A stretch of 64,000 nt of DNA from Verrucomicrobiaceae bacterium. GTDB lineage: Bacteria; Verrucomicrobiota; Verrucomicrobiia; Verrucomicrobiales; Verrucomicrobiaceae. The stretch lies in the NCBI GenBank assembly GCA_016795365.1, contig JAEUHN010000040.1:1-64000 (forward strand), read 5' to 3'. The translations under genes were made by a program, and so were the position numbers. Shown here piece after piece: positions 1 through 64,000 of the stretch. The notes below the pieces were generated by a model. It searched no databases. It saw only the letters and a program-made list of their open reading frames with translations, and was not told where the DNA came from. The stretch's first letter is position 1; every line of letters starts with the position of its first letter.

Positions 1-1
1 C

Positions 2-265
2 ATGGGCGTGCTGCCCTGCAACTTCAAGGACAAGGCCGACTACGACAAGGTGAAGGACCTCGGCGACGCGACCTTCGACCTCCTGGGCATCAGCAACGAC
101 ATCAAACCGCAAAGCGAAGCCACCCTCCGCGTGACCAAGTCGGACGGCAGCAGCTTCGACGTCCCGGTCGTCGTCCGCCTCGACACCCCCATTGAGATCG
201 ACTACTACCGCGCCGGCGGCATTCTGCCGTATGTGCTCGCGCAGATCATCCGGGCGAATGCATAA
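2..265 (+). CDS. acnA: Aconitate hydratase, C-terminal fragment (5' end outside window)
   Basis: Only the last 87 residues of the protein are visible; the reading frame is open at the left edge, so the first ATG here is an internal methionine. The fragment holds the swivelling C-terminal domain signature of the AcnA/IRP1 aconitases: GVLPCNF near the start, then RLDTPIEIDYYRAGGILPYV close to the stop. The arginine in this last motif belongs to the conserved substrate-contacting end of the family. The full enzyme, about 890-900 residues, isomerises citrate to isocitrate through a [4Fe-4S] cluster in the TCA cycle. The cluster cysteines and catalytic serine lie in parts not seen here, so activity cannot be judged. 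A lower-GC gene follows after 32 bases. Confidence 0.93.
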   Translation: MGVLPCNFKDKADYDKVKDLGDATFDLLGISNDIKPQSEATLRVTKSDGSSFDVPVVVRLDTPIEIDYYRAGGILPYVLAQIIRANA

Positions 266-297
266 CCTGCCGTTTTGGCAGACAGCCTGAGTAGCTT

Positions 298-1131
298 ATG
301 GCCCTCTTTCGATACTTAACGTTCGAAGGAGGGCTTGCTACGTTGAAAAACGGAACGTTGAAGCTCACGCCGCCCCGTGAGTTCAATGATCCATTTGATA
401 TGCATCCAAGCTGGCGCGTCGAACCCAGCGAGGAAATGCTTCAACAATTCTATGTAAACGAGGGTTATGCCGAGCAGGGCATTAGCTACGAGGAGTTCAA
501 GATAGCCGCCTTGAATGATCCGAATGCATATCGCCAAGCCGCACAAACAGAGGTCTATGCTGGAATGAACAAAGACTTTGGGGCTGTATGTTTTTCACGC
601 CGCAAGGACTCTATCCCGATGTGGGGCTACTACTGTTCGGACCAAACTGGAACGCAGAATGGAATGGTTGTTGAGTTTGACGAAACTCACGATGGCTTCC
701 GCCAAGCATTTGGTCCCTGGCTTCATGATGTCAGATACGTATTCACTCGACAGGCGTTCACCAACATGGGTGGCCATGATTTCTCAATTTTTTACACCAA
801 GTGTTTGCAGTGGAGTCACGAAGCTGAGGCTCGTCTTATTCATCCGTTGAAATGGGACGGAGTTACAGAGGGACACATTGGTGATCGGCGAGGATGGTTC
901 CTGGAATACCCAAAGGCGTCAGTCAAAACTATCTACTTCGGGATTCAAATGAAGAGCGAAGACAAGCGAGTAATTGCCGGGGGCTTGCAGCAATGGGGGT
1001 TTAGCGATGTCCGGCTCATGGAACTGCATCCGCACCCAGATCATTTTTCATTCGAGCAGAAAGCTTATCAACCCTCCCAAGATCTGGGTGCCAGCCAATC
1101 CACCAATAAAAACACGATGACTGAAGCCTAA
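298..1131 (+). CDS. DUF2971 domain protein
   Basis: This is a 277-residue cytoplasmic protein without signal peptide or membrane segment. It has the hallmark blocks of DUF2971: RYLTFEGGLATL then LTPPREFNDPFD near the N terminus, a central CFSRRKDSIPMWGYY block followed by GMVVEFD, and KCLQWSHEAEARLI in the C-terminal half. The family is widespread, often in variable or phage-related regions, and its biochemical activity is not known to me. Base composition is clearly less GC-rich than the flanking acnA and moaD/hpt genes, which suggests recent acquisition. It is followed by a Fic gene on the same strand, 66 bases away if the ATG start of that gene is used. The family call is firm; function is unknown. 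Confidence 0.8.
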   Translation: MALFRYLTFEGGLATLKNGTLKLTPPREFNDPFDMHPSWRVEPSEEMLQQFYVNEGYAEQGISYEEFKIAALNDPNAYRQAAQTEVYAGMNKDFGAVCFSRRKDSIPMWGYYCSDQTGTQNGMVVEFDETHDGFRQAFGPWLHDVRYVFTRQAFTNMGGHDFSIFYTKCLQWSHEAEARLIHPLKWDGVTEGHIGDRRGWFLEYPKASVKTIYFGIQMKSEDKRVIAGGLQQWGFSDVRLMELHPHPDHFSFEQKAYQPSQDLGASQSTNKNTMTEA

Positions 1132-1197
1132 TTCTCTTCACGGAGGCGAAGCTAACAAACCCTGTAACCTTTGGCTTTACGCACTATCTCAATTCAA

Positions 1198-1923
1198 ATG
1201 AATCGACGGCAAAGCATCGACAAAAAGAAAGCCCGCCTCGACGCGCTGCGTCCGTTGCGGGCGGAGTCGATTCGTAGCCTGATGGAGGCGCTGGATGTGG
1301 AACTGGTGTATTCCTCGAACGCGGTGGAGGGGAACACGCTGACGCTGCAAGAGACGTCGGCGGTGCTGCTGCATGGCGTGACGGTGGCGGGCAAGCCGCT
1401 GAAGGATCACCTGGAGGCGGTGCATCTGGCGAGCGCTTGGAAGCGGGTGAAGGAACTGGCGCAAACGCAGGGGGCGCTGACGGAGCATGAGTTGCTGGAA
1501 CTGCACACGCTGGTGCTGGGCAAGGATGATCCAGCGGCGGGACACTATCGGAGTGTGCCGGTCTTCATTCGTGGCTCGAAGCATGTGCCGCCAAATGCGC
1601 TGAAGGTGCCGGACAAGATGGCGGAGTTGTTTGCTGCCGATCGATCGCATGAGCATGTCGTCGAGCAGGTCGCGAACATCCACGAGGCGCTGGTGACGAT
1701 TCATCCGTTCGTCGATGGCAATGGACGCACGGCTCGGCTGGTGATGAATCTTTTGCTGATGCGCTCGGGCTTTCCTCCGCTGCGCATTCAGCCGGAGCAA
1801 CGCGCTGCCTACTTCACCGCGCTGGATGAAAGCCGCTTCGGCAAGCGTGAGGCTTTCGTCGAGTGGATCGCGGCCTTGGCAGAAACCGAGTTGGACTTCT
1901 GGCTCACGCACTTGGAGTTGTGA
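1198..1923 (+). CDS. Fic family protein (putative AMPylase, self-inhibited class II)
   Basis: Fic proteins transfer AMP, or less often another phosphate-linked group, from a nucleotide to a hydroxyl side chain of a target protein. The catalytic loop HPFVDGNGRTAR is intact (His169 counted from the ATG), including the DGN turn and the arginine that hold the nucleotide phosphates. Upstream, at about residues 40-46, the stretch SNAVEGN matches the inhibitory helix [S/T]xxxE[G/N]. That helix sits N-terminal to the Fic core, as in class II enzymes, whose glutamate blocks ATP binding. I start the gene at the ATG at 1198 (241 aa); a TTG at 1171 would add nine residues, but neither has a good ribosome-binding site. 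No separate antitoxin is adjacent, consistent with internal inhibition. The target is unknown. Confidence 0.88.
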   Translation: MNRRQSIDKKKARLDALRPLRAESIRSLMEALDVELVYSSNAVEGNTLTLQETSAVLLHGVTVAGKPLKDHLEAVHLASAWKRVKELAQTQGALTEHELLELHTLVLGKDDPAAGHYRSVPVFIRGSKHVPPNALKVPDKMAELFAADRSHEHVVEQVANIHEALVTIHPFVDGNGRTARLVMNLLLMRSGFPPLRIQPEQRAAYFTALDESRFGKREAFVEWIAALAETELDFWLTHLEL

Positions 1924-1986
1924 TCAACTTTAGCCCGGCAGTCATCGACCGATCCCGTTGAGAAGCGCGCGACGAAGATATGTCCG

Positions 1987-2232
1987 CTACCCCCCCTGCA
2001 CCGGCGGCATGATGGCCACTTCGGCTCCATCGTGGAGGGCGGCGTCACGTTTCACATAGGCGTGATCGACGGCGACGAGGAGGCTGGAGTCCCACTCGGC
2101 CAGCTTGGGCCAGCGGGCGTTGAGCATGGCAAGCAAATCAGCAACGGTATGGACGCCCTCGCAGGTCAGCTCGATCTCTTCCTGGCCGGTGAGATCGCGG
2201 AGCACGGAGAAGAATAAAACGCGGAGTTTCAT
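1987..2232 (-). CDS. moaD: MoaD/ThiS-family sulfur carrier (molybdopterin synthase small subunit-like)
   Basis: This 81-residue protein has the ubiquitin-like beta-grasp of MoaD: it begins MKLRVLFFSVLRDLTG and ends in the required double glycine (PPVQGG), whose carboxylate is adenylated and thiocarboxylated. MoaD donates sulfur to precursor Z (cPMP) to make molybdopterin together with MoaE. No moaE or moeB is in this window; instead the start codon overlaps the stop of hpt by four bases (ATGA), so the two are translationally coupled. Pairing of a cofactor sulfur carrier with a purine-salvage enzyme is unusual. It could serve another sulfur-transfer pathway, but length and motifs fit MoaD better than ThiS. 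Confidence 0.82.
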   Translation of the reverse strand: MKLRVLFFSVLRDLTGQEEIELTCEGVHTVADLLAMLNARWPKLAEWDSSLLVAVDHAYVKRDAALHDGAEVAIMPPVQGG

Positions 2233-2774
2233 GGCCTGAGAATGCCGATGCAGGGCAGGTTGCGGAAACGTCCCTGGTAGTCCATGCCGTAACCCACCAC
2301 GAACTCGTCTTCGATCTCGAAGCCCACGTAATCGACTGCCACCTCGCGTGCATGTTCGCGACGTTTCTTGAGGAGCACGCCAGTCCTGATCGTGGCAGCG
2401 CCCTCCTGCTTGAGGCGGTCCTGCACAGCTCCCAGCGTGAGGCCGGTGTCCAGAATGTCGTCGAGCAGGAGCACATGCTGGTCCTTCAAATCGAGCGACG
2501 CTGGCCATGGCAGATGCACCTGGCCGCTGCTTTTCGTGGTGCCGTGATAACTGCTTGCACTCATGGTCACCAGCCGCATTGGCAGATCAATCGCCCGCAG
2601 CAGGTCGGCCACGAAGAACAAGCCTCCGTCCATGATGGCAATGACGGTGATCACCTTGCCATCGAAGTCCGCCGCCACCTCGCGCGCCATCGCGGCAATG
2701 CGTGACTGAATGGACGGCGCATCGAGCAGCACGCGGTCGAGATCGGAAAGGACGCCCGTGGGATGAGGAAGCAT
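2229..2774 (-). CDS. hpt: Hypoxanthine phosphoribosyltransferase
   Basis: This enzyme salvages hypoxanthine (and usually guanine) to IMP/GMP using PRPP in the cytoplasm. The type I PRTase PRPP-binding loop VLLLDDILDTGLTL is intact, preceded by VIAIMDGGLFFVADLL, the region carrying the PRPP/pyrophosphate loop. The C-terminal VDYVGFEIEDEFVVGYGMDY is typical of Hpt and carries base-contacting residues. I choose the ATG at 2774 (181 aa, the usual family length); in-frame ATGs at 2795 and 2810 would add 7 or 12 residues. The stop overlaps the moaD-like start. Transcription is divergent from pdxH with a gap of about 70 bases. The family call is secure. Confidence 0.92.
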   Translation of the reverse strand: MLPHPTGVLSDLDRVLLDAPSIQSRIAAMAREVAADFDGKVITVIAIMDGGLFFVADLLRAIDLPMRLVTMSASSYHGTTKSSGQVHLPWPASLDLKDQHVLLLDDILDTGLTLGAVQDRLKQEGAATIRTGVLLKKRREHAREVAVDYVGFEIEDEFVVGYGMDYQGRFRNLPCIGILRP

Positions 2775-2843
2775 GATCGGAACAAGTAATCGCATTGGCG
2801 CGTGATCCATTCGCGCGCACTGTGCGTTCGTTTTCTAGCTGCG

Positions 2844-3500
2844 ATGAATCCACAAGACAAACCCAACCTGCGCGACATGCGCGTGAGCTACGAACTCGGC
2901 GAACTCAACGACGACACCGCCCCCGCGTCGCCCATCGAACTTTTCCAGGGCTGGCTGGCGGATGCCGTGGCACACCAATTGCCGGAGCCCAATGCCATGT
3001 CGCTGGCGACCATTGGAGCCGATGGCTCTCCCAATGTTCGGACCGTGCTGCTGAAGGGCGTGGATGAGCGCGGTTTCGGATTCTTCACCAACTACGAAAG
3101 CCGCAAGGGACGCGAACTCGCTGCCAACCCTCGCGCGTCGCTGTGCTTCCTCTGGACCAACCGTCAGCGTCAGGTAGTCGTGCGAGGCATCGTGACCAAG
3201 CTGCCCCGTGAGGAAGCCGAGAGCTACTTCGGTGTGCGTCCTTATGGTCACAAGATCGGAGCCTGGGCATCCAAGCAGAGCGAGGTGATCCCGAATCGCG
3301 AATGGCTGGAAGGTCGTGCCGTTGAACTGCGCCGCACGTTCCCAGAGGACCAGCCCGTCCCCTGCCCCGATTTCTGGGGCGGCTATGCGCTGCAACCGCA
3401 GGAACTCGAGTTCTGGCAAGGCCGCCCCAGCCGTCTGCATGACCGCCTGCTCTACCGCCTCGTCAACGGTGTCTGGCAGCGCGAACGCCTGAGCCCTTAG
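2844..3500 (+). CDS. pdxH: Pyridoxamine 5'-phosphate oxidase
   Basis: PdxH is an FMN-dependent oxidase that converts pyridoxine or pyridoxamine 5'-phosphate to pyridoxal 5'-phosphate. The 218-residue product shows the whole family pattern: a RDMRVSYE N terminus, FMN-binding RTVLLKG, NPRASLCFLW, the SYFGVRPYGHKIGAWAS segment, and the C-terminal signature FWGGYALQPQELEFWQGR followed by SRLHDR. The start at 2844 is preferred because conservation begins there; an upstream ATG at 2802 would overlap hpt's upstream region and add 14 non-conserved residues. It stands alone. PLP is also the cofactor of the SpeA encoded at 44 kb. Confidence 0.95.
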   Translation: MNPQDKPNLRDMRVSYELGELNDDTAPASPIELFQGWLADAVAHQLPEPNAMSLATIGADGSPNVRTVLLKGVDERGFGFFTNYESRKGRELAANPRASLCFLWTNRQRQVVVRGIVTKLPREEAESYFGVRPYGHKIGAWASKQSEVIPNREWLEGRAVELRRTFPEDQPVPCPDFWGGYALQPQELEFWQGRPSRLHDRLLYRLVNGVWQRERLSP

Positions 3501-3559
3501 TGGTGTCTCTGGGCATCGCGATCATCTCGGTCGCGTCACCATCGATCTGCCAGAAGGTC

Positions 3560-3988
3560 TCAACGCTCGGGCAATTGCAGCGGACCGTGCCCGCTTCGTG
3601 CCCGCAGGTGGTTCACCGCTTTCAGCACCCCCGGCAGCCGGATCAGCCGGAGCTCCAGCGCCCGCTTCCCTGGGAAGTTGAGCATCATGATGCCGATGAT
3701 CATCGTCAGCAGTCCCTGCCCTGGCAACGCGAGCATCGCGACGCCCGCAAGCAGCACCAGCAGACCCACCACGTTCTTCACGATCAGGCCCGTCCAGCGC
3801 AGCACCGGATGCCGTCCTGCAAGCGTCTCATCCTTGTCGCGATGCGGCATGAAGTAATCATCTCCCATCCGCACGCACAGAATCGGAATCAAAATCAAGG
3901 ACCCCACGAACGTCACGACCGAGAGCACGCTCAGCGCCACCAGGAGTTCCTTGTGTTCGGACAGCGATGAAAAAGCAAAGGCAAGCAT
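3560..3988 (-). CDS. Small membrane protein, PGPGW family
   Basis: This 142-residue protein has two hydrophobic blocks. The first (about residues 13-40) is a single long helix. The second (about 70-105) contains ALPGQG, a short polar turn, then GIMMLNFPGKR, resembling the paired glycine-proline turns of the PGPGW putative transmembrane family. The C-terminal RLPGVLKAVNHLRAR continues that resemblance. Function is not established for the family. The gene is convergent with pdxH and lies downstream of, and on the same strand as, the DUF1501/DUF1549 pair, separated from DUF1501 by 66 bases. I see no sign that it belongs to that operon functionally. The family call is by pattern only. Confidence 0.65.
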   Translation of the reverse strand: MLAFAFSSLSEHKELLVALSVLSVVTFVGSLILIPILCVRMGDDYFMPHRDKDETLAGRHPVLRWTGLIVKNVVGLLVLLAGVAMLALPGQGLLTMIIGIMMLNFPGKRALELRLIRLPGVLKAVNHLRARSGHGPLQLPER

Positions 3989-4054
3989 GGCCGCGATACT
4001 GCCACCATCGTTCGAGATCGACAGGCGAAAAGTAAGCTCTGTTTCGCAGCAAGC

Positions 4055-5464
4055 CTACGTCAGCATCTTCTTGATGAGCTGCCCGTGGATGTCCGTGAGG
4101 CGGAAGTCGCGGCCTTGGGTGCGGAAGGTGAGGCGCTCGTGATCGAAGCCGAGGAGGTGCATGATCGTGGCCTGGAGGTCAAAGACATGCACCGGGTCTT
4201 CCACGATGTTGAAGCCGAGTTCATCGGTCGCGCCCATCGTGAAGCCTTTCTTCACGCCGCCGCCCGCCATCCACACACTGAACGCCTGCGGATGATGATC
4301 GCGACCGAGCGCACGACCGAGCGCGGGGTTCGTCTCCACCATCGGTGTGCGGCCAAACTCGCCGCCCCAGATGACCAGCGTGTCGTCGAGCAGGCCGCGT
4401 TGTTTGAGATCCTTCACGAGCGCGGCACTCGCTTGATCGGTCTGCTTGCAGTTGTTGCGCACGTTGCCTTCCACGTTGCTGTGCGCGTCCCAACCTTCGT
4501 GATAGATGTTCACGAAGCGCACACCGCGCTCGATCATGCGTCGCGCTAGCAAGCACGCGCGGGCATAGCTCGGCTTGTCCGGGTTGCAGCCATACATCTC
4601 CAGCGTCTCCTTCGATTCACTGCCGAGATCCATCAGCTCCGGCGCGCTGCTTTGCAGGCGGAACGCCATCTCGTAGTTCGCGATGCGCGTGGCGATCTCA
4701 GGATCACCGACGGCGCCGAGGCGCTTGCGATTGAGTTCACCGATCACGTCCAACGCATCGCGCTGCGCCTTCGTGTCGATGCCATCGGGGCTCGTCACAT
4801 TGAGGATCGGATCGCCTGTGTTGCGGAAGCGCACACCGGTGTAAACCGACGGTAGGAAGCCGCTGCTCCACAACGCGCTGCCACCGCTCAGGCCCGAGCC
4901 CGTGCTCATCACGACGAACGCGGGCAGGTTCTGCGTCTCCGCACCGAGCCCATACAGCACCCAAGAGCCCATGCTCGGACGGCCCGGCACAGGGAATCCC
5001 GTTTGGAAAAAGATCTGCGCCGGCGCGTGGTTGAACTGATCCGTGTGCACCGACTTGATGAGCGTGATGTCGTCCACGATCTCCGCGAGGTGCGGCAGCG
5101 TCTCGCCCAGCTCGATGCCGCTCTGGCCGTGCTTCGCAAACTTGAACCGTGGCCCGAGCGCGGCCGCATCCGGGCGAATGAACGCGTAACGCTGACCGCC
5201 GATGACCTCCGGCGGGATCGGCTTGCCTTCATACTTCGTGAGCATCGGCTTCGAGTCGAACATCTCCAGCTGGCTCGGCGCACCTGCCATGAACAGATGA
5301 ATCACACGCTTCACCTTCGGCGCGTAGTGCGGCTGCTTCACGCTGAGCGGTCCCGGTGCTGCAAACGCCTGATCCGCGAGCAACGAGGCGAGCCCAATCT
5401 TGCCAAGGCCAACACCGCAGTCCTTGAGGAAGTGACGACGAGAGAAGTAGGTGGGTGAGTTCAT
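4055..5464 (-). CDS. DUF1501 family protein, Tat-exported, sulfatase-like fold
   Basis: The 469-residue product begins with a twin-arginine type signal ([15 protein letters not shown], then a hydrophobic stretch ending AFA), so it is probably exported folded. DUF1501 belongs to the alkaline phosphatase/sulfatase superfamily and is extremely expanded in Planctomycetes and Verrucomicrobia. Recognisable blocks are [56 protein letters not shown] and GRDHHPQAF, rich in Asp/His that may bind metal. Its ATG lies five bases after the stop of the large cytochrome-DUF1549-DUF1553 gene, so both are co-transcribed as in other members of the phylum. The substrate is unknown; a role in breaking down sulfated or complex polysaccharide is commonly proposed but is inference here. 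Confidence 0.9.
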
Positions 5465-5469
5465 GGGGA

Positions 5470-8469
5470 TCATCCTTTGGTGACGAATTCGTCGAGGTTG
5501 AAAACGGCGCGTGCGGCCAAGGTCCACAGCGCGGCGTCGAGCGTGGCTTTCGCATCGCCGGTGATCTTCGCGGCGTCGAGTTCCTTGGCTTGAAGGCGGG
5601 CACGCTGGGCGGTGAGGAAGCGCTGCATCAGGGCGCGCTCGTTCTTGTCAGGCGTGCGTGCTAGCGCGCGGAGATAGAGCTGATCGAGGCGCTGATCGTC
5701 ATTGCCAGCGACACTCGCGATGAGCTTGCCGGTGGCCTGGGCGGCTTCGGTGGCGATGACGTCGTTCATCGTGGTGAGCGCCTGCATCGGTGAGTTGGAA
5801 GTCTCGCGCGTGCAGAGGCACTGCTCACCAGTTGGCGCATCGAAGGTGGTGAACATCGCGAACGGCGCGGTGCGCTTCATGAAGGTGTAGAGGCTGCGGC
5901 GATAGCGATCCGCACCGGTGCTCGGCGTCCACTTGAAGTTGCCATACGCGGCCTCCGTCACGCTGTCGGGCTGCGGCGGATACACACTCGGTCCGCCGAT
6001 CTTGTCGCTGAGCAAACCGGCGGCACTGAGCATGGAGTCGCGGATGATCTCGGCATCGAGTCGGGTGCTCGGAAACGAAGCGAGCAACGCGTCGGGCGCC
6101 TTGGCGACCTTGGTCGCGCTTTGACGATAGGTGCCGCTCATGACGATGAGTTTGTGCATCGCCTTCATCGACCACTTCTGCTTGATGAACTCCGTGGCCA
6201 GGAAGTCGAGCAACGGCTGGTTGCTCGGCGGCTCGCTTTGATAGCCAAAGTCCTGCACCGTCTTCATGATGCCGGTGCCGAAGAACGTGGCCCACTCACG
6301 GTTCATCACCACGCGCGGCGTCAGGGGATTGTCGGGCGACATCAGCCACTTCGCGAAGCTGAGGCGGTTCTTGGGCTGGTCTTTCGGGAACGGATGCAGG
6401 AAGGAAATCGTGACCGGCTCGACCTGTTCCTTCGGCTGCGTGAACTCGCCGCGATGGTGGCGGAACGTGGGCCGCGGATTGCTCGCCGGGCGCTCGCGCA
6501 TCACCAGCGAAGTCGTGGCCGCAGGCTTCTTTTGCAGGCTCTTGATCTTCGCTGATTGCTTCGCGAGTTCGGGCGTGGTGATGAGGAAGTGCTCGAACAA
6601 TTTCGCGCGTTGCTCCTTCGAGAGCTGCGCGTCGCTTGCAAGCAGCAGCTTCTGCAACTCATCGTCCACCGGGCTGGCGACCGCGTTCGGCTGCGTCGTG
6701 GCACTGAGCTTGAAGTGACCGAGCGAGCACGCGTAGTGGCGGCCGAACATCATCTTCACGTTGAGCTTGTCGGCGGTGATCGGCTTGTCGAAAACGAACA
6801 CCGCTTCATGACGCTCGCCGTAACGCGCCGCACACGACCAACCCGTCTGCGGATCGCCATCCGTGGCCAGCATCGCGGTCGCGTCGTTCTTGCCGAAGTT
6901 GTTCCTCGCATAACTCTGCGTCGCGCTCGCGATCTTCACCGGCTGTCCATTCGCCGTGATCTGAAACTCGCCCATGAAGAAGTCGCCCTTCGGCCCTTCG
7001 TAGTAGCACATGCCGGGGCCATGCGCAGGCAGGCTGTCATGTGGCAGTGCTTCGAGACGCAGCGCGGTGATCGCTTTCAAGCCATCGCTCTTGAGCACGA
7101 GGTTGTAGGTGTCGGACTTCGTGATGTCGCCAGAACCAAGCAGGCTGCCGTCCGGCTGCGCGGTGAGCAGCGGCATGTTGGTCTTCGCTTCCAAAGGTGT
7201 GAGCGTCGTCCACGACACGGCCTTCGCGCGCTGATCGGCGAGCGACTTCGTGAAGGCCTTCTCCGCAGCCTCGCGGCCACCGGGGAATTGATCGGGCAGC
7301 TTCGCGAGCATTGCCTTCGCTTGCTTGAGGTTGGCTTGATACTGCTGCTCGGCGGTCGCATCCGGCAGATCATAGTCGGGCTCGTCCGCATTGTTGAGGA
7401 AGGCCATCATGCCGTAATACTCGGTGTGCAGGATGGGATCGTATTTGTGCGTGTGGCACTGCACGCATTGCATCGTGAGGCCCAGCCACGTCGTGCCCGT
7501 GGTGCTCACGCGGTCCACCATGGCATTGAAGCGGAATTCATTGGGATCGATGCCGCCTTCTTCATTCAGCATCGTGTTGCGATGGAAGCCGGTGGCGATG
7601 ATCTGCTGCGGCGTCGCGTTCGGAAGCATGTCGCCTGCGAGCTGCTCGATGCTGAACTGATCGAACGGCATGTCCGCGTTGATGGCATTGATCACCCAGT
7701 CGCGATACGGCCAGATGCTCCGGTAGCGATCCTTCTCGTAGCCGTTCGTGTCTGCGTAGCGCGCGAGATCCAGCCAGCGCCGCGCCCAACGTTCGCCGTA
7801 GTGCTTCGACGCGAGCAGCGAATCCACCAGCGCCTCGTAGGCCTCATTCGTCGGCGACTTCACAAACTTCGCGAGCTGCTCCTGCGTCGGCGGCAGACCC
7901 GTCAAATCCAGCGCGACACGACGCGCGAGCGTCGCGGCATCGGCTTGCTTGGATGGTGCAAAGCCTGCCGCTTCCAGCTTCGCGATGACGAAGGAATCAA
8001 TCGGATTGCGCACGGCGTCCTGATGCTTCACCGGCGGCACCGGCGGCACCGGCGGCACCGGCGGCGACTGCGGCTTGAGGTAGGCCCAGTGCGGCTGGTA
8101 GTCGGCACCCTCGACGATCCATTGCTTGAACAGGCGCTTCTGCTCCTCGCTCAGCGGCTTCTTCATCTCCGGTGGCGGCATGATGTCGCTCTCGTCCGTG
8201 CTGAAGATGCGCGTCACCAGCTCGCTCTCGTCCACCTTGCCCGGCACGATCGCGCGCTCGCCGGACTTTGCGGGCTTGAGCGCGTCCTCACGCACATCCA
8301 GCCGCAGCTTGCCCTTGCGCTTGTCTTCGTCAGGGCCGTGGCACTTGTAGCAGCGGTCCGAAATGATCGGGCGGATGTCGCGCTGGAAGTCGATCTTCTT
8401 CTCGGCGGCGAAGAGACTGGCTCCGATCAGGAAAGCTGGTGCAGTGAGATGGAGAAACGAGACACGCAT
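5470..8469 (-). CDS. Secreted PSCyt1 cytochrome c / DUF1549 / DUF1553 protein
   Basis: This 999-residue protein has a Sec signal (MRVSFLHLT..., ending about residue 21). It is followed at once by a planctomycete-type cytochrome c domain with one haem site, CYKCH at residues 40-44, and [17 protein letters not shown] further on. A proline-valine linker (about residues 135-146) leads to DUF1549 ([41 protein letters not shown]). A middle domain that may be carbohydrate-binding follows, then DUF1553 ([41 protein letters not shown]). I start at the ATG at 8469 because it gives a proper signal peptide. It sits in an operon with DUF1501. The family is characteristic of PVC bacteria, with a presumed periplasmic redox or hydrolytic role; no activity is established. 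Confidence 0.92.
8030..8065. repeat. Perfect 9-base tandem repeat, four copies, inside the DUF1549 gene
   Basis: The unit ACCGGCGGC occurs four times head to tail without mismatch. On the coding (minus) strand it encodes repeated Pro-Pro-Val and forms the hinge between the cytochrome c and DUF1549 domains. The number of units could vary between strains by slippage without breaking the frame, changing only the length of the linker. Confidence 0.9.
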
Positions 8470-8562
8470 GGGGATGGAAGACTGAACGCGCGGCGTGTGC
8501 CTTTCCTTCTCGACAAGCCAAGCGCACGATTTGGCAAATCCGCTCTGAGCCAATCCATCTCA

Positions 8563-8653
8563 CTCCTACTCTTCCTCATCCTCCTACTCGACGGCGCTTC
8601 TGCTTTCTGGCAGCTCATGAATCGAGGACGAGTAAGAGTAGGAGGACGAGTAG
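8563..8653. repeat. Imperfect CT/AG-rich inverted repeat between operons
   Basis: The 227-base gap between the DUF1549 gene start (8469) and the RDD gene end (8697) holds two low-complexity arms. The left arm (8563-8590) is built of CTCCTACTC-type words and the right arm (8624-8653) of GAGGACGAG/GAGTAGGAG words, so they are roughly complementary across about 33 bases of spacer. The pairing is imperfect, with small bulges. It may be a dispersed repeat, or a hairpin ending transcription of the 11-kb operon whose last gene ends at 8697. Confidence 0.55.
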
Positions 8654-8696
8654 GACTGAAGCGTTTGGAGCGCCGGGGTGACGCAAGACGGACATG

Positions 8697-9467
8697 TCAG
8701 CCCTTGCGATACAAACTATCCACCACGTTGCGCACATACTGCTCGTCGCTGAGGCCGAAGTCCGCTTCGTCGGGGAATTTCACCTTCTCACGGAAGCGCG
8801 CGGCCATGAGTTCGAAGAGCTTGATCGTCGCGTCGGACTCGAGTTGCTCGCGACGCACCAACGCGGCGAGCGCTAGCTGTGCTTCATCGGGCGAGACCTT
8901 CTGGCGCAGGCGGGCTTCGAGGTGTGGATAGGCGCGGAAGCTGTTGTATTTACCGCCGAGCACGCCTTCGACGTCGGGTGCTGTGGCTTTGACTTCACGC
9001 ACCACCACCGTGCCAGCAGCGAAGTCTCCGAGCCGCTGACAACGCCGACTGAACAAGCAGAACAAGCCGCCCACGGCATAGGCCATCGGGAGCATGTCGG
9101 CGATGCGAACCAGGTTGCGGACGATCACCTGACTGGGCCGCAGTCGAAGCCCGCGCTCGTCCATCACGCGGATACGCATCACGCGCTTGCCGAGGGTTTG
9201 ACCATTGAACAGCAGCTCGCAAAACCCTCCATATCCGAAGGTCAGCATGAACTGCACGAGCACCCCTGCGGCAGCACCGAAATCCTGCATGAAAATGGCG
9301 AGCGGTGTGATCACAAACATCAGCGCATTCTGCACGGCCATGATCACAGCGTAGTCGATGAAAAAGCCGATCGCGCGAGTGACGGGCCCTGCGAGCGGCA
9401 ATGAGAATACCACTCCCTCCGGCGTGGAGATGTGCAAGGTGGCAGTGCTGTTGCGAGCGGCGGACAT
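8697..9467 (-). CDS. RDD family membrane protein, last gene of the MoxR operon
   Basis: The 256-residue product has the RDD domain: LAGPVTRAIGFFIDYAVIMAV opens the first helix with the Arg and Asp of the family name, and NGQTLGKRVMRIRVMDERG marks the loop before the last helices (RLGDFAAGTVVV). After about residue 165 it carries a hydrophilic C-terminal tail of some 90 residues rich in charged helices, longer than usual for RDD proteins. The start codon shares one base with the stop of the SpoIIM-family gene (TGATG), showing tight coupling. RDD proteins recur at the end of MoxR-DUF58-SpoIIM operons. Their role is unclear, with transport or membrane anchoring suggested. Confidence 0.87.
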   Translation of the reverse strand: MSAARNSTATLHISTPEGVVFSLPLAGPVTRAIGFFIDYAVIMAVQNALMFVITPLAIFMQDFGAAAGVLVQFMLTFGYGGFCELLFNGQTLGKRVMRIRVMDERGLRLRPSQVIVRNLVRIADMLPMAYAVGGLFCLFSRRCQRLGDFAAGTVVVREVKATAPDVEGVLGGKYNSFRAYPHLEARLRQKVSPDEAQLALAALVRREQLESDATIKLFELMAARFREKVKFPDEADFGLSDEQYVRNVVDSLYRKG

Positions 9468-10492
9468 CAGGCAGAAGCAGGCCGGGGTTTGTCATTGCGT
9501 CCGCACAGGATCAAAAAGGCAGCGAGCGTGACCAACTCCGTGGAGCCAAAGGCGATCTTCACCCAGTAAGGCAGAACGGGCTCATGATATTGGGAAAAGA
9601 AGGCCTCCACAATGCCTGCCCACACCAGCATGACGGCGACACCACCGATCAAGGTCGCCACCTCGGGAACGATGAGTCGAAGTCGAGTGCGAATGCCATC
9701 CCGCGTGCCCCAGCCAATCAAGGCGCGTGCGATTACCAGCCCCGCCTGACCACCGATGAGGATGGCCGGAATCTCAAACGAACCATGCGGCAGCAACCAC
9801 CCCAGCATGAACACCGTCTGCCCATCGAGCATGTAATCGAGACACACCGCGCCGAGGATCACGCCGTTGTAAAACAGGATCAACACGGTGCCGATGCCCC
9901 AGGTCAGACCGAACGCCATCGCCTTGATCGAGACGCCAATGTTGTTCGCCATCAGCTGCGCGGAGAAGGTGCCGCTGTGTTCGCTGATGCGATGGGAATT
10001 CTCCTTGTAGTTTTTCTCTTCGTTCGCGACACGCTCCGATGGCGTCTGCATCGCCACGTGCTGGAACGGAGCAAGCGCCACCCGTCGGCCATCGACGTCG
10101 AGCACCAGCATCAGTCCGCCAACGATCATGCCCACCAAGGTCAATGTGGAGGACAAATGAAAAGCCCAGGCCTGCCGCCGGAAGGTCTGCGGGAAGGTAT
10201 GCAGCAGCCAATGCACTGGACGGAAGCGCCTCACATACGTCTGCGCGGAATGAATCTCGGCGTAGCCACGCCCAACGAGCGTCTCCAGGTAGGTGCGCAG
10301 CTCTGGCTCGGCATTGGCCTGACCCACACGCGAAAGATCGGAGCAGGCCCGCTGGAACAAACCCAGCACGCGACGGCTCTCCTTGAGGTCAGACAGATCG
10401 AGCGTTCCCGCCTGAATGCGATCCAGCGCGCGCTCCAGATCCTGCCAGAACGGACGCTCTTTCTCGACGAAGCGTTTGAGGTCAATGATCAT
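9467..10492 (-). CDS. Stage II sporulation protein M (SpoIIM) family membrane protein
   Basis: This is a 341-residue multi-pass protein. The N-terminal 100 residues are helical and soluble (FVEKERPFWQDLERALDRIQ is typical), and helices begin near HLSSTLTLVGMIVGG. The family core follows with FSAQLMANNIGVSIKAMAFG, GVILGAV, and LPHGSFEIPAILIGGQAGL, the SpoIIM/DUF95 signature. Despite the name, members outside Firmicutes have nothing to do with sporulation; they accompany MoxR/DUF58 pairs. The start is set at 10492 because it overlaps the DUF58 stop by four bases (ATGA) and conservation starts there; the frame is open further upstream only as a shadow of the DUF58 gene. Confidence 0.9.
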   Translation of the reverse strand: MIIDLKRFVEKERPFWQDLERALDRIQAGTLDLSDLKESRRVLGLFQRACSDLSRVGQANAEPELRTYLETLVGRGYAEIHSAQTYVRRFRPVHWLLHTFPQTFRRQAWAFHLSSTLTLVGMIVGGLMLVLDVDGRRVALAPFQHVAMQTPSERVANEEKNYKENSHRISEHSGTFSAQLMANNIGVSIKAMAFGLTWGIGTVLILFYNGVILGAVCLDYMLDGQTVFMLGWLLPHGSFEIPAILIGGQAGLVIARALIGWGTRDGIRTRLRLIVPEVATLIGGVAVMLVWAGIVEAFFSQYHEPVLPYWVKIAFGSTELVTLAAFLILCGRNDKPRPASA

Positions 10493-11844
10493 AGCAACTG
10501 CCGCTTCTTCACGTTGAGGTATTCGGAGATGACATCCGCGATGAGGTTCTCCTGGAGACTGGAGGTGAGATGCACGCCGCATTGCTTCAGGTCGCGCGTG
10601 GTCTCTTGCAGATCGCTCCACATCAGATGCCCAGCCATGCGCGAGTAGAGATCGTCCGCGTGATCGATCTTGTCACTGCGGTGGAACAGTGGCTGGAACT
10701 CCTTCGATCCCAAGGTGTGGACCAGGATCACATGCCGACGTGCTGCCTGTCGCACGGCCTCGGAGAACGACTCCGACAGCCACGGTTCGCCCAGGTCCGT
10801 GAGCACCACGATCAGCGAGCGATGGCGCAAACGATTGCCCACGGTGATGAACAGCTCATTGTAGTCCGGGCTCACGATGCGCGGCTCCAGCGTGTAGAGC
10901 GCGTCGCGGCACGCATTGTAGTGCGAGCGCCCTCCGCCCGCAGGCAGCGTCGTGTGCACCTGATCGCTGAACGTCATCATGCCGAAGCGATCGTTCTGCT
11001 GCTCCGCCGCCAGCGCCAGGACCAGCGCCGCCTGGATGAATCGCTCGCACTGCGTCTTGGGTGCAAAGCGATCCGCCGCCGCGCCCAGGTTCTCCAGCGG
11101 ACGAGCGCTGCGCCGCGAGATGTCCAGGATGACGTGCATCTCCTGCGTGCGCTCGATTTGATACATCATCGTCACCGGGAAACGACGCTTCGCCGTGCCC
11201 TTCCAGTAGATGTCACCGTAGCTGTCGCCGGGCGTGTAGGCGCGAAGTTGCTCGAACTCTCGGCCTTTGCCCAACTGCCGCACCTGATGCGTGCCAATGC
11301 TGCCGCGCCGGAAGAACAGCGGCGCGAGCAGGTTGCGTTCACGACTCAAGTCAGGATACACACGCACCTCACACTGGCACTGCACTGCGCGTCGCAGGTC
11401 CCACAGCCCCAGGCGTGAAGAGGTCTCGACGTAAGCGCGGTTGATCGTGTAGGCACCGCGTTCCAACGCCAGCACATCCCAGCGCGGCTTCGCTCCGCTG
11501 CCATCGTCGGCCAGACTCACATCGAGTTCCGCGGCATCGACTTCCAGCATGCGCGGGAAGGGCAGACCTAAGCGCAGATGACGCAGAGCTTTGGAGGCAT
11601 CGAGCACGATGGCTTCCAGCTTGAAGCTCTTGCTCTTCGATGTGCGCACCATGTCCGGCAGCACGACCTGAATGCCATTCAGCCGCAGCAAAGACGTGAG
11701 CGCATCCAGAGCAAGGATGCCCACCAGAACCACGCCCGCTAACACAAGCACATCGACGGGAGCACCCGCAACGCCCAGGACGAACCACGCCGGCACAACG
11801 ACCAGCGCGACGAACCAAAGAAGGCGTTTGGAGGGAACGAACAT
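10489..11844 (-). CDS. DUF58 / von Willebrand factor A-like membrane protein
   Basis: The 451-residue product starts with two hydrophobic helices (about residues 8-50), then a beta-rich segment, then the DUF58 signature YTPGDSYGDIYWKGTAKRRFPV. A vWA-like fold follows (HVILDISRRSARP, RFGMMTFSDQVHTTLP, SLIVVLTDLGEPWLSESF). The metal-site pattern is partly degenerate (DISRR in place of DxSxS). DUF58 proteins are the usual partner of MoxR AAA+ ATPases and are thought to act with them in assembling or activating other complexes. Here an RelE/ParE-type toxin-antitoxin pair separates it from moxR, with only six bases between toxin stop... and this start codon region, so it remains in the same transcription unit. 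Confidence 0.9.
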   Translation of the reverse strand: MFVPSKRLLWFVALVVVPAWFVLGVAGAPVDVLVLAGVVLVGILALDALTSLLRLNGIQVVLPDMVRTSKSKSFKLEAIVLDASKALRHLRLGLPFPRMLEVDAAELDVSLADDGSGAKPRWDVLALERGAYTINRAYVETSSRLGLWDLRRAVQCQCEVRVYPDLSRERNLLAPLFFRRGSIGTHQVRQLGKGREFEQLRAYTPGDSYGDIYWKGTAKRRFPVTMMYQIERTQEMHVILDISRRSARPLENLGAAADRFAPKTQCERFIQAALVLALAAEQQNDRFGMMTFSDQVHTTLPAGGGRSHYNACRDALYTLEPRIVSPDYNELFITVGNRLRHRSLIVVLTDLGEPWLSESFSEAVRQAARRHVILVHTLGSKEFQPLFHRSDKIDHADDLYSRMAGHLMWSDLQETTRDLKQCGVHLTSSLQENLIADVISEYLNVKKRQLL

Positions 11845-11850
11845 GCGGCG

Positions 11851-12123
11851 CTAAATTAGTTTGTCGTATTCCTCGTGCTTGCCGATCCACACCCACAAAA
11901 ATCCAGCGGGTATCGCGACTGCGAGCGCGCGATGATCGCGACCGACTCGGGCAGACCATAGTTTACCCACTTTCTTGAACTGAAGCGAAGGGTGTCGCGA
12001 ATCACTCTTGAGGAGGGAGAAGTTTTTGTCAGCGAGTGCTTGCACATCGGCTGACAGGCTTGAGTAGGCTTGCCAGAAACTGCTGGCGGCCTTGTGTTCA
12101 AAGATCTCGGGCTTGTCCGGCAT
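11851..12123 (-). CDS. RelE/ParE-like toxin of a type II toxin-antitoxin pair
   Basis: This 90-residue protein has the compact RelE/ParE pattern: an N-terminal helical hairpin (SSFWQAYSSLSADVQALADK), then strands containing SLQFKKVGKLWSARVG, RDHRALAVAI and WVWIGKHEEYDKLI. The conserved basic/aromatic positions (Arg in SARVG and RDHRAL, Trp/His/Tyr at the C terminus) are present, so it looks intact. Members of the superfamily either cleave mRNA on the ribosome or poison gyrase; which applies cannot be told from sequence. The reading frame overlaps the antitoxin gene by 26 bases. Base composition is lower in GC than the moxR and DUF58 genes on either side. Confidence 0.8.
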   Translation of the reverse strand: MPDKPEIFEHKAASSFWQAYSSLSADVQALADKNFSLLKSDSRHPSLQFKKVGKLWSARVGRDHRALAVAIPAGFLWVWIGKHEEYDKLI

Positions 12124-12295
12124 GATACTCGTCCATGGCGCGGTTGATCAATGAGTCGAGTTTCCCGGTGGCACTATCCGTTTCGATCTGCTGGTCCCAC
12201 GCTTCCATGTCGCGATCAGCGAACCAGTTGCGCAACTCCCTAAACTGCTCCGCAGGCAATTCTTCGATGGCATGTTCAATCTCGCGAACGCTCAT
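12098..12295 (-). CDS. Antitoxin partner of the RelE/ParE-like toxin
   Basis: This 65-residue acidic protein begins MSVREIEHAIEELPAEQFREL and has an aspartate/glutamate-rich C-terminal part (WDQQIETDSATGKLDSLINRAMDE), as expected of an antitoxin that wraps around its toxin. The pattern is common for small antitoxins upstream of RelE/ParE-type genes. No clear DNA-binding domain can be named, so autoregulation is uncertain. It precedes the toxin in the same direction with a 26-base overlap, the normal order for type II modules. It lies 29 bases downstream of the moxR stop (12325). Confidence 0.75.
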   Translation of the reverse strand: MSVREIEHAIEELPAEQFRELRNWFADRDMEAWDQQIETDSATGKLDSLINRAMDEYHAGQARDL

Positions 12296-12324
12296 AGTGT
12301 TGAATTCAATGGGTTGATTGAATG

Positions 12325-13284
12325 TTATCTCGGCACCGGAACCACGTCGAGGATTCGATTCACCAACTCCGTGACGGTAAGGCCTTCGATTTCGTATTCA
12401 GGGCGCAGCAGCAGACGATGGCCGAGCACAGGTTCAGCGAGAGCTCGCACATCATCGGGAGTCACGAAGTCGCGCTGATCGAGGACCGCACGCGCACGAC
12501 TGGCAAGGACGAGAGCGATCGTCGCACGCGGACCGGCGCCAACGAGAACGGCCTCGTGCTCGCGCGTTGCGCGGACGATTTCGACCACGTAACTCACCAG
12601 CTCATCGCGAACGACCACCTGCTGCAGCGCCGCCTGCATCTCGGCGATTTGATCCGCGGTGATCACCGGGCGCACCGCGCCGCTGTCGAGCACGGACTCG
12701 GGTGCTTCCTTGCCCAGCAAGCGACCGGCGAGCGAGATCTCTTCATCGCGCGTCGGATAGCTGACCTTGAGCTTGAACATGAAGCGATCTTTCTGCGCTT
12801 CGGGCAGAGGGTAGGTGCCTTCGTATTCGACCGGGTTCTGCGTGGCAAAGACGGTGAAGCTGGCGGGCAAGGCGTGGGTCTCGTTGTCGATGGAGACCTG
12901 ACGTTCCTGCATCGCCTGGAGCAGCGCAGATTGCGTCTTGGCCGGAGCGCGATTGATTTCATCAGCGAGCAGAAAGCTGCAAAACACAGGGCCCTTCACG
13001 AGCTTGAACTCATTCTCCTTCAAGTTGAAGACGCTCGTGCCCGTGATGTCCGCAGGCATGAGGTCGGGTGTGAACTGCACACGACCGAAGTCCGTGCCCA
13101 GCACCTGTGCGAGCGTGCGCACCAGCAAGGTCTTGCCTGTGCCCGGCACACCCTCGAAAAGCACATGGTTGCGCGTGAAGATCGCGATGAGCGCGTGATC
13201 GATGACCGACTGCTGGCCGATGATCACTTTCGCGATCTCAGCGCGGGCGGTCGCGAGCATGGTTTTGAGGAGGTCGAGGTTCAT
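12325..13284 (-). CDS. MoxR family AAA+ ATPase
   Basis: The 319-residue product has Walker A GVPGTGKT, Walker B LLADEINRAPAKTQSALLQAMQE, sensor 1 (TVFATQNPVEYEGTYPLPEAQ) and the MoxR lid ending RPEYEIEGLTVTELVNRIL. MoxR ATPases act as chaperones that mature metalloenzymes or envelope complexes together with a vWA/DUF58 partner, which is encoded downstream beyond the toxin-antitoxin insert. The start at 13284 (MNLDLLKTML) fits the family; the frame upstream is a shadow of the DUF4350 gene. The DUF4350 stop is 13 bases upstream. Expression is presumably with the whole 11-kb operon. Confidence 0.93.
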   Translation of the reverse strand: MNLDLLKTMLATARAEIAKVIIGQQSVIDHALIAIFTRNHVLFEGVPGTGKTLLVRTLAQVLGTDFGRVQFTPDLMPADITGTSVFNLKENEFKLVKGPVFCSFLLADEINRAPAKTQSALLQAMQERQVSIDNETHALPASFTVFATQNPVEYEGTYPLPEAQKDRFMFKLKVSYPTRDEEISLAGRLLGKEAPESVLDSGAVRPVITADQIAEMQAALQQVVVRDELVSYVVEIVRATREHEAVLVGAGPRATIALVLASRARAVLDQRDFVTPDDVRALAEPVLGHRLLLRPEYEIEGLTVTELVNRILDVVPVPR

Positions 13285-13297
13285 GGAGTAGTGGCGT

Positions 13298-14929
13298 TCA
13301 GGGTTTTTTCGAAGGATGCAGCGCGTCGCGAATGCGCTGGTAGGTGCTGACAGGGGTCTTGAGGACGGCGGGATCGGCGAGGAGGGCTTCGGCCCGGGCT
13401 CGGCGCTGCGGAGGCACTGCACCCGCTGCAGCACGAGTGCCAGACCAGATGGTGAAGCATCGAGGCAACAGTTCGCCGAACTTCACACCACGACGCAACA
13501 GCCCTTCGAGACCACTGGCGGTGCTTTGTCCTGCCACAGCGTCGGATCGCCAGTGCCCGAGGTCATCATCTGCGGACGAAGGCACGAGACTGAAAGCATT
13601 GCGCCAGACGTAGAGAGCGAAAAGCAGGATGCCTCCCAGGAAGAGCCCGTGCATGTGGTAGCGTCGGGCGAGCGTCATGACACCATCTTCGTCGCCGATC
13701 ATCGCACCCAGGTGAGTCTCGTCGAAGATGACGGTGGTCGCGTCACCGAGGAGCCAGGAGATGAACTTGGGCTTGGCGTTTTTCCACAATGCCTCGTTAC
13801 TCAAGAAGAATCGGTCGGTGCACAAGATGATGGTGCCTGCGCCTAGCGAACGCTGCATGATGGTGGGGCGGGAGCCCTTGCTGGCCAAAGGCTTCCATGG
13901 CGAGGGCTCGGAGGTGATGATGGTCTTTTCGGTCGCTGGCTTTGGAGTTGTCTCGACCGCGGGTTTGGTCGAGGTCGCATCGGTGCTCTCCTTCTTTTTG
14001 AGTCGCTCGGCGACACGGCGAGTCCAGGCTGGCGTCCAATCCTGCTTGGGATTGTCATCAATGTAGAGCCTGCTGAACCACTCGGGCACCTCATCGGGTT
14101 TGAGCGGAAGTCCGGGTTTCACATCAAGCTTGATGCCACTGCCATCTTCGTTGGCCTTGAAGGGCTCCTTCACGATGCTGGCCTTAAAGGCGAACGAGAG
14201 AGCATCACGATTGCCAAGCAAATGCCGTGGTCGTTTGCCGTTCTCGCGTTTCTTGTCCTTGTCGGTCTTGGAATCCACCGCAGGCGCGGGTTGGGGCGAT
14301 GACTTGGCTTTGTCTTCGGGAGCTGCCTTGGCCTTGGGATCTGGCTTCGATGGCTCGGGGGAATCGGCCTTGCTGTCTTTGGCGGCATCCTTCTTATCAC
14401 GAGCTTTCCGACGCTCGACCTCATCCTCTTCGTCCAGTTCATTGAGGGCGCGATCCAGATCACGCTCGATCCGACCTGGCGGTGAACTGTCAGGATCAAG
14501 CGCAAGAATCAGCCTTCCACCCGCGCGAACGAAGCGCTCGAGATGCTGGGTGCGTTCGGTGGGCGTCTGAAACTCATCGGCCGTTAGTCCAACGAACACC
14601 AAGGCCTGACCTCGAACGTCAGCGGGTTTGTGTCCGGCTGCACCGTCACCCGCCCACAAAGCGATGCGCTGATCGCGGGCGAGCTTGTGAAGGGAATCGA
14701 AGTTCCGCACCACTTCCACGCCAGGCATCATGTCGAGCGCTTCGAACAACGCACGAGTGCCGAAGGGATCGGTGCGCATCGTTGAGTAAGGCGGATACTG
14801 GCTGCCGCTGTCGAAGCGATCCGCAAACATCCGGCTCACCGCGAGCCCGCCGAGCACAAAGATTGCCGCCAGCGCAAGCCATGCGCCGGTGCTGCTTTTG
14901 CTGGGAGATGAATCAGCGGGGGACGCCAT
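13298..14929 (-). CDS. DUF4350 membrane protein
   Basis: This 543-residue protein has an N-terminal transmembrane helix (about residues 16-35) and then an extracytoplasmic DUF4350 domain: YPPYSTMRTDPFGTRALFEAL is the family opening and FVRAGGRLILALDPDSSP follows. A highly charged Lys/Asp/Pro/Ala linker of about 70 residues (roughly 165-235) interrupts the domain. The second part contains IILCTDRFFLSNEALWKN and IFDETHLG, ending with another helix (GLFLGGILLFALYVW). The fold resembles the glutamine amidotransferase-like GldG region of gliding/ABC-associated proteins. Its 3' neighbour is moxR; its first 17 bases overlap the 3' end of the DUF4129-like gene. DUF4350 and DUF4129 recur as a pair in MoxR operons; function is unknown. 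Confidence 0.85.
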   Translation of the reverse strand: MASPADSSPSKSSTGAWLALAAIFVLGGLAVSRMFADRFDSGSQYPPYSTMRTDPFGTRALFEALDMMPGVEVVRNFDSLHKLARDQRIALWAGDGAAGHKPADVRGQALVFVGLTADEFQTPTERTQHLERFVRAGGRLILALDPDSSPPGRIERDLDRALNELDEEDEVERRKARDKKDAAKDSKADSPEPSKPDPKAKAAPEDKAKSSPQPAPAVDSKTDKDKKRENGKRPRHLLGNRDALSFAFKASIVKEPFKANEDGSGIKLDVKPGLPLKPDEVPEWFSRLYIDDNPKQDWTPAWTRRVAERLKKKESTDATSTKPAVETTPKPATEKTIITSEPSPWKPLASKGSRPTIMQRSLGAGTIILCTDRFFLSNEALWKNAKPKFISWLLGDATTVIFDETHLGAMIGDEDGVMTLARRYHMHGLFLGGILLFALYVWRNAFSLVPSSADDDLGHWRSDAVAGQSTASGLEGLLRRGVKFGELLPRCFTIWSGTRAAAGAVPPQRRARAEALLADPAVLKTPVSTYQRIRDALHPSKKP

Positions 14930-16601
14930 CGGATACGATGTGCTGGTGGTTGGTGCGGAATTGATCGAGCAGGTCGCGAGTCACGTCGTGCCAGCCATAC
15001 CAGGCCCAATCAAAGGTGCGGACACTGTCGGTGAACATGCCGCGCAGGTCGTTGCGGTCACGGGCTCGCAGGGCGAGTTCGCGGACGTAGTCGCCATTGG
15101 ACTTCGACTTGCGAATCATCAGCAGCTTGCGCTCGCCAAGGTGCGCGAGCGTAGCGAGGAAGAAGGCCCGCATGGCAAGGCGATAGTCGCCGCTGTCGAT
15201 TTTCTCCTGCGCGAGGCGCAGCCATTCGTTCTCGGGCAACTGGCTGGCGATGATGTGGTCGCTTTCGAGATTCACCTCGGGCATCGCGGCCACAGCGGCC
15301 GTGGCCTTGGCAGGCGGTGTGCGGCGGAGGAAGCGGATCAGCATCACGACAATGATGAGGCCGAGCACGATGAGCAGCACCTTGAGAACAAGTTGCGCAG
15401 ACTCGGCCCAGGCGGCGGCCGTTGTTGGTGCATCGTCGAAGTTGGGTCCGTGTCTGAGCTGACGAAGCCACTCCTTGATCTTCTCGACGAGAAGCTTGTC
15501 AAAGGTCTCGCTAACCCACTTGCCCGCCTTGTCGAGCCACTCACCCACGCTCTTGAGGAAGGAGGCGATCCAGCCACGATCCTTGTCCTCGCGCTTTTCT
15601 TCGCGAGGCAGTCGCCATTGAAAAGCCTCGCGCTGGAGCACTTCACGGATGTTGCGATCAAGCTGAGCGGGGTCGGCCTTCACTCCAGGATTCTCTGCCA
15701 CCACAGGTGCCACGGCAGCCTCAGGCGCTGCCTGCAATGACGAGCCCGCCGCGAAGAAGAGGACCGCTGTGATCAGCGCCAGCGCTGGTGCCGCCGCCCT
15801 GCGGAAGGCCACGATGAGGTCCTCGCCGTTCTTGCGCGAGAGACTGTAGAAGCACCGCAGCACATACATGGACTTCACCAGCGGACCCACGATGAGGTAG
15901 CTTGCCATGATCGTGGTGGCGAACATCGCGGAGCTGAGCAGCGTCCACGGATTGCGTGAGAACTCACTCTCCACGCCAGTGAACGCCTTGGCCAGTTGCA
16001 CCATCAGGAGCACGCCCAGGAAACAGTTCAGCCAGACGATGCTGGCGAAGGTGAGCAGGATGAGCATGAGGCCGTGGTTCTGCCCTTGCCGGTAGTTCGA
16101 CTGCACCACGGCCACACGCATCAGATCACGCGTGCGCCCGCCTTGACGAAAGTGGCTGAGGGCCAGCACGGACACATTATGAAACGCCGCATACATCCAG
16201 CCGAAGGGCAGCATGGCGAGCAATGACAAGGGCAGCGTGAAGGATGCCGTGCAGTGGATCATCGCCTGCGAGGTGACAAAGCGGAGCCACGCACGCTTGC
16301 TCATCTTCTCCGCCTGCTCGCCACCACGCAATTGCCTCAACAAACGATCGCTGAACACCGCCTGTGCCACCTTCATCCACCAGTAGAGCAGGCCCATGGT
16401 GAGCGAGGCACCTGGCAGTCGGTCCCACGCACTCGCCGCACGACTCATGTCGCTCACGTAGTGAAGCAGTCCACACACGAAGGGCATGGTGCCTGCGAAC
16501 CACCACACCCAGGTATTCATGTCCGCACGGCGCAACAGTTCGGTCGCCTCCTCCACGATCTGGAGGAGGGGCTGATCCGCGCGTGTCTTGGGCTTGGCCA
16601 T
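14913..16601 (-). CDS. Multi-pass membrane protein with DUF4129-like C-terminal domain
   Basis: The 562-residue product has several membrane helices in its first 290 residues (for example WWFAGTMPFVCGLLHYV, LPLSLLAMLPFGWMYAA, and one ending ALITAVLFFAAGSS). A periplasmic stretch with an amphipathic region (DRGWIASFLKSVGEWLDKAG) follows, then a further helix (VLKVLLIVLGLIIVVMLI). The last 120 residues (WLRLAQEKIDSGDYRLAMRAFFLATLAHL, SNGDYVRELALRAR, FDWAWYG) match the DUF4129 type domain found at the C termini of transglutaminase-like membrane proteins in MoxR clusters. No transglutaminase triad is visible. It overlaps DUF4350 by 17 bases and follows the B-box gene by seven. Confidence 0.78.
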   Translation of the reverse strand: MAKPKTRADQPLLQIVEEATELLRRADMNTWVWWFAGTMPFVCGLLHYVSDMSRAASAWDRLPGASLTMGLLYWWMKVAQAVFSDRLLRQLRGGEQAEKMSKRAWLRFVTSQAMIHCTASFTLPLSLLAMLPFGWMYAAFHNVSVLALSHFRQGGRTRDLMRVAVVQSNYRQGQNHGLMLILLTFASIVWLNCFLGVLLMVQLAKAFTGVESEFSRNPWTLLSSAMFATTIMASYLIVGPLVKSMYVLRCFYSLSRKNGEDLIVAFRRAAAPALALITAVLFFAAGSSLQAAPEAAVAPVVAENPGVKADPAQLDRNIREVLQREAFQWRLPREEKREDKDRGWIASFLKSVGEWLDKAGKWVSETFDKLLVEKIKEWLRQLRHGPNFDDAPTTAAAWAESAQLVLKVLLIVLGLIIVVMLIRFLRRTPPAKATAAVAAMPEVNLESDHIIASQLPENEWLRLAQEKIDSGDYRLAMRAFFLATLAHLGERKLLMIRKSKSNGDYVRELALRARDRNDLRGMFTDSVRTFDWAWYGWHDVTRDLLDQFRTNHQHIVSDGVPR

Positions 16602-16608
16602 GGGTGGG

Positions 16609-16941
16609 TTACTTGCTGATCATCCTTTCCCATGCGGTGCCTTCATGAAAGGTGTCGGGCATCTGCAGCAGCACCCGGCCCATGAAATAGGCGACGAACC
16701 AGACACCCATCAGCCCGAGCAATGCCTGCCCGATGATCGAGACCACAAACCAGTCGCGCTTCTTCTCTGCCTTGACCGCCGTCTTCTCCTTGAGGCAGCC
16801 AGCGCACATCATCCGTCGCTCTACGGGTGTCACGCACTCGCGGCAGTAGGAGCGCCCGCAGGAGACGCACTTCGCCGCCGCCTCACGCTGCGGATGATGG
16901 AAGCAGGTCGCCCTCGTGATCGATGGTGCGGAGGCGCTCAT
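16609..16941 (-). CDS. Small zinc-finger (B-box-like) single-pass membrane protein
   Basis: This 110-residue protein has an N-terminal zinc-binding motif of B-box character: CFHHP, then CVSCGRSYCRECV, then MCAGC, giving enough Cys/His ligands for one or two zinc ions. A short basic region (KAEKKRDW) leads into one hydrophobic helix (about residues 67-92). Such B-box plus transmembrane proteins are common in PVC bacteria and Deltaproteobacteria, sometimes fused to rhomboid proteases, but no protease is present here. Its ATG overlaps the stop of the upstream multi-pass gene by four bases. It probably recruits or is recruited by the MoxR-associated complex; that is inference. Confidence 0.75.
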   Translation of the reverse strand: MSASAPSITRATCFHHPQREAAAKCVSCGRSYCRECVTPVERRMMCAGCLKEKTAVKAEKKRDWFVVSIIGQALLGLMGVWFVAYFMGRVLLQMPDTFHEGTAWERMISK

Positions 16942-18086
16942 GAGGGATCAGCGGGTGGTTCGACATCCGTGGAGGGCGTCACAGGTGGTGTGATCGGCGG
17001 AGGCGCTGAAGAGGAAGGTGTGAGAGGAGGAGGCGCAGAGCTTTCGCCAGACTTCGACTGCCGCAGCGTCTGCATCAGCGCAGGCATCCCGAGCAAGGCA
17101 AAGAACACATTCAGCACGCCCAGCCCGACAAAGATCCAGGCAAAGCCACTCAGTTCCTTGAAGCCCGCATTGGCCATCCAGAAAAAGATGCCCGTATTGA
17201 CCTTCATCCCCAGATCATCCACTGCGCTATCGCTGCGGACTGCCTCGGCAGCGACCATCATGGAGCCTGCGATCAGCAGCCCGTAAGCAAAGATGGCGAT
17301 GACGAAAAAGTTCACGACTGATCCCCAAAAAGCGGTCTTCAGCGTGCCCGGCAATTCATAGCGAGACAAACGGGCCAGACCAATGCCCATGAGGATGTGA
17401 GCGGCGAGACAGACGAGAAGATCCACGACCGTGTAGGCCGTGCCCGCGACGAAAGGCTCACCCGCAAACATCGCTCCCGCCACCAGCAGCAATGGCACAG
17501 CGATCATCAACAACTTCGAACGCGGCATCGGTGCCTTGATCCCGCGCTGATCAAAGGCCTGAGCGGGCCTCGCCTGCCCCAGCGATTCCAGCGGCACGGC
17601 CTCTTGCCCTTGATGCAGGCGGCATAGTTCCGTGATCCGCGCGATGACGGCCTGGGCGCCACGCAGGCGTTTGAGCGGTTTCAAGCGCACCACCTGCACC
17701 GCCGTTTGCAGCTTCACCACGCAGGTGGGGCCCTTCGCCAGATGAATGATCAGAAGCACGCCAAACAGCAGCATTGCCGCAAGGCAAATCCCTCCGCCAA
17801 TCGCTGCATCGCCGATGCCACCTGTGCGGGTCAGCAACGAAGCGAAAATGAGCCCCGCCAGCAGCACCGGAATCACGAACGCCGCTGCCAGCCAGCCGAA
17901 CTTGGAGGTGCGGGCAAGATTGATCGTCTGCACCTTCGCGTAGTCGATGCGCTTGTAGGTCTCGCTGAAGGCGAAAAGAAAACCGCCCGCGTCGATAAAG
18001 AGCAGATGATCGGGCCCTTCCCACAGCGAGCCGGACACGCCGGAGCCTCCAGCCAGGTAGCGATAGTCTTCGAATGCCTTCTTCAT
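16938..18086 (-). CDS. Multi-pass membrane protein of unknown family in the MoxR operon
   Basis: The 382-residue product starts at the ATG at 18086 (MKKAFEDYRYLAGGSG). The first 55 residues form a soluble domain with HLLFIDAGGFLFAFSETYKRIDY, resembling small beta-rich pleckstrin-like modules. Two helices (about residues 62-125), a cytoplasmic loop with basic residues, and four further helices follow. The C terminus (from about 345) is a disordered Pro/Ser/Thr tail (repeated PPPLTPSSSAPPP type). I cannot assign a family. Neighbours on both sides are zinc-finger membrane proteins, with a four-base overlap downstream and 16 bases upstream, so it belongs to the same operon. Confidence 0.7.
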   Translation of the reverse strand: MKKAFEDYRYLAGGSGVSGSLWEGPDHLLFIDAGGFLFAFSETYKRIDYAKVQTINLARTSKFGWLAAAFVIPVLLAGLIFASLLTRTGGIGDAAIGGGICLAAMLLFGVLLIIHLAKGPTCVVKLQTAVQVVRLKPLKRLRGAQAVIARITELCRLHQGQEAVPLESLGQARPAQAFDQRGIKAPMPRSKLLMIAVPLLLVAGAMFAGEPFVAGTAYTVVDLLVCLAAHILMGIGLARLSRYELPGTLKTAFWGSVVNFFVIAIFAYGLLIAGSMMVAAEAVRSDSAVDDLGMKVNTGIFFWMANAGFKELSGFAWIFVGLGVLNVFFALLGMPALMQTLRQSKSGESSAPPPLTPSSSAPPPITPPVTPSTDVEPPADPS

Positions 18087-18102
18087 GGGGTGCGAGATCG
18101 GC

Positions 18103-18708
18103 TCAGTCCAACCAGCCAAACCACAGGCTTAAGATGAAGGTAACCACACCAGCCACCTGGAGGAAGGCCAGCAGCAGTCCGGTGATCAGCCGCCAGCGCC
18201 CTCTCGGCACCAGACTGCGCGGCGAGTTCCAATGCCACAGGCCCAGGATCAATGCCGCGGGTGCGGTGATGATGCCGATCCAGTAAAACACCAGCAGGGG
18301 CAGCGTAATGATGGGTGCCAGGCCGAGGGCCAGCACCATGTTGTCCCACAGCGTGCGCTTGCTGCCGAAGCGGGTGTCCTTGGACTTGTCCCGCAGGTGA
18401 TCCAGGCATTTCAGGCAGACGGTGTCCTGGCCCCACTGTGCCGCCCACAAATCTGAGATCAGCACGCCGCAATGATGGCAGGACTTCGTAGCGCGCCGAG
18501 CGGGGCTGTAAAAACACGCAGCCTCGCCTTCCGCCAGAGGTTCTTCGGGAAGAGTCGGTGGCTTGGGCGCGGAGTCCGCCAGCAACGCTGGAAAGATGCT
18601 TGGCTGCGTCTTGCCACCACACACCCGGCAACGAACCGTGTTCGCTCCGCTGACCAATTGATCAGCGGGCAGAGGTTGGTTGCAAAAGGCGCAGCGGACA
18701 GCAGCCAT
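18103..18708 (-). CDS. Membrane protein with two zinc ribbons
   Basis: This 201-residue protein carries two N-terminal metal-binding modules: CAFCNQPL with CRVCGG (about residues 6-31), and CHHCGVLISDL with CLKCLDHL (about residues 77-103). The spacing is that of zinc ribbons or LIM-like treble clefs. Three hydrophobic helices follow (NMVLALGLAPIITLPLLV, WIGIITAPAALILGLW, ITGLLLAFLQVAGVVTFIL). The family is not known to me. It lies 26 bases after the GYF2-RDD gene and 16 before the next, so it is part of the operon. The presence of three unusual membrane genes (two zinc-finger, one multi-pass) upstream of the standard DUF4129-DUF4350-MoxR set is peculiar to this cluster. Confidence 0.72.
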   Translation of the reverse strand: MAAVRCAFCNQPLPADQLVSGANTVRCRVCGGKTQPSIFPALLADSAPKPPTLPEEPLAEGEAACFYSPARRATKSCHHCGVLISDLWAAQWGQDTVCLKCLDHLRDKSKDTRFGSKRTLWDNMVLALGLAPIITLPLLVFYWIGIITAPAALILGLWHWNSPRSLVPRGRWRLITGLLLAFLQVAGVVTFILSLWFGWLD

Positions 18709-18734
18709 GCGGGCAGGCGTGAGAGAGAGTTCGC

Positions 18735-19475
18735 CTATCGAGTCTTGATCACGCGCGTGGAGCAGATGTGATCATGCAAGGCACGCTTGTGATCATCGAA
18801 GCCAGCGATGACGTAACCAATCGAGCAGGTCATCCCGCTGATCATCTCTGCGAATCCACGCCCCCAGGCGCGGCCTTTGGTCACGGGACTGCCGTCTTCG
18901 TTGACGACCTTCAAACCGCACGCTGACTTCCCAGGCGTGGCACCCGATCGGGACACGAAGATGGCATTGTAGATGGGCGGCCCGAGGAACGCACCAATGT
19001 AGTAGATGCCAATCAGAATGATGAAGCCAACGGGAGGTGGCGCCCCTGGATTGTTCTGCGTGTCTTCAGGAATCACCTGCAGTCCGGCGAAATGCATGAT
19101 CATTCCCAGCACCGCCATCACGAAGAGCAGGCTGAAAACAAAGATCAGGTTGTCGATGATCTTCGCCCCCACTCGAATCCAGAAGCCCGCATACTCCATG
19201 GAACCTGGCAGGCTGGGGCTCACGCCTTCACGGAGCTGCTGCACATACAGATCCTTCTGAGCAGCTGGCACCGCGAGGCCCCCGATCTGCGGCACATTGG
19301 CCGGAGCCGTATCCAGCGCTGCTGGAAGGGCAGTGGAAACAGGTTGCCAGTCGGCCAGTCCATCGCGCCAGATCAGGGTGCCGGCATTGATGGTTCCCGA
19401 GCTAACGAGTTGCATGATCTCCTGCTCGGAGACGGGACCTTTCTGCTGTCCATTGAGAGCGTAATACCAGTTCAT
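18735..19475 (-). CDS. GYF_2-RDD membrane protein, first gene of the MoxR operon
   Basis: The 246-residue product begins with a GYF_2 domain (WYYALNGQQKGPVSEQEIMQL, then GTLIWRDGLADWQPV, about residues 3-50), a peptide-binding-type module frequent in PVC bacteria. A linker leads to an RDD domain: GFWIRVGAKIIDNLIFVFSLL, GATPGKSACGLKVVNEDGSP and GYVIAGFDDHKRALHDHICSTRVI. The last stretch is the usual RDD C terminus with the basic DHKRALHDxxCxTRV motif. It thus opens an operon that also closes with an RDD protein. The 128-base gap to pyrB's end (19604) lacks a convincing terminator, but the operon's own promoter should lie there on the minus strand upstream of 19475. Confidence 0.88.
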   Translation of the reverse strand: MNWYYALNGQQKGPVSEQEIMQLVSSGTINAGTLIWRDGLADWQPVSTALPAALDTAPANVPQIGGLAVPAAQKDLYVQQLREGVSPSLPGSMEYAGFWIRVGAKIIDNLIFVFSLLFVMAVLGMIMHFAGLQVIPEDTQNNPGAPPPVGFIILIGIYYIGAFLGPPIYNAIFVSRSGATPGKSACGLKVVNEDGSPVTKGRAWGRGFAEMISGMTCSIGYVIAGFDDHKRALHDHICSTRVIKTR

Positions 19476-19603
19476 GTGGGAAGGTTTGGAGGGAGGGGAT
19501 GATGGGGATTGCTACGAATCGTCGGAACGCTCGCTGAAATCCGAACAGTTGAGAAGCAAAAAGTGCACCTCGTCACCAAGCGATCCGCTCTGGCACCTCG
19601 TCG

Positions 19604-20536
19604 TCAGGCCTCCACTCCAGCACCGGGGCGCAGCCAGTAGAGCACGCTCATGCGCACGGCGATGCCGTTCTCCACCTGCTGATTGATGAGGCTGCGCTCA
19701 TAAGTCATGACGTTGTCCGTAAGCTCCACACCACGATTCACCGGACCGGGATGCATCACATAAAGCCCCTCGGCCCGCGCCCTTGCCAGACGATCATCGG
19801 TCATGCCATAAACCTTGTGATACTCGCTCACGCTAGGGAAGAAGGGTTCACGCTGGCGTTCCATCTGCACGCGCAGGAGGTAAATGATCTCCGGCTGCCA
19901 GGCCCAGAGTTCGTCCCAGGTGTTGAGCACTTTGACCTCGTCGGGCACATCGCGCGGCATCAGTGAACCAGGTGCAAGGTAGGCCACCTTCATGCCCAGG
20001 CGGCGAAGGATCAGGCTGGTGCTGCGAGCCACGCGGGAGTGCTTGATGTCGCCCACGATCACCACTTTGCGCCCGATCACACTGCTGACGGTTTCCTTGA
20101 TCGTGAAGGCATCCAGCAGTGCCTGCGTGGGATGAGCATGGAATCCATCACCCGCATTAATCACCGAGGCGCGGGTGTTTCGGGCGATGAGATTCGGGAT
20201 GCCGCTCTGCTTGTGCCGCACCACGATGTAATCGACCTTCATGGCCTCTAGCGTCTCCACCGTGTCCAGCACCGACTCGCCTTTGGTCACGCTGGAGGAG
20301 TCCACATCAAACTGGATGATGTCCGCGCTGAGCCGCGTGGCAGCGACTTCGAAAGACGACCGCGTGCGCGTGGAGGCCTCATAAAAGAGTGGCAGCACGG
20401 TCTGGCCTTTGAGCGTGGGCACCTTCTTCACGCTGCGCTTGAAGAGGTCTTTGAAAGGCACGGCGTTATCCAGCACGAACTGGATTTCCTCATCGGTTAG
20501 GGAGGCGATATCGAGCAAGTCCTTGCGGGGCGTCAT
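19604..20536 (-). CDS. pyrB: Aspartate carbamoyltransferase, catalytic chain
   Basis: PyrB joins carbamoyl phosphate and aspartate to carbamoyl aspartate, the committed step of pyrimidine synthesis. All signatures are present in the 310-residue protein: FYEASTRTRSSFE (carbamoyl-phosphate loop with STRTR), the SVTKGES loop, HPTQALLD, GDIKHSRVARS, the aspartate-binding YLLRVQMERQ, and MHPGPVNRGVEL. The start at 20536 overlaps the pyrR stop by four bases (ATGA) and fits family length. No pyrI is adjacent, so it is probably an unregulated trimer or a dihydroorotase-associated enzyme. Regulation is likely through PyrR. Confidence 0.96.
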   Translation of the reverse strand: MTPRKDLLDIASLTDEEIQFVLDNAVPFKDLFKRSVKKVPTLKGQTVLPLFYEASTRTRSSFEVAATRLSADIIQFDVDSSSVTKGESVLDTVETLEAMKVDYIVVRHKQSGIPNLIARNTRASVINAGDGFHAHPTQALLDAFTIKETVSSVIGRKVVIVGDIKHSRVARSTSLILRRLGMKVAYLAPGSLMPRDVPDEVKVLNTWDELWAWQPEIIYLLRVQMERQREPFFPSVSEYHKVYGMTDDRLARARAEGLYVMHPGPVNRGVELTDNVMTYERSLINQQVENGIAVRMSVLYWLRPGAGVEA

Positions 20537-21090
20537 GCGTCTTTGAGGTTGGAAGGTTGGATATAGACCTGGTCGCGGCCATCGACTTCGGCAAAGCGCA
20601 CACACACACGCTCCTCGGTGCTGGCTTCGGCATGAATGCCCACGTAGTCCGGCTGGATGGGAAACTCACGTCCTGGGCGCTCCACCAGCACGGCCAGTTG
20701 CACCCGAGCGGGGCGACCGTGATCGAGCAATTCATCGAGCGCCGCACGCACCGTGCGCCCGGTGTAGAGCACCTCATCGCAGATCACCACGTGCGTGTCA
20801 TTGACATCGAAGGCGATGTCCGAGCCCTCGAGCTTGGGCAGCGACTTCATCTGCTTCAAGTCATCGCGATACTGGGTGATGTCGATGGTGCCCAACTGCA
20901 CCTCGGCGCAAGGCATGGCCTTCATCGCCGCCGCGATGCGCTGGGCCAGAGGCACGCCACGTTTGTGAACGCCCACGAGCGCGAGTTGCTTCGAGCCGCG
21001 ATGGCTCTCGCAAATCTCCTTCGCCAGCCGCTCAATGCACGACGCCATCTCAGCAGGATCGAGGAGCGGACGGGACGAAGTTTCAGGCAT
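20533..21090 (-). CDS. pyrR: Bifunctional pyr operon regulator / uracil phosphoribosyltransferase
   Basis: PyrR is a type I phosphoribosyltransferase that in Firmicutes binds pyr mRNA to control attenuation and has residual UPRTase activity. This 185-residue product has the PRPP loop VVICDEVLYTGRTVRAALDEL, the LVGVHKRGVPLAQRI segment, and the family C-terminal end. It is first in a two-gene pyrRB unit. The distance from its start codon to the divergent big secreted-protein gene is only 108 bases and holds promoters for both, leaving no room for a pyr attenuator leader. Any RNA control would therefore have to act elsewhere, or the protein may act mainly as UPRTase here. Confidence 0.92.
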   Translation of the reverse strand: MPETSSRPLLDPAEMASCIERLAKEICESHRGSKQLALVGVHKRGVPLAQRIAAAMKAMPCAEVQLGTIDITQYRDDLKQMKSLPKLEGSDIAFDVNDTHVVICDEVLYTGRTVRAALDELLDHGRPARVQLAVLVERPGREFPIQPDYVGIHAEASTEERVCVRFAEVDGRDQVYIQPSNLKDA

Positions 21091-21096
21091 GGGGGC

Positions 21097-21127
21097 ATGA
21101 TAGTGCCGTGCTCATCCGTGGTGTCAA
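21097..21127 (-). promoter_or_regulatory. Candidate promoter of pyrRB with a very short leader
   Basis: On the minus strand a perfect -35 hexamer TTGACA (21122-21127) is followed after 19 bases by TATCAT (21097-21102). An alternative -10, CACTAT, lies at spacing 16. The ATG of pyrR starts only six bases beyond TATCAT, so a transcript from here would be leaderless or nearly so. Spacing is not ideal; evidence is by consensus match only. Confidence 0.4.
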
Positions 21128-21136
21128 AGTGTCTGC

Positions 21137-21165
21137 TTGTTCCTCCCGCGCCGATCCGGTATGAT
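21137..21165 (+). promoter_or_regulatory. Candidate sigma-70-type promoter of the giant FG-GAP/Ig gene
   Basis: TTGTTC (21137-21142) and TATGAT (21160-21165) are separated by exactly 17 bases, which is a good housekeeping promoter match, 33 bases before the ATG at 21199. The site partly shares its spacer region with the divergent pyrR promoter, so the two may compete for polymerase. Confidence 0.5.
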
Positions 21166-21198
21166 CGTCGGCTAAATCGCCCACAGCATCTGTCTGGC

Positions 21199-24100
21199 AT
21201 GAAACCTCTCGTCCTTCTCGCGTGTCTCTGCGCGGCCACCATCACCGCCCAGGCAGTCGCGCTCTTGGAAGGTGCGTCACAGACACTGGTGTCGATCGAC
21301 GAAGGTGGAGCCAAGGCTGCGGACGAGTTCGGCAAGGTGATCGCCACCAGCGGCAGCACCATGATTGCCGGAGTGCCCAGGGCTTCGCTCACAGGCCGGG
21401 CTTACGTTTATGTCAGATCGCCAGCCAATGGATGGCAGTTGGAGGCCGAGCTGGCTCCGCCTCCAGACTCTGGCATCACCGGATTCGGCAGCGTCGTCGC
21501 CATCGACGGCGACCTCGCAGCCGTGGGACATCTCTACAAATCCAAAGTCTGCCTCTTCCGTCGTAGTGGCACTACCTGGGCACTGGAGACCGTCTTGTCG
21601 AGCCCTGTCACGCCAACGAACGGGTTCGGCACCTCCATCAGCATCTCGGGCGATGCCGTGCTGGTGGGTGATGCAGATCGCGAGCGTGCGGATGTCTTCC
21701 GCAAAAACGGCAACTTCTGGGTCCATGAGGGCCTGCTCTCCGCCCCTTACCGAGATTGGGCGTGGGCACGGGGAAGCAAGGTGCTGATTCGCGGCACAGT
21801 GGCCGTGGTGGTCGAAGAATCGGTGCTCGACTGGTATCACTGGAACGGCTCGTCCTGGGTCTATGACCGTGAGGTGCGGCTGTCGAACTACCTGACCCGC
21901 AGGTCCATTCGTCTCAGCACTCTCGATATTCGACTCAACGAGACCCATCAGCTCCTCTGGGTGCTCACCTCGTGGGGCAGTGTGGGAGCTTTTTCCTGGC
22001 CCTCCGGTGACTGGGCGCAGATCGAGGTGATCCCGCCCACCAATGCCTCTTTGGGCACGCTGGGTGCGATCACCACCGCAGGTGACACCTTGTGGATATC
22101 GGGCCAATGGAGGACTCTCGCCTACCTGCGCAGCACGAGCGGCTCCTGGCAGCCCGCCCTTGCCGGGTCTCATGCGTTCGGTGCCACTTTCGCCTCGCAG
22201 CTGAGCATGAGTGACAACGATGTTCTCTGGGGCGACTTCAACGATCGGGGTTTCGCGGGGGCACGGACCGGACGGGTGCGAGTGTGGCAGTCCCTTGCCA
22301 ATGGAGCCTTGCAGAGCGGGCAGATCATTCGGCGGGATGATCGGGGCAACGATCAGGCCCGCTTCGGGCAGGCGGTGGCGGTCAATGGTCAGTGGCTGGC
22401 CGTGGGCAGTCCAGGTCAGGTGAATGCAGAAAGGCGTCGGACAGGTGCGGTATCCGTCTTTGCAGCGGGAGCAGATGGAAATTGGGAGCCTAACACCGTG
22501 CTGAGGCCAACCGACGGAGTCGAAGGTGATCGCCTGGGAGTCAGCGTGGCGCTGGATGGCGACACCATCCTCGCCGGGGCACCCGGTGCTGACGAATTCA
22601 CCGGCGCGGTTTTCGTTTTCGCTAAAGGCACCCATGGCTGGACTCAGAAGCAGAAGCTCACGCCGCCCTCCAGCATGGCCCAATTCTTGTGGGGGCAGGG
22701 CATCGCTCTCGCTGGCCAGACCGCTCTGGTAAGGGGCAATGGCTACGTGGCGGTGCTGGAGAAAAACACGACGGGCGACTGGTCCTGGAAGGGGATTCTG
22801 CCGCTGCCCGCACCGCGCGCTTACTTCCTTACCGACATGAGCTGTGACGGCACCTGGGCTGCGGTGGCGGACATTGTGGCGAATGCGGTGCTGATCTTCA
22901 AGAAGGGGTTGTCTGGCTGGGTGCTTCACAGCCAGGTCCAGGTGCCAGCCAAGCTGCCGCTCGATCAATTCGCTCGAAGCGTCTGCATCAGCGGTTCCGT
23001 GCTCATGGTGGGTGGAGTCGTGGAGCAACTCGTCCGCCCCCCTGATGCCGATCCCATCACCGCCGCCTCGGGAAGGGTGTGGTGCTACACCTTGCAAAGC
23101 AATGTCTGGAAGCTCGCGAAGACCTTGTCGCACGCGGAAGGCGGCACCTTCGTCAATGGACAAGCTTATGGAGCCCTGCTCGCCGCCCAAGGGAATCATC
23201 TCTTTGTGCAGTCGATCCACAACGATCCAACGATGACAGATCCCTATGGCAACCCACTCCGGGAACATTTTGCCATCGACGTCTATGACCGTGGCTTCCA
23301 CTTGTTGACCCGATTGGTGCCCGGTAATCAGCAAGGCGGGTGCTTGGCCGTGCATGGTCCCACGATTTATGCGGGTGAGCCGACTTACTCAGGCGAGCTG
23401 GTCGAGAACTTCGGTCGCGTGATGAAAATGAACCTCGCCGGCCTTCAGCTGCGCCGTGTCACCCTGCTAACAAGTCCGATGCTCTTCAGCGGCGCGACGA
23501 TCAATCTCGGCCTGATGGCCCTGGACAAGGCACGCACCGAATCACTGCGGATTCAGAACACGGGGCTGGTGCCGCTCACAGGAATCACCTCCCAAATCAG
23601 CAATGATCCCTTAGGGGCCGTCACGGTAGATCCCTTGCCCCGCACCACCCTCAACCCGGGCGAGTCGATGGTGGTGCGCGTCGTGGTGAAAAGTGCTACG
23701 GCGATCAACCTGGACGCTCTCGTCTCATTCAAGGCAGCCAGTTTCCCCAACTACACCTACGGCATCGGTTTCACCGCAACGGTTGCCGTTGCCAAAGCAC
23801 CTGTCATCGAAGACGCGGCAGGCAGCGAGCAGACAGTCGAGATCGGCACCGTGGATGCAGTGCCATCTCAACTTTCCGTGAATGCCACGGGCACGGACCC
23901 GCTCCGTTACCAGTGGTATCGCAATGGCGCACCCATCCCCGGAGCGACCAGCCCTGCCTACTCCACGGCTCCCGTGAAATCACCAGCCGAGGCGGGGCTC
24001 TACATGCTGCGAGTGACCAATGACTTCGGCACCGCGCAGTCGCGAGTCTGGCATATCAATGTCTATCGCCCTGTCGAGCGCACCGTGAGACCAACGACTC

Positions 24101-26181
24101 GCAGGACACTCACCCTGGCCGTCGAGGCCTACGGACCGGGTCCTTACACCTGGAATGACGATTTCAGTGTTCTTGAAGATGGGGCCTTTATCCAAGGATC
24201 GTCCACCCCGCAGCTCCGTCTCGCACGACCACGAGGTGTCACTTACGGCCTGCAAGCCGGAGGCAAATCGCTGGGCACCTTCGCCGTCGAGGCCCCGGAC
24301 ACCACGAGACCCAACAACATCATGGAAGAGTTCCGGGGTGAGGGGCTCGCCTTTGAGATGGGGCAAAACGTCAAACTCTACCTGGGCACTCAAGGCGATG
24401 AATTGAGCGGCGTTTCGGCGCAGGGCTTGCCGCCTGGTTTGCTCGTCCAGCGTCTGACTCGACAAGGCTTTGACGGGAACTCCGTGACGGAATGGTTCAT
24501 CGCAGGCAAGCCCACCGCCGCAGGCTACTTCGCCACGACCTTTGTCAGTTCGCGAGCAGGTGTGGCTAGCGCAGCACTGACACTGCCCGTGCAGGTGCAG
24601 CCCAAAAACTTCTCCCAGGCACTCGATACCCTTCTTTGGGCCGAGGAACTGAGTGTGGGTCGTGCCTGGCAGCTCGATCTTGCCCCATCGTTGCCTTACA
24701 CGCCTTCGACAGCTCGCCCCTTGGTGATCACGGGACTTCCTCCCGGCATACGACTTGTGTTGGCGAGTCCGTCCCCTGGCGAACCACCAGCATGGCAGCT
24801 GAGAGGAGTGGCCACCGCGCCCGGATTCTATAAGACCACCGTCGTTGGTTATGATGCGAGCCTCGTGAAGCAGGTTCACTACCTGCCGCTGAAGGTGAAG
24901 CCGATGCCGCTGGGATCGGTGGGGACTTTTGCAGGCCTAATCGATCCTCATGATGTCTTTATTCCCGAAGGTGGCAGCTTCAGCATCACCACGACCTCCG
25001 CAGGCACGTTCTCCGGCTCCTTCACGCTGGGCGCTCAGACCACGCGTGTCGCAGGCCAGTTTGATCGACATGGAAACGATGCCGCCGTGGATGCTGTCGC
25101 CACCGTCCTGCCTTGGAAACTCCCTGGCTTCAGCATTCCGTTCGTTCTCAGAATCAACGCCGGGGCCGGAGGTGTGCTCCTCGGAGTCATCGGTGCCGGA
25201 ACGGTGAGCGAAGCGGAGACCTCCGGCATCAATCCCTTTGCCATGTTCTTTGGCCGTTCATTGAAATGGAGCGCTCGAAGCCCCGTGCCTGCTGACGTTG
25301 CAGGCACCTACGACCACTGGACCTCGCCGCTGGTGAGTGGCGACACGGGGTATGCTTTCGAGCAGATCGAGTCCCTCACCTCCTCGTCATCTGGCGGCAG
25401 CGGTTCCACCGGTGGCAGTTGGGGTGGAGGCATTATCATCGGAGGCTCGGTGACCTTGGGCCGATCTCCTGCCTCACGTTCCGTGGCCCGGAATGAAGCG
25501 ACTCCAGCACCACCCGCAGGGATCGGTTACGGCTGGACCTTGGTAGCGAGCAACGGTGCCGTCATCGCCAGTGGGAAGCTCGCGGATGGTTCACCCGTTC
25601 GTGCCGTCGGATTCCTCGACAGCGAATACACCGCCTTGATCCATCTCCCTGCCACAACGCGATCACCGGGCGTGCATGGTGCGATCAAATTCTGGAGCGG
25701 CCCCGATAGCACCGAGCCGGCTCGCCCTGATGGCAAGCTGCTCTGGACGCGTGCTCCAGGCAGTGGAGCCCTGTGGCCTGAAGGGTTCCACACGGCAGTC
25801 ATGCTCACGGGCGAGCGCTTCCAGACACCGACCGCAGGGCTGAACCCCTTCGGCGACTTCGCTTACCTGGGCACCTCGGGCACTTGCTACTTCGCGTTCT
25901 TCAACGCCGACTTCACCATGGGTGCCGACCATCGACTTCAGCTGGCTCCTTCCGCTTACAATCTGCTGCCATCGTATGGGATCGATTGGATTCAAGGATT
26001 CAATGTCAACGTCAATGCCCGCACCGGCATCTTCAGCGGCAGATTCCGAATGAAGTTCGAATACACACCGCCACCCACCGGCGACACGCTGATCGAAGGG
26101 TTGATCCGCCCGCACTTCGGAGGCGGATTCATCCTGGGACCGGGCTCGGTTTCGCGACCGATTCGACTGCCCGTAGAGTGA
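21199..26181 (+). CDS. Giant secreted protein: FG-GAP/hyalin-like propeller repeats, Ig-like domain, Verrucomicrobial C-terminal module
   Basis: The 1660-residue product has a Sec signal (MKPLVLLACLCAATITAQAVA). From about residue 30 to 620 it carries at least seven repeats of the pattern (F)GxxVAxxGDxxxVGxP, e.g. FGSVVAIDGDLAAVG, FGTSISISGDAVLVG, RLGVSVALDGDTILAGAPG, as in FG-GAP/hyalin-like beta-propellers. A choice-of-anchor-like beta domain (ESLRIQNTGLVPLTGI) and an Ig-like domain (LRYQWYRNGAPIPGATSPAY) follow, then a putative-Ig region. The last 420 residues (from GTFAGLID) form a module also seen at the end of the minus-strand giant protein at 27.6 kb. No sorting signal or beta-barrel is obvious. 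A surface or matrix adhesion role is a guess. The ATG at 21199 is chosen for the signal peptide; upstream frame is shadow. Confidence 0.85.
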   Translation: MKPLVLLACLCAATITAQAVALLEGASQTLVSIDEGGAKAADEFGKVIATSGSTMIAGVPRASLTGRAYVYVRSPANGWQLEAELAPPPDSGITGFGSVVAIDGDLAAVGHLYKSKVCLFRRSGTTWALETVLSSPVTPTNGFGTSISISGDAVLVGDADRERADVFRKNGNFWVHEGLLSAPYRDWAWARGSKVLIRGTVAVVVEESVLDWYHWNGSSWVYDREVRLSNYLTRRSIRLSTLDIRLNETHQLLWVLTSWGSVGAFSWPSGDWAQIEVIPPTNASLGTLGAITTAGDTLWISGQWRTLAYLRSTSGSWQPALAGSHAFGATFASQLSMSDNDVLWGDFNDRGFAGARTGRVRVWQSLANGALQSGQIIRRDDRGNDQARFGQAVAVNGQWLAVGSPGQVNAERRRTGAVSVFAAGADGNWEPNTVLRPTDGVEGDRLGVSVALDGDTILAGAPGADEFTGAVFVFAKGTHGWTQKQKLTPPSSMAQFLWGQGIALAGQTALVRGNGYVAVLEKNTTGDWSWKGILPLPAPRAYFLTDMSCDGTWAAVADIVANAVLIFKKGLSGWVLHSQVQVPAKLPLDQFARSVCISGSVLMVGGVVEQLVRPPDADPITAASGRVWCYTLQSNVWKLAKTLSHAEGGTFVNGQAYGALLAAQGNHLFVQSIHNDPTMTDPYGNPLREHFAIDVYDRGFHLLTRLVPGNQQGGCLAVHGPTIYAGEPTYSGELVENFGRVMKMNLAGLQLRRVTLLTSPMLFSGATINLGLMALDKARTESLRIQNTGLVPLTGITSQISNDPLGAVTVDPLPRTTLNPGESMVVRVVVKSATAINLDALVSFKAASFPNYTYGIGFTATVAVAKAPVIEDAAGSEQTVEIGTVDAVPSQLSVNATGTDPLRYQWYRNGAPIPGATSPAYSTAPVKSPAEAGLYMLRVTNDFGTAQSRVWHINVYRPVERTVRPTTRRTLTLAVEAYGPGPYTWNDDFSVLEDGAFIQGSSTPQLRLARPRGVTYGLQAGGKSLGTFAVEAPDTTRPNNIMEEFRGEGLAFEMGQNVKLYLGTQGDELSGVSAQGLPPGLLVQRLTRQGFDGNSVTEWFIAGKPTAAGYFATTFVSSRAGVASAALTLPVQVQPKNFSQALDTLLWAEELSVGRAWQLDLAPSLPYTPSTARPLVITGLPPGIRLVLASPSPGEPPAWQLRGVATAPGFYKTTVVGYDASLVKQVHYLPLKVKPMPLGSVGTFAGLIDPHDVFIPEGGSFSITTTSAGTFSGSFTLGAQTTRVAGQFDRHGNDAAVDAVATVLPWKLPGFSIPFVLRINAGAGGVLLGVIGAGTVSEAETSGINPFAMFFGRSLKWSARSPVPADVAGTYDHWTSPLVSGDTGYAFEQIESLTSSSSGGSGSTGGSWGGGIIIGGSVTLGRSPASRSVARNEATPAPPAGIGYGWTLVASNGAVIASGKLADGSPVRAVGFLDSEYTALIHLPATTRSPGVHGAIKFWSGPDSTEPARPDGKLLWTRAPGSGALWPEGFHTAVMLTGERFQTPTAGLNPFGDFAYLGTSGTCYFAFFNADFTMGADHRLQLAPSAYNLLPSYGIDWIQGFNVNVNARTGIFSGRFRMKFEYTPPPTGDTLIEGLIRPHFGGGFILGPGSVSRPIRLPVE

Positions 26182-26190
26182 AGGCGCCGA

Positions 26191-27441
26191 CTATTCAAAG
26201 TGCATCCGTGCGATGTCCGTGCGGCGCTGGCGACCGTCGAAGCTGATCTTCTCAGCATTGGCATACGCGAGGTCACGAGCTTCGACACGAGTGGTGCCCT
26301 GCGCGACGACGGCGAGCACGCGACCCCCGTTGGTCTCAAATTCACCGGCTGCATTCTTCCGGGTGCCGCAGTGGAAAACGCGGGCTCCGTCCATGGAGTC
26401 GAGTCCGCTGATGACATCGCCGCTCCGTGATGAAGCAGGATACCCGGCGCTCGCCAGAATGACGCACACGCTCCAGCCTTCGGCGAAGGAGATGAGCGAG
26501 GCGTCCAGCTTGCCCTGGGCTCCAGCGAAGCAGTAGTCCGCGAAGTCGCCACGCACCATCGGCAGCACGGCCTCGGCCTCAGGATCGCCGAAGCGGCAAT
26601 TGTATTCGATCACCTGCGGTCCGGTCGGCGTGAGCATCAGGCCGAAGTAGAGGAAGCCACGATAGGGCAGGCCGTCCCTCTGCAAGCCAGCGACAGTTGG
26701 CTTCACGATGTGCTCTTCGATCTGCTGCATCAGCGCAGGCTCGGCAAGCGCCATGGATGCGACGGCACCCATGCCACCGGTGTTAGGTCCCTGATCGTTG
26801 TCGCGGATCCGCTTGTAGTCGCGCGCGGGCATGAGGATGTGATAGGAGCCATCGCAGATGCTGGCGAAGACGCTGATCTCCGGTCCGGTGAGGCAATGCT
26901 CGACGATGAGCTGACCGGGACCGAAGAGACGCTGGGTAAAGACTTCATCGAGGAAGATCTCCGCATCCTCCGCATTCGGGCACACGGCCACGCCTTTGCC
27001 AGCGGCGAGTCCATCGAACTTCAGCACGATGGGATACTGCGTGATCGCAGCGAGGGCCTGCTCCTTCGAGTCCACCACGGTGAAGTCCGCTGTGGGAATG
27101 GCGTGACGCTTGAGGAAGTGCTTGGCGAAAGCCTTGCTCGCTTCGAGCTGAGCCGACTCCTTGCGCGGTCCCCAGCAGGGAATGCCGGCTGCGGCGCACA
27201 TGTTGGAAAGGCCTTCATCTTTCACCAGCCAGGCTTCTTCACCTGCCACGCAGAGATCAATGCCTTCACGCTTCATGAAGGCGATCAGCTCTGTGAGATT
27301 CGGCACGTCCACGCGGGTGGCCAGGGATGCAATGGCATCGCTGCCTGGGTAAGCGAAGAGCTGGGGCTGGGAGGGTGACTGGCTGAGCGCGGTGAGGATG
27401 GCGTGCTCGCGGCCGCCTTTGCCGGTGACGAGGATTTTCAT
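26191..27441 (-). CDS. purD: Phosphoribosylamine-glycine ligase (GAR synthetase)
   Basis: PurD makes glycinamide ribonucleotide from phosphoribosylamine, glycine and ATP, the second step of purine synthesis. The 416-residue protein is complete: N-terminal MKILVTGKGGREHAI, ATP-grasp with VLKFDGLAAGKGV, the family signature ARDYKRIRDNDQGPNTGGMGA, the metal/ATP-binding YNCRFGDPEAEAVLP, and the C-terminal domain VCVILASAGYPASSRSGD. The start at 27441 fits the family. It is a monocistronic gene between two giant secreted-protein genes and converges with the first one with nine bases between stops. purF and purM lie elsewhere in the window rather than in a pur operon. Confidence 0.96.
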   Translation of the reverse strand: MKILVTGKGGREHAILTALSQSPSQPQLFAYPGSDAIASLATRVDVPNLTELIAFMKREGIDLCVAGEEAWLVKDEGLSNMCAAAGIPCWGPRKESAQLEASKAFAKHFLKRHAIPTADFTVVDSKEQALAAITQYPIVLKFDGLAAGKGVAVCPNAEDAEIFLDEVFTQRLFGPGQLIVEHCLTGPEISVFASICDGSYHILMPARDYKRIRDNDQGPNTGGMGAVASMALAEPALMQQIEEHIVKPTVAGLQRDGLPYRGFLYFGLMLTPTGPQVIEYNCRFGDPEAEAVLPMVRGDFADYCFAGAQGKLDASLISFAEGWSVCVILASAGYPASSRSGDVISGLDSMDGARVFHCGTRKNAAGEFETNGGRVLAVVAQGTTRVEARDLAYANAEKISFDGRQRRTDIARMHFE

Positions 27442-27525
27442 GGGCCGCCATTCAAGCGACGATGCGCGATGTGTCGAGCAGGGATCAATCAGCTCGTCCC
27501 AGGGCCGCTTCGCCATTCAACGAAA

Positions 27526-27561
27526 CACCCGGCGCAACGGCCAAAGCCATCACGCCGGGTG
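27526..27561 (-). terminator. Intrinsic terminator of the giant cytochrome/cadherin operon
   Basis: A perfect nine-base-pair stem (CACCCGGCG/CGCCGGGTG) with an 18-base loop begins about 18 bases after the stop codon at 27580. On the minus strand it is followed by a short T-rich run (TTTCGTT). It could also insulate purD, whose start lies 85 bases further on. Confidence 0.6.
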
Positions 27562-27579
27562 CTCGCAACACACCAAACT

Positions 27580-30500
27580 TTACTTCGGTCCCAGCTCAAA
27601 CGAACCGGACAAGATGTCCGAGGTGAGCAGGGTGGTCTTGGGCGGACCATCTTCGGGCAGCTTGGGCATGAGGAAGTAGCCCACGCCTTTGTTGATGCCC
27701 ACACGCGGCACGATCACACCTGCATAGGCAACCGTGCGGGACAACAAGGCGATGGGCAGCACGTGGTCGGTGGGGTCGGGATCTTTCGCCAGGGTGAAGG
27801 TGCCACTGATGGCACCGGTGGCTGCGTTCAAGGCGAAGGTCAGCGCAGCAGGATTGTTGACAGCACCCACAGGCATCGCCGGTGTGTTGAGGTTGGTGAT
27901 GCGGAACGTGGTGGCATTCAAATCGCCAGCCATCACGGCACCGATGATCGGTGCGGGACCGGTCAGACCACCATCACTGAACGTGAGCCGTGCATTGGTC
28001 GTGCCGACACCACCATCGACGAGACCCAGCACGGTCGGCACCACTTTCACATATTTCCCACCCGCCAGTGTTAGCGAGTGCAGCGGAATGCCCGCCTTGT
28101 AGTTGTGATTCGTCGAGGTGGGAAGTTGCGCCGCCTTCACCCAGTCGATGGTGCCATCGAGCAGCGGCAGTCCGCCATTGGTCGGTGTGGTCGGATGGTC
28201 AGCCGTGATCTGCATCCATCCATGGACGGAACCCGTGTTGACATAGAGCATCATGTGCATGGGAATCTGCCCTGTGCTGCCAATCGTGGTAGAGAAGGTC
28301 ACGGCGGTGCCATCAGACAGCTTGCCACTCCAGCTCGCGCTCGCAGCGGCCACGGTGAGTGTGCCAAAGCCATAGCCCTGGGGATAAGCGAGATTGCCTG
28401 AGGGATCGGGGGTCTGTCCGGGCGTGAAGTCGAGCACCGCCGTGTAAGCCCCGAGCATCGTGCTGGCCGGAGCCGTGTGCCGCCAGGCGTGCACATTGAC
28501 CATTGGTGCGACACTGTCCGTAAGCGTTCCAGTGAGTTCGCCCGTGTCTTTGTTGATCGTGAAGTCGAGCGTCAAAGGCGTCGCCGTGCCCCGGGGGATC
28601 ACGACGTGCGCTGTGGGATGGCCGCCGATGCTGGAGTCCAGCACCTTGGTGACGAAGCTATAAGTCAGCGCCCCAAGCACAACCCTGCCCGAAAACACGC
28701 CCGTCGCCGTCGTCGCCACGTAAAGGCTGCCGCCGAAGCTGACCGTCTTGGTCGCGTTCAAACTCAAACCGCTGGTCAATGAAGCATCGCGATCAATGAG
28801 GCCATTGAACGTGCCGACGACCAGACCCGGCAGCGGCGAGACCGTGAGCAAGACGACCACGCTGTGCTTGTTCACTGCATTGGTGGCGGTGATCGTCACC
28901 TTGAAAGGACCCGTCACAGGCGAAGCCACCAGAGGCTTGCCAGTGATCGCTCCCGTCGTGGGGTTGATCTTGAGGCCCGAAGGCAAGGTGGCCGTGAAGG
29001 TCACCACGGAACGATCCGAACTGGGATCGACCGGCACCACATACTCGTGGCCTGTGCCGTCGTGGTAGGTGCCGCTCACGATCGCAGGTGGCAGCGCATC
29101 ATTGGTGGCCAGCTGAATGATCGGGGCCTTGTCATAGACCTTGAGAGTCGTAGCACCGCTTTCGAGCGTCTTGTCCGCCATGCGCACGAGGCAGGTATAG
29201 ACACCCGTATCGCCCGTGATGGAACCTTTGATGACCAAGCTGGCAGCACTGGTGCCGGTGACGATGTGAGTGCCCACCGTGCTGTCGTTGATCTCCACAC
29301 CATCCTTCTTCCAATGGTAGATCAAACCTTCACCCGCAGCCGAAACGGTGATCGTCACAATGGTTCCAGCCTTCGCCAGCTTGGTGGACGCCACCGTGCT
29401 GACCACGCCCAGGCGTGCACCTGTGCTCACCACGCTGCCTTGGAGATTCTTCACAAGCACGCTGTAAACTCCGGCGCTGGTGAGCGCTGTTGCTGGTGTC
29501 GTGTAACTGGTCGCGGTGGCAAGGGCGATGGCCAGGCCGTTCTTCCGCCACTGATAGCCCAGTGTGGGAGCACCCACGGCGGCGGTGCTGAAACTGGCCG
29601 TCTGACCGAGTGGCACCAAGGCCGACACAGGCTGCGTGGTGATCGAAGGAAAATCCACCACGCCTGCCTTCGCCACGGCCAGCGTTGCAGCATCGCTGAT
29701 AACACTCCCAAGAGCATTGCTCACGACCACGCTGTAAGCTCCCGCACTCGTGGCCACCGCAGGCGGAACCGTGTAGCTGCTGCTCGTGGCATTGAGGATG
29801 TTGACGGCATTCTTCCGCCATTGGTATCTGAGAGTCTCGGAGCCGACGGCGACCACGTTGAGCGTCACACTCGCACCGAGCGAAACCGTCTGGGAAGCAG
29901 GCTGCGTGACGATACGTGGCAGGCCCTTGTAGCCACGGCGAACGTTGATCTCATAGGTCTTGAGCACACCGCTCTGCGATGTCACGATGATCGTCACTGC
30001 ATTGCGTCCTTCCAGCAGAGTTAACGGACTGCTGGCCACACCCGAAACGAGTGCCGTGCCATTGAAGGTAAGAGTGGCGAACTCATTCGCGGTGATTGGC
30101 GTGAGGCTGATCGTGGTCGTCGCATTCGGCACGTCCAGATCGTAGCTGCTGATGGCTGGATCGAAGGCCGGGCTCAGAGTTCCCACCGCGGGCGTCAGGC
30201 TGGCGAGGTTCGCATTCGCACTCGGCAGACGATTCACTGTGACCTCATACGTCTGCGTCTTGGACGTATCCTGAGAGGTGACAACGATGCTGACGAGATT
30301 GCTGCCAACGTTCAGGCTCACTGGCGAGCTGACTGCATTGTTGGCAACGGCCAAACCATTCACCTGCGCCGATGCGATGCCCGCAGTGAGCGTGGGCGTG
30401 AATGTCACCGAGGTCGTCTCAAGCGTGACATTCAATGTGTAGCTGGTCGTGGCAAAGTGGAAGGCAGGAGCCAGGGCACCCGAGCTAGGCGCGAGGTTGG

Positions 30501-32424
30501 CCAAGGTCGCACTCGTGCTCACGGCTTCACGTGTCACGGCGAGCGTGTAAGTCTTGGAACTGCCATCCTGAGCCGTGACCAGCGTGGTGATCGTGTTGAT
30601 GCCTTCCACCAAACTGAAGGGCCCAGCGACGGCACCCGACACGGCGGGGTTGCCGTTCACCTGCAAGGTGGAGAAACCATCCGCCACCGTGGGCACGATG
30701 CTGATCGAATCAATCGCATAGACCACCGTGAGCGCGTAACTCGTCACTGCCGGATCAAACACCGGAGCGATGGTGCCCGTGCTCGTGGTGAGGCTCGCCA
30801 GGTTTGCATTCGTGCTCGCAGCCGTGCGAGTGACGTTGACGACGTAGTCTCTGATCGTGCCGTCCTGAGCGGTCACCGAGGTGGTGACGAGGTTGGCCCC
30901 CACGGAGAGCGAAATGGAGTTGCTTGCCGCACCTGAGACGACGCTCACACCATTGACCGTCACGGTCGCAAGGCTGGACGAAGTAGCAGGCGTGATCGTC
31001 AACGACGTGGTCGTGTAAGGAACGGTGAAGGCGTAGTCTGTCGTCGCACTATTGAAGGCGGGTGCCAGCGTGCCTGTGCTCGGAATGAGATTCGCAAGGT
31101 TCGCATTGTTGCTCAGCGTCGTGAAGGAACCCGTGGCCGTGTAGGAAGTCGTGACCTCGTTCGTCGCGTAGGCAGCGAAGGTGTAGCTCGTGCCCGGCAG
31201 CAAAGCGGACGCATTGACGGTGAAGGCACCGATGCCACCCGAAGCCGCTGCCACATTCGTGACGCCAGCACCGCCAACGGTGGGGTTGTTGTTCACACTG
31301 GTGGGTGCCAGCACGACGCCGCGAGCGGTGATTGTGGCACCACCATCGGAAGTGGTTTCACCACCGAGAGTGGCCGTCGATGTCGCCACCGCCGAAGCTG
31401 TCGGAGAGCTGATCACTGGCGCAGTGCCGGTCACGGTGAAAGCGGTGCTCGTCGCGCCCGTCAGGCCGCTCGCGCTTGCCGTCAAAGTGTAGCCATTCCC
31501 CGCTCGATTCAGAGAGAGGTTCGAAAAGGTGGCCACGCCTGCGACGGCCGCCACCGAGGTAGTGCCTGAGAGCACGCTGCTGCCTGGATTCGCACCCAGT
31601 GCGAGCGTGATGTTTGCTGAGCTCGGAGTCAGATTGCCAGCTGAGTCCTGGACCTCCACCTTCACCGCAGGTGCCAGCGTGCCACCTGCAACAGCAGACG
31701 ATGGCTGCACACTGAACGCCAGCTTGGCCGGAGCACCGGCATTGTAGGTGTAGCCGCCGACCTTGGCAGCCGAAGCCCCCCCCGCCGTGGTGGACACGAC
31801 CACATCCACCGCACCAGCCTCATGCGCTGGAATCGTGCAGGTTAGCGTGGTGAAACTGCCCGTGGTCACCACCACATTCGTCGCGGGCGTGCCGCCAAAG
31901 GTCACCACGGGTGCGAACGCTCCCGTGCCCCCGAAACCCGTGCCCGTGATCGTCACCGAGCCCCCTCCTGCCGTGCCTCCGCTGGTGGTGGACAAGCTGG
32001 TGACCGTCGGCGGATTCAGGTTGGGAAGCGCACCTTGATTGATCCAGTCCGTTAGGCTGGTTTTGTGCGCAGCCGTAGCCACCCAGCTAGCACCTTGGTG
32101 TCGAGACCCTGATCCTTGCGACACAATGACCGTGTAAATCGAACTCAGCGATGTGGTGGCGAAGTTCGGACGGACTCGGAAGGAGCCATACTTCCCGGAG
32201 GTCTTGTTGACCGTGTTCGCATAGCTGTTGGTCTGAAGGTTGAGCCCTGCATCAGGGCCCACGCTGCCGTGGCAGGTGATGCAGAGGGCATTGTAGATGG
32301 GTTGAATCGTCGTCGCGTAGTTGACGCCCGCCGCTTCGGTGGAGCGGGGCATCGACGCCATGATGGCGATCAACAAGATGGCGGCCTTGGAGGCCTGGGA
32401 GCAGAGCTTGGCAAGCAGGTTCAT
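27580..32424 (-). CDS. Giant secreted c-type cytochrome with IPT/TIG, cadherin-like and Ig-like repeats
   Basis: The 1614-residue product has a signal peptide (MNLLAKLCS..., cleavage near residue 32) and one c-type haem site, CITCH (residues 48-52), inside a PSCyt-like domain of about 110 residues. It continues with an IPT/TIG domain (PTVTSLSTTSGGTAGGGSVTI), a bacterial Ig-like filler, and four cadherin-like beta-sandwich repeats of about 95 residues (each starting ANLASLTPSxGTLAPAF and closing with TYxxxVxR). Three Ig-like domains (YQWRKNA, YQWRKNG, YHWKKDG), a putative-Ig domain and a C-terminal module shared with the plus-strand giant protein follow. It is the fourth gene of the DUF3570-apbE-DUF4266 operon (23 bases after DUF4266). 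The haem suggests electron transfer at the cell surface; the repeats act as a stalk. Function is inferred only. Confidence 0.86.
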   Translation of the reverse strand: MNLLAKLCSQASKAAILLIAIMASMPRSTEAAGVNYATTIQPIYNALCITCHGSVGPDAGLNLQTNSYANTVNKTSGKYGSFRVRPNFATTSLSSIYTVIVSQGSGSRHQGASWVATAAHKTSLTDWINQGALPNLNPPTVTSLSTTSGGTAGGGSVTITGTGFGGTGAFAPVVTFGGTPATNVVVTTGSFTTLTCTIPAHEAGAVDVVVSTTAGGASAAKVGGYTYNAGAPAKLAFSVQPSSAVAGGTLAPAVKVEVQDSAGNLTPSSANITLALGANPGSSVLSGTTSVAAVAGVATFSNLSLNRAGNGYTLTASASGLTGATSTAFTVTGTAPVISSPTASAVATSTATLGGETTSDGGATITARGVVLAPTSVNNNPTVGGAGVTNVAAASGGIGAFTVNASALLPGTSYTFAAYATNEVTTSYTATGSFTTLSNNANLANLIPSTGTLAPAFNSATTDYAFTVPYTTTSLTITPATSSSLATVTVNGVSVVSGAASNSISLSVGANLVTTSVTAQDGTIRDYVVNVTRTAASTNANLASLTTSTGTIAPVFDPAVTSYALTVVYAIDSISIVPTVADGFSTLQVNGNPAVSGAVAGPFSLVEGINTITTLVTAQDGSSKTYTLAVTREAVSTSATLANLAPSSGALAPAFHFATTSYTLNVTLETTSVTFTPTLTAGIASAQVNGLAVANNAVSSPVSLNVGSNLVSIVVTSQDTSKTQTYEVTVNRLPSANANLASLTPAVGTLSPAFDPAISSYDLDVPNATTTISLTPITANEFATLTFNGTALVSGVASSPLTLLEGRNAVTIIVTSQSGVLKTYEINVRRGYKGLPRIVTQPASQTVSLGASVTLNVVAVGSETLRYQWRKNAVNILNATSSSYTVPPAVATSAGAYSVVVSNALGSVISDAATLAVAKAGVVDFPSITTQPVSALVPLGQTASFSTAAVGAPTLGYQWRKNGLAIALATATSYTTPATALTSAGVYSVLVKNLQGSVVSTGARLGVVSTVASTKLAKAGTIVTITVSAAGEGLIYHWKKDGVEINDSTVGTHIVTGTSAASLVIKGSITGDTGVYTCLVRMADKTLESGATTLKVYDKAPIIQLATNDALPPAIVSGTYHDGTGHEYVVPVDPSSDRSVVTFTATLPSGLKINPTTGAITGKPLVASPVTGPFKVTITATNAVNKHSVVVLLTVSPLPGLVVGTFNGLIDRDASLTSGLSLNATKTVSFGGSLYVATTATGVFSGRVVLGALTYSFVTKVLDSSIGGHPTAHVVIPRGTATPLTLDFTINKDTGELTGTLTDSVAPMVNVHAWRHTAPASTMLGAYTAVLDFTPGQTPDPSGNLAYPQGYGFGTLTVAAASASWSGKLSDGTAVTFSTTIGSTGQIPMHMMLYVNTGSVHGWMQITADHPTTPTNGGLPLLDGTIDWVKAAQLPTSTNHNYKAGIPLHSLTLAGGKYVKVVPTVLGLVDGGVGTTNARLTFSDGGLTGPAPIIGAVMAGDLNATTFRITNLNTPAMPVGAVNNPAALTFALNAATGAISGTFTLAKDPDPTDHVLPIALLSRTVAYAGVIVPRVGINKGVGYFLMPKLPEDGPPKTTLLTSDILSGSFELGPK
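29940..31112. repeat. Four tandem cadherin-like repeats coded within the giant cytochrome gene
   Basis: Four units of about 290 bases encode about 95 residues each, on the minus strand. Every unit has the core (N/S)ANLASLTxSxGTLAPAF, a central VNG motif, a GxNxVTxxVTAQD motif, and an end TYxxxVTR. They differ enough at DNA level to be old duplications rather than recent slippage. Confidence 0.75.
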
Positions 32425-32447
32425 AATGAGGTTGGAGTGAGGTTGTT

Positions 32448-32711
32448 TCAATTGCAGCCGCAGCCGCCACCGCCGATGCCGCGACCTCCTGTGGCGGCCT
32501 CGCGTGAGAAGAAGACATGCTCGCCCAAAGTGAGCGCGAGCGGATCGCGGTCGGGCCGCATGGAGTATTCGGCGAGCTTGCCGCGCTGCCAGGGATGCAC
32601 CGGAGCGCACTGACAGAGAACGATGCAGGCAAGAGCCAGTGACAAGTATCTAACAATGATCGGCACCCAACCATGCAGGCCGGTGAAATCAGATGACGTG
32701 GATGTGTTCAT
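32448..32711 (-). CDS. DUF4266 lipoprotein with CxC tail
   Basis: This 87-residue protein has a lipoprotein signal: a hydrophobic stretch then the lipobox ending VLCQC, with acylated Cys35. Immediately after comes the DUF4266 signature APVHPWQRGKLAEYSMRPDR. The C terminus is very unusual, a glycine run closing in CGCN, giving a CxC pair two residues from the end. DUF4266 proteins occur next to DUF3570 and ApbE genes, as here (24 bases after apbE, 23 before the giant cytochrome). The role is unknown; the terminal cysteines could bind metal, form a disulfide, or receive a modification. Confidence 0.85.
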   Translation of the reverse strand: MNTSTSSDFTGLHGWVPIIVRYLSLALACIVLCQCAPVHPWQRGKLAEYSMRPDRDPLALTLGEHVFFSREAATGGRGIGGGGCGCN

Positions 32712-32735
32712 AATGATGGAAATCGGGGGGGCGGT

Positions 32736-33716
32736 TCATGCCAGCACACTGGCGAACCTGGTGGTGTCGTGCCGCACACCGTTCTGCCAGAGACAGCCCT
32801 GGGCGAAACATGAGCGCTCGACGAGCGCGAGCCCCTCTTCGGGGCCGAGGATCAAAACCGTGGTGGCAAGCACGCCCGCCTCCGTGCAGCTCGGGGCAAC
32901 GATTGTGGCTGCCTGCGAACCATTGGCAATGGGGCGTCCGGTGCGTGGATCGAGGATGTGGCTGTAGTATCGTCCCTCGAATTCAAAGCCCCGCAGATAA
33001 TCACCCGACGTGGCCACGGCACGATTGGCCGCGAGGACACCACCCCAGCATTGACCCAGCTCCACCGGATGCTCGAGACCCACACGCCACACGCTCTGAC
33101 TCGGCGAGTGCCCGAGTCCACGCACATCGCGACCAAAGTCCACCATCACATCTGTGATGCCATACCCCGCAGCCTGTTCCAGCACACGATCCACGGCATA
33201 CTCTTTGCCGATGCCACCGAGGTCGATGGCCATGCCTTGCACCGGAAGGAAGACCGCACCTGGACGGCGCTGCACCTGGTGCCAGCCGACGAGCGCCAGC
33301 GCTTGGGCGATCTGCGTTTCAGTCGGCACCACCGGATGCTCAGCTTGATAGTTCCACACCCTCATGAGGGGCAGCGACGACGGATCAAACACTCCTCCCG
33401 TGCTCCAGTGGTAGTGATCGCAGAGTGAGAAGATCGATTCCAGCTCCGCATCTACCTCGACCCACTCACTGCCGGCGGCTCGATTGATTGCCGAGATCAT
33501 GCTGTCCTCGCGGTAACGAGAGTAACGGCGCTCAAAATCCATCACCCAGTCCACCGCCTGATCGCGGTAGCCGACCGCCTGCTTTCGAGACGGAGCCCGA
33601 TAGATCAACTGGCAGGCGCTGCCCATGGCGCGGAAGTTCACGCGACACCAGTCGTCCTTGCCCCAGAGAATCGGGGCTGCAGCGTCGAGCTTGGAAGGCG
33701 GTGGGCTTAGAACCAT
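32736..33716 (-). CDS. apbE: FAD:protein FMN transferase
   Basis: ApbE proteins cut FAD and attach FMN covalently to a threonine or serine of exported redox proteins. This 326-residue member has FRAMGSACQLIYRAP near the N terminus, DFERRYSRYREDSMISAIN, then GVFDPSSLPLMRVW, the glycine loop MAIDLGGIGKEYAVDRVL and HILDPRTGRPI, the metal/flavin site block. No signal peptide or lipobox is evident, so it may act in the cytoplasm or be exported by an atypical signal. It overlaps the DUF3570 gene by ten bases and is followed by DUF4266. The natural target of flavinylation is not identifiable in the window. Confidence 0.92.
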   Translation of the reverse strand: MVLSPPPSKLDAAAPILWGKDDWCRVNFRAMGSACQLIYRAPSRKQAVGYRDQAVDWVMDFERRYSRYREDSMISAINRAAGSEWVEVDAELESIFSLCDHYHWSTGGVFDPSSLPLMRVWNYQAEHPVVPTETQIAQALALVGWHQVQRRPGAVFLPVQGMAIDLGGIGKEYAVDRVLEQAAGYGITDVMVDFGRDVRGLGHSPSQSVWRVGLEHPVELGQCWGGVLAANRAVATSGDYLRGFEFEGRYYSHILDPRTGRPIANGSQAATIVAPSCTEAGVLATTVLILGPEEGLALVERSCFAQGCLWQNGVRHDTTRFASVLA

Positions 33717-34918
33717 ACCTTCACCCCCGCCGTGATGATGTTGGCTGAAGGGAAGGCGTCTGGCGAGGTCGCCCCACCATCGCGCCCCTTCATCGTGTAG
33801 CGATCGTAGCCCAGGCTCATCTCCACCCGATCACCCGGCTTCCAGATCACCTTCAGGCCATAAGTGAGGGTCGATAGCTTGGCCAACCGGTAGTCAGCCG
33901 AGTAGAACTCAGGCTTGCCCGAGAACAGGGGCGCGTAGAAGTCCGCTGCCGACTGCTCGTAGTAGCGCACACTGGGGGCGAGAATCCAGTTCTTGCCAAG
34001 CTTTTGAAACCACGTGAGTCCATACGTATTCGCAGTCACTCCAAAGCTGTCGTTGTAGAGCCGATAGGTGGCTTCCAGGCTGCCGTGCAGAGGCTCGATC
34101 ATCTTGTTGAGCATCACATAGCCCACACGACGATCACGTTGATCCGGACGATGCTCGGGCATGAGAACGTCGTCCACGCTGGCATACTTGTATTGGTCAT
34201 CGAGATAGCCGGATGCAGATCCTAGGCTGCCGCTCACCGTGAGCAGCGTGGTCGGATTGATCACTTGCACGAGGCTCATCAGTCCCTCGATGGAATCCTT
34301 GCCATCCCATCGATCCAAGGCTGGATGCAAGACCCAATCATGGCCCACCGACAGGCCCGCATTGATGAGCGTGGTCTTGCTATTGAACTCTCGTCCGACC
34401 TTGATCGTGCCCGCCAGCGATTCGTAGTCTGACTCAGTCCCGTAAGCCACGGAGCCGCTCAGGATCCAATCCTCCAGCCGATGCTCAAGCTCGAGATTCA
34501 AACCCAGCCGACGATCTTCAAACTCGTGCAATGGCAGGATCGGTTTGCCGTAAGGCACCAGTGCGGTCTGCTTGGTCGAGGTTACCCGCCGCACTTGAGT
34601 GGTGGTGCCCGAAGGGCCGCCGACAACATCGTAGGATGTGGAATAGACGGTGGTGGTGACCTCTTTTGTTCGCCGTGCTGGAGGCGCGCCCGTCGGTGAA
34701 GCACCCGAGACCACGTCATACACGGCTTGCACCCGGATGACGGAACTCTTGTTGAAGTCCGCTTCCCACAAAAGCACCGGGCTCCAGACTTCGACGCGGT
34801 TGTGATCTTCCAGGTAGTAGCCCAAAGAAAAGTCCACACGATCTTCCGCATGACCACTACGGTTAAGCAGCCAGAGCATGCAGATGGCAAGGATGATCGA
34901 GCGGTGTTTTGAGTTCAC
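33707..34918 (-). CDS. DUF3570 outer-membrane beta-barrel-like protein
   Basis: The 403-residue product starts with GTG and has a signal peptide (about residues 1-24, ending SGHA). The rest alternates strands with aromatic girdles, for example VDFSLGYYLEDHNRVEVWSPVLLW, LNLELEHRLEDWILSGSVAYG and EMSLGYDRYTMKG, and ends in an aromatic residue (GVKVWF), as expected of an outer-membrane barrel. The match is to DUF3570, a family that recurs with DUF4266 and ApbE. It opens this operon. Its product may provide the pore or anchor for the lipoprotein and the giant cytochrome; that is inference. Confidence 0.84.
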   Translation of the reverse strand: MNSKHRSIILAICMLWLLNRSGHAEDRVDFSLGYYLEDHNRVEVWSPVLLWEADFNKSSVIRVQAVYDVVSGASPTGAPPARRTKEVTTTVYSTSYDVVGGPSGTTTQVRRVTSTKQTALVPYGKPILPLHEFEDRRLGLNLELEHRLEDWILSGSVAYGTESDYESLAGTIKVGREFNSKTTLINAGLSVGHDWVLHPALDRWDGKDSIEGLMSLVQVINPTTLLTVSGSLGSASGYLDDQYKYASVDDVLMPEHRPDQRDRRVGYVMLNKMIEPLHGSLEATYRLYNDSFGVTANTYGLTWFQKLGKNWILAPSVRYYEQSAADFYAPLFSGKPEFYSADYRLAKLSTLTYGLKVIWKPGDRVEMSLGYDRYTMKGRDGGATSPDAFPSANIITAGVKVWF

Positions 34919-34959
34919 CGGACGAGCTTATGTCGCCGCTGTGAAAGCTCCAAGTTACC

Positions 34960-34973
34960 GATTGGTTACAATC
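34960..34973. promoter_or_regulatory. Small palindrome upstream of the DUF3570 operon
   Basis: GATTG-GTTA-CAATC, five-base arms around a four-base centre, lies 42 bases before the GTG start at 34918 in the 115-base gap to purF. It could be an operator; there is no independent support. Confidence 0.25.
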
Positions 34974-35033
34974 GCTTTGTCATCGCCATCTGACTTCCAA
35001 TGAGGTGTCCTAGACACGCGTGGGGCAAGGAAA

Positions 35034-37010
35034 TTACAGCAAGGTCTCGCCATAGCCGCGGCCGCCTTTGCCCCGGTAGAAATTAACAAACGACTTGTTC
35101 ACAACAGCGAAGCCTCCGGGAGTCGGGTAGTTGCCGCTGAAATACCAGTCACCAAACTCTTCGCCCAGGGCGCGATGAAGATCGGGAATCGTCTGGTAGA
35201 TCACTTCCACATTGCCTTTCCAGGTGGAGTTCTCGGGTGTCACCAGTTCAGCCACCTTGCGAGAGATCTCTTCGTCGGTGAAGGGCTCGTAGATGGCCTT
35301 CACGGCATTCTGCATCTGCTCCTTCGGCTTGCCCAGTTCCCTCAGGCAGGCCTGATACGTGTCATCCACGACCTTGCTCATGCCACGTTCCTTGAGCAGG
35401 GCGATAGCGGCCTGGAAGGCGATGAACTTGCCGAGTTCCGCCATGTCGATCCCATAGCAATCAGGGTAGCGGATCTGGGGCGAGGTGCTGACGATGATGA
35501 TGCGCTTCGGATGAGTGCGCGCGAGAATCCGTAGCAGGGAGGTGCGCAGGGTGGTGCCACGCACGATGGAGTCGTCGATGACCACGAGATTGTCCTTCTC
35601 GGAAACCACGCCGTAGGTCACGTCATAGACGCTAGAGACGAGTTTATCGCGGCCATCTTCCTGCGCGATGAAGGTGCGCATCTTGATGTCCTTCAGCGCA
35701 ATCTTTTCCGCGCGCGGCCAGTTGTGCAGCACGAGTTCATCGAGCTTCTCTTCGTCAAACTCGCCCTTCTTCATCATCTCCACCAGCGCGGCCTTGACCA
35801 CGTCCCGACGGCTTTTGCGCAAGCCATCAAGGAAACCAAAATACGCGGTCTCTGCGGTGTTCGGGATGAAGCTGAGCACCGTGTGCCCGAAGTCGTTGTC
35901 GATGGCTTCGATCAGCTGCGGCACCAGTGTCTCGCCCAGGCGTTTGCGTTGCTGGTAGATCTCCGCGTCGTTGCCACGGGAGAAATAGATGCGCTCGAAG
36001 GAGCAGGGCTTGTAGGGACGCGTCGGGGTGAACTCGCTGATCTTCAGCGTGCCGCAGGCCTTCATGACCGCCACATGCGCGGGCGGCAGTTCTTTAACCT
36101 GCTCGTGCTCCAGCTCCAGCACCGACATCAAGGCCACGCGCTCGGAAGCAACGACGAGCAATTCATCGTCCTCGTAGTAGAAGCACGGGCGGATCCCATT
36201 CGGGTCGCGCATGAAGAAGAGGTCGCCATTGCCAATAGTGCCCACAATCGTGTAGCCGCCGTCCCAAAGCTGGGCCGACTTCCGAATCACAGTCGGCACA
36301 TCCAGCATGGCGCTGATGTGCTCCGGGATTTTGTCCCCAGGGATACCTGCGTCGCGCAGCTTGTGGTAAAGCTCCGTGTGGGCCTCATCCAGCTGGAAGC
36401 CAATCTCTTCCAGCACGCTCTGCGTATCCGTGCCGAAGACCGGATGCTGGCCGCGCTTGCGCATGACCTCATTCAGTTCCGCAGTGTTGGTCAGGTTGAA
36501 ATTGCCCATCACCATCAGGCTGCGCGTGGGCCAGGTGCTGCGACGGAGATAAGGGTGCAGGCTGCCTTTCCCAAAGTCGCCACTGGTGCCGTAGCGGAGG
36601 TGGCCGATGTAAACCTCACCGGCCATCTCGAACTCGCGTTTGATCGCCACCGGGTCTTCATCAAAGGGCACAAACTCGGTGCCAATCTCATTGCGCTCCT
36701 GCTTGCGCTCCTTGTCGATGCGCCGGCCGATGCGCTTGAACTCCTTCATCTCTTCCTCGAAGACCTCGCCAATACGTTCCGCCGAGACCATGGAGCGAAC
36801 GCGGAACATGTAAGGCATACCGGGCGGCATCCCCAGCTTCGTGCAGCCCACCCCCACGCCATCCTGGCCGCGGTTGCGCTGCTTGGTCATGAGAGCTTGC
36901 AGGATGTTGAACCCATGCAGCGCTCCCCGTCCAGTATCATGGAAGTAGCTCAACGGCTTTTTCAGCCGCACAACGGCTATGCCGCACTCGTGCTTGATGG
37001 GGTCGCTCAT
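35034..37010 (-). CDS. purF: Amidophosphoribosyltransferase, long form
   Basis: PurF transfers the amide nitrogen of glutamine to PRPP, the first step of purine synthesis. The protein has the N-terminal nucleophile Cys9 (HECGIAVV), which requires removal of an eight-residue propeptide. The glutaminase domain contains QRNRGQDGVG, GHLRYGTSG and MGNFNLTN (residues 167-174). The PRTase domain follows with the PRPP loop VVIDDSIVRGTTLR (476-489). At 658 residues it is about 150 longer than E. coli PurF, with charged insertions around residues 75-130 and 395-455, as in the long PurF-like forms of Bacteroidetes and Verrucomicrobia. It is monocistronic here. Confidence 0.92.
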   Translation of the reverse strand: MSDPIKHECGIAVVRLKKPLSYFHDTGRGALHGFNILQALMTKQRNRGQDGVGVGCTKLGMPPGMPYMFRVRSMVSAERIGEVFEEEMKEFKRIGRRIDKERKQERNEIGTEFVPFDEDPVAIKREFEMAGEVYIGHLRYGTSGDFGKGSLHPYLRRSTWPTRSLMVMGNFNLTNTAELNEVMRKRGQHPVFGTDTQSVLEEIGFQLDEAHTELYHKLRDAGIPGDKIPEHISAMLDVPTVIRKSAQLWDGGYTIVGTIGNGDLFFMRDPNGIRPCFYYEDDELLVVASERVALMSVLELEHEQVKELPPAHVAVMKACGTLKISEFTPTRPYKPCSFERIYFSRGNDAEIYQQRKRLGETLVPQLIEAIDNDFGHTVLSFIPNTAETAYFGFLDGLRKSRRDVVKAALVEMMKKGEFDEEKLDELVLHNWPRAEKIALKDIKMRTFIAQEDGRDKLVSSVYDVTYGVVSEKDNLVVIDDSIVRGTTLRTSLLRILARTHPKRIIIVSTSPQIRYPDCYGIDMAELGKFIAFQAAIALLKERGMSKVVDDTYQACLRELGKPKEQMQNAVKAIYEPFTDEEISRKVAELVTPENSTWKGNVEVIYQTIPDLHRALGEEFGDWYFSGNYPTPGGFAVVNKSFVNFYRGKGGRGYGETLL

Positions 37011-37119
37011 GCTTTAGAGAGCGCCCACCTTTGGCAGCATGTGACGAATGCGCAACCTGGGAGGGAGGGTAATTCTCGATGACTTGTTCACATTGCCCGC
37101 CTCACCTCGACAAGGAAAA

Positions 37120-37145
37120 GCCCGGGAGCCATGACGCTCCCAGGC
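37120..37145 (-). terminator. Intrinsic terminator after the caspase-helical gene pair
   Basis: A ten-base stem with one mismatch (GCCTGGGAGC / GCTCCCGGGC on the minus strand) and a six-base loop is followed directly by TTTTCCTT. It lies 96 bases downstream of the stop at 37242 in the 231-base gap before purF, and ends the minus-strand unit coming from the caspase locus. The rest of that gap shows nothing else recognisable. Confidence 0.7.
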
Positions 37146-37241
37146 CCGAACCTCGACCGAACCACGGTCTCTGACGAAATCTCAATCTTCCTGCACCTCA
37201 CGCGAGCCGCCTCACGGAGCCTCTTTGCACTGCAATCCCAA

Positions 37242-38288
37242 TCAAGGTGCCGGGGTTCCCGACGGCGCGGCGGTTTCATCGGCGAGACGAATTGCGTATT
37301 CAATGCTCGCGCGTTCGCCTCCCGTCGTCTGGCTCAAGGCCTTTTCCAGGACTTGGCGGGCATCGGCTTTCCCTTGAGTGCCGGCAACGGCCATCGCCAG
37401 TAGCGAGCGCTGGGCAGGGTCCGTGGCCTCCACCAGAAGTGACCTGAGAGTTGCCAGCGTAGCGGCAGCATCCGGCTGCCTCTGAGCCCAATAGTGCAGG
37501 GTGTCGGCAAGGTCATCCGTGGTGGCCAGACCCGATTGCGCCAGTGCCAGCAAAGCCTGGGGAGTAGAGGGGCTCAGGCAGGTCTCCAGACGAGCCAACG
37601 CCTCCTGCACCATCTGGGCGTCACCTTTCTGACCGGCCACCACGGCGGAGCCGGAGTAAAACCAGGGGTTGTCGAGCGACTCGATCTGCGAACGAACCAA
37701 GGAGGTGGGCTCCGAGGCCCAGCGCTCCGTCAGAGCGTTCCCGACCGACTCGCCGTTGTGATCCGTGCGCAGGCCTTTGAACACAACTTCCTGCATGGGC
37801 TCGCTGAGCGATGAAGTCTGCCCTTGCGAGGGAATCAGGGCCTCCACCAGTGCGCCAGAAGCGCCCTCGCTCAGGGACACGTTGCCCAGATCCAGCAACC
37901 ATGCGCCTGCTCCAGCCTGACGGGCTTCAAGATCGCACACCGCCTTCAAAAATGCTTCAGCCTGGGCCTTGGTCGCGGTGCCCAGGAAGGTAGCTGCCGC
38001 GATAGCGCGCTCGGCACGCGACTTGGAGCCGTCGAGCGCGACCAGCATCTGCTGGTCGGACTCGACTGACTGGACCATCGAATGGCTTTTCTCGTCTTCG
38101 CTGCCACTCCTGGTCTCGAGATCACTCACGATCTTCTGGATTCCCACCGTAGCAGGTTTCAGCCCTGCCTTGGATGTCATGTGATCACTGATCATTCTGG
38201 ACGGGCTGTCCGCCAAGTGCCAGGCGCCGAAGGCAGCAAGGGCGGCCATGGGGAGGGAGGCGGTGGCGATGATCAGATTGGTTTTCAT
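37242..38288 (-). CDS. Exported or membrane-anchored helical-repeat protein of unknown family
   Basis: The 348-residue product has an N-terminal hydrophobic segment (about residues 5-25, then HLADSPSRM) that could be a signal peptide or anchor. The rest is alanine- and leucine-rich and predicted by eye to be entirely helical, with recurring helix pairs (RAERAIAAATFLGTATKAQAEAFL, QALLALAQSGLATTDDLADTLHYWAQ, SLLAMAVAGTQGKADARQVL). This resembles HEAT- or TPR-like scaffolds without a clean consensus. I do not recognise the family. It lies 60 bases downstream of the caspase-like gene, same strand, with no terminator between, and a strong terminator follows, so the two probably form a unit. It could be a substrate, inhibitor or scaffold for the protease. 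Confidence 0.6.
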   Translation of the reverse strand: MKTNLIIATASLPMAALAAFGAWHLADSPSRMISDHMTSKAGLKPATVGIQKIVSDLETRSGSEDEKSHSMVQSVESDQQMLVALDGSKSRAERAIAAATFLGTATKAQAEAFLKAVCDLEARQAGAGAWLLDLGNVSLSEGASGALVEALIPSQGQTSSLSEPMQEVVFKGLRTDHNGESVGNALTERWASEPTSLVRSQIESLDNPWFYSGSAVVAGQKGDAQMVQEALARLETCLSPSTPQALLALAQSGLATTDDLADTLHYWAQRQPDAAATLATLRSLLVEATDPAQRSLLAMAVAGTQGKADARQVLEKALSQTTGGERASIEYAIRLADETAAPSGTPAP

Positions 38289-38348
38289 GAGGATCGAAGA
38301 GTTCGGGAGTTTCTGAGACCAGGAGTATGGCGCTGAAGCGATGCGATC

Positions 38349-39857
38349 TTACCTGTTGATTACCTCATATTGCGTCGTGCCGTTGCCATCGAAGAGCTGG
38401 GGATCCTGGCGGCCGCTGGAGCTGCTGTAGCCAGCCGAAGCTGCGGCAAAGGCTTCCTCCATGCTGATGAGGCGATTGTTGTTCCTGTCGTAGGAAGCGG
38501 TGCTGAAGCCCACCACCAGACGGCCTGTCAGCCAGCCATTACGGCCCACTTCATAGCTGTATTGATTGCCACGGCAGCCCGTGATCACCACATAACCATT
38601 CACGCTGAGCGACCGAGCGAAGAGATCGGTGGCACGGGCATCAGGAGCAGCTGTGCCCTCGACGCGATGGTAGCGAATGACAGGCGCAGGACCGCCAGTG
38701 GTCGAGCGACCGATGAAGAGACCACTGTTGCAGCTGTCGAAGACCAGGGAGATCTTCGTTGAGGTGCTGATGGTCGCCAGATCAGCGCGGAGTTCCGTGT
38801 CCGAGAGGAGGCTGGCCGCATTGGTCGTGTCAGCCGGGCAAATCGCACCCATCGTGCCGATCGCGGTGCCGTGGCCGCTGTAGTAGAAGAGGAACTGCGA
38901 AGCCCCGGTGGACAAGGTCTTGATGGCGCTGCGGATGGCCGCCTTGGTCGCCTGACGATCGGTCAGCTTGGTCACTCTCCAGCCCGAGGAGATCAGCTTG
39001 GCACCGATGTCATTCACATCGTTCACGCAGGCACCGAGGTCATTGACCGTGGGACTGATGTAGTCATTGATGCCCACGAGAAGCGCCACCTTGCTGCCAG
39101 GAGGGTTGGTTCCGCCGCCAGGGGTCGTCGTGGGTGTGAAGTTCAGGTTCAGCGTGTAGCTGCCCGTTGCCGAACCATAGCCGCGAACGGTGATGTAGTA
39201 GGTGCCAGCGGTCACCGTGGAACTGAGGGAGAAGTTCCGATTGGAGCCCACATCATCATTGCTGGCGAGCTGCACACTCGACGCATTAAGCAAGGCGCCC
39301 ACGGTGTCCGTGCTGCCCGTGGTGCCGGCCTGGAGGCTGCCAGCCTGGGACAGCGTAACAGCGAACACATCGATATCGCCAATCACTCCGATCACGCCCG
39401 AACGGCTTGCTTGATTGGAGGAAAGCGTCAGACGAGTCGCGGCGGCCACCGTGTTCCCGTGATCATCCGATGGTGTCGGCGTGAAGGCATTGACCAGCAC
39501 GTAGTCTCCTGTGGAGGTGGTGCGGTAATGGCGAACCTTGACGTAGTAAGTGCCAGCGGACAGCGTCGCGCGAATGCTGAAGTTTCGATTGTTGGAGCTG
39601 ACATCGTCATGCGAGAACAGAACGGTGCCGCTGCTGTTGAGCAGCTGTCCATAGGTGTCGGTCGTGCCCGTCGAATTTACGACGAAATCTCCACGGGATG
39701 TCAGGTTCAGGCGGAAGAAGTCCACGTCACCTGCTGGGTTGATGGCGCAGCTCTTGGAGCTGTTGAGGTTGAAGGATTCGGCCGTGGCGAGGGTATCGTT
39801 GGCAGCCGCGTAGCCAGCGAGGCTGGCGAAGGCGAGGGATGTCAGGATGAGTTTCAT
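38349..39857 (-). CDS. Secreted caspase-like (peptidase C14) protease with two PPC domains
   Basis: The 502-residue protein has a signal peptide (residues 1-19) and two bacterial pre-peptidase C-terminal (PPC) domains, about 21-125 and 131-243. Each has the DxDxFxxxL, TDTxGxLLN, DDVxSNxNFS and GTYYxxVR motifs. A Thr/Pro/Gly linker leads to a caspase/metacaspase domain beginning KVALLVGIN (residue 256). The catalytic dyad is complete: His329 in YYSGHG and Cys376 in FDSCNSG. Residues 457-468 (DRNNNRLISMEE) match an EF-hand loop, which fits the calcium dependence of metacaspases. Caspase-fold proteases outside the cytoplasm are unusual. The gene is divergent from an ECF sigma factor, with a 185-base gap, and upstream of a helical protein gene. 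Confidence 0.88.
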   Translation of the reverse strand: MKLILTSLAFASLAGYAAANDTLATAESFNLNSSKSCAINPAGDVDFFRLNLTSRGDFVVNSTGTTDTYGQLLNSSGTVLFSHDDVSSNNRNFSIRATLSAGTYYVKVRHYRTTSTGDYVLVNAFTPTPSDDHGNTVAAATRLTLSSNQASRSGVIGVIGDIDVFAVTLSQAGSLQAGTTGSTDTVGALLNASSVQLASNDDVGSNRNFSLSSTVTAGTYYITVRGYGSATGSYTLNLNFTPTTTPGGGTNPPGSKVALLVGINDYISPTVNDLGACVNDVNDIGAKLISSGWRVTKLTDRQATKAAIRSAIKTLSTGASQFLFYYSGHGTAIGTMGAICPADTTNAASLLSDTELRADLATISTSTKISLVFDSCNSGLFIGRSTTGGPAPVIRYHRVEGTAAPDARATDLFARSLSVNGYVVITGCRGNQYSYEVGRNGWLTGRLVVGFSTASYDRNNNRLISMEEAFAAASAGYSSSSGRQDPQLFDGNGTTQYEVINR

Positions 39858-40042
39858 GGAGAGGCGGTTGATTGAGTGGTTGCGTCGGGAGCCCGTGAGG
39901 GATGACGAGGGCTATTGCCCCTCCACCGCGAAGTCTTATGCGTGGCACCAAAAAAATTTGAACCCTTTGTGCTGAAGCCTTCTCCAAGGCGCCCGGCGCT
40001 CCCTTCTTGCAATCCAGGAGCGAATGTCCACACTCTTCGCCC

Positions 40043-40669
40043 ATGCATGTCACGACCCGGTTCACTCTGATCGAAGCGCTGCGCAATGGCGGCGGCGCCA
40101 GTGCCTGGGAACGGTTTTACAACACCTACAGCAGCGTGGTCATCTCTTTTGCCCGGAGGCAGGGCTGTGATGAACACGCCGCCCTGGATGTGCTGCAGGA
40201 GACCATGATGGTCATTCTTCGAAAGTTGCCCGACTTTCAGTATGACCGGGAGCGCGGACGCTTCCGCAACTGGCTCATGACCATCGCCAGCAACAAAGTG
40301 CGCGAAGCACGGCGACGGGCCAAAGTGGACCGGCTGGTCTCGCTCGATGCGCCCCAGGAAGGCACTCATCCATCCCTCGCCGACCAGCTCTCCGCTGAAA
40401 CGGAAAGTGCCTCAGACAACCTGGAGCGTGACTGGCGCAGCACCCTTCTGGAAACAGCACTCCGCAAGATTCTCGAAGACCCACGCACCAATTCGGTGTC
40501 CATCACCATCTTCCGTCAGGTGGCGCTGGAGAACATCGAACCATCGGAGGTGGCCCGCCTTCACGGCATGAAGGAGAACAATGTTTATCAGATCAAAAAC
40601 CGGATCATGACTCGCCTGAAAGCGATCATCGCCGAACTCGAAACCGGGGCAGTCTCCGAGGACTGCTGA
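40043..40669 (+). CDS. ECF-type RNA polymerase sigma factor
   Basis: The 208-residue protein has sigma region 2 (FYNTYSSVVISFARRQG, DVLQETMMVIL, then FRNWLMTIASNKVREARRR) and region 4 at the C terminus (VALENIEPSEVARLHGMKENNVYQIKNRIMTRL), separated by a long linker rich in Ser/Glu. No region 3 is present. The start is set at 40043 (MHVTTRFTL); an in-frame codon at 40007 would add twelve residues without conservation. No anti-sigma factor is adjacent. Instead an FHA-domain protein follows after 24 bases, which resembles PVC ECF groups linked to Ser/Thr kinases rather than to classical anti-sigma proteins. It lies head to head with the caspase-like gene, a plausible regulatory target. Confidence 0.9.
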   Translation: MHVTTRFTLIEALRNGGGASAWERFYNTYSSVVISFARRQGCDEHAALDVLQETMMVILRKLPDFQYDRERGRFRNWLMTIASNKVREARRRAKVDRLVSLDAPQEGTHPSLADQLSAETESASDNLERDWRSTLLETALRKILEDPRTNSVSITIFRQVALENIEPSEVARLHGMKENNVYQIKNRIMTRLKAIIAELETGAVSEDC

Positions 40670-40693
40670 ACCCCTTTTACATATCCCATTCCC

Positions 40694-41155
40694 ATGAACG
40701 ACTCTGATTGGCCCTCTCACCTGAGCAGCGAGGAACTGCGCACCGCCACCATCGCGATCGAAAGACCACCTGCGGATACGCTTGCGATCAAGAACCGCAT
40801 GGAACGCGCGGCCCGAATCCTCAGCCAGCTCGACGAAACTCCACGCGTGCCATCGCTGGTAGTCGTCAAACCTCCACTGACGGCAATTCGAGTCCTGCCC
40901 ATCAAGGAAGAGATGAACGTCGGCAGACACGCTGACTGCGATGTTCCGGTGCCCGAAAGCAAGGCCATGAGCCGCCAGCACTTCGTGCTTCGAGTGACCG
41001 ACGGCCTGCTGATGATCGAGGACCTCGGCTCCAAAAACGGCACCTTCATCAACGACCCGAAGACCCGCCTCACCCAGTCGCGCGCCCTGCGCGACGGAGA
41101 CATGATCTTTGCCGGTGAAATCGCATTCCTGTTCGTGAACGCCTGCGACGAGTAA
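40694..41155 (+). CDS. FHA-domain protein encoded with the ECF sigma factor
   Basis: This 153-residue soluble protein has a helical N-terminal half (residues 1-45, LKxRMERAARILSQLDE type) and a complete FHA domain: NVGRHADCDVPV, MSRQHFVLR, DLGSKNGTFIND and LRDGDMIFAGEIAFLF. These give the phosphothreonine-binding Arg, Ser, His and Asn of the family. FHA domains bind phosphothreonine peptides, so the protein probably reads the output of a Ser/Thr kinase located elsewhere. The N-terminal helical region might contact the sigma factor. It begins 24 bases after the sigma gene and converges with purM with seven bases between stops. Confidence 0.9.
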   Translation: MNDSDWPSHLSSEELRTATIAIERPPADTLAIKNRMERAARILSQLDETPRVPSLVVVKPPLTAIRVLPIKEEMNVGRHADCDVPVPESKAMSRQHFVLRVTDGLLMIEDLGSKNGTFINDPKTRLTQSRALRDGDMIFAGEIAFLFVNACDE

Positions 41156-41162
41156 CGCCGCT

Positions 41163-42158
41163 TCAGTTCACGATCTCCACGGTCACTTCGGCCGTCGAGT
41201 TCATGGTGCCGATGATCTTCGCGCCAGTGCCGCACTTCACCGCAGTGTCGGCTTGCTCGGGCGAGACGATCGCGACCCAGCCGAGGCCCATGTTGAAGGT
41301 GTCGATCGCGTCGCGCTGATCGGCGTGGGCCAGGACCTTCTGCACCACGTCGTTCTGCCAATATGGAATCTGCAGCGAGCAGCCGAGGCCGCGCTTGAGG
41401 AACATGCGGCCCAGGTTCTCGGGCAAGCCACCGCCGGTGATGTGCGCCATCGCCTTCGGCTTGATGCCAGCGGCTTTCAGCGCAGCGGGCTGCTCATGAT
41501 AAAGCAACGTGGGCAGCAACAAGGTGCGCATCTCGTCTTCGGAGAACTTCAGATTTTCCTTCTCGATGATGCGGCGGACGAGGCTGAAGCCATTCGCGTG
41601 GAACCCAGCGCTGGGCCAGCCGACGAGCACATCGCCAGCCGCGATCGTGCCGGGATCGAGGAGGTCTTCCTTTTCACAGGCACCAATGGCGAAGCCGCTC
41701 AGCTCCACCATGCCCTCGGGCACCATGCCGGGCATCTCCGCCGTCTCGCCGCCCGCGAGGATGCAATTGCACGCCTCCAGGTAGTCGGTCATGCCCGCGA
41801 TGATGCGCGTGATCTGCGTCTTCTGAATCTTCGGGATGCCGACGTAATCGAGAAACAGGATCGGGTCCGCACCCGTGGTGAGCACGTCGTTCACATTCAT
41901 GGCCACGAGGTCCTTGCCGGCGGCTTCGAGCTGGTCGTGCTTCAGCAGCAATTCGATCTTCGTGCCCACGCCATCGCAGCCGGTGAGGATGATCGGATGC
42001 TTGTAAGCGCTGAGATCGTAAGCGGCGGCGAAGAGACCGAACGGATTCGCGAGCTTGCGACGCTGCTGCGTGCGCTTCACGAGAACGCCGATGTCATCGA
42101 CGAGGGACGCGGCTTCGTGAATATCGACGCCAGCTTGCTTGTAAGTATGGGCTGCCAT
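41163..42158 (-). CDS. purM: Phosphoribosylformylglycinamidine cyclo-ligase (AIR synthetase)
   Basis: PurM closes the imidazole ring of aminoimidazole ribonucleotide using ATP. The 331-residue product is complete: N-terminal TYKQAGVDIHEA, the ATP-binding ILTGCDGVGTKIEL, MNVNDVLTTGADPILFLDY, GGETAEMPGMVPEG, and GWPSAGFHANGFSLVR. The C-terminal ITGGGLPENLGRM is also typical of the family. The ATG at 42158 fits the start of the conserved sequence. It is monocistronic and divergent from the CocE-type hydrolase. Confidence 0.96.
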   Translation of the reverse strand: MAAHTYKQAGVDIHEAASLVDDIGVLVKRTQQRRKLANPFGLFAAAYDLSAYKHPIILTGCDGVGTKIELLLKHDQLEAAGKDLVAMNVNDVLTTGADPILFLDYVGIPKIQKTQITRIIAGMTDYLEACNCILAGGETAEMPGMVPEGMVELSGFAIGACEKEDLLDPGTIAAGDVLVGWPSAGFHANGFSLVRRIIEKENLKFSEDEMRTLLLPTLLYHEQPAALKAAGIKPKAMAHITGGGLPENLGRMFLKRGLGCSLQIPYWQNDVVQKVLAHADQRDAIDTFNMGLGWVAIVSPEQADTAVKCGTGAKIIGTMNSTAEVTVEIVN

Positions 42159-42168
42159 AGGGGCGGCC

Positions 42169-42197
42169 AGATATGCCGTGCCAGCGGGCGAGTGCAA
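42169..42197 (-). promoter_or_regulatory. Candidate purM promoter
   Basis: On the minus strand TTGCAC (42192-42197) is followed 17 bases later by ATATCT (42169-42174), and then a C-rich ten-base stretch up to the ATG at 42158. The layout resembles the other start-proximal promoters in this window. Support is consensus match only. Confidence 0.35.
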
Positions 42198-42252
42198 GCA
42201 CAGGGTTTTCGGCTTGCTGAACAACACCACATTCCAGGCACGTATGGACAGG

Positions 42253-43899
42253 ATGCGCACTCTCCTTGCCGCCTGTTGTTGTCTTGTTGCCGCCAGTTAC
42301 GCCGCCGAGCCGAAGATCGATTTCGGACCGGTGCGCGAGGAGCATCTCATGATTCCGATGCGGGATGGGAAACGGTTGTCGGCGTATGTGTTTTTCCCGC
42401 CGGGTGAGGGGAAGAAGTGGCCGGTGATTTTTGAGCAACGCTACGCGGACATCAGCAGTGCGGGATCGCGCAAGGCGGCGGCGAAGTTCGCGGAGAGCGG
42501 GTTCGTCATCGCGCTGGTGAACTACCGGGGCACACACGAGAGCGAAGGCGTGTATCGCGGCTATCGCGGGCTGCAATGGGGGCCGCTGAAGGATGGCTAT
42601 GACTTGTGCGAGTGGTTTGGCACGCAGCCGTGGAGCACGGGCAAAGTGGGCACGTATGGCGGATCGCAGGCGGGCTATGCGCAGAATTATCTGGCCGTCA
42701 CGCAACCGCCGCACCTCGTGGCACAATACATGACCGACACGGGTTTGAGTCTGTATCAAGAAGGCTACCGCATCGGTGGTGCGACGAAGCCGCTGCGCTT
42801 CAAAGGCCAGGAGAAGCTGCTGCCGATTCCCTCGCAGAACGATGACCTGTTGCGCGAGTGGGACGCGCATCCCGATTACGACGACTACTGGAAGGACGAG
42901 GACGCGTCGCTGCACTTTGATAAGATGAACTACCCCTGCTTCACGATTGGCAGCTGGTTCGACTTCATGTGCCAGGGCAGCGTGGCGAGCTTCATCGGAC
43001 GCAACACGAAGGGCGGTCCCAACTCACGCGGTCAGCAGCAGCTCATCATTGGTCCGTGGCTGCATGGGGGCTATCCAAAGTCGAACAAGATCGGCGAACT
43101 CGTGTTCCCGGAGAACGCGATGTTCGACGTGTATCCGCACATGGTGAAGTGGTTCAATCACTACCTCAAAGGCGAGGACACCGGCGTCGAGAAGGACCCG
43201 GTGGTGAAGTATTACGTCATGGGCGCGTGCGGAGAGCCGGGGGCTCCGGGCAATGTGTGGCGTGAAGACAAGGACTTCCCACCCAGCGCGAAGGAAGTCG
43301 ATTGGTTCCTGCAACCTGATGGCTCGATCAACACAAGCAAAGCCGCCGCAGCGAGCGCGAGCACCTCGTATGTGAGCGATCCGACCCGTCCCATGAGCCT
43401 GCCCTACACCGGCTTCCCTGGAGCACGTGATGCGCGTCCCTTTGAAGAACAAAGTGAAGTGCGCACCTGGACGAGCGAGGTGCTCACGAAGCCGATGGAA
43501 GTCACGGGTCGCATCAAGGCGGAGGTCTTCGTGTCATCGACGGTGAAGGACACCGACTTCGTCGTGCGCATCACCGATGTGTATCCCGATGGTCGCTCGA
43601 TCTTGCTCGTCGATTACCCGCTGCGTGCGCGCTATCGCGAGGGGTTTGATCATCAAAAACTGCTCGTGCCCGGCGAAGTTGCAAAGCTGTCGTGGGACAT
43701 CGGCTGGGTGAGCATCATCTTCAACAAGGGCCACCGCGTGCGTGTCACCATTGCCAGCACCGGTGCACCGTTCTATGAGCCGAATCCCCAGACGGGCGGC
43801 CCGATCACCAACTTCGTTCCCGAGCCTGGTCCTGCGGCGATCAACACCATCTGGCACGATGCGAGTCATGCCTCGCGCGTGATCTTGCCGACGCGGTGA
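42253..43899 (+). CDS. CocE/NonD family hydrolase (X-Pro dipeptidyl-peptidase S15 type), secreted
   Basis: The 548-residue product has a Sec signal (MRTLLAACCCLVAASYA), then an alpha/beta-hydrolase S15 domain: MIPMRDGKRLSAYVFFP, VNYRGTHESEG, and the nucleophile elbow GTYGGSQAGYAQ (Ser138), with later IGPWLHGG carrying a candidate catalytic His. A C-terminal jelly-roll (RTWTSEVLTKPMEVTGRIKAEVF, DTDFVVRITDVYPDG) is typical of the family. Members hydrolyse esters or amides such as cocaine, glutaryl-7-ACA or X-Pro peptides; the substrate here is unknown. An ATG at 42244 would add three residues. The gene stands alone and is followed by an inverted-repeat element. Confidence 0.88.
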   Translation: MRTLLAACCCLVAASYAAEPKIDFGPVREEHLMIPMRDGKRLSAYVFFPPGEGKKWPVIFEQRYADISSAGSRKAAAKFAESGFVIALVNYRGTHESEGVYRGYRGLQWGPLKDGYDLCEWFGTQPWSTGKVGTYGGSQAGYAQNYLAVTQPPHLVAQYMTDTGLSLYQEGYRIGGATKPLRFKGQEKLLPIPSQNDDLLREWDAHPDYDDYWKDEDASLHFDKMNYPCFTIGSWFDFMCQGSVASFIGRNTKGGPNSRGQQQLIIGPWLHGGYPKSNKIGELVFPENAMFDVYPHMVKWFNHYLKGEDTGVEKDPVVKYYVMGACGEPGAPGNVWREDKDFPPSAKEVDWFLQPDGSINTSKAAAASASTSYVSDPTRPMSLPYTGFPGARDARPFEEQSEVRTWTSEVLTKPMEVTGRIKAEVFVSSTVKDTDFVVRITDVYPDGRSILLVDYPLRARYREGFDHQKLLVPGEVAKLSWDIGWVSIIFNKGHRVRVTIASTGAPFYEPNPQTGGPITNFVPEPGPAAINTIWHDASHASRVILPTR

Positions 43900-43918
43900 G
43901 TTTGAGCCGGCGTTTATA

Positions 43919-44020
43919 ACCACTGACTGACACTAACTAAAACTGACGGTCCTGAGTCGCCGGTCTCGGCTGGCACGTCGGGAATCAGAGGTCAGTGTGA
44001 GTCAGTGTCCTGTCAGTGGT
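43919..44020. repeat. 102-base palindromic element between genes
   Basis: A 29-base left arm (43919-43947, starting ACCACTGACTGACACT) and a 30-base right arm (43991-44020, ending GTCCTGTCAGTGGT) are inverted copies of each other with only a few mismatches and one or two bulges, around a 43-base core. Each arm is itself built from ACTGAC/GTCAGT words. The structure resembles a REP-like or MITE-like non-coding element; it could fold on RNA too. It sits 19 bases after the CocE-type gene. Confidence 0.7.
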
Positions 44021-44029
44021 GAAAAGAGA

Positions 44030-44062
44030 GGCTCGAGCAGCTAGCTCGGTTGCGCACGAGCC
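44030..44062 (+). terminator. Possible hairpin before speA
   Basis: GGCTCG (44030-44035) can pair with CGAGCC (44057-44062), and the loop contains the palindrome AGCTAGCT. A moderately pyrimidine-rich stretch (CTTTCCTTTCCC) follows nine bases later. It may end CocE transcription; the weak tract makes it uncertain. A CATAAT hexamer at 44096-44101 could be a speA -10 site but lacks a good -35. Confidence 0.3.
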
Positions 44063-44136
44063 CTAAACGTCGCTTTCCTTTCCCGCAAAGGGTCGCATAA
44101 TCGCGCGCTCAAACTAACCCGCCTCAATTACACGAA

Positions 44137-46086
44137 ATGGAAAAACGTCCCTCCTCGAAAGCTCCAGCGTGGAGCATTGATGAAAGCGCGAACCTGTATG
44201 GCATTCGCGAATGGGGACACGGCTACTTCGATGTGTCGGCGAAGGGTGAGGTGGTGGTGAACCTCAAGGACGGCGGCAAGACGAAGCCGATCAGTCTCGC
44301 ACAAGTCGTGAGCGGTCTGCGCGATCGTGGCACCCAATTGCCCGTGTTGATCCGCTTCGGCGACCTGCTGCGCTGGCGAATTGACGAGCTGAACGAAGGC
44401 TTCGCCGGCGCGATTCGCGAAGCGAAGTATCAGGGCGTGTATCGCGGCGTGTATCCGATCAAGGTGAACCAGCAGCAGGAAGTGATCGAAGAGATCACGC
44501 GCTACGGTCGTAAGTATCACTACGGTCTGGAAGCCGGCAGCAAGCCCGAGCTGATCGCGGCGCTGGGCTACATGCACGACCCGCAGGCTTACATCGTGTG
44601 CAATGGCTACAAGGACGAGGAGTTCATCGACCTCGCGCTCTACGCGCAGAAGATGGGCCTCCAAGTGATCCTGGTGCTGGAGATGCCCACCGAACTCGAT
44701 CTCATTCTGAAGCGCGCGAAGAAGATGGGCGTGCGTCCGACGCTCGGTGTGCGGTTCCGCCTTTCCACCGAAAGCGCAGGCCATTGGGCAGGCAGCGGCG
44801 GTGACGCGAGCGTGTTCGGTCTCAACATCTCGCAAGTCATGCGCGTCGTGGACAACCTGCGCGAGGAAGGCATGCTCGATTGTCTGCGCATGTTGCACTA
44901 TCACCAGGGCTCGCAGATCCCTAACATCCGCGCGATCCGCAGTGCCGCTACGGAGGCCGCGCGTGTTTACGTCGGCCTCGTGCAGGAAGGCGCGCGCATG
45001 GGCATTCTCGATCTCGGTGGCGGTCTGGCCGTGAGTTATGATGGGCTCAAGGGCACCAGCTCCGGCAGCTCCGACTACGGCACCAAGGAATACTGCGCCG
45101 ACGTGATCGAAGCTATCGCCGAAGTCACCGACGAAGCCGCCGTGCCGCATCCCGATCTGATCACGGAATCTGGGCGCGCCATTGTCGCCTACTACTCGGT
45201 GCTCGTGGTGAACATCCTCGACATCAACCGCTTCGAAGGCGCGAGCGACATTCAGATCGACGAAGACTCACCGCCCTTGCTGCAGAATCTCGATGCGCTG
45301 AAGACCGAGCTGCAAACCGGCATCAAGAAGCTCACGCGCGAACGCCTTCAAGAGATCTACAACGACGCCGTGTATTACCGCGACAAGCTCCGCAGCGAGT
45401 TCAGCTACGGCAAGGTGCGGCTGCGCGAGCGCTCGCAGGGCGAAGAGTTGTATTGGAACATCCTGTGCTGGATCAGCCAGAAGATCGAAGCCGTGGGCGG
45501 AGACATCGGCCAGATGTCGCGACTCGAGCATGTGCTCACCGACTACTACTACGCGAACTTCAGCGTGTTCCAGAGCCTGCCCGACTTGTGGGCCATCGAG
45601 CAGATCTTCCCCGTGATGCCGATTCATCGGCTCAAGGAAAAGCCCACACGCAATGTGGTGCTCAGCGACATCACGTGTGACAGCGACGGCAAGATCAACA
45701 AGTTCGCCCACGGCGGCGAGTTGCATCCCAGCCTGCCTTTGCACGACATCAATCCCGAGAAGGGCGAGGACTACATGCTCGGCGTGTTCCTCGTCGGTGC
45801 ATACCAAGAGACGCTCGGCGATCTGCACAACCTGCTCGGCGATACCAACGTCGTTAGCGTCAGCCTCGATACCGGTGGCAAGCTCAAGTATCGTAACGAA
45901 CTCGAAGGCGATACGGTCGCCGAAGTGCTTAGCTACGTGGAATACGATCCGAAGCAGCTCGTCACGCGCTTCCGCCATCTCGCGGAAAGCGCTGTGGTCT
46001 CGAAGCGCATCACGCCCTCCGAGCGCCGCGAGATCATGAACGCCTTCGAGGCGGGCCTGCGCGGCTACACGTATTTCGAGAGCTAG
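44137..46086 (+). CDS. speA: Biosynthetic arginine decarboxylase
   Basis: SpeA is a PLP enzyme that decarboxylates arginine to agmatine, entry to putrescine and spermidine. The 649-residue protein matches the large bacterial form: N-terminal YGIREWGHGYFDVSAKGEV, the PLP lysine in YPIKVNQQ (Lys109), VRFRLSTESAGHWAGSGG, DLGGGLAVSYDG, LITESGRAIVAY, and the C-terminal ITCDSDGKINKF block with the active-site Cys-Asp pair. Length (about 640-660) is as expected. It is followed at 46.8 kb by a carboxynorspermidine dehydrogenase-like gene, suggesting a route from agmatine-derived putrescine to (nor)spermidine. Confidence 0.95.
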   Translation: MEKRPSSKAPAWSIDESANLYGIREWGHGYFDVSAKGEVVVNLKDGGKTKPISLAQVVSGLRDRGTQLPVLIRFGDLLRWRIDELNEGFAGAIREAKYQGVYRGVYPIKVNQQQEVIEEITRYGRKYHYGLEAGSKPELIAALGYMHDPQAYIVCNGYKDEEFIDLALYAQKMGLQVILVLEMPTELDLILKRAKKMGVRPTLGVRFRLSTESAGHWAGSGGDASVFGLNISQVMRVVDNLREEGMLDCLRMLHYHQGSQIPNIRAIRSAATEAARVYVGLVQEGARMGILDLGGGLAVSYDGLKGTSSGSSDYGTKEYCADVIEAIAEVTDEAAVPHPDLITESGRAIVAYYSVLVVNILDINRFEGASDIQIDEDSPPLLQNLDALKTELQTGIKKLTRERLQEIYNDAVYYRDKLRSEFSYGKVRLRERSQGEELYWNILCWISQKIEAVGGDIGQMSRLEHVLTDYYYANFSVFQSLPDLWAIEQIFPVMPIHRLKEKPTRNVVLSDITCDSDGKINKFAHGGELHPSLPLHDINPEKGEDYMLGVFLVGAYQETLGDLHNLLGDTNVVSVSLDTGGKLKYRNELEGDTVAEVLSYVEYDPKQLVTRFRHLAESAVVSKRITPSERREIMNAFEAGLRGYTYFES

Positions 46087-46149
46087 AGCTTGGCTTCGAT
46101 TTCAGAGCGGCATGCCGTGCCAAATGCCGTCATGATCGGTCATGAAAGT

Positions 46150-46686
46150 TTAGCGCAGCAGTTTCACCGCTTCTTCGGCGGTCTTCTTCGCGCCGAGTTT
46201 CATGAAGTGCTCGACCATCTGCGTAGCCGCGATGCCACCACCGAGGCCCCAGCTGTTTTTATCCACTCGGATAGTGCCGAGCTTCTGCCCGGTCGCTCCA
46301 TCGGCGAGATAAACGTTGGCATCAAAATAGGAGCTGCCTGCGCCCATGCCGATGAACAAGCGCAGGGCTGCATTCCCTTCCATGTAGCGTGTCACCTCGC
46401 CTGAGATGACGAGGGTGCCAGCACCTCCCTTGCCACTGCGGGCCACGACGGCGCTGGGTTTCGCGGCGCGAATGGCATTGGCGATTTCATCGGAGAACTT
46501 GCGCGCGGCAATGGGCGTCGTTCCGTCGTCATCCGTCACGGTGTGGGTGAAATCCTGCACCAGCACACGCTGGAAGGCCTTTCCCACAGCGATGGGACTC
46601 AGGGATGATGGCTTCTCGGTCGAGACCGAGCCGCAGGAGGTCAACAACGCAATGGCCGACAACAAGGGGAGGAGGAGATGCTTCAT
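46150..46686 (-). CDS. DUF4410-like lipoprotein
   Basis: The 178-residue product begins MKHLLLPLLSAIALLTSCGS, a lipoprotein signal with lipobox LTSC. The mature part contains RVLVQDFTHTV, FSDEIANAIRAAKPSAVV, TLVISGEVTRYMEGNAALRLFIG and GSSYFDANVYLADGATGQKLGTI, the order seen in DUF4410 and related envelope lipoproteins that bind hydrophobic or outer-membrane partners. Function is unknown. The gene is convergent with speA (63 bases) and divergent from the dehydrogenase gene. No link with polyamines is evident beyond position. Confidence 0.75.
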   Translation of the reverse strand: MKHLLLPLLSAIALLTSCGSVSTEKPSSLSPIAVGKAFQRVLVQDFTHTVTDDDGTTPIAARKFSDEIANAIRAAKPSAVVARSGKGGAGTLVISGEVTRYMEGNAALRLFIGMGAGSSYFDANVYLADGATGQKLGTIRVDKNSWGLGGGIAATQMVEHFMKLGAKKTAEEAVKLLR

Positions 46687-46794
46687 GGCACTGGAGGTGG
46701 TAGCAAAATGCTGGTCGGAGTGTCGAGACGAAGTCGTCACACGTGGTGGGCTTGATCGCGTTGAAGAGGGGATTCCCTGCTGTCCGTGGTGTCG

Positions 46795-46822
46795 CTTGCA
46801 TTCGCGGCGGGTCTGCTACACT
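46795..46822 (+). promoter_or_regulatory. Candidate start-proximal promoter of the carboxynorspermidine dehydrogenase-like gene
   Basis: CTTGCA (46795-46800) and TACACT (46817-46822) lie 16 bases apart. The ATG at 46831 begins only eight bases after the -10, across CCGCGCCC, so the message would be leaderless. The same arrangement appears upstream of 58331 and 61242. Confidence 0.45.
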
Positions 46823-46830
46823 CCGCGCCC

Positions 46831-48039
<1,209 letters not shown>

Positions 48040-48081
48040 AACTCCCTCCTTCCTCCGCCTAACGGCAGAACTTGATCGACT

Positions 48082-48527
48082 ATGTGGCTGCCGTCTGGCT
48101 TTGGACTGTTTGCCCTCCGCGCGGGCTTGCTCGTTGCCGCAGCCGGATGGGGCATCTCGTTTTACTTCACGTTTGCTTCGTGGCCTGCTGCTTCGGGTCA
48201 ACTCAAGGCCATGGGAGGCGAATGGATCGAATACCGACCAATGCTCGACTACTGGCTGCGAATGGCATCCGTGGTGTTTGGGTTGATCGGAGTCGCGTGT
48301 GCGCTGTCCTGGGCCGACCGAAGGCATTCGCCAGCTTAATTGGTTTGCTAGGGCCGTTCCATCTTGTGATTGGTCTTACTTTGGTCATTGCCGCTCATCG
48401 CAATGAATTGAACTCTGCGATTCATCACAGCTTCATTCCCGACATAACGTTTTGCTTTTTGGTCGGCACCTTGATTCAGGTTCCTCTGCTTCATGCCTGG
48501 TTCGGCAAGAAAACTGAGCCTAACTGA
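48082..48527 (+). pseudogene. Frameshifted small membrane-protein gene
   Basis: An open frame from ATG 48082 encodes 85 residues with three helices (FALRAGLLVAAAGWGISFY, LDYWLRMASVVFGLIGVACAL) and stops at 48339. From about 48315 a different frame continues with more membrane-like sequence (FASLIGLLGPFHLVIGLTLVIA, ITFCFLVGTLIQVPLLHAW) and stops at 48527. Joining the two after ADRR by adding one base gives a single protein of about 148 residues with four or five helices. So either the gene has lost a base or the sequence has an error. Base composition is lower in GC than in the neighbours. The family is not recognised. Confidence 0.6.
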
Positions 48528-48565
48528 TTGCAACTTCGCGCCTCACAGGACGTTCTCGCCCTGCC

Positions 48566-49954
48566 ATGCCCCACCGCGTTCTGAACCTCGTCTTCTGCTG
48601 CCTCTTTGCATCCGTCACCTTCGCCGCGGACAAGCCCAATATGCTCATCATTGTCGCTGATGATCTTGGCTACAACGATGTGGGATTCCAGGGCAGCAAA
48701 GAGATTCCCACGCCGAATCTCGATGCTCTCGCGGCTCAGAGTGTGCGCTGCACGAATGGCTATGTGTCACACCCGTTTTGCAGTCCCACACGCGCGGGTT
48801 TGCTGACTGGGCGCTATCAGCATCGCTTCGGTCACGAGAACAATCCGGCCTGGCTGCCGGAGGATACGAAGCAAGGGCTGCCACTCGACCAAATCACCCT
48901 GCCGCAAGTGCTGAAGCAAAGCGGCTACGCGACGGGTCACGTCGGCAAGTGGCACCTCGGTGCGCATCCCCAGTTTCATCCGCTGAAGCGTGGGTTCGAT
49001 GAGAACTTCACCGCCCTCGGTGGCGGACATCTGTATTTTGCGGATGGCAAAGGCGGCGAAGAATACAAGATCCCGCTCGATCGCAATGGCGTCAAAGAAT
49101 CCCAGAAGGGCTACCTCACCGATCAGTTTGGCGACGAGGCGGCTGCCTTCGTCCAGCGTCGTGCAGGCGGGCAACCATGGTTCCTTTACTTCGCATTCAA
49201 TGCACCCCACACACCGCTGCAGGCACCGGAGAAGTGGCTGACCAAGTTTGCAAGCATACAAGATCAGAACCGCCGGACGTATGCAGCGATGATCGCATCC
49301 CTTGATGAGAACGTGGGCAAGGTGCTCACCCAGCTCGATGCCACGAAGCAGCGCGAGAACACGATCATCACGTTTGTCAGTGACAATGGTGGACCGCACC
49401 TCGCCAAGAAGGGCAATGGCATGACCAATTTCACCGACAACTCGCCGCTGCGCGGGTGCAAAGGCGAGGTCTATGATGGCGGCATCCGCGTTCCTTTCCT
49501 CGTGAGCTGGCCTGCCAAGCTAAAGCCCGGCGTGTATGACCAGCCCGTGATCTCGCTCGACTTCTTCACCACGGCGATCGCGCAGGCTGGAGGTCAGGCG
49601 CCAGCGGATCGGACGATCGACGGCGTCAACTTGATCCCCTTCCTTAGCGGCGACAACAAGGCAGCGCCGCACGACGTGCTCTTCTGGCGCAGCCAGGGAC
49701 CGAAGGGCCAATACGCAGCACGTATGGGCGACTGGAAGTTCGTTCGCCTCGGCACGGCGGCTCCTGAACTCTACAACCTCGCTGAAGACATCGGTGAATC
49801 GAAGAACCTCGCGAGCGAGAAGACCGAGGTGCTTGCCAAGATCGAAGCCGCCGTGGCTGCGTGGGACAAGGAAACCATCGCTCCTGTGTTCGCAGGTCCG
49901 CAGCAAGGCAAACCCAAGGCCAAAGCGAAAGGACCGAAAGGCAAAGGGAAGTAA
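48566..49954 (+). CDS. Secreted type I sulfatase (S1 family)
   Basis: Type I sulfatases hydrolyse sulfate esters, usually of glycans in marine or soil polysaccharides. The 462-residue product has a signal peptide (residues 1-21), metal-binding IIVADDLGYNDVG (Asp32, Asp33), and the formylglycine signature CSPTRAGLLTGR, with Cys72 to be converted by a maturase. HVGKWHLGAHP, FVSDNGGP and LDFFTTAIAQAG follow. The C terminus is Lys/Gly/Pro-rich (KPKAKAKGPKGKGK), an unusual basic tail. The fold is shared with DUF1501. No sulfatase-maturing enzyme is in the window. The gene converges with glcF, with three bases between stops. Confidence 0.93.
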   Translation: MPHRVLNLVFCCLFASVTFAADKPNMLIIVADDLGYNDVGFQGSKEIPTPNLDALAAQSVRCTNGYVSHPFCSPTRAGLLTGRYQHRFGHENNPAWLPEDTKQGLPLDQITLPQVLKQSGYATGHVGKWHLGAHPQFHPLKRGFDENFTALGGGHLYFADGKGGEEYKIPLDRNGVKESQKGYLTDQFGDEAAAFVQRRAGGQPWFLYFAFNAPHTPLQAPEKWLTKFASIQDQNRRTYAAMIASLDENVGKVLTQLDATKQRENTIITFVSDNGGPHLAKKGNGMTNFTDNSPLRGCKGEVYDGGIRVPFLVSWPAKLKPGVYDQPVISLDFFTTAIAQAGGQAPADRTIDGVNLIPFLSGDNKAAPHDVLFWRSQGPKGQYAARMGDWKFVRLGTAAPELYNLAEDIGESKNLASEKTEVLAKIEAAVAAWDKETIAPVFAGPQQGKPKAKAKGPKGKGK

Positions 49955-49957
49955 GAA

Positions 49958-51268
49958 CTACTCGGCGCGATACGCAGCGGCGAGCAAGCTGACAGGCTGT
50001 GTGACCTCCACGGTGCCCGGCACACGGAGTCCAAATCGCAGTTGCAGGTGGCAGCCTGGGTTGCTCGTTGCCACGGCGGGCGCGCCGGTCTTGGCAACGT
50101 TGGCGAGCTTGCGATCCAGCAGTTTCGCAGACTGCTCGGGCTGCGTGATGTTGTAGATGCCGGCACTGCCGCAGCACCAGTTGCTCTCGGGCAAGTCGAT
50201 GACTTTGAGACCTGGAATGGCGGCGAGCACGGCACGGGGCTGGCTCACTACTTTTTGTCCATGACAGAGATGGCAGCTCTCGTGATACGTCACCGCGTCG
50301 AGGCCGCACCCCGCCGTCGGCTTGCGAATGCCGATCTGGACCAGCCACTCGTGGATGTCTTTCACCTTGGCATCCCATTGCTTCGCCTTGGCGGCATAGA
50401 ACGGGTCATCGTGCAGCAGGTGGGAATACTTCTTCAAGTGCGATCCACAACCACCCGCATTGGTGATGATCGCATCCAGCGAATCGAGGTCGAAGCTGTC
50501 GATCTGAAGCCGTGCCAGCTCTTGGGCCAGCTCCACCGCGCCGTTGTGCGCGTGCAATGAGCCGCAGCAATGCTGTGAACGCGGGGTGATGACTTCGCAG
50601 TTGTTGGCCAGCAACACATCGGCCGTGTCGCGATTCACATCGCTGAACGCGAGGTCTTGCACGCAACCGGTGAGCAAGCCTACGCGATGCTTCTTCACCG
50701 CAGGTCGCTCGACGACGTCAATCAAGTCATCCGAGTTGCCCGGCGACATGCGAGGCGTTTGTGGCTCCAGCTTGCGGAGGTGCGCGGGCACGAGGCGAAG
50801 CAGGCCTGAGCCACGCACGAGGCGCTCCAGGCCACAGTTCTGATACCAACGCAACATGGAACCGATGAATCGCAGCAGCCGTGGGCGCATGAAAATCAGG
50901 TCCAGCACCAGCCAGCGCCAAAACGTGCGTTCACCATGACCCGCTGCACCTGTGCGCTCGATCTCGGCACGAGCAGTTTCGAACAAGTCCGCGTAATGCA
51001 CGCCCGCAGGACAAGCGGTTTCACAGGCCAGACAGCCGAGGCAGTAATACATCTCGTCGGCGAAGGCTTTGTTCACCTCCGACTCACCATCCGCAATCGA
51101 TCGCATGAGGGAGATGCGTCCGCGCGGGCTGTTTCGCTCGCGCTTGGTCTCCATGTAAGTGGGGCACGTGGGCAGGCACATGCCGCAGTGCATGCACTGC
51201 TGCACCACAGAGTAATCCATTGTCTGGAGCAGGTTCCCGGAAAGCATCGGAGCGGATGAGCGCTCCAT
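49958..51268 (-). CDS. glcF: Glycolate oxidase iron-sulfur subunit
   Basis: GlcF carries electrons from the flavin subunit GlcD during glycolate (or lactate-like hydroxyacid) oxidation. The 436-residue protein has two ferredoxin-type clusters, CMHCGMCLPTCPTY and CLGCLACETACPAG. Two CCG domains follow: one with LLTGCVQDLAFSDVN and HCCGSLHAHNG, the other with YHESCHLCHGQKV and NWCCGSAGIYN. The ATG at 51268 gives the usual 24-residue lead to the first cysteine; a TTG at 51301 would lengthen it. glcD and glcE are not next to it here, which is uncommon, so they may lie elsewhere. Confidence 0.92.
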   Translation of the reverse strand: MERSSAPMLSGNLLQTMDYSVVQQCMHCGMCLPTCPTYMETKRERNSPRGRISLMRSIADGESEVNKAFADEMYYCLGCLACETACPAGVHYADLFETARAEIERTGAAGHGERTFWRWLVLDLIFMRPRLLRFIGSMLRWYQNCGLERLVRGSGLLRLVPAHLRKLEPQTPRMSPGNSDDLIDVVERPAVKKHRVGLLTGCVQDLAFSDVNRDTADVLLANNCEVITPRSQHCCGSLHAHNGAVELAQELARLQIDSFDLDSLDAIITNAGGCGSHLKKYSHLLHDDPFYAAKAKQWDAKVKDIHEWLVQIGIRKPTAGCGLDAVTYHESCHLCHGQKVVSQPRAVLAAIPGLKVIDLPESNWCCGSAGIYNITQPEQSAKLLDRKLANVAKTGAPAVATSNPGCHLQLRFGLRVPGTVEVTQPVSLLAAAYRAE

Positions 51269-51322
51269 TACTGGGCGCACGATCCGCTCCTTGCAAAACA
51301 ATGCGCCGTCAAGCGCCGCCTC

Positions 51323-51739
51323 TCACCGGCAGTAATGGTGATGATGGCTGTAGTATCGCGGCGCACACGAATTGTAGCCGTAGCCATAGCGATAGCCGGG
51401 CGCATACGAGTAGCTTTGATACACGACTGGCGGCGGGCAGTAGCTCTGGCGGTAAACATAGGTGCGCGGCGGCGGGTAATAGGCGCTGCCGTAATACTGA
51501 TCGTTGGCATTGCCGAGCGCTGATCCTGCAATCGCTCCGATCACGCCGCCAATGGCCGCACCTTCGAGGGGACGATCACTTTGATTGCCGATGATGGCTC
51601 CTGCCGCGGCTCCAGTCACTGCACCAACAACACCTCCCTGCGAAGTCATCGGGCCTGGAGGATAGGGCATCACGCAAGAACTGAGCGCGAGAGCGGCGAC
51701 CAAGCCGCCAAAGCATCGAATACCGAGTGGGGTTTTCAT
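51323..51739 (-). CDS. Glycine-zipper lipoprotein
   Basis: The 138-residue product starts MKTPLGIRCFGGLVAALALSSC with the lipobox LSSC. A glycine zipper follows (GGVVGAVTGAAAGAIIGN, then AAIGGVIGAIAGSALGN, residues about 33-77), typical of outer-membrane-inserted or SmpA/YMGG-like proteins. The C-terminal half is very rich in Tyr, Pro and His (YYPPPRTYVYRQ, HHHHYCR at the end), probably disordered and perhaps metal-binding. The role is unknown. It lies 59 bases downstream of the FHA-cyclase gene, on the same strand. Confidence 0.8.
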   Translation of the reverse strand: MKTPLGIRCFGGLVAALALSSCVMPYPPGPMTSQGGVVGAVTGAAAGAIIGNQSDRPLEGAAIGGVIGAIAGSALGNANDQYYGSAYYPPPRTYVYRQSYCPPPVVYQSYSYAPGYRYGYGYNSCAPRYYSHHHHYCR

Positions 51740-51798
51740 ACCAGTGTGTGAGTAATGATTGGATTCCTCTGACGCAACTGGGCTGAAACCATTCAATC

Positions 51799-52713
51799 TC
51801 AGTGCGAATCAGGTTTGAGCCGCCAGACGGCCACCGGCTCAGGCTGGCCCTTCACCTCGTGCGTCCCTGCGGGCTCGAAATACTCGGCGGCTCCCGGCCA
51901 GCCATTGGCAAAGTCTTCGCTGATTAGCACCGGAGTCTCCAGTTTCCGCGTGAGGCTCTCGATGCGGAAGGTCACGTTTACCGCTTCACCAACCGCCGTA
52001 TTCACTCCCCGGCCCATGGCTCCAAGCGCGACCTCGCCCACATGCAGGCCAATGTGGCACTTCACGGCAATGCCGAGATTCTCCCGCACCCAGCGGCGGG
52101 TAAGCGAATTGCTCGCCTCCGGATTGCTCAGCATTCGCGCGGCCTCGGCGGCGAGCGCGTGCGTCTTGGCATCCACACGCGGCCAATAGGCGAAGACTCC
52201 ATCGCCAATAAACTTGTCGATCGTGGCTCCACGCGGCTTGAGGATGGTCTCGCAGTCGGCATACCACTCGCGAAGCATCTTGGCCACTTCCTCGGCGGTG
52301 AGCTGCGAGGAGATGCGGGTAAAGTCGCGCAGGTCGCCCACCAGCAGTGTCGCTTTGATCGTCTTCACAGGCAGCGCCATGGTGCGCAGCATCTGTGTTT
52401 GCATCCCGTGAATCGAAGCGCCGTCCTCGTCATCATCCTGATCAAAAATCAGCACCAAGGTGCCAAGCTGCACCCGGTCCCCCGTGCGCAAGGCGCGGGC
52501 CGCCGTCAGGGCCACATCATTGACGTAGCTGCCATTGGCGCTGCCGAGATCGGTGATCCACCAATGATTGCCTTCACGGCGAATCGTGGCGTGCTGGCGG
52601 GATATTCCGCCGTCCTGCAAACGAATCGTGGCATCCTGACTCCGACCGATGAGGTTGAAGTCTTCCAGCGGGAACTCCACGCCGGTATCCACTATTCGAA
52701 GTATTGCGCCCAT
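51799..52713 (-). CDS. FHA domain-class III adenylate/guanylate cyclase
   Basis: The 304-residue protein has an N-terminal FHA domain (LIGRSQDATIRL, ISRQHATIRR, DLGSANGSYVND; residues about 20-90), an acidic linker (DQDDDEDG) and a class III cyclase domain from about 119. Metal-binding Asp127 (GDLRDF) and Asp171 (KFIGDGVFAYW), the likely base-selecting Lys167, and the transition-state pair Asn246/Arg250 (GEAVNVTFRIE) are all present, so it should be active. Coupling of FHA to a cyclase suggests that phosphothreonine signalling controls cAMP (or cGMP) output. No effector or kinase is adjacent; a glycine-zipper lipoprotein gene follows. Confidence 0.93.
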   Translation of the reverse strand: MGAILRIVDTGVEFPLEDFNLIGRSQDATIRLQDGGISRQHATIRREGNHWWITDLGSANGSYVNDVALTAARALRTGDRVQLGTLVLIFDQDDDEDGASIHGMQTQMLRTMALPVKTIKATLLVGDLRDFTRISSQLTAEEVAKMLREWYADCETILKPRGATIDKFIGDGVFAYWPRVDAKTHALAAEAARMLSNPEASNSLTRRWVRENLGIAVKCHIGLHVGEVALGAMGRGVNTAVGEAVNVTFRIESLTRKLETPVLISEDFANGWPGAAEYFEPAGTHEVKGQPEPVAVWRLKPDSH

Positions 52714-52799
52714 GATTGGTAATCACCTCTTCAAGCAATCCGGCGATGAAAAGTCAAGCCAAGCGATTGCTGCGATCCATTTACCTTCACAATGAATGA

Positions 52800-52833
52800 C
52801 CCCTGTGCCTGGCGACTCAGCCGGACACAGGGG
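52800..52833 (-). terminator. Hairpin terminator after the outer-membrane protein gene
   Basis: An eight-base-pair perfect stem (CCCCTGTG/CACAGGGG) encloses 18 bases, 46 bases beyond the stop at 52880 in minus-strand direction. Only a weak T-containing tail follows. It separates the outer-membrane protein gene from the FHA-cyclase gene (start at 52713). Confidence 0.55.
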
Positions 52834-52879
52834 CCAAACCCTGAACCATGAAGTGAACTATTTTTCGGATCTCAGCCGA

Positions 52880-53797
52880 TTAGAAGCGGATCGAGAAATC
52901 GAAGGTGAAGCGGTCGTCGGTCAGGCCTTCAGGGCTGATCACGGCCTTTTCATAAGCCACACCGAAGTCGATGTTCTTCGTGAGACGTGAGCGGAAACCG
53001 CCGCCAAGCGTCATCTGAGTGGTGCCGTCGGCGAGCGACGAACCGAAGTTGATCACATCGTAGCCTTCGGAGTCGAGAGGCAAGCCATTGCCTTCCGAGA
53101 CGACCGTGAAGCCATTGGCGACGATGAAGGGGATGAAGAGGTCATGCACATGGTAGTCCAGCATCAGGCTGTAGTGCAGGATGGTGCTCTGCTCGTCCGA
53201 GTCGTTCGGAATGCGGAAGCCCACATTGCCTTGCAGGTGAGCATCACCGAAGCCCTTCTCAGCGGACACAAAGATGTTCCATTCACCGGAGCCCTTGCCC
53301 TGGAACACTTCTTCACTTCCCGTGGGGATGTGGAAGGTGAGTCCTGGGGTGAGGATGAACTGGCTGGCAGCGTCATCAATCACGGCATACTTGAAGCCAG
53401 CGGCAAGGTCCATCCAGCCATCAAGGCCTGCACCGTTGTCGAGGTTCACATCAAAGTAGCCGTCCTGGGTGGCGATGAACGCCAGACGCTCAGTGATCGC
53501 AAGGCGCACCTGAAGCGCCCAGAGCGTGGCTTCACCACCGCCAGTGATGAATCCATCGTCGATGCGATGATAGGCGAAGATCGGACGGACCTCGTTACGG
53601 ATCACCGGGTCTTCAAAGAAGATCGGGTTGGAAACAGAGGAGATCGTGTTGTCCTTCCAATTCGCAGCCGCGACTGGAGCCGGGGCAGGATTCTTGGCGG
53701 CAGCAGGAGTGCCGGCTTGAGTGAAGGGAGACACGGTTGCAGACACCGCGAGAGCGGCGGCGAGCAACCACCGGTGTGGGGAGGAGTGCTTGTCCAT
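52880..53797 (-). CDS. Outer-membrane beta-barrel-like protein
   Basis: The 305-residue product has a signal peptide (residues 1-28, ending TQAG) and an Ala/Pro-rich spacer (about 30-43). About twelve amphipathic strands follow, for example WALQVRLAITERLAFIATQDG, DLAAGFKYAVIDD, QFILTPGLTFHIPTG, GDAHLQGNVGFRIP and MTLGGGFRSRLT. It ends in the outer-membrane C-terminal pattern FDFSIRF with terminal Phe, and is probably a transporter-like barrel (resembling the MetA-pathway/phenol-degradation or DUF3187-like groups, not resolved). It is preceded by 72 bases containing its promoter region, downstream of the UbiA-like gene. Substrate unknown. Confidence 0.78.
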   Translation of the reverse strand: MDKHSSPHRWLLAAALAVSATVSPFTQAGTPAAAKNPAPAPVAAANWKDNTISSVSNPIFFEDPVIRNEVRPIFAYHRIDDGFITGGGEATLWALQVRLAITERLAFIATQDGYFDVNLDNGAGLDGWMDLAAGFKYAVIDDAASQFILTPGLTFHIPTGSEEVFQGKGSGEWNIFVSAEKGFGDAHLQGNVGFRIPNDSDEQSTILHYSLMLDYHVHDLFIPFIVANGFTVVSEGNGLPLDSEGYDVINFGSSLADGTTQMTLGGGFRSRLTKNIDFGVAYEKAVISPEGLTDDRFTFDFSIRF

Positions 53798-53869
53798 GGC
53801 GATACATAAAGCCGGGACAGCGCACGTTGCTCAGCGCATCTTGTCGTGTTGGCTTCGTATCCTGCGCAG

Positions 53870-54853
53870 CTACCCCAGCCACCACAAAAGTGGGAGTGGG
53901 AGCAGCAGGACGAGATCTGAGAGTGTGTGAAACAACTCAGGGCGCATTCTTCGTGCCATGATCAGCACCAGTCCGTGAGCGAGTCCTGCCAGCATGACGG
54001 CCAAAGCGAGCGCTCGCACTGCGGCCGACGTGTCGAAAAGCATCGCCTGCAAAGCAAAGCACGTCACACCTCCGATCAGCAGCCAGACTGGCCATGGAAA
54101 GGAATTCCCAGGATTCTCTTCCATCCGCTCGCGCCATTGAATGCCCAGCAAGTTGCCCAGCACCAGCGCCCAGAACCACTGCACCTCGGGACAAAACATG
54201 CCGTGCTCCGACGGCGTCCAAAGATGCACTCCAGCCGAACAACCCAGTGTGAACAACAGAGACGCCACCAGCTCCTTGGGGATCATGGCCTTGAGCCTCT
54301 CATCAGGCCCGGTCCGCAATGCCGAGACCACAGCCACCACCACCAGCGCTGCCAGCCACAGCTGAACCTTCAACGGCACGGGAAGCAATGCCACGACCGC
54401 AAGCCCGGCGATCGCAGCCGAACCAAACATCGCCACCCGCAACCGGCCACGTGTGGCAGAGAAAGCCGCGAGATAAAAGGCCGCCGCCACGCACAGGCCC
54501 AGACCTTGGATCAACAGTCCCATCGGGATATCGGTCAATGCCAGCCAGATGACATACACGGCCGCCACTGGCACCATGACGCGCAGAAGAATCGTTTGAT
54601 GACGCAGACAAAAGGCGTGTCTCGCGCTCATCGGCACCGGGAGCCGTCCAGAAATCGCGTCGGCCGTGCGGTCGAGCACATACACGATCCACGTGACCAG
54701 CCCGAGCCCGATGTAAAACGAAGGCTGCAAACGCAGATGGTGGCTTTTGGCCAAGGCGGCCATCCACGACACCGCAACTAGAGGTGCATCGAGACATAGC
54801 ACCTGCGGCCACAGCCACCAAGGCGTGCGAGATGGAGCAGCCACGGAGGTCAT
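53870..54853 (-). CDS. UbiA-like multi-pass membrane protein in a polyketide-type operon
   Basis: The 327-residue product has about nine membrane helices and a UbiA-prenyltransferase-like first loop, WIVYVLDRTADAISGR, with the Asp-Arg-x-x-Asp arrangement reduced from the classical NDxxDxxxD. The second Asp-rich loop (GPDERLKAM) is likewise degenerate, so prenyl-transfer activity is doubtful. Its start overlaps the stop of the chain-length-factor-like gene by four bases (ATGA), and that gene overlaps the ketosynthase in the same way, indicating one tightly coupled operon. Related UbiA-like proteins occur in PVC bacteria without known products. Confidence 0.65.
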   Translation of the reverse strand: MTSVAAPSRTPWWLWPQVLCLDAPLVAVSWMAALAKSHHLRLQPSFYIGLGLVTWIVYVLDRTADAISGRLPVPMSARHAFCLRHQTILLRVMVPVAAVYVIWLALTDIPMGLLIQGLGLCVAAAFYLAAFSATRGRLRVAMFGSAAIAGLAVVALLPVPLKVQLWLAALVVVAVVSALRTGPDERLKAMIPKELVASLLFTLGCSAGVHLWTPSEHGMFCPEVQWFWALVLGNLLGIQWRERMEENPGNSFPWPVWLLIGGVTCFALQAMLFDTSAAVRALALAVMLAGLAHGLVLIMARRMRPELFHTLSDLVLLLPLPLLWWLG

Positions 54854-55848
54854 GGTTGAATGACGCAGGCGTAAGCAGCGGTGTTCGTGCCGGGCATGGA
54901 AACGACGGAACTTCGTTGATCATCGCTCGCGAGCTTGGCTGCGAGCACGAGTTGCAACGCGCTCGCGCAGCCCATGCCTTCGCCTAGCACGCGGTGCGGA
55001 CTGATCGTCTCGCCGGCCCACGACCACGCTTCGCGCTCGGCGTTGTCCAGCCGTGGCAGCCCCATCGCGCCATCGATCAAGACGCCGCCCTCGGGCTGGG
55101 TCGTGGCGCTGGCGAGTTGCGCGAGTGCCGTCACGCGCTCGCGATTCGAGTGATAAGCCATCGGCCCCGCGATCTGCTCGACGCGAGGACCGGTGCCATC
55201 GAGGGAAAGCAGTAATGCACCCGCGCCTTCGGTGACGATGAGCCGCTTGTCGTAGTAACCCACGGCTTCCGTGCTCAGCCAGTCGGCTTCTTCCGCAGCA
55301 ATGACGAGGCATTGTTCGACGAGGCCCGACTTCATCCAGTCGGAAGCCATGCGCATGGCTTCGGCGATGATGTTGGGTTCACCGATCAAGGTGGTGACTT
55401 GTCCGCTGATGCCGAGGTAGGCAGCGATGTGGGACGCTGGCGCGTTGAAGACGGTCTCGGGGAACAGGATCGGGCTCGCGAGCGCGGGCTCGTCGATGAC
55501 TTCATTGTAAAAGCGATTGGTGAACGCCACGCAGCCGTTCATGAGGCAGACGATGAGACCCAACGACTCCGGCTTGGCACCACCGAGCGCCTCCAGTCCC
55601 GCCGCCATCGCGAAGCGCGAGACGTTGCTCACGCGACGCAAGCGTGGGTGCTTCACATGCTTCTCCGGCGGTGGCGCGGGCACGGGGCGCACGCGGCATT
55701 CCCAGTCGCGCGAACCAATCGAACGCTCGCTCACGATCCACGGCAGGTCGCGCTTCTCTTTGACCGCCGCGACGAGATCGCTGGCGCTCCAGCCTGCAGC
55801 GCTGACAGCACCGATACCGCGAATGAAGAGTGGTGCGTCCGTGTTCAT
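54850..55848 (-). CDS. Beta-ketoacyl synthase homologue lacking catalytic residues (chain-length-factor-like)
   Basis: The 332-residue protein has thiolase-fold features (LFIRGIGAVSAAGWSASDLVAAV at the start, LVEQCLVIAAEEADWLSTEAV). However, where ketosynthases have the ACASG nucleophile it reads GEPNII, and the HGTGT and GHLLGG histidine motifs are replaced (GEGMGCASA near the end). This is the pattern of chain-length factors that pair with an active ketosynthase. It is also short (CLFs are about 400 residues). It is coupled by four-base overlaps to the active KS upstream and the UbiA-like gene downstream. Confidence 0.8.
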   Translation of the reverse strand: MNTDAPLFIRGIGAVSAAGWSASDLVAAVKEKRDLPWIVSERSIGSRDWECRVRPVPAPPPEKHVKHPRLRRVSNVSRFAMAAGLEALGGAKPESLGLIVCLMNGCVAFTNRFYNEVIDEPALASPILFPETVFNAPASHIAAYLGISGQVTTLIGEPNIIAEAMRMASDWMKSGLVEQCLVIAAEEADWLSTEAVGYYDKRLIVTEGAGALLLSLDGTGPRVEQIAGPMAYHSNRERVTALAQLASATTQPEGGVLIDGAMGLPRLDNAEREAWSWAGETISPHRVLGEGMGCASALQLVLAAKLASDDQRSSVVSMPGTNTAAYACVIQP

Positions 55849-57062
55849 GCCTGCTTCATCACCACGGTTGCGTTCGTGCCACCGAAGCCGAACGAATTCG
55901 TCAAAGCCGTCTTCACCTTCGCGCGCCGGAAGCTTCGCACCACATCGAAGGTCGCGACCGGATCGACTTCGCGAATGTTGAGCGAGCCCGGCAGCCACTG
56001 ACCCGCGAGCGCCATCACGCAGATCACCGCCTCCACCGCACCCGCACCACCGAGCAAGTGGCCCATCGCTGACTTGGTGGAACTCACCGCGATGCCCGGT
56101 GCTGCATCGCCTGCCCAAGCGCGGATCGCCATGCCCTCGGCCACATCATTGAAGGGTGTGCCGGTGCCGTGCGAGTTGATGTAATCGATCTCGCTCGGCT
56201 GCACACCTGCCTGACGACAAGCCTCCGTCATCGTGCGGATCGCGGCTTTGCCTTCAGGATCGGGTTGCGTGAGATGATGCAGATCCGTCGCAGTGTGATA
56301 GCCGCTCGCTTCAGCGATCGCATCGTTGCTGGTGAAGCCCTCGGCTTCGATCACCATTGCGGCCGCGCCTTCACCGAGAGCCAGTCCATCACGCGCCGCA
56401 TCAAACGGACGAGGAATGCCCGAAGGCGCGAGCGCACGCAGACTATCGAAGCCCGCGAAGACGAGTTCCGACACGGCATCGTAGCCCGCAGCGATGACGC
56501 GTTTCGCACGACCGCTGCGGATCATTTCCATTGCGATGCCGATCGCGTTCGCGCCCGAGGCGCAGGCATTCGAGACCAGCGTCACGGGACCATGCCAGCC
56601 GAGTTCCTTCGTGATCGTGGTCATCTGCCGATGCGGCTGGTAGTGCTCCACGAGCGTGAGCTGCCCGGGCTGACGTTTCGCGCTCGCGCGCACGTTGCGG
56701 CAGTAGCGCTCGCCGAGTTGCATCGCGCCTGCGGACGTGCCGATCACGATCGCGTCCACGTCGCGCATGTCCTCGCGCTTCGCTTGTTTCAAGGCCTCGC
56801 GCAGCGCGAGCAGGAGCATCTTGCTGCCGCGATCCACGCGCTCCTCCTGCCGCGCGGACAGGCTTTGATAAAGACGCTCTGCAGGCAAGTCGATCAGGCT
56901 CGCCGTCTTCGCGATGCGTGCGGACACATCGAACATCTCGACCGGACGAAACACCATGCGATCCGCCGCGAACGACGCCTCGTTCTCACGCCAGCCGAAG
57001 CCGAGCGGCGTCACGATGCCGGCACCGGTGATGAGCAAACGTTGTGGGGAAACAAGAGGCAC
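55845..57062 (-). CDS. Beta-ketoacyl synthase, FabF/type II polyketide class
   Basis: This KS condenses malonyl units onto an ACP-bound chain. The 405-residue product opens LLITGAGIVTPLGF, has the nucleophile in SNACASGANAIG, then HGTGTPFNDVAEG and MGHLLGGAGAVEA (both catalytic His), and ends NSFGFGGTNATVV, so it is complete. I start at the GTG at 57062, where family similarity begins; a TTG at 57116 would touch the divergent AMP-ligase start. It is followed by the CLF-like gene with a four-base overlap. No ACP, ketoreductase or dehydratase is nearby, so it must use partners elsewhere. Confidence 0.9.
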   Translation of the reverse strand: MPLVSPQRLLITGAGIVTPLGFGWRENEASFAADRMVFRPVEMFDVSARIAKTASLIDLPAERLYQSLSARQEERVDRGSKMLLLALREALKQAKREDMRDVDAIVIGTSAGAMQLGERYCRNVRASAKRQPGQLTLVEHYQPHRQMTTITKELGWHGPVTLVSNACASGANAIGIAMEMIRSGRAKRVIAAGYDAVSELVFAGFDSLRALAPSGIPRPFDAARDGLALGEGAAAMVIEAEGFTSNDAIAEASGYHTATDLHHLTQPDPEGKAAIRTMTEACRQAGVQPSEIDYINSHGTGTPFNDVAEGMAIRAWAGDAAPGIAVSSTKSAMGHLLGGAGAVEAVICVMALAGQWLPGSLNIREVDPVATFDVVRSFRRAKVKTALTNSFGFGGTNATVVMKQA

Positions 57063-57115
57063 GGGACTTGAAATGAAGGCGGCGGGACGGTAGCGGGCAG
57101 GCCTTGGGTTTAACA

Positions 57116-58291
57116 ATGATTGGAAAGCGTTGGCAACAGGTTCTCGATACGCGCGGCGATGCTGTCGCGGTGTATTTTGCTGAGGGCACGCTCACCTTTG
57201 CTCAGATCGATGAACGGGCTCGCAGACTCCATGCCGATGACGACCACGTTCTGGCACGCGGAGGTGCCATCGAATTGCTCACCGCCTGTATCGCCGGATT
57301 CACGCGTGGGTTGCCTGTGCACGTGGTGGAAAAGGATCGCACACGGCGAGTGCCTGCCTCTGGCATCCCCGCGGGCACGTCACTGATCAAGCAGACCGTT
57401 GGCGGCTCCGGCGTGCGGCGTTGTCAGTTCTTCACGGAGGAACAGATCCTCTCGGATGTCGATCGTCTGCACCGGGCCTTGGGCCTGAAGGAAGATCATG
57501 TCTGCGTGGCTGCGATCTCACCCGCGCACTCGTATGGACTCACCGTCACCGTCTTGCAGACCGTGCTGCACGGCGTGCCGATGCACTGGCTGCCGGAGCC
57601 GTTTCCCGCGCCGCTCAATGTGGCGCTGCATCAGCACGCACGTGTCTTTCTGCCCGGCATTCCGGCGCTGTGGCGTGCGTGGCTGATGGGTGGCGTGGAC
57701 CTTGATCGTGTCGATCTCGCGATCAGCGCGGGCTCGCCGCTCACGCTCGAATTGGAACGTTATGCGTTCGACGCACACGGCGTGAAACTGCACAATCTCT
57801 ACGGCACCAGCGAGTGCGGCGCGGTGGCCTACGATGCGACCGCGACGCTGCGCGAAGACGCGAGTCTGCTCGGCACCTTGCTGCCCGATGTGCAGGCCGA
57901 AGTCGCAGACACGCTCGTGGTGCAAAGCGATGCTGTGGGCATCGGCTACGACGAACTGCTGCCATGCGAATGCTTCGGCGATGGTCGCTTCCAAACGTGT
58001 GATCGCATCACGATCGCGGACGACGGTTTGCATTTCGTCGAGTCCATCGGCGCGGGCATCAACGTCGCAGGCCGCAAGCTCTGCCCCGATGAGATCGCCG
58101 CCAAGCTGCGCAATGCTACGGGCGTGGCGAAGATCGACGTGCGCGGCCAGACCAGCCGCGATCCCGAGCGCTGCCAGGAAGTCGTCGCACACGTCGGCTT
58201 GCCGCAGGCGGAGATCAGCGTGGAGTTCCGTCAAAAGGCGTGCGCGGATCTGGCTCCGTGGGAGATTCCTCGTCGGTGGGTCGGCATCTGA
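57116..58291 (+). CDS. AMP-binding (acyl-CoA/ACP ligase-like) protein, short and partly degenerate
   Basis: The 391-residue product has the adenylate-forming fold in outline: an N-terminal YFAEGTLTFAQIDERARRL, a central HSYGLTVTVLQTVLHGVPM, ISAGSPLTLELERYAFD, the NLYGTSECGAVAYD motif, and GDGRFQTCDR with the hinge Asp. The P-loop-like motif TSGTTGxPK is altered (GTSLIKQTVGGSGVRR), and the C-terminal lid is short. In aryl polyene and related clusters such ligases activate an aromatic or fatty starter. Here it is divergent from the KS gene with a gap of 53 bases. Activity may be impaired or atypical. Confidence 0.75.
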   Translation: MIGKRWQQVLDTRGDAVAVYFAEGTLTFAQIDERARRLHADDDHVLARGGAIELLTACIAGFTRGLPVHVVEKDRTRRVPASGIPAGTSLIKQTVGGSGVRRCQFFTEEQILSDVDRLHRALGLKEDHVCVAAISPAHSYGLTVTVLQTVLHGVPMHWLPEPFPAPLNVALHQHARVFLPGIPALWRAWLMGGVDLDRVDLAISAGSPLTLELERYAFDAHGVKLHNLYGTSECGAVAYDATATLREDASLLGTLLPDVQAEVADTLVVQSDAVGIGYDELLPCECFGDGRFQTCDRITIADDGLHFVESIGAGINVAGRKLCPDEIAAKLRNATGVAKIDVRGQTSRDPERCQEVVAHVGLPQAEISVEFRQKACADLAPWEIPRRWVGI

Positions 58292-58294
58292 TGG

Positions 58295-58323
58295 CTGGCA
58301 AGTGAGTGCGAGCACGCTACGAT
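58295..58323 (+). promoter_or_regulatory. Candidate start-proximal promoter of the peptide-binding protein gene
   Basis: CTGGCA (58295-58300) and TACGAT (58318-58323) are 17 bases apart and the ATG (58331) comes seven bases after the -10 across CCGGCCC. The -35 is weak. The -10 and discriminator closely match those before 46831. Confidence 0.4.
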
Positions 58324-58330
58324 CCGGCCC

Positions 58331-59953
58331 ATGAAATCCTGGATCATCCGCCTCGGCCTGTGCGCCGTCTTGATCACCGCGCTGGTGGCTTTCCATCAGA
58401 GCCGGCAGCATCGCGAGCAGCGAGTGGTGGCCGCTGGAAAGAAGAAGATCCTGCTCATGGGCAATGGCACCGAGATCTCGACGCTCGATCCTCATCAGGC
58501 CAATGGCATGCCGGAGCACCATGTGATCTCGGCCTTGCTGGAGGGACTGGTGGCACCTGCCGCCGACAATCCCGACGCCGATGCTCCAGGTGCGGCCGCC
58601 AGCTGGGACCACAAGGACTTCACCGTGTGGACCTTCCACCTCCAGCCGAAGGGTGCCTGGAGCGACGGCACACCTGTGACGGCGCACGACTTTGTGTATG
58701 CCTACCAGCGCATCCTGTCGCCCGAGATGGCAGCGGACTACGGCCAGATGCTTTATGCGCTGGTCAATGCGGAGGCGTTCAACACGAGCAAGCTCAAGGA
58801 CTTCTCGCAGGTGGGCGTGAAGGCGATCAACGATCTGACTCTCCAGCTCACGCTGACGGGACCAGCTCCGTATTTTCCGGGCATGCTCAAGCACTACGCG
58901 TGGTTCCCGATGCCCCGGCATGTGATCGAGAAGTTCGGCGGCATGACGAAGCGTGACACCTTGTGGTTCAAGCCCGGCAACAACGTGGGCAATGGCCCCT
59001 TTCAGCTCAAGGCCTGGCACTTCACGCACTACGTGGCCATCGAACGCAATCCGCACTACTGGGACGCCGCGACGGTGAAGCTGAATGAGATTCACTTCTT
59101 TCCCATCTCCTCCGATGCCACCGAGGAGCGCTCCTTCCAGGATGGTCAGCTGCACGTGACGGAGATCGTGCCGCTGAACCGCATTCCTTACTACAAGACG
59201 CGGCCTGATGTGTATCGCGAGACCACCTCACTCGCGACCTACTACTACCGCGTGAACACCACCAAACCGCCCTTCAATGACAAGCGAGTGCGCCGTGCGC
59301 TGGCGCTGGCGATTGATCAGGAGAGCATCATCCGCAACATCATGCGTGCCGGCCAGAAGCCCGCTACGGGCCTCACGCCAGCGGGTTGCGCGCAGGGCTA
59401 CGAGACGCCCAAGATGGTCGCCTTCAATCCCGATGAAGCGCGACGATTGCTCGCAGAGGCAGGCTTTCCCGATGGCAAGGGTTTCCCCAAATTCGACATC
59501 CTCATCAACACGAGCGAAGCGCATCGCTCGGTGGCCGAGGCGATCCAGGAGATGTGGAAAAAGCATCTCAAAATTCCTGCTGGCATCCTCAATCAGGACT
59601 GGCAGGTCTATCTCGATTCTCAGCGCAAGAAGGACTACGCCGTCGCTCGCGCTGGATGGGTGGGCGACTACGCGGACCCGCTGACCTTCCTAGGCACGCT
59701 GCGCTCCACCGATGGCAACAACAACACCGGCTGGGCGAGTGCGCGCTACGACGAGCTGCTCAACCAGTCGTCCCAGGAAGCCGATGCGGCCAAGCGTTAC
59801 GCCATGCTCCACGAGGCCGAGACCCTCATGCTGGAAGAGATGCCCGTGCTGCCAATTTACTGGTATGTTCGCTACTACCTGGTGCGTCCCGAGGTGAAGG
59901 GCTGGAAAGAGAGCGTTCTCGAGCACCGCTGCTACAAGGCGCTCGATCTCTGA
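58331..59953 (+). CDS. Peptide ABC transporter substrate-binding protein (OppA type)
   Basis: The 540-residue product has an N-terminal hydrophobic signal or anchor (residues 1-20, IIRLGLCAVLITALVAF). It then has the SBP family 5 pattern: EISTLDPHQANGMPEHHVI, LEGLVAPAAD, WTFHLQPKGAWSDGTPVTAHDFVYAYQRIL-type order (present in pieces), GNNVGNGPFQLKAW, KRVRRALALAIDQE and GWVGDYADPLTFLGTL. It resembles E. coli OppA/MppA and binds oligopeptides or murein peptides. No oppBCDF permease genes are present on either side, so it is an orphan in this window. It is downstream of the AMP-ligase gene with its own probable promoter. Confidence 0.92.
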   Translation: MKSWIIRLGLCAVLITALVAFHQSRQHREQRVVAAGKKKILLMGNGTEISTLDPHQANGMPEHHVISALLEGLVAPAADNPDADAPGAAASWDHKDFTVWTFHLQPKGAWSDGTPVTAHDFVYAYQRILSPEMAADYGQMLYALVNAEAFNTSKLKDFSQVGVKAINDLTLQLTLTGPAPYFPGMLKHYAWFPMPRHVIEKFGGMTKRDTLWFKPGNNVGNGPFQLKAWHFTHYVAIERNPHYWDAATVKLNEIHFFPISSDATEERSFQDGQLHVTEIVPLNRIPYYKTRPDVYRETTSLATYYYRVNTTKPPFNDKRVRRALALAIDQESIIRNIMRAGQKPATGLTPAGCAQGYETPKMVAFNPDEARRLLAEAGFPDGKGFPKFDILINTSEAHRSVAEAIQEMWKKHLKIPAGILNQDWQVYLDSQRKKDYAVARAGWVGDYADPLTFLGTLRSTDGNNNTGWASARYDELLNQSSQEADAAKRYAMLHEAETLMLEEMPVLPIYWYVRYYLVRPEVKGWKESVLEHRCYKALDL

Positions 59954-60046
59954 GTTTTGAGTGGATACTTGGGAGCAGATGGCGCATAGCAAAACGCCGT
60001 TTCCGAGTGCTCCTGCGACCCTGGGAAACGTAACTCCTCCGCCTCC

Positions 60047-60748
60047 ATGTCCGACTCCGCGCCCACCGAAAAGACCATCAATCCCTGGACCGTCTGGGTC
60101 CCGATCATCATGATCATCCTGGGCGTCGTGGTGCTCTACAACTACCTCGTTCTCCAGAGCCTGGAGAAAAACAAAGATCGTCCGCCTTACATCACGAGGC
60201 TGGAAAACGACCTCGATGGCCTCACGGAGCGCAGCGGCAAGCAGGTGCGCCTTGGCGAACTCAAAGGCAAGGTGATGGTCTTCGCCCATGTCTATACCTC
60301 GTGCCCCGTCGGTTGCTCTCAGATCGTGGCCGAGATGAAGGACATCTATGACGAGTTCGCCCCCAAGCACACCGGGCTGCAGTTTGTCTCCTTCGCCATT
60401 GATCCCGGTGACAACGCCGAGCGCCTGAAAGCTTACGCTGACGCGAACGACATCGTGAAGGACAACTGGTGGTTCGTGAACGGCGACCAGACGAAGATTC
60501 GCACCTACCTCACGCATGTGGTGAAGTTCTTCGCCGTCAAAGAGAAGCCGAAAGAGCAGCAGACCAGCGAGGTGGACAAGTTCGAGCACGACATGCGCAT
60601 CGCCCTCATCGATCACGCCGGGCACCTCCGCGGCATGTATGACATCATGAATCCCGATCCCGAGTTCCGCGACCTCGCCAAGAAGCGCCTCCGCAAGGAC
60701 CTCGGCTACCTCCTTGCCGATCAGGAAAAAGAACTCGCCAAACCATGA
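60047..60748 (+). CDS. SCO1/SenC family copper chaperone
   Basis: SCO proteins deliver copper to the CuA site of cytochrome c oxidase. The 233-residue protein has one N-terminal transmembrane helix (about residues 13-33), a thioredoxin fold, the copper-binding CPVGC (Cys86 and Cys90) and the third ligand His181 in KFEHDMRIALID. The family motifs VYTSCPVGC and FVSFAIDPGDNAERLKAYA are present. Its stop overlaps the DUF420 start by four bases, which fits a cytochrome oxidase assembly locus, although the oxidase genes are not in this window. Confidence 0.93.
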   Translation: MSDSAPTEKTINPWTVWVPIIMIILGVVVLYNYLVLQSLEKNKDRPPYITRLENDLDGLTERSGKQVRLGELKGKVMVFAHVYTSCPVGCSQIVAEMKDIYDEFAPKHTGLQFVSFAIDPGDNAERLKAYADANDIVKDNWWFVNGDQTKIRTYLTHVVKFFAVKEKPKEQQTSEVDKFEHDMRIALIDHAGHLRGMYDIMNPDPEFRDLAKKRLRKDLGYLLADQEKELAKP

Positions 60749-61179
60749 CCGTCTTCGACCTCCCCAAGATCTACACCGCGTGCAACGCAGCGGCTTTGCT
60801 GCACATCATCATCGGCCTGCTCGTGATCAAGCAAGGCCAGCGCAAGGCCCACATCGCCAGCATGACGATCGCACTGGTCTTCTCCACGATCTTCCTCGGC
60901 TGCTACCTCTACTACCACTTCCACGCCGGCCATGTGAAGTTCGCAGGCACCGGGCTCTCGCGTCCGATCTACTTCGCCCTCCTCCTGACCCACATCCCGC
61001 TGGCCGTGCTCAACCTGCCGATGATCATCATGACCGTCGTGCCTGCCCTGCGGAACCGTTTTGATAAACACAAGCGCATGGCGAAGTGGACGGTGCCCAT
61101 CTGGCTCTACGTGAGCGTGACCGGCGTCATCATCTACTTCATGTGCTACGTCTGGTTCGGCCCGCCGATCCGCGCCTGA
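60745..61179 (+). CDS. DUF420 membrane protein (cytochrome oxidase-associated)
   Basis: This 144-residue protein has four helices (IYTACNAAALLHIIIGLLVI; IASMTIALVFSTIFLGCYLYY; IYFALLLTHIPLAVLNLPMII; WTVPIWLYVSVTGVIIYFMC). His residues at helix ends (HIIIGLL, YHFHAGH, THIPLAV, DKHKRMAKW) are typical of DUF420/YozB and resemble a haem- or copper-handling membrane protein. DUF420 is regularly linked to SCO and cytochrome c oxidase genes. It is translationally coupled to the SCO gene by an ATGA overlap. No direct function is established. Confidence 0.87.
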   Translation: MTVFDLPKIYTACNAAALLHIIIGLLVIKQGQRKAHIASMTIALVFSTIFLGCYLYYHFHAGHVKFAGTGLSRPIYFALLLTHIPLAVLNLPMIIMTVVPALRNRFDKHKRMAKWTVPIWLYVSVTGVIIYFMCYVWFGPPIRA

Positions 61180-61196
61180 GGCCCGGCCATCAGCCA

Positions 61197-61224
61197 TTGC
61201 TTCACGGGCCAGCGCGTGTAGTCT
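61197..61224 (+). promoter_or_regulatory. Candidate promoter of the Sua5 gene
   Basis: TTGCTT (61197-61202) and TAGTCT (61219-61224) are 16 bases apart, with the -10 followed by CCGCGCCC, as upstream of 46831. The ATG lies 17 bases beyond the -10, giving a leader of about ten bases. Confidence 0.4.
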
Positions 61225-61241
61225 CCGCGCCCGATTCCTCC

Positions 61242-62282
61242 ATGACCACGCGCATCCTGCCCACTGACGAACCCGACACTTTCAAAGCCGCCGTCGCCGA
61301 AGCCGCCCGGCTGCTGAACGCTGGCGACGTCGTGGCCCTGCCCACCGAGACAGTCTATGGCCTGGCGGCCAATGCGCTCAACGCCACCGCCGTAGCGAAG
61401 ATCTTCGAGGCCAAAGAACGGCCGAGCTTTGACCCCCTCATCGTCCACCTGCCGCATCGCAAGGACCTCAGAGACGTGGCTGAGGTGCCCGAGGACATCG
61501 CCAAGGTCATCGACGATCTCACGCACAAGTTCTGGCCCGGTCCGCTCACCATCATCCTGCCCAAGAAACCCGCCGTGCCCGACCTCGTCACCGCAGGCAT
61601 GAACACGGTCGCCGTTCGCGTGAGCGCCGATCCCGTCTTCATGCGCGTCTGCCGCACCGTGGAGAAGCCGCTCGCCGCGCCCAGTGCCAACCGCTTTGGC
61701 AGCATCAGCCCCACCTCCGCGCTCGCGGTGAAGGCGGAACTCGACGGCCGCATCCCTCTCATCCTGGATTCCGGCGCCTCATCGCATGGCGTGGAAAGCA
61801 CCATCATCAAAGTAGAGCCCGGATCGCCCAAGCCCATCATCTCCATCCTTCGCCCCGGCCCTATCACGCCCGACGATCTCAAGCCCTTCGGCACCGTGAA
61901 GCACGCCTTCAAGAAGAAGGACAAGGACGACAGCGCTCCCCTCGAAGCCCCGGGCACCCTGGCCAGCCACTACGCACCGCGCACGCCGCTGCGATTGCTC
62001 TCGAAGCCCGAGGACTTCACCCCCGAGCCAGGCAAGCGCTACGCCTTACTCAGCTACCGCGGCGAACCCGATGACGGCTACCTGGAACTCGCCGACTGGG
62101 TGGGCATCCACATCCTCAGCCCCGGCAAAGGCAAGATCATCGAGTGCGCCACACGCCTCTTCTACGCCATGCGCGAACTCGACAAGCTGGGTGCCGACGA
62201 GATCGTCGCCGAGCCAGTCAGCGAGCAAGGCGTCGGCATGGCGGTGATGGATCGTCTGCGCCGCGCGAGTGCGAAGTGCTGA
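61242..62282 (+). CDS. tsaC: L-threonylcarbamoyladenylate synthase (Sua5 type)
   Basis: This enzyme makes threonylcarbamoyl-AMP from threonine, bicarbonate and ATP for the t6A modification of ANN-decoding tRNAs. The 346-residue protein has a YrdC domain (GDVVALPTETVYGLAANAL, then KERPSFDPLIVHL, KFWPGPLTIIL, PLAAPSANRFGSISPTSA, GVESTII) plus a C-terminal Sua5 domain of about 130 residues (GTLASHYAPRTPL at the linker, GVGMAVMDRLRRASA at the end). It is the long Sua5 form rather than short TsaC. It is monocistronic, and converges with the next gene with three bases between stops. Confidence 0.95.
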   Translation: MTTRILPTDEPDTFKAAVAEAARLLNAGDVVALPTETVYGLAANALNATAVAKIFEAKERPSFDPLIVHLPHRKDLRDVAEVPEDIAKVIDDLTHKFWPGPLTIILPKKPAVPDLVTAGMNTVAVRVSADPVFMRVCRTVEKPLAAPSANRFGSISPTSALAVKAELDGRIPLILDSGASSHGVESTIIKVEPGSPKPIISILRPGPITPDDLKPFGTVKHAFKKKDKDDSAPLEAPGTLASHYAPRTPLRLLSKPEDFTPEPGKRYALLSYRGEPDDGYLELADWVGIHILSPGKGKIIECATRLFYAMRELDKLGADEIVAEPVSEQGVGMAVMDRLRRASAKC

Positions 62283-62285
62283 CGA

Positions 62286-64000
62286 TCAGCGTGCGTCGAG
62301 CTTCACGTAGTCGATGCCGACCATGTAGCTCTTCACCGCCTGCGGGTTGGTGCCCTTGATCGTGAAGGTGAGCTTGTGCTCGCCGACGTTGAGGTCGTGG
62401 GTGCCGAGGTCGAGTTCGTCGGTGACGATGACGGCAGGGTAGTTGTAGCCGTCGAAGTCGGTGAGCACAACCTTGCCATCGAGCGCGATGTCACAGATGC
62501 CGTAGTCGCGCGCTTTGGTGAGCAACGTCTTCACGGCGAACTTGCCGGCTTTCGCCACGGGCAGCGCGAGTGTGAGCGTGTTGCTGGGCTTCGCGCCGGT
62601 CCACCAGAGCTGCGAGCCGCTGCTCCACTTGTTGCCGAAGCCGCCCATGCCTTGCGGACGGGTGCTGCCACCGGTCTTGGACAAGACCGTCATCGTCTCG
62701 GCTTCGATCGCGCCTTCGACTTTGATCGCAGGACCACTTCGACCGGTGTCAGCCTTCGCGGGCGTGGCGTTGGTTTGCAGGTAAGCCACGAGCTGGCGGA
62801 GCTGCTCCACGGGCAAGGCATCGAACAAGCCCTCGGGCATCGTGCTCACCTTCGACACGGTGCGCTTCTTGATCTCGCTCGTCGTGATCGTCTGCTCCAG
62901 ACCACCGGGCATCGCGATGCGCACCGCGCTGGGCGAGTCCTCCTTCACCACGCCGCTGGCCACGCGTCCGTCCTTCAGCTCGAAGATGTTGAGCTGGTAG
63001 TCCTTGCCGATCACGGCGTTGGGATCGAGCACGTTGTCGAGCAAGTAATCGAGGTTACCGCGATTCGAGCCGGTGAGATCGGGGCCGACCTTCTGCCCTT
63101 CGCCAAACATCGCGTGGCACTGGCCGCACACGGCACTGAACAAGACTTTTCCTTTGGCTTTGTCGGCGGCAGCGAGATCGCCCTTCGTGAGCAACGCGCG
63201 GAACTTCTTCTTCCGCTCTTCCAGATCGGCTTTCGGTGCGTTGAGATCGCCGAAGGTGTCCTTCAGCAAGGCGGCCACGTCGGCGTTGTTCAAGGTCGCG
63301 AGCTGTCGCGCGAGGAAAGGCGAGAGCATCGTGCTTGGGATCGTCTTCGCCTTCACGGCGGTGAGCAGCGCCTTCGCACCCGAGGCGGTGGTGGCGAGGG
63401 TGTTGACGGCGTCTTGTTGTTCGATGACATTCATGTTGCCGAAGGTCATCACTAGCCATTTGGCATTGTCCGGGTGCTGGAGAACCGCAAGGCTCTGGAT
63501 AGCGGCCCGCTTGAGAGGTGAACCTGGGCCGGTGCCAGCGAGGATGTCGTGAAGGCCGAATTCCATCATCGTCGGGGTGCTGAACTTGGTCTGGGTGACC
63601 ACTCGAATGGCATTCAGAGCGAGAGGAACGTCGGCACGTTGATGGACGATGATGTCAGCGAAGTGCTGTAGCGTTGCCGTATCGCCCATGAAGGCTTCGA
63701 GTTCGAGTAAAGTCGCTTCGACTTGAGTCGAAGGTTCTTTGGATTCGGCTAAAGCCGAAACCACTTTGGTGCGCAGCGCTGCCCAGTTCTCCGGCTTGCT
63801 GATCTTGTTCCCGGCGCGGGCAGACTTCAGCACGGTCTCGAGCAAGGCATCGCGCATGGCCGCGTCCTTGGTCTCAGCGGCCACCGTGAGCAACCCGGTG
63901 CGTCCCGATTCCTCGGCACCCATGCGACGGTAGATGAACTCGGTGACCTTCGGCATCTTCGACACCTTCGCTAGTTCGAGTCCCGCCTTCGGGTCCGCGC
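62286..64000 (-). CDS. Partial secreted HEAT-repeat / cytochrome c / carbohydrate-binding protein (5' end outside window)
   Basis: The frame is open to the right edge, so only the C-terminal 570 residues are visible. The first 260 are helical HEAT-like repeats (ALRTKVVSALAES, ADVPLALNAIRVVTQ, LKRAAIQSLAVLQHPDN). A c-type cytochrome of the PVC putative haem-binding family follows, with CGQCH about 280 residues into the visible methionine-initiated part and GPDLTGSNRGNLDYLLDNVLDPNAVIG-type sequence after it. The last 140 residues form a beta-rich domain (SGSQLWWTGAKPSNTLTLALP, GTHDLNVGEHKLTFTIKG), similar to sugar-binding CBM-like domains. Such fusions usually begin with a PVC-type dehydrogenase (GDL) domain; that part lies outside. 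Confidence 0.87.
   Translation of the reverse strand, partial: ADPKAGLELAKVSKMPKVTEFIYRRMGAEESGRTGLLTVAAETKDAAMRDALLETVLKSARAGNKISKPENWAALRTKVVSALAESKEPSTQVEATLLELEAFMGDTATLQHFADIIVHQRADVPLALNAIRVVTQTKFSTPTMMEFGLHDILAGTGPGSPLKRAAIQSLAVLQHPDNAKWLVMTFGNMNVIEQQDAVNTLATTASGAKALLTAVKAKTIPSTMLSPFLARQLATLNNADVAALLKDTFGDLNAPKADLEERKKKFRALLTKGDLAAADKAKGKVLFSAVCGQCHAMFGEGQKVGPDLTGSNRGNLDYLLDNVLDPNAVIGKDYQLNIFELKDGRVASGVVKEDSPSAVRIAMPGGLEQTITTSEIKKRTVSKVSTMPEGLFDALPVEQLRQLVAYLQTNATPAKADTGRSGPAIKVEGAIEAETMTVLSKTGGSTRPQGMGGFGNKWSSGSQLWWTGAKPSNTLTLALPVAKAGKFAVKTLLTKARDYGICDIALDGKVVLTDFDGYNYPAVIVTDELDLGTHDLNVGEHKLTFTIKGTNPQAVKSYMVGIDYVKLDAR

Follow-up and report, generated by a model that had tools for sequence, protein, structure and literature searches.

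The locus considered here raises the question of whether an exported caspase homologue has been placed under a phosphorylation-responsive sigma factor, and whether the resulting unit is a caspase system at all. In the window (the whole stretch of 64,000 nucleotides of Verrucomicrobiaceae DNA that was analysed), a caspase gene and a gene for a helical protein stand head to head with the genes of an ECF sigma factor and an FHA protein (Table 1). The original prediction saw in this a phosphorylation-controlled extracellular caspase system, bounded by a terminator and purM. ORF positions, the catalytic dyad, both PPC domains, the ECF sigma and the FHA domain were all confirmed, and the four genes are real and were correctly described. 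The terminator, which had been placed at 37120-37145, is present on the minus strand (stem 37147-37118); in a terminator scan of the region the count was not above that in shuffles. The right neighbour is indeed purM (TIGR00878 over cut-off), and the left neighbour is purF-like (TIGR01134 match below cut-off). The sigma gene most likely starts at ATG 40043; from this codon to the caspase ATG the divergent gap is 185 bp (39858-40042). A scan of the locus for sigma-70-type promoters gave no hits.

Table 1. Features of the four-gene locus and of its divergent gap.
Feature	Position	Strand	Description and basis
Four-gene locus	37242-41155		Caspase operon (-) head to head with sigma-FHA pair (+); ORFs
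Rho-independent terminator-like hairpin	37118..37147	-	12-pair stem, short T tail; ends caspase/helical operon
Helical partner, 348 aa	37242..38288	-	Second gene of caspase operon; N-terminal hydrophobic stretch, all-helical prediction
Exported caspase homologue (C14)	38349..39857	-	Signal peptide, PPC, PPC, Peptidase_C14; Pfam
Peptidase_C14 domain	38394..39092	-	Pfam
Catalytic C376	38730-38732	-	Sequence check and alignment
Catalytic H329	38871-38873	-	Sequence check and alignment
Two PPC domains	39147..39728	-	Pfam PF04151, two stretches: aa 44-109 and approx. aa 150-237 (second boundary approximate)
Predicted sigma target promoter of caspase gene	39913..39942	-	CGCATAAGA-N14-GGCAATA; 56 bp to caspase ATG
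A/T tract in the place of an UP element	39950..39959	.	Sequence; just upstream of predicted -35
ECF sigma, FHA-partnered clade	40043..40669	+	TIGR02937; sigma2.2 AALD instead of DxxD
FHA protein	40694..41155	+	Pfam FHA; ~70-aa helical N-terminal segment (helicity inferred from sequence) and FHA domain

The caspase belongs to peptidase family C14 (PF00656, 65.3 bits, cut-off 21.4, together with the H/C dyad), and its PPC and Peptidase_C14 matches (Pfam E 3.3e-11 and 8.8e-18) both lie above the curated cut-offs. The claim that it has both catalytic residues and a signal peptide was borne out. His329 and Cys376 align with the SGHG and DSC.SG motifs of the solved GSU0716 (3bij) and of metacaspase-9, and the N-terminus is a signal peptide, MKLILTSLAFASLAGYAAA (at all loci signal peptides were called by a hydrophobicity rule, not by SignalP). 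The best solved relatives of the C14 domain are GSU0716 and metacaspases. A search of 57 relatives returned domain-level similarity only, with PPC as the stronger part; across 387 genomes of the order all matches were PPC-only, the window caspase itself excepted. Exported C14 proteins of the relatives had no adjoining sigma or FHA gene in the short loci examined. For the helical partner, no Pfam family exceeded its cut-off and no homologue but itself was found (1 of the 57 relatives searched). Its AF2 prediction of 18 helices, all-helical and of low confidence (pLDDT 46), was too weak to be used as evidence, and kinship with the 408- and 416-aa helical partners in the trypsin loci of genomes G038 and G057 was discarded when no similarity was found. 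The search for the same four-gene neighbourhood, which had been suggested as a check, yielded none in the 57 relatives. By these comparisons, the caspase and its helical partner appear specific to the window genome, and the sigma-FHA pair does not.

The sigma factor contains sigma2 and sigma4 (TIGR02937, 72.8 bits, cut-off 42.9, E 2.5e-20, residues 21-194) and scores 58.1 bits against Sig-70_gvs1 (TIGR02989, Rhodopirellula/Verrucomicrobium), below the cut-off of 124.55. The FHA gene starts 24 bp past the sigma stop. Its FHA domain (Pfam 7.1e-17, 62 bits, cut-off 20.7) has the residues that contact phosphothreonine, G77-R78, S93, H96 and N115 (G-R, S-x-x-H and N-G). Two candidate features were rejected: a GarA/OdhI-like N-terminal phospho-motif on the FHA protein, where the region aligns too poorly to support such a claim, and an invariant N-terminal Thr5 of the sigma, which also occurs in kinase-paired and other ECFs and is thus unspecific for the clade.

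To search the 387 genomes, a profile was built from three FHA-paired sigmas. The scores showed a clean gap, from 188 to 121 bits, and in 8/8 genomes above it an FHA gene lies directly downstream of the sigma gene. Class- and phylum-wide profiles added four FHA-paired sigmas (G427, G489, G528 and G896) and a weaker match without FHA (G460), and GTDB contigs added the pairs L231 (Spartobacteria), L233 (Lentisphaerae) and L235. Several of the 57 relatives have sigma and FHA matches at coinciding positions, with pairs in G038, G014 and G013. In total, 17 sigma-FHA pairs and two sigma-FHA fusions were found, in Verrucomicrobiota and Lentisphaerota. In a maximum-likelihood tree of 78 sigmas, 11 FHA-paired ones form one group (support 95/98) that includes the window sigma, and all 11, again with the window sigma, have FHA directly downstream; L233 and L235 are long branches of uncertain placement. 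In the next group, the sigma genes of the deeper members are followed directly by a kinase gene, and several of these kinase-linked sigmas face an exported FG-GAP/DUF7453 protein. Because the FHA-paired sigmas form a supported clade with FHA downstream, the pair is old and co-inherited, and the kinase downstream in the next tree group places kinase-partnered sigmas among its nearest kin. The observation that the locus has no anti-sigma gene and an FHA gene in its place stands. Sigma and FHA are fused into a single protein in G000 (contig 40) and in G001, a congener; its gene shares an operon with a kinase gene and has an S8-PPC gene nearby. The fusion argues for direct contact of the two proteins.

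Region sigma2.2 normally has a DxxD motif that contacts the beta' clamp. Its first acidic residue is kept in 4 of 15 FHA-paired sigmas, compared to 24 of 25 kinase-paired and 33 of 36 other sigmas (Fisher 2.6e-7, a P value that is too small because the sequences are related). The window sigma has lost this residue and kept the last acidic one. In ECF43 sigmas the DxxD acidic residue is absent, and the charge is gained by phosphorylation, which leads to activation (PMC8999054, PMC13147305). The window sigma has no Thr at positions 46-49, its sigma2.2 motif, and none at the ECF43 phosphosite, and Thr at position 46 was found only in G013, G014 and L231. Because the residue replacing the first acidic one varies within the clade (A, T, S, Q, R, L), it is unlikely that phosphorylation there is the mechanism common to all. 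A better fit would be an FHA partner that, when phosphothreonine is present, helps the sigma to engage the polymerase.

A kinase gene lies within ~4 kb at nine pair or fusion loci (L231, L235, G057, G066, G084, G013, G014 and both fusions), and at one of these the kinase of the operon has an FHA domain of its own. Roughly half of the pair loci have no kinase nearby. The 64-kb window holds no Ser/Thr kinase gene and thus lacks the adjacent STPK of ECF43, ECF59, ECF61 and ECF62. These last two points, and a window sigma2.2 without Thr, would be expected if the FHA protein were simply an anti-sigma or co-activator, independent of phosphorylation and responsive to another trigger. We consider this unlikely, however, given the kinases at the nine loci, the FHA domain on one of them, and the retention of the phosphothreonine-contacting residues in most clade members. 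Ser/Thr phosphorylation, the trigger originally proposed, is plausible in light of the nearby kinases, the fusions in a kinase operon and the loss of the DxxD acid.

The divergent layout had been taken to suggest that the sigma factor drives the caspase gene, and a search of the gap and the genome for an ECF-type promoter motif had been proposed. This search revealed a conserved promoter-like element in the gap. CGCATAAGA is common to the gaps of the window, G143, G111 and G084, with SCAAT 14-16 bases on, and the latter three gaps have similar A/T tracts; a CGTAAGA variant occurs in G489, G528, G896 and L231. The element derived here is CG(CA)TAAGA-N14–17-SCAAT, in a strict form and the CGTAAGA variant. 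Both variants together give 13 sites in 324 kb of clade loci and none in 1.09 Mb of other loci, a count to be read with the element partly defined on the loci where it was counted and seven of the 13 sites independent (four in G528, two in L231, one in G084). Dinucleotide shuffles contained 0-1 sites each. An exported ORF starts within 150 bp downstream of 7/13 sites, as against 5.7% of random positions. The 9-mer alone is modestly significant (6 of 1000 shuffles reach 4 of 9), and the weight of the sequence evidence is carried by the bipartite element. A genome-wide scan of 16 genomes for the strict form found it once each in G000, G111 and G084, always in the gap. G143 has three matches, of which one lies in the gap, G024 has a single match, and the other eleven genomes have none. 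The single strict match in the window's whole 6.7-Mb genome is the one in the divergent gap. The other strict matches in G143 and G024 were rejected as promoters; they lack an A/T tract and do not resemble gene starts. Four clade members (G038, G057, G063 and G066) do not have the element. The trypsin genes of G038 and G057 are preceded by a different shared element, seen by eye only (A/T tract, TRTAACGG, RCATGAC), which accords with the separate place of these two in the tree.

Could the element be an autoregulatory promoter of the sigma-FHA pair, rather than one of the divergent exported gene? In five loci its distance upstream of the sigma gene is 66-101 bp. One of these is G084, which has no divergent gene; there, one site has no gene behind it and the other precedes a gene without signal peptide. 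Still, this reading is quite improbable. In G896 the element adjoins an exported gene, 405 bp from the sigma gene, so that it belongs to the former and its direction is fixed. G528 and L231 have sites in front of exported genes that lie apart from the sigma start; the sites of G528 stand before the FHA gene, a lipoprotein operon and an exported gene of 337 aa. Moreover, the A/T tracts lie upstream of the element half nearest sigma, where an UP element would be expected for a promoter pointing outward. It is thus well supported, at the level of sequence, that the sigma would regulate the neighbouring export gene through the predicted promoter in the gap. The window has one copy, directed at the caspase, and since the strict site occurs once in the genome, the regulon may be the caspase operon alone.

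A further possibility is that the sigma-FHA pair regulates other genes and that the caspase operon merely adjoins it. Two signs of such a chance association had been named in advance, caspase homologues away from sigma and FHA in related genomes and a gap without a conserved promoter. The first was found, for the caspase and its partner alike, whereas the gap does hold the element, 56 bp before the caspase and directed at it. The divergent layout is also repeated with another exported protease in G143 (UBA2429, Verrucomicrobiaceae), the closest relative, which was found by reading PPC neighbourhoods. On its contig 55, FHA and sigma genes on one strand (45% and 55% identical to those of the window) face an exported S8-PPC gene on the other, with the S8 and PPC domains over their Pfam cut-offs. 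Chance is therefore a very remote explanation.

The cargo beside the switch differs from locus to locus. It is an exported C14-PPC protein in the window, Trypsin_2 with a helical exported partner in G038 and G057 (the two partners are mutually homologous), S8-PPC close to the fusions of G000 (contig 40) and G001, an exported 325-aa protein in G111, exported LPP20-type and lipoprotein genes in G489 and G528, and an exported 307-aa protein in G896. The L231 cargo appears broken or mis-assembled, and in G063 and L233 no protease or kinase gene lies close to the pair. Peptidase genes of such kinds are scarce: there were 11 among 682 called genes in the loci examined, mostly in sigma-FHA cargo loci or in loci selected for caspases. 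Judged from these neighbourhoods, the constant part would be the sigma-FHA switch, with exported cargo that varies (caspase, subtilase, trypsin, lipoproteins and others). The unit has the look of a signal-to-secretion module open to reuse, and not of a death system built on a caspase, and its original description as a caspase system finds no support. Nor did any evidence favour the suggested roles in cell death or phage response. A device of that kind, modelled on EACC/TRADD-N caspases with an ECF or on the type III-E CRISPR CHAT protease with an RpoE-like sigma, is scarcely credible: a caspase-fold protease does adjoin an ECF sigma, ECF genes beside EACC2-caspases have been described (PMC8195603) and the sigma matches the type III-E sigma model weakly, far under the cut-off, but the caspase combines a signal peptide with PPC domains, has no STAND, EACC or TPR parts, and reaches 48 bits against the EACC1-associated model NF047832 (cut-off 140), and orthologous switches carry subtilase, trypsin or lipoprotein cargo.

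We thus consider it probable that the locus is a dedicated switch by which a kinase signal, read by the FHA protein, passes through the sigma to the neighbouring export gene. Sigma and FHA would form one regulatory unit. A Ser/Thr kinase, which we infer to be encoded elsewhere in the genome, would place phosphothreonine on the sigma, the FHA protein or itself. On reading it, the FHA domain would allow the sigma, with its weakened contact motif, to join core RNA polymerase, the effect being presumably activation rather than inhibition. The sigma would then recognise the predicted promoter in the gap and switch on the exported PPC-PPC-caspase with its helical operon partner, and the caspase would act outside the cytoplasm. 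Processing or degradation of exported protein at the surface, or attack on neighbours, seems a likelier task than self-killing, given that ordinary exported proteases and lipoproteins occupy the corresponding position in relatives. We are evenly divided on the broader proposal of an unnamed ECF group in which FHA, sometimes fused to the sigma, would replace the anti-sigma or dedicated kinase as a phosphothreonine-dependent gate, and which would control one exported cargo operon at a time via its own promoter, here that of an exported metacaspase. The FHA-partnered clade may also coincide with a numbered ECF group. With the locus, phosphorylation-gated transcription in bacteria can be tested on a concrete case that has an FHA reader as a new kind of partner, a predicted promoter, and gene fusions indicative of direct contact. 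An exported metacaspase would thereby come under a defined signal, in a phylum with few metacaspases according to a survey (PMC4933709). The locus also suggests that proteases of the caspase fold can serve as cargo interchangeably with subtilases and trypsins, not as death effectors.

Among known systems, GSU0716 (3bij) and metacaspase-9, as metacaspases/orthocaspases, share the C14 domain and H/C dyad with the window caspase, but the latter is exported, has two N-terminal PPC domains and is part of a regulated divergent operon. ECF54 sigmas have subtilase, carboxypeptidase and CHAT caspase-like neighbours, and these proteases have been proposed to control the sigma (PMC8999054). ECF54 and the window alike have no anti-sigma and have protease neighbours that include a caspase-like fold, which alone is insufficient for ECF54 membership; in the present system, however, the protease is itself exported, its gene has the predicted promoter for the sigma, and the neighbour that stays constant is FHA. 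In Rhodopirellula baltica, RB1790 is a salt-induced ECF and RB1789 an FHA protein (PMC2754498); the consecutive numbers, from which alone adjacency is read, suggest a planctomycete ECF-FHA neighbour pair. The portions accessible of the open literature that treats both ECF and FHA contained no statement of such a pair, and FHA was not mentioned in the ECF review literature searched. Kinase-linked groups comprise ECF43 (EcfP/PknT, EcfK/PknS), ECF59, ECF61, ECF62 and ECF217. Like these STPK-associated ECFs, the window pair has no anti-sigma and has a gene for Ser/Thr phospho-signalling beside the sigma; the wider sigma family of the clade includes many kinase-partnered members, and most of the clade has a weakened acidic sigma2.2 motif that recalls ECF43. 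Unlike them, the window has an FHA reader rather than a kinase as partner and its own promoter element, the clade has swappable exported cargo, often divergent, and, in contrast to ECF43, the window sigma has no Thr at the phosphosite. Kinase-linked ECF groups and ECFs near caspase-like proteases (ECF54, EACC2) are thus already known; what appears new is the FHA reader as the partner of the sigma.

Further copies of the predicted promoter CG(CA)TAAGA-N14–17-SCAAT were found outside the window. Four of them, clustered in a single stretch of genome G528, lie upstream of exported genes and upstream of the FHA gene, and on this sequence pattern the stretch constitutes a putative small local regulon. 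The protein downstream of the single copy at locus L248 looks like a fusion of a GMC-type oxidoreductase with a glucan-branching-type enzyme. These features are listed below, together with two kinases encoded close to sigma-FHA pairs and the other FHA protein of the window.

Coordinates of additional predicted promoter copies, kinases and the second FHA protein
Feature	Locus	Position	Strand
Predicted promoter, 4 copies within 5 kb (G528)	L278	3103-8427	
1276-aa protein, one element copy upstream	L248	11683-15513	
Kinase near G014 sigma-FHA pair; HYDIN/ASH Ig-like and FGE-sulfatase domains	L075	10723-13224	
Kinase near G013 sigma-FHA pair; HYDIN/ASH Ig-like and FGE-sulfatase domains	L076	10363-12873	
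FHA protein, 304 aa, outside sigma-FHA pair	window	51799-52713	-

A sigma-FHA locus is also present on CAMDJM010000006.1 (L237/L245), a record titled Akkermansia muciniphila. It is equal in length to contig 6 of the 5.1-Mb genome G057. The species name is probably wrong for this bin.

Kinase-partnered sister sigmas have a second recurring cargo, the large exported FG-GAP_2/DUF7453 proteins that adjoin them in several genomes (L079, L249, L250, L257). In genome G000, many ECF sigma genes directly adjoin a Ser/Thr kinase gene (about 20 among the loci read, L124-L150). For one of these sigmas, at L139 on contig 11, the facing gene encodes an exported trypsin-PPC protein, and the layout is that of the sigma-FHA loci, except that a kinase takes the place of the FHA protein.
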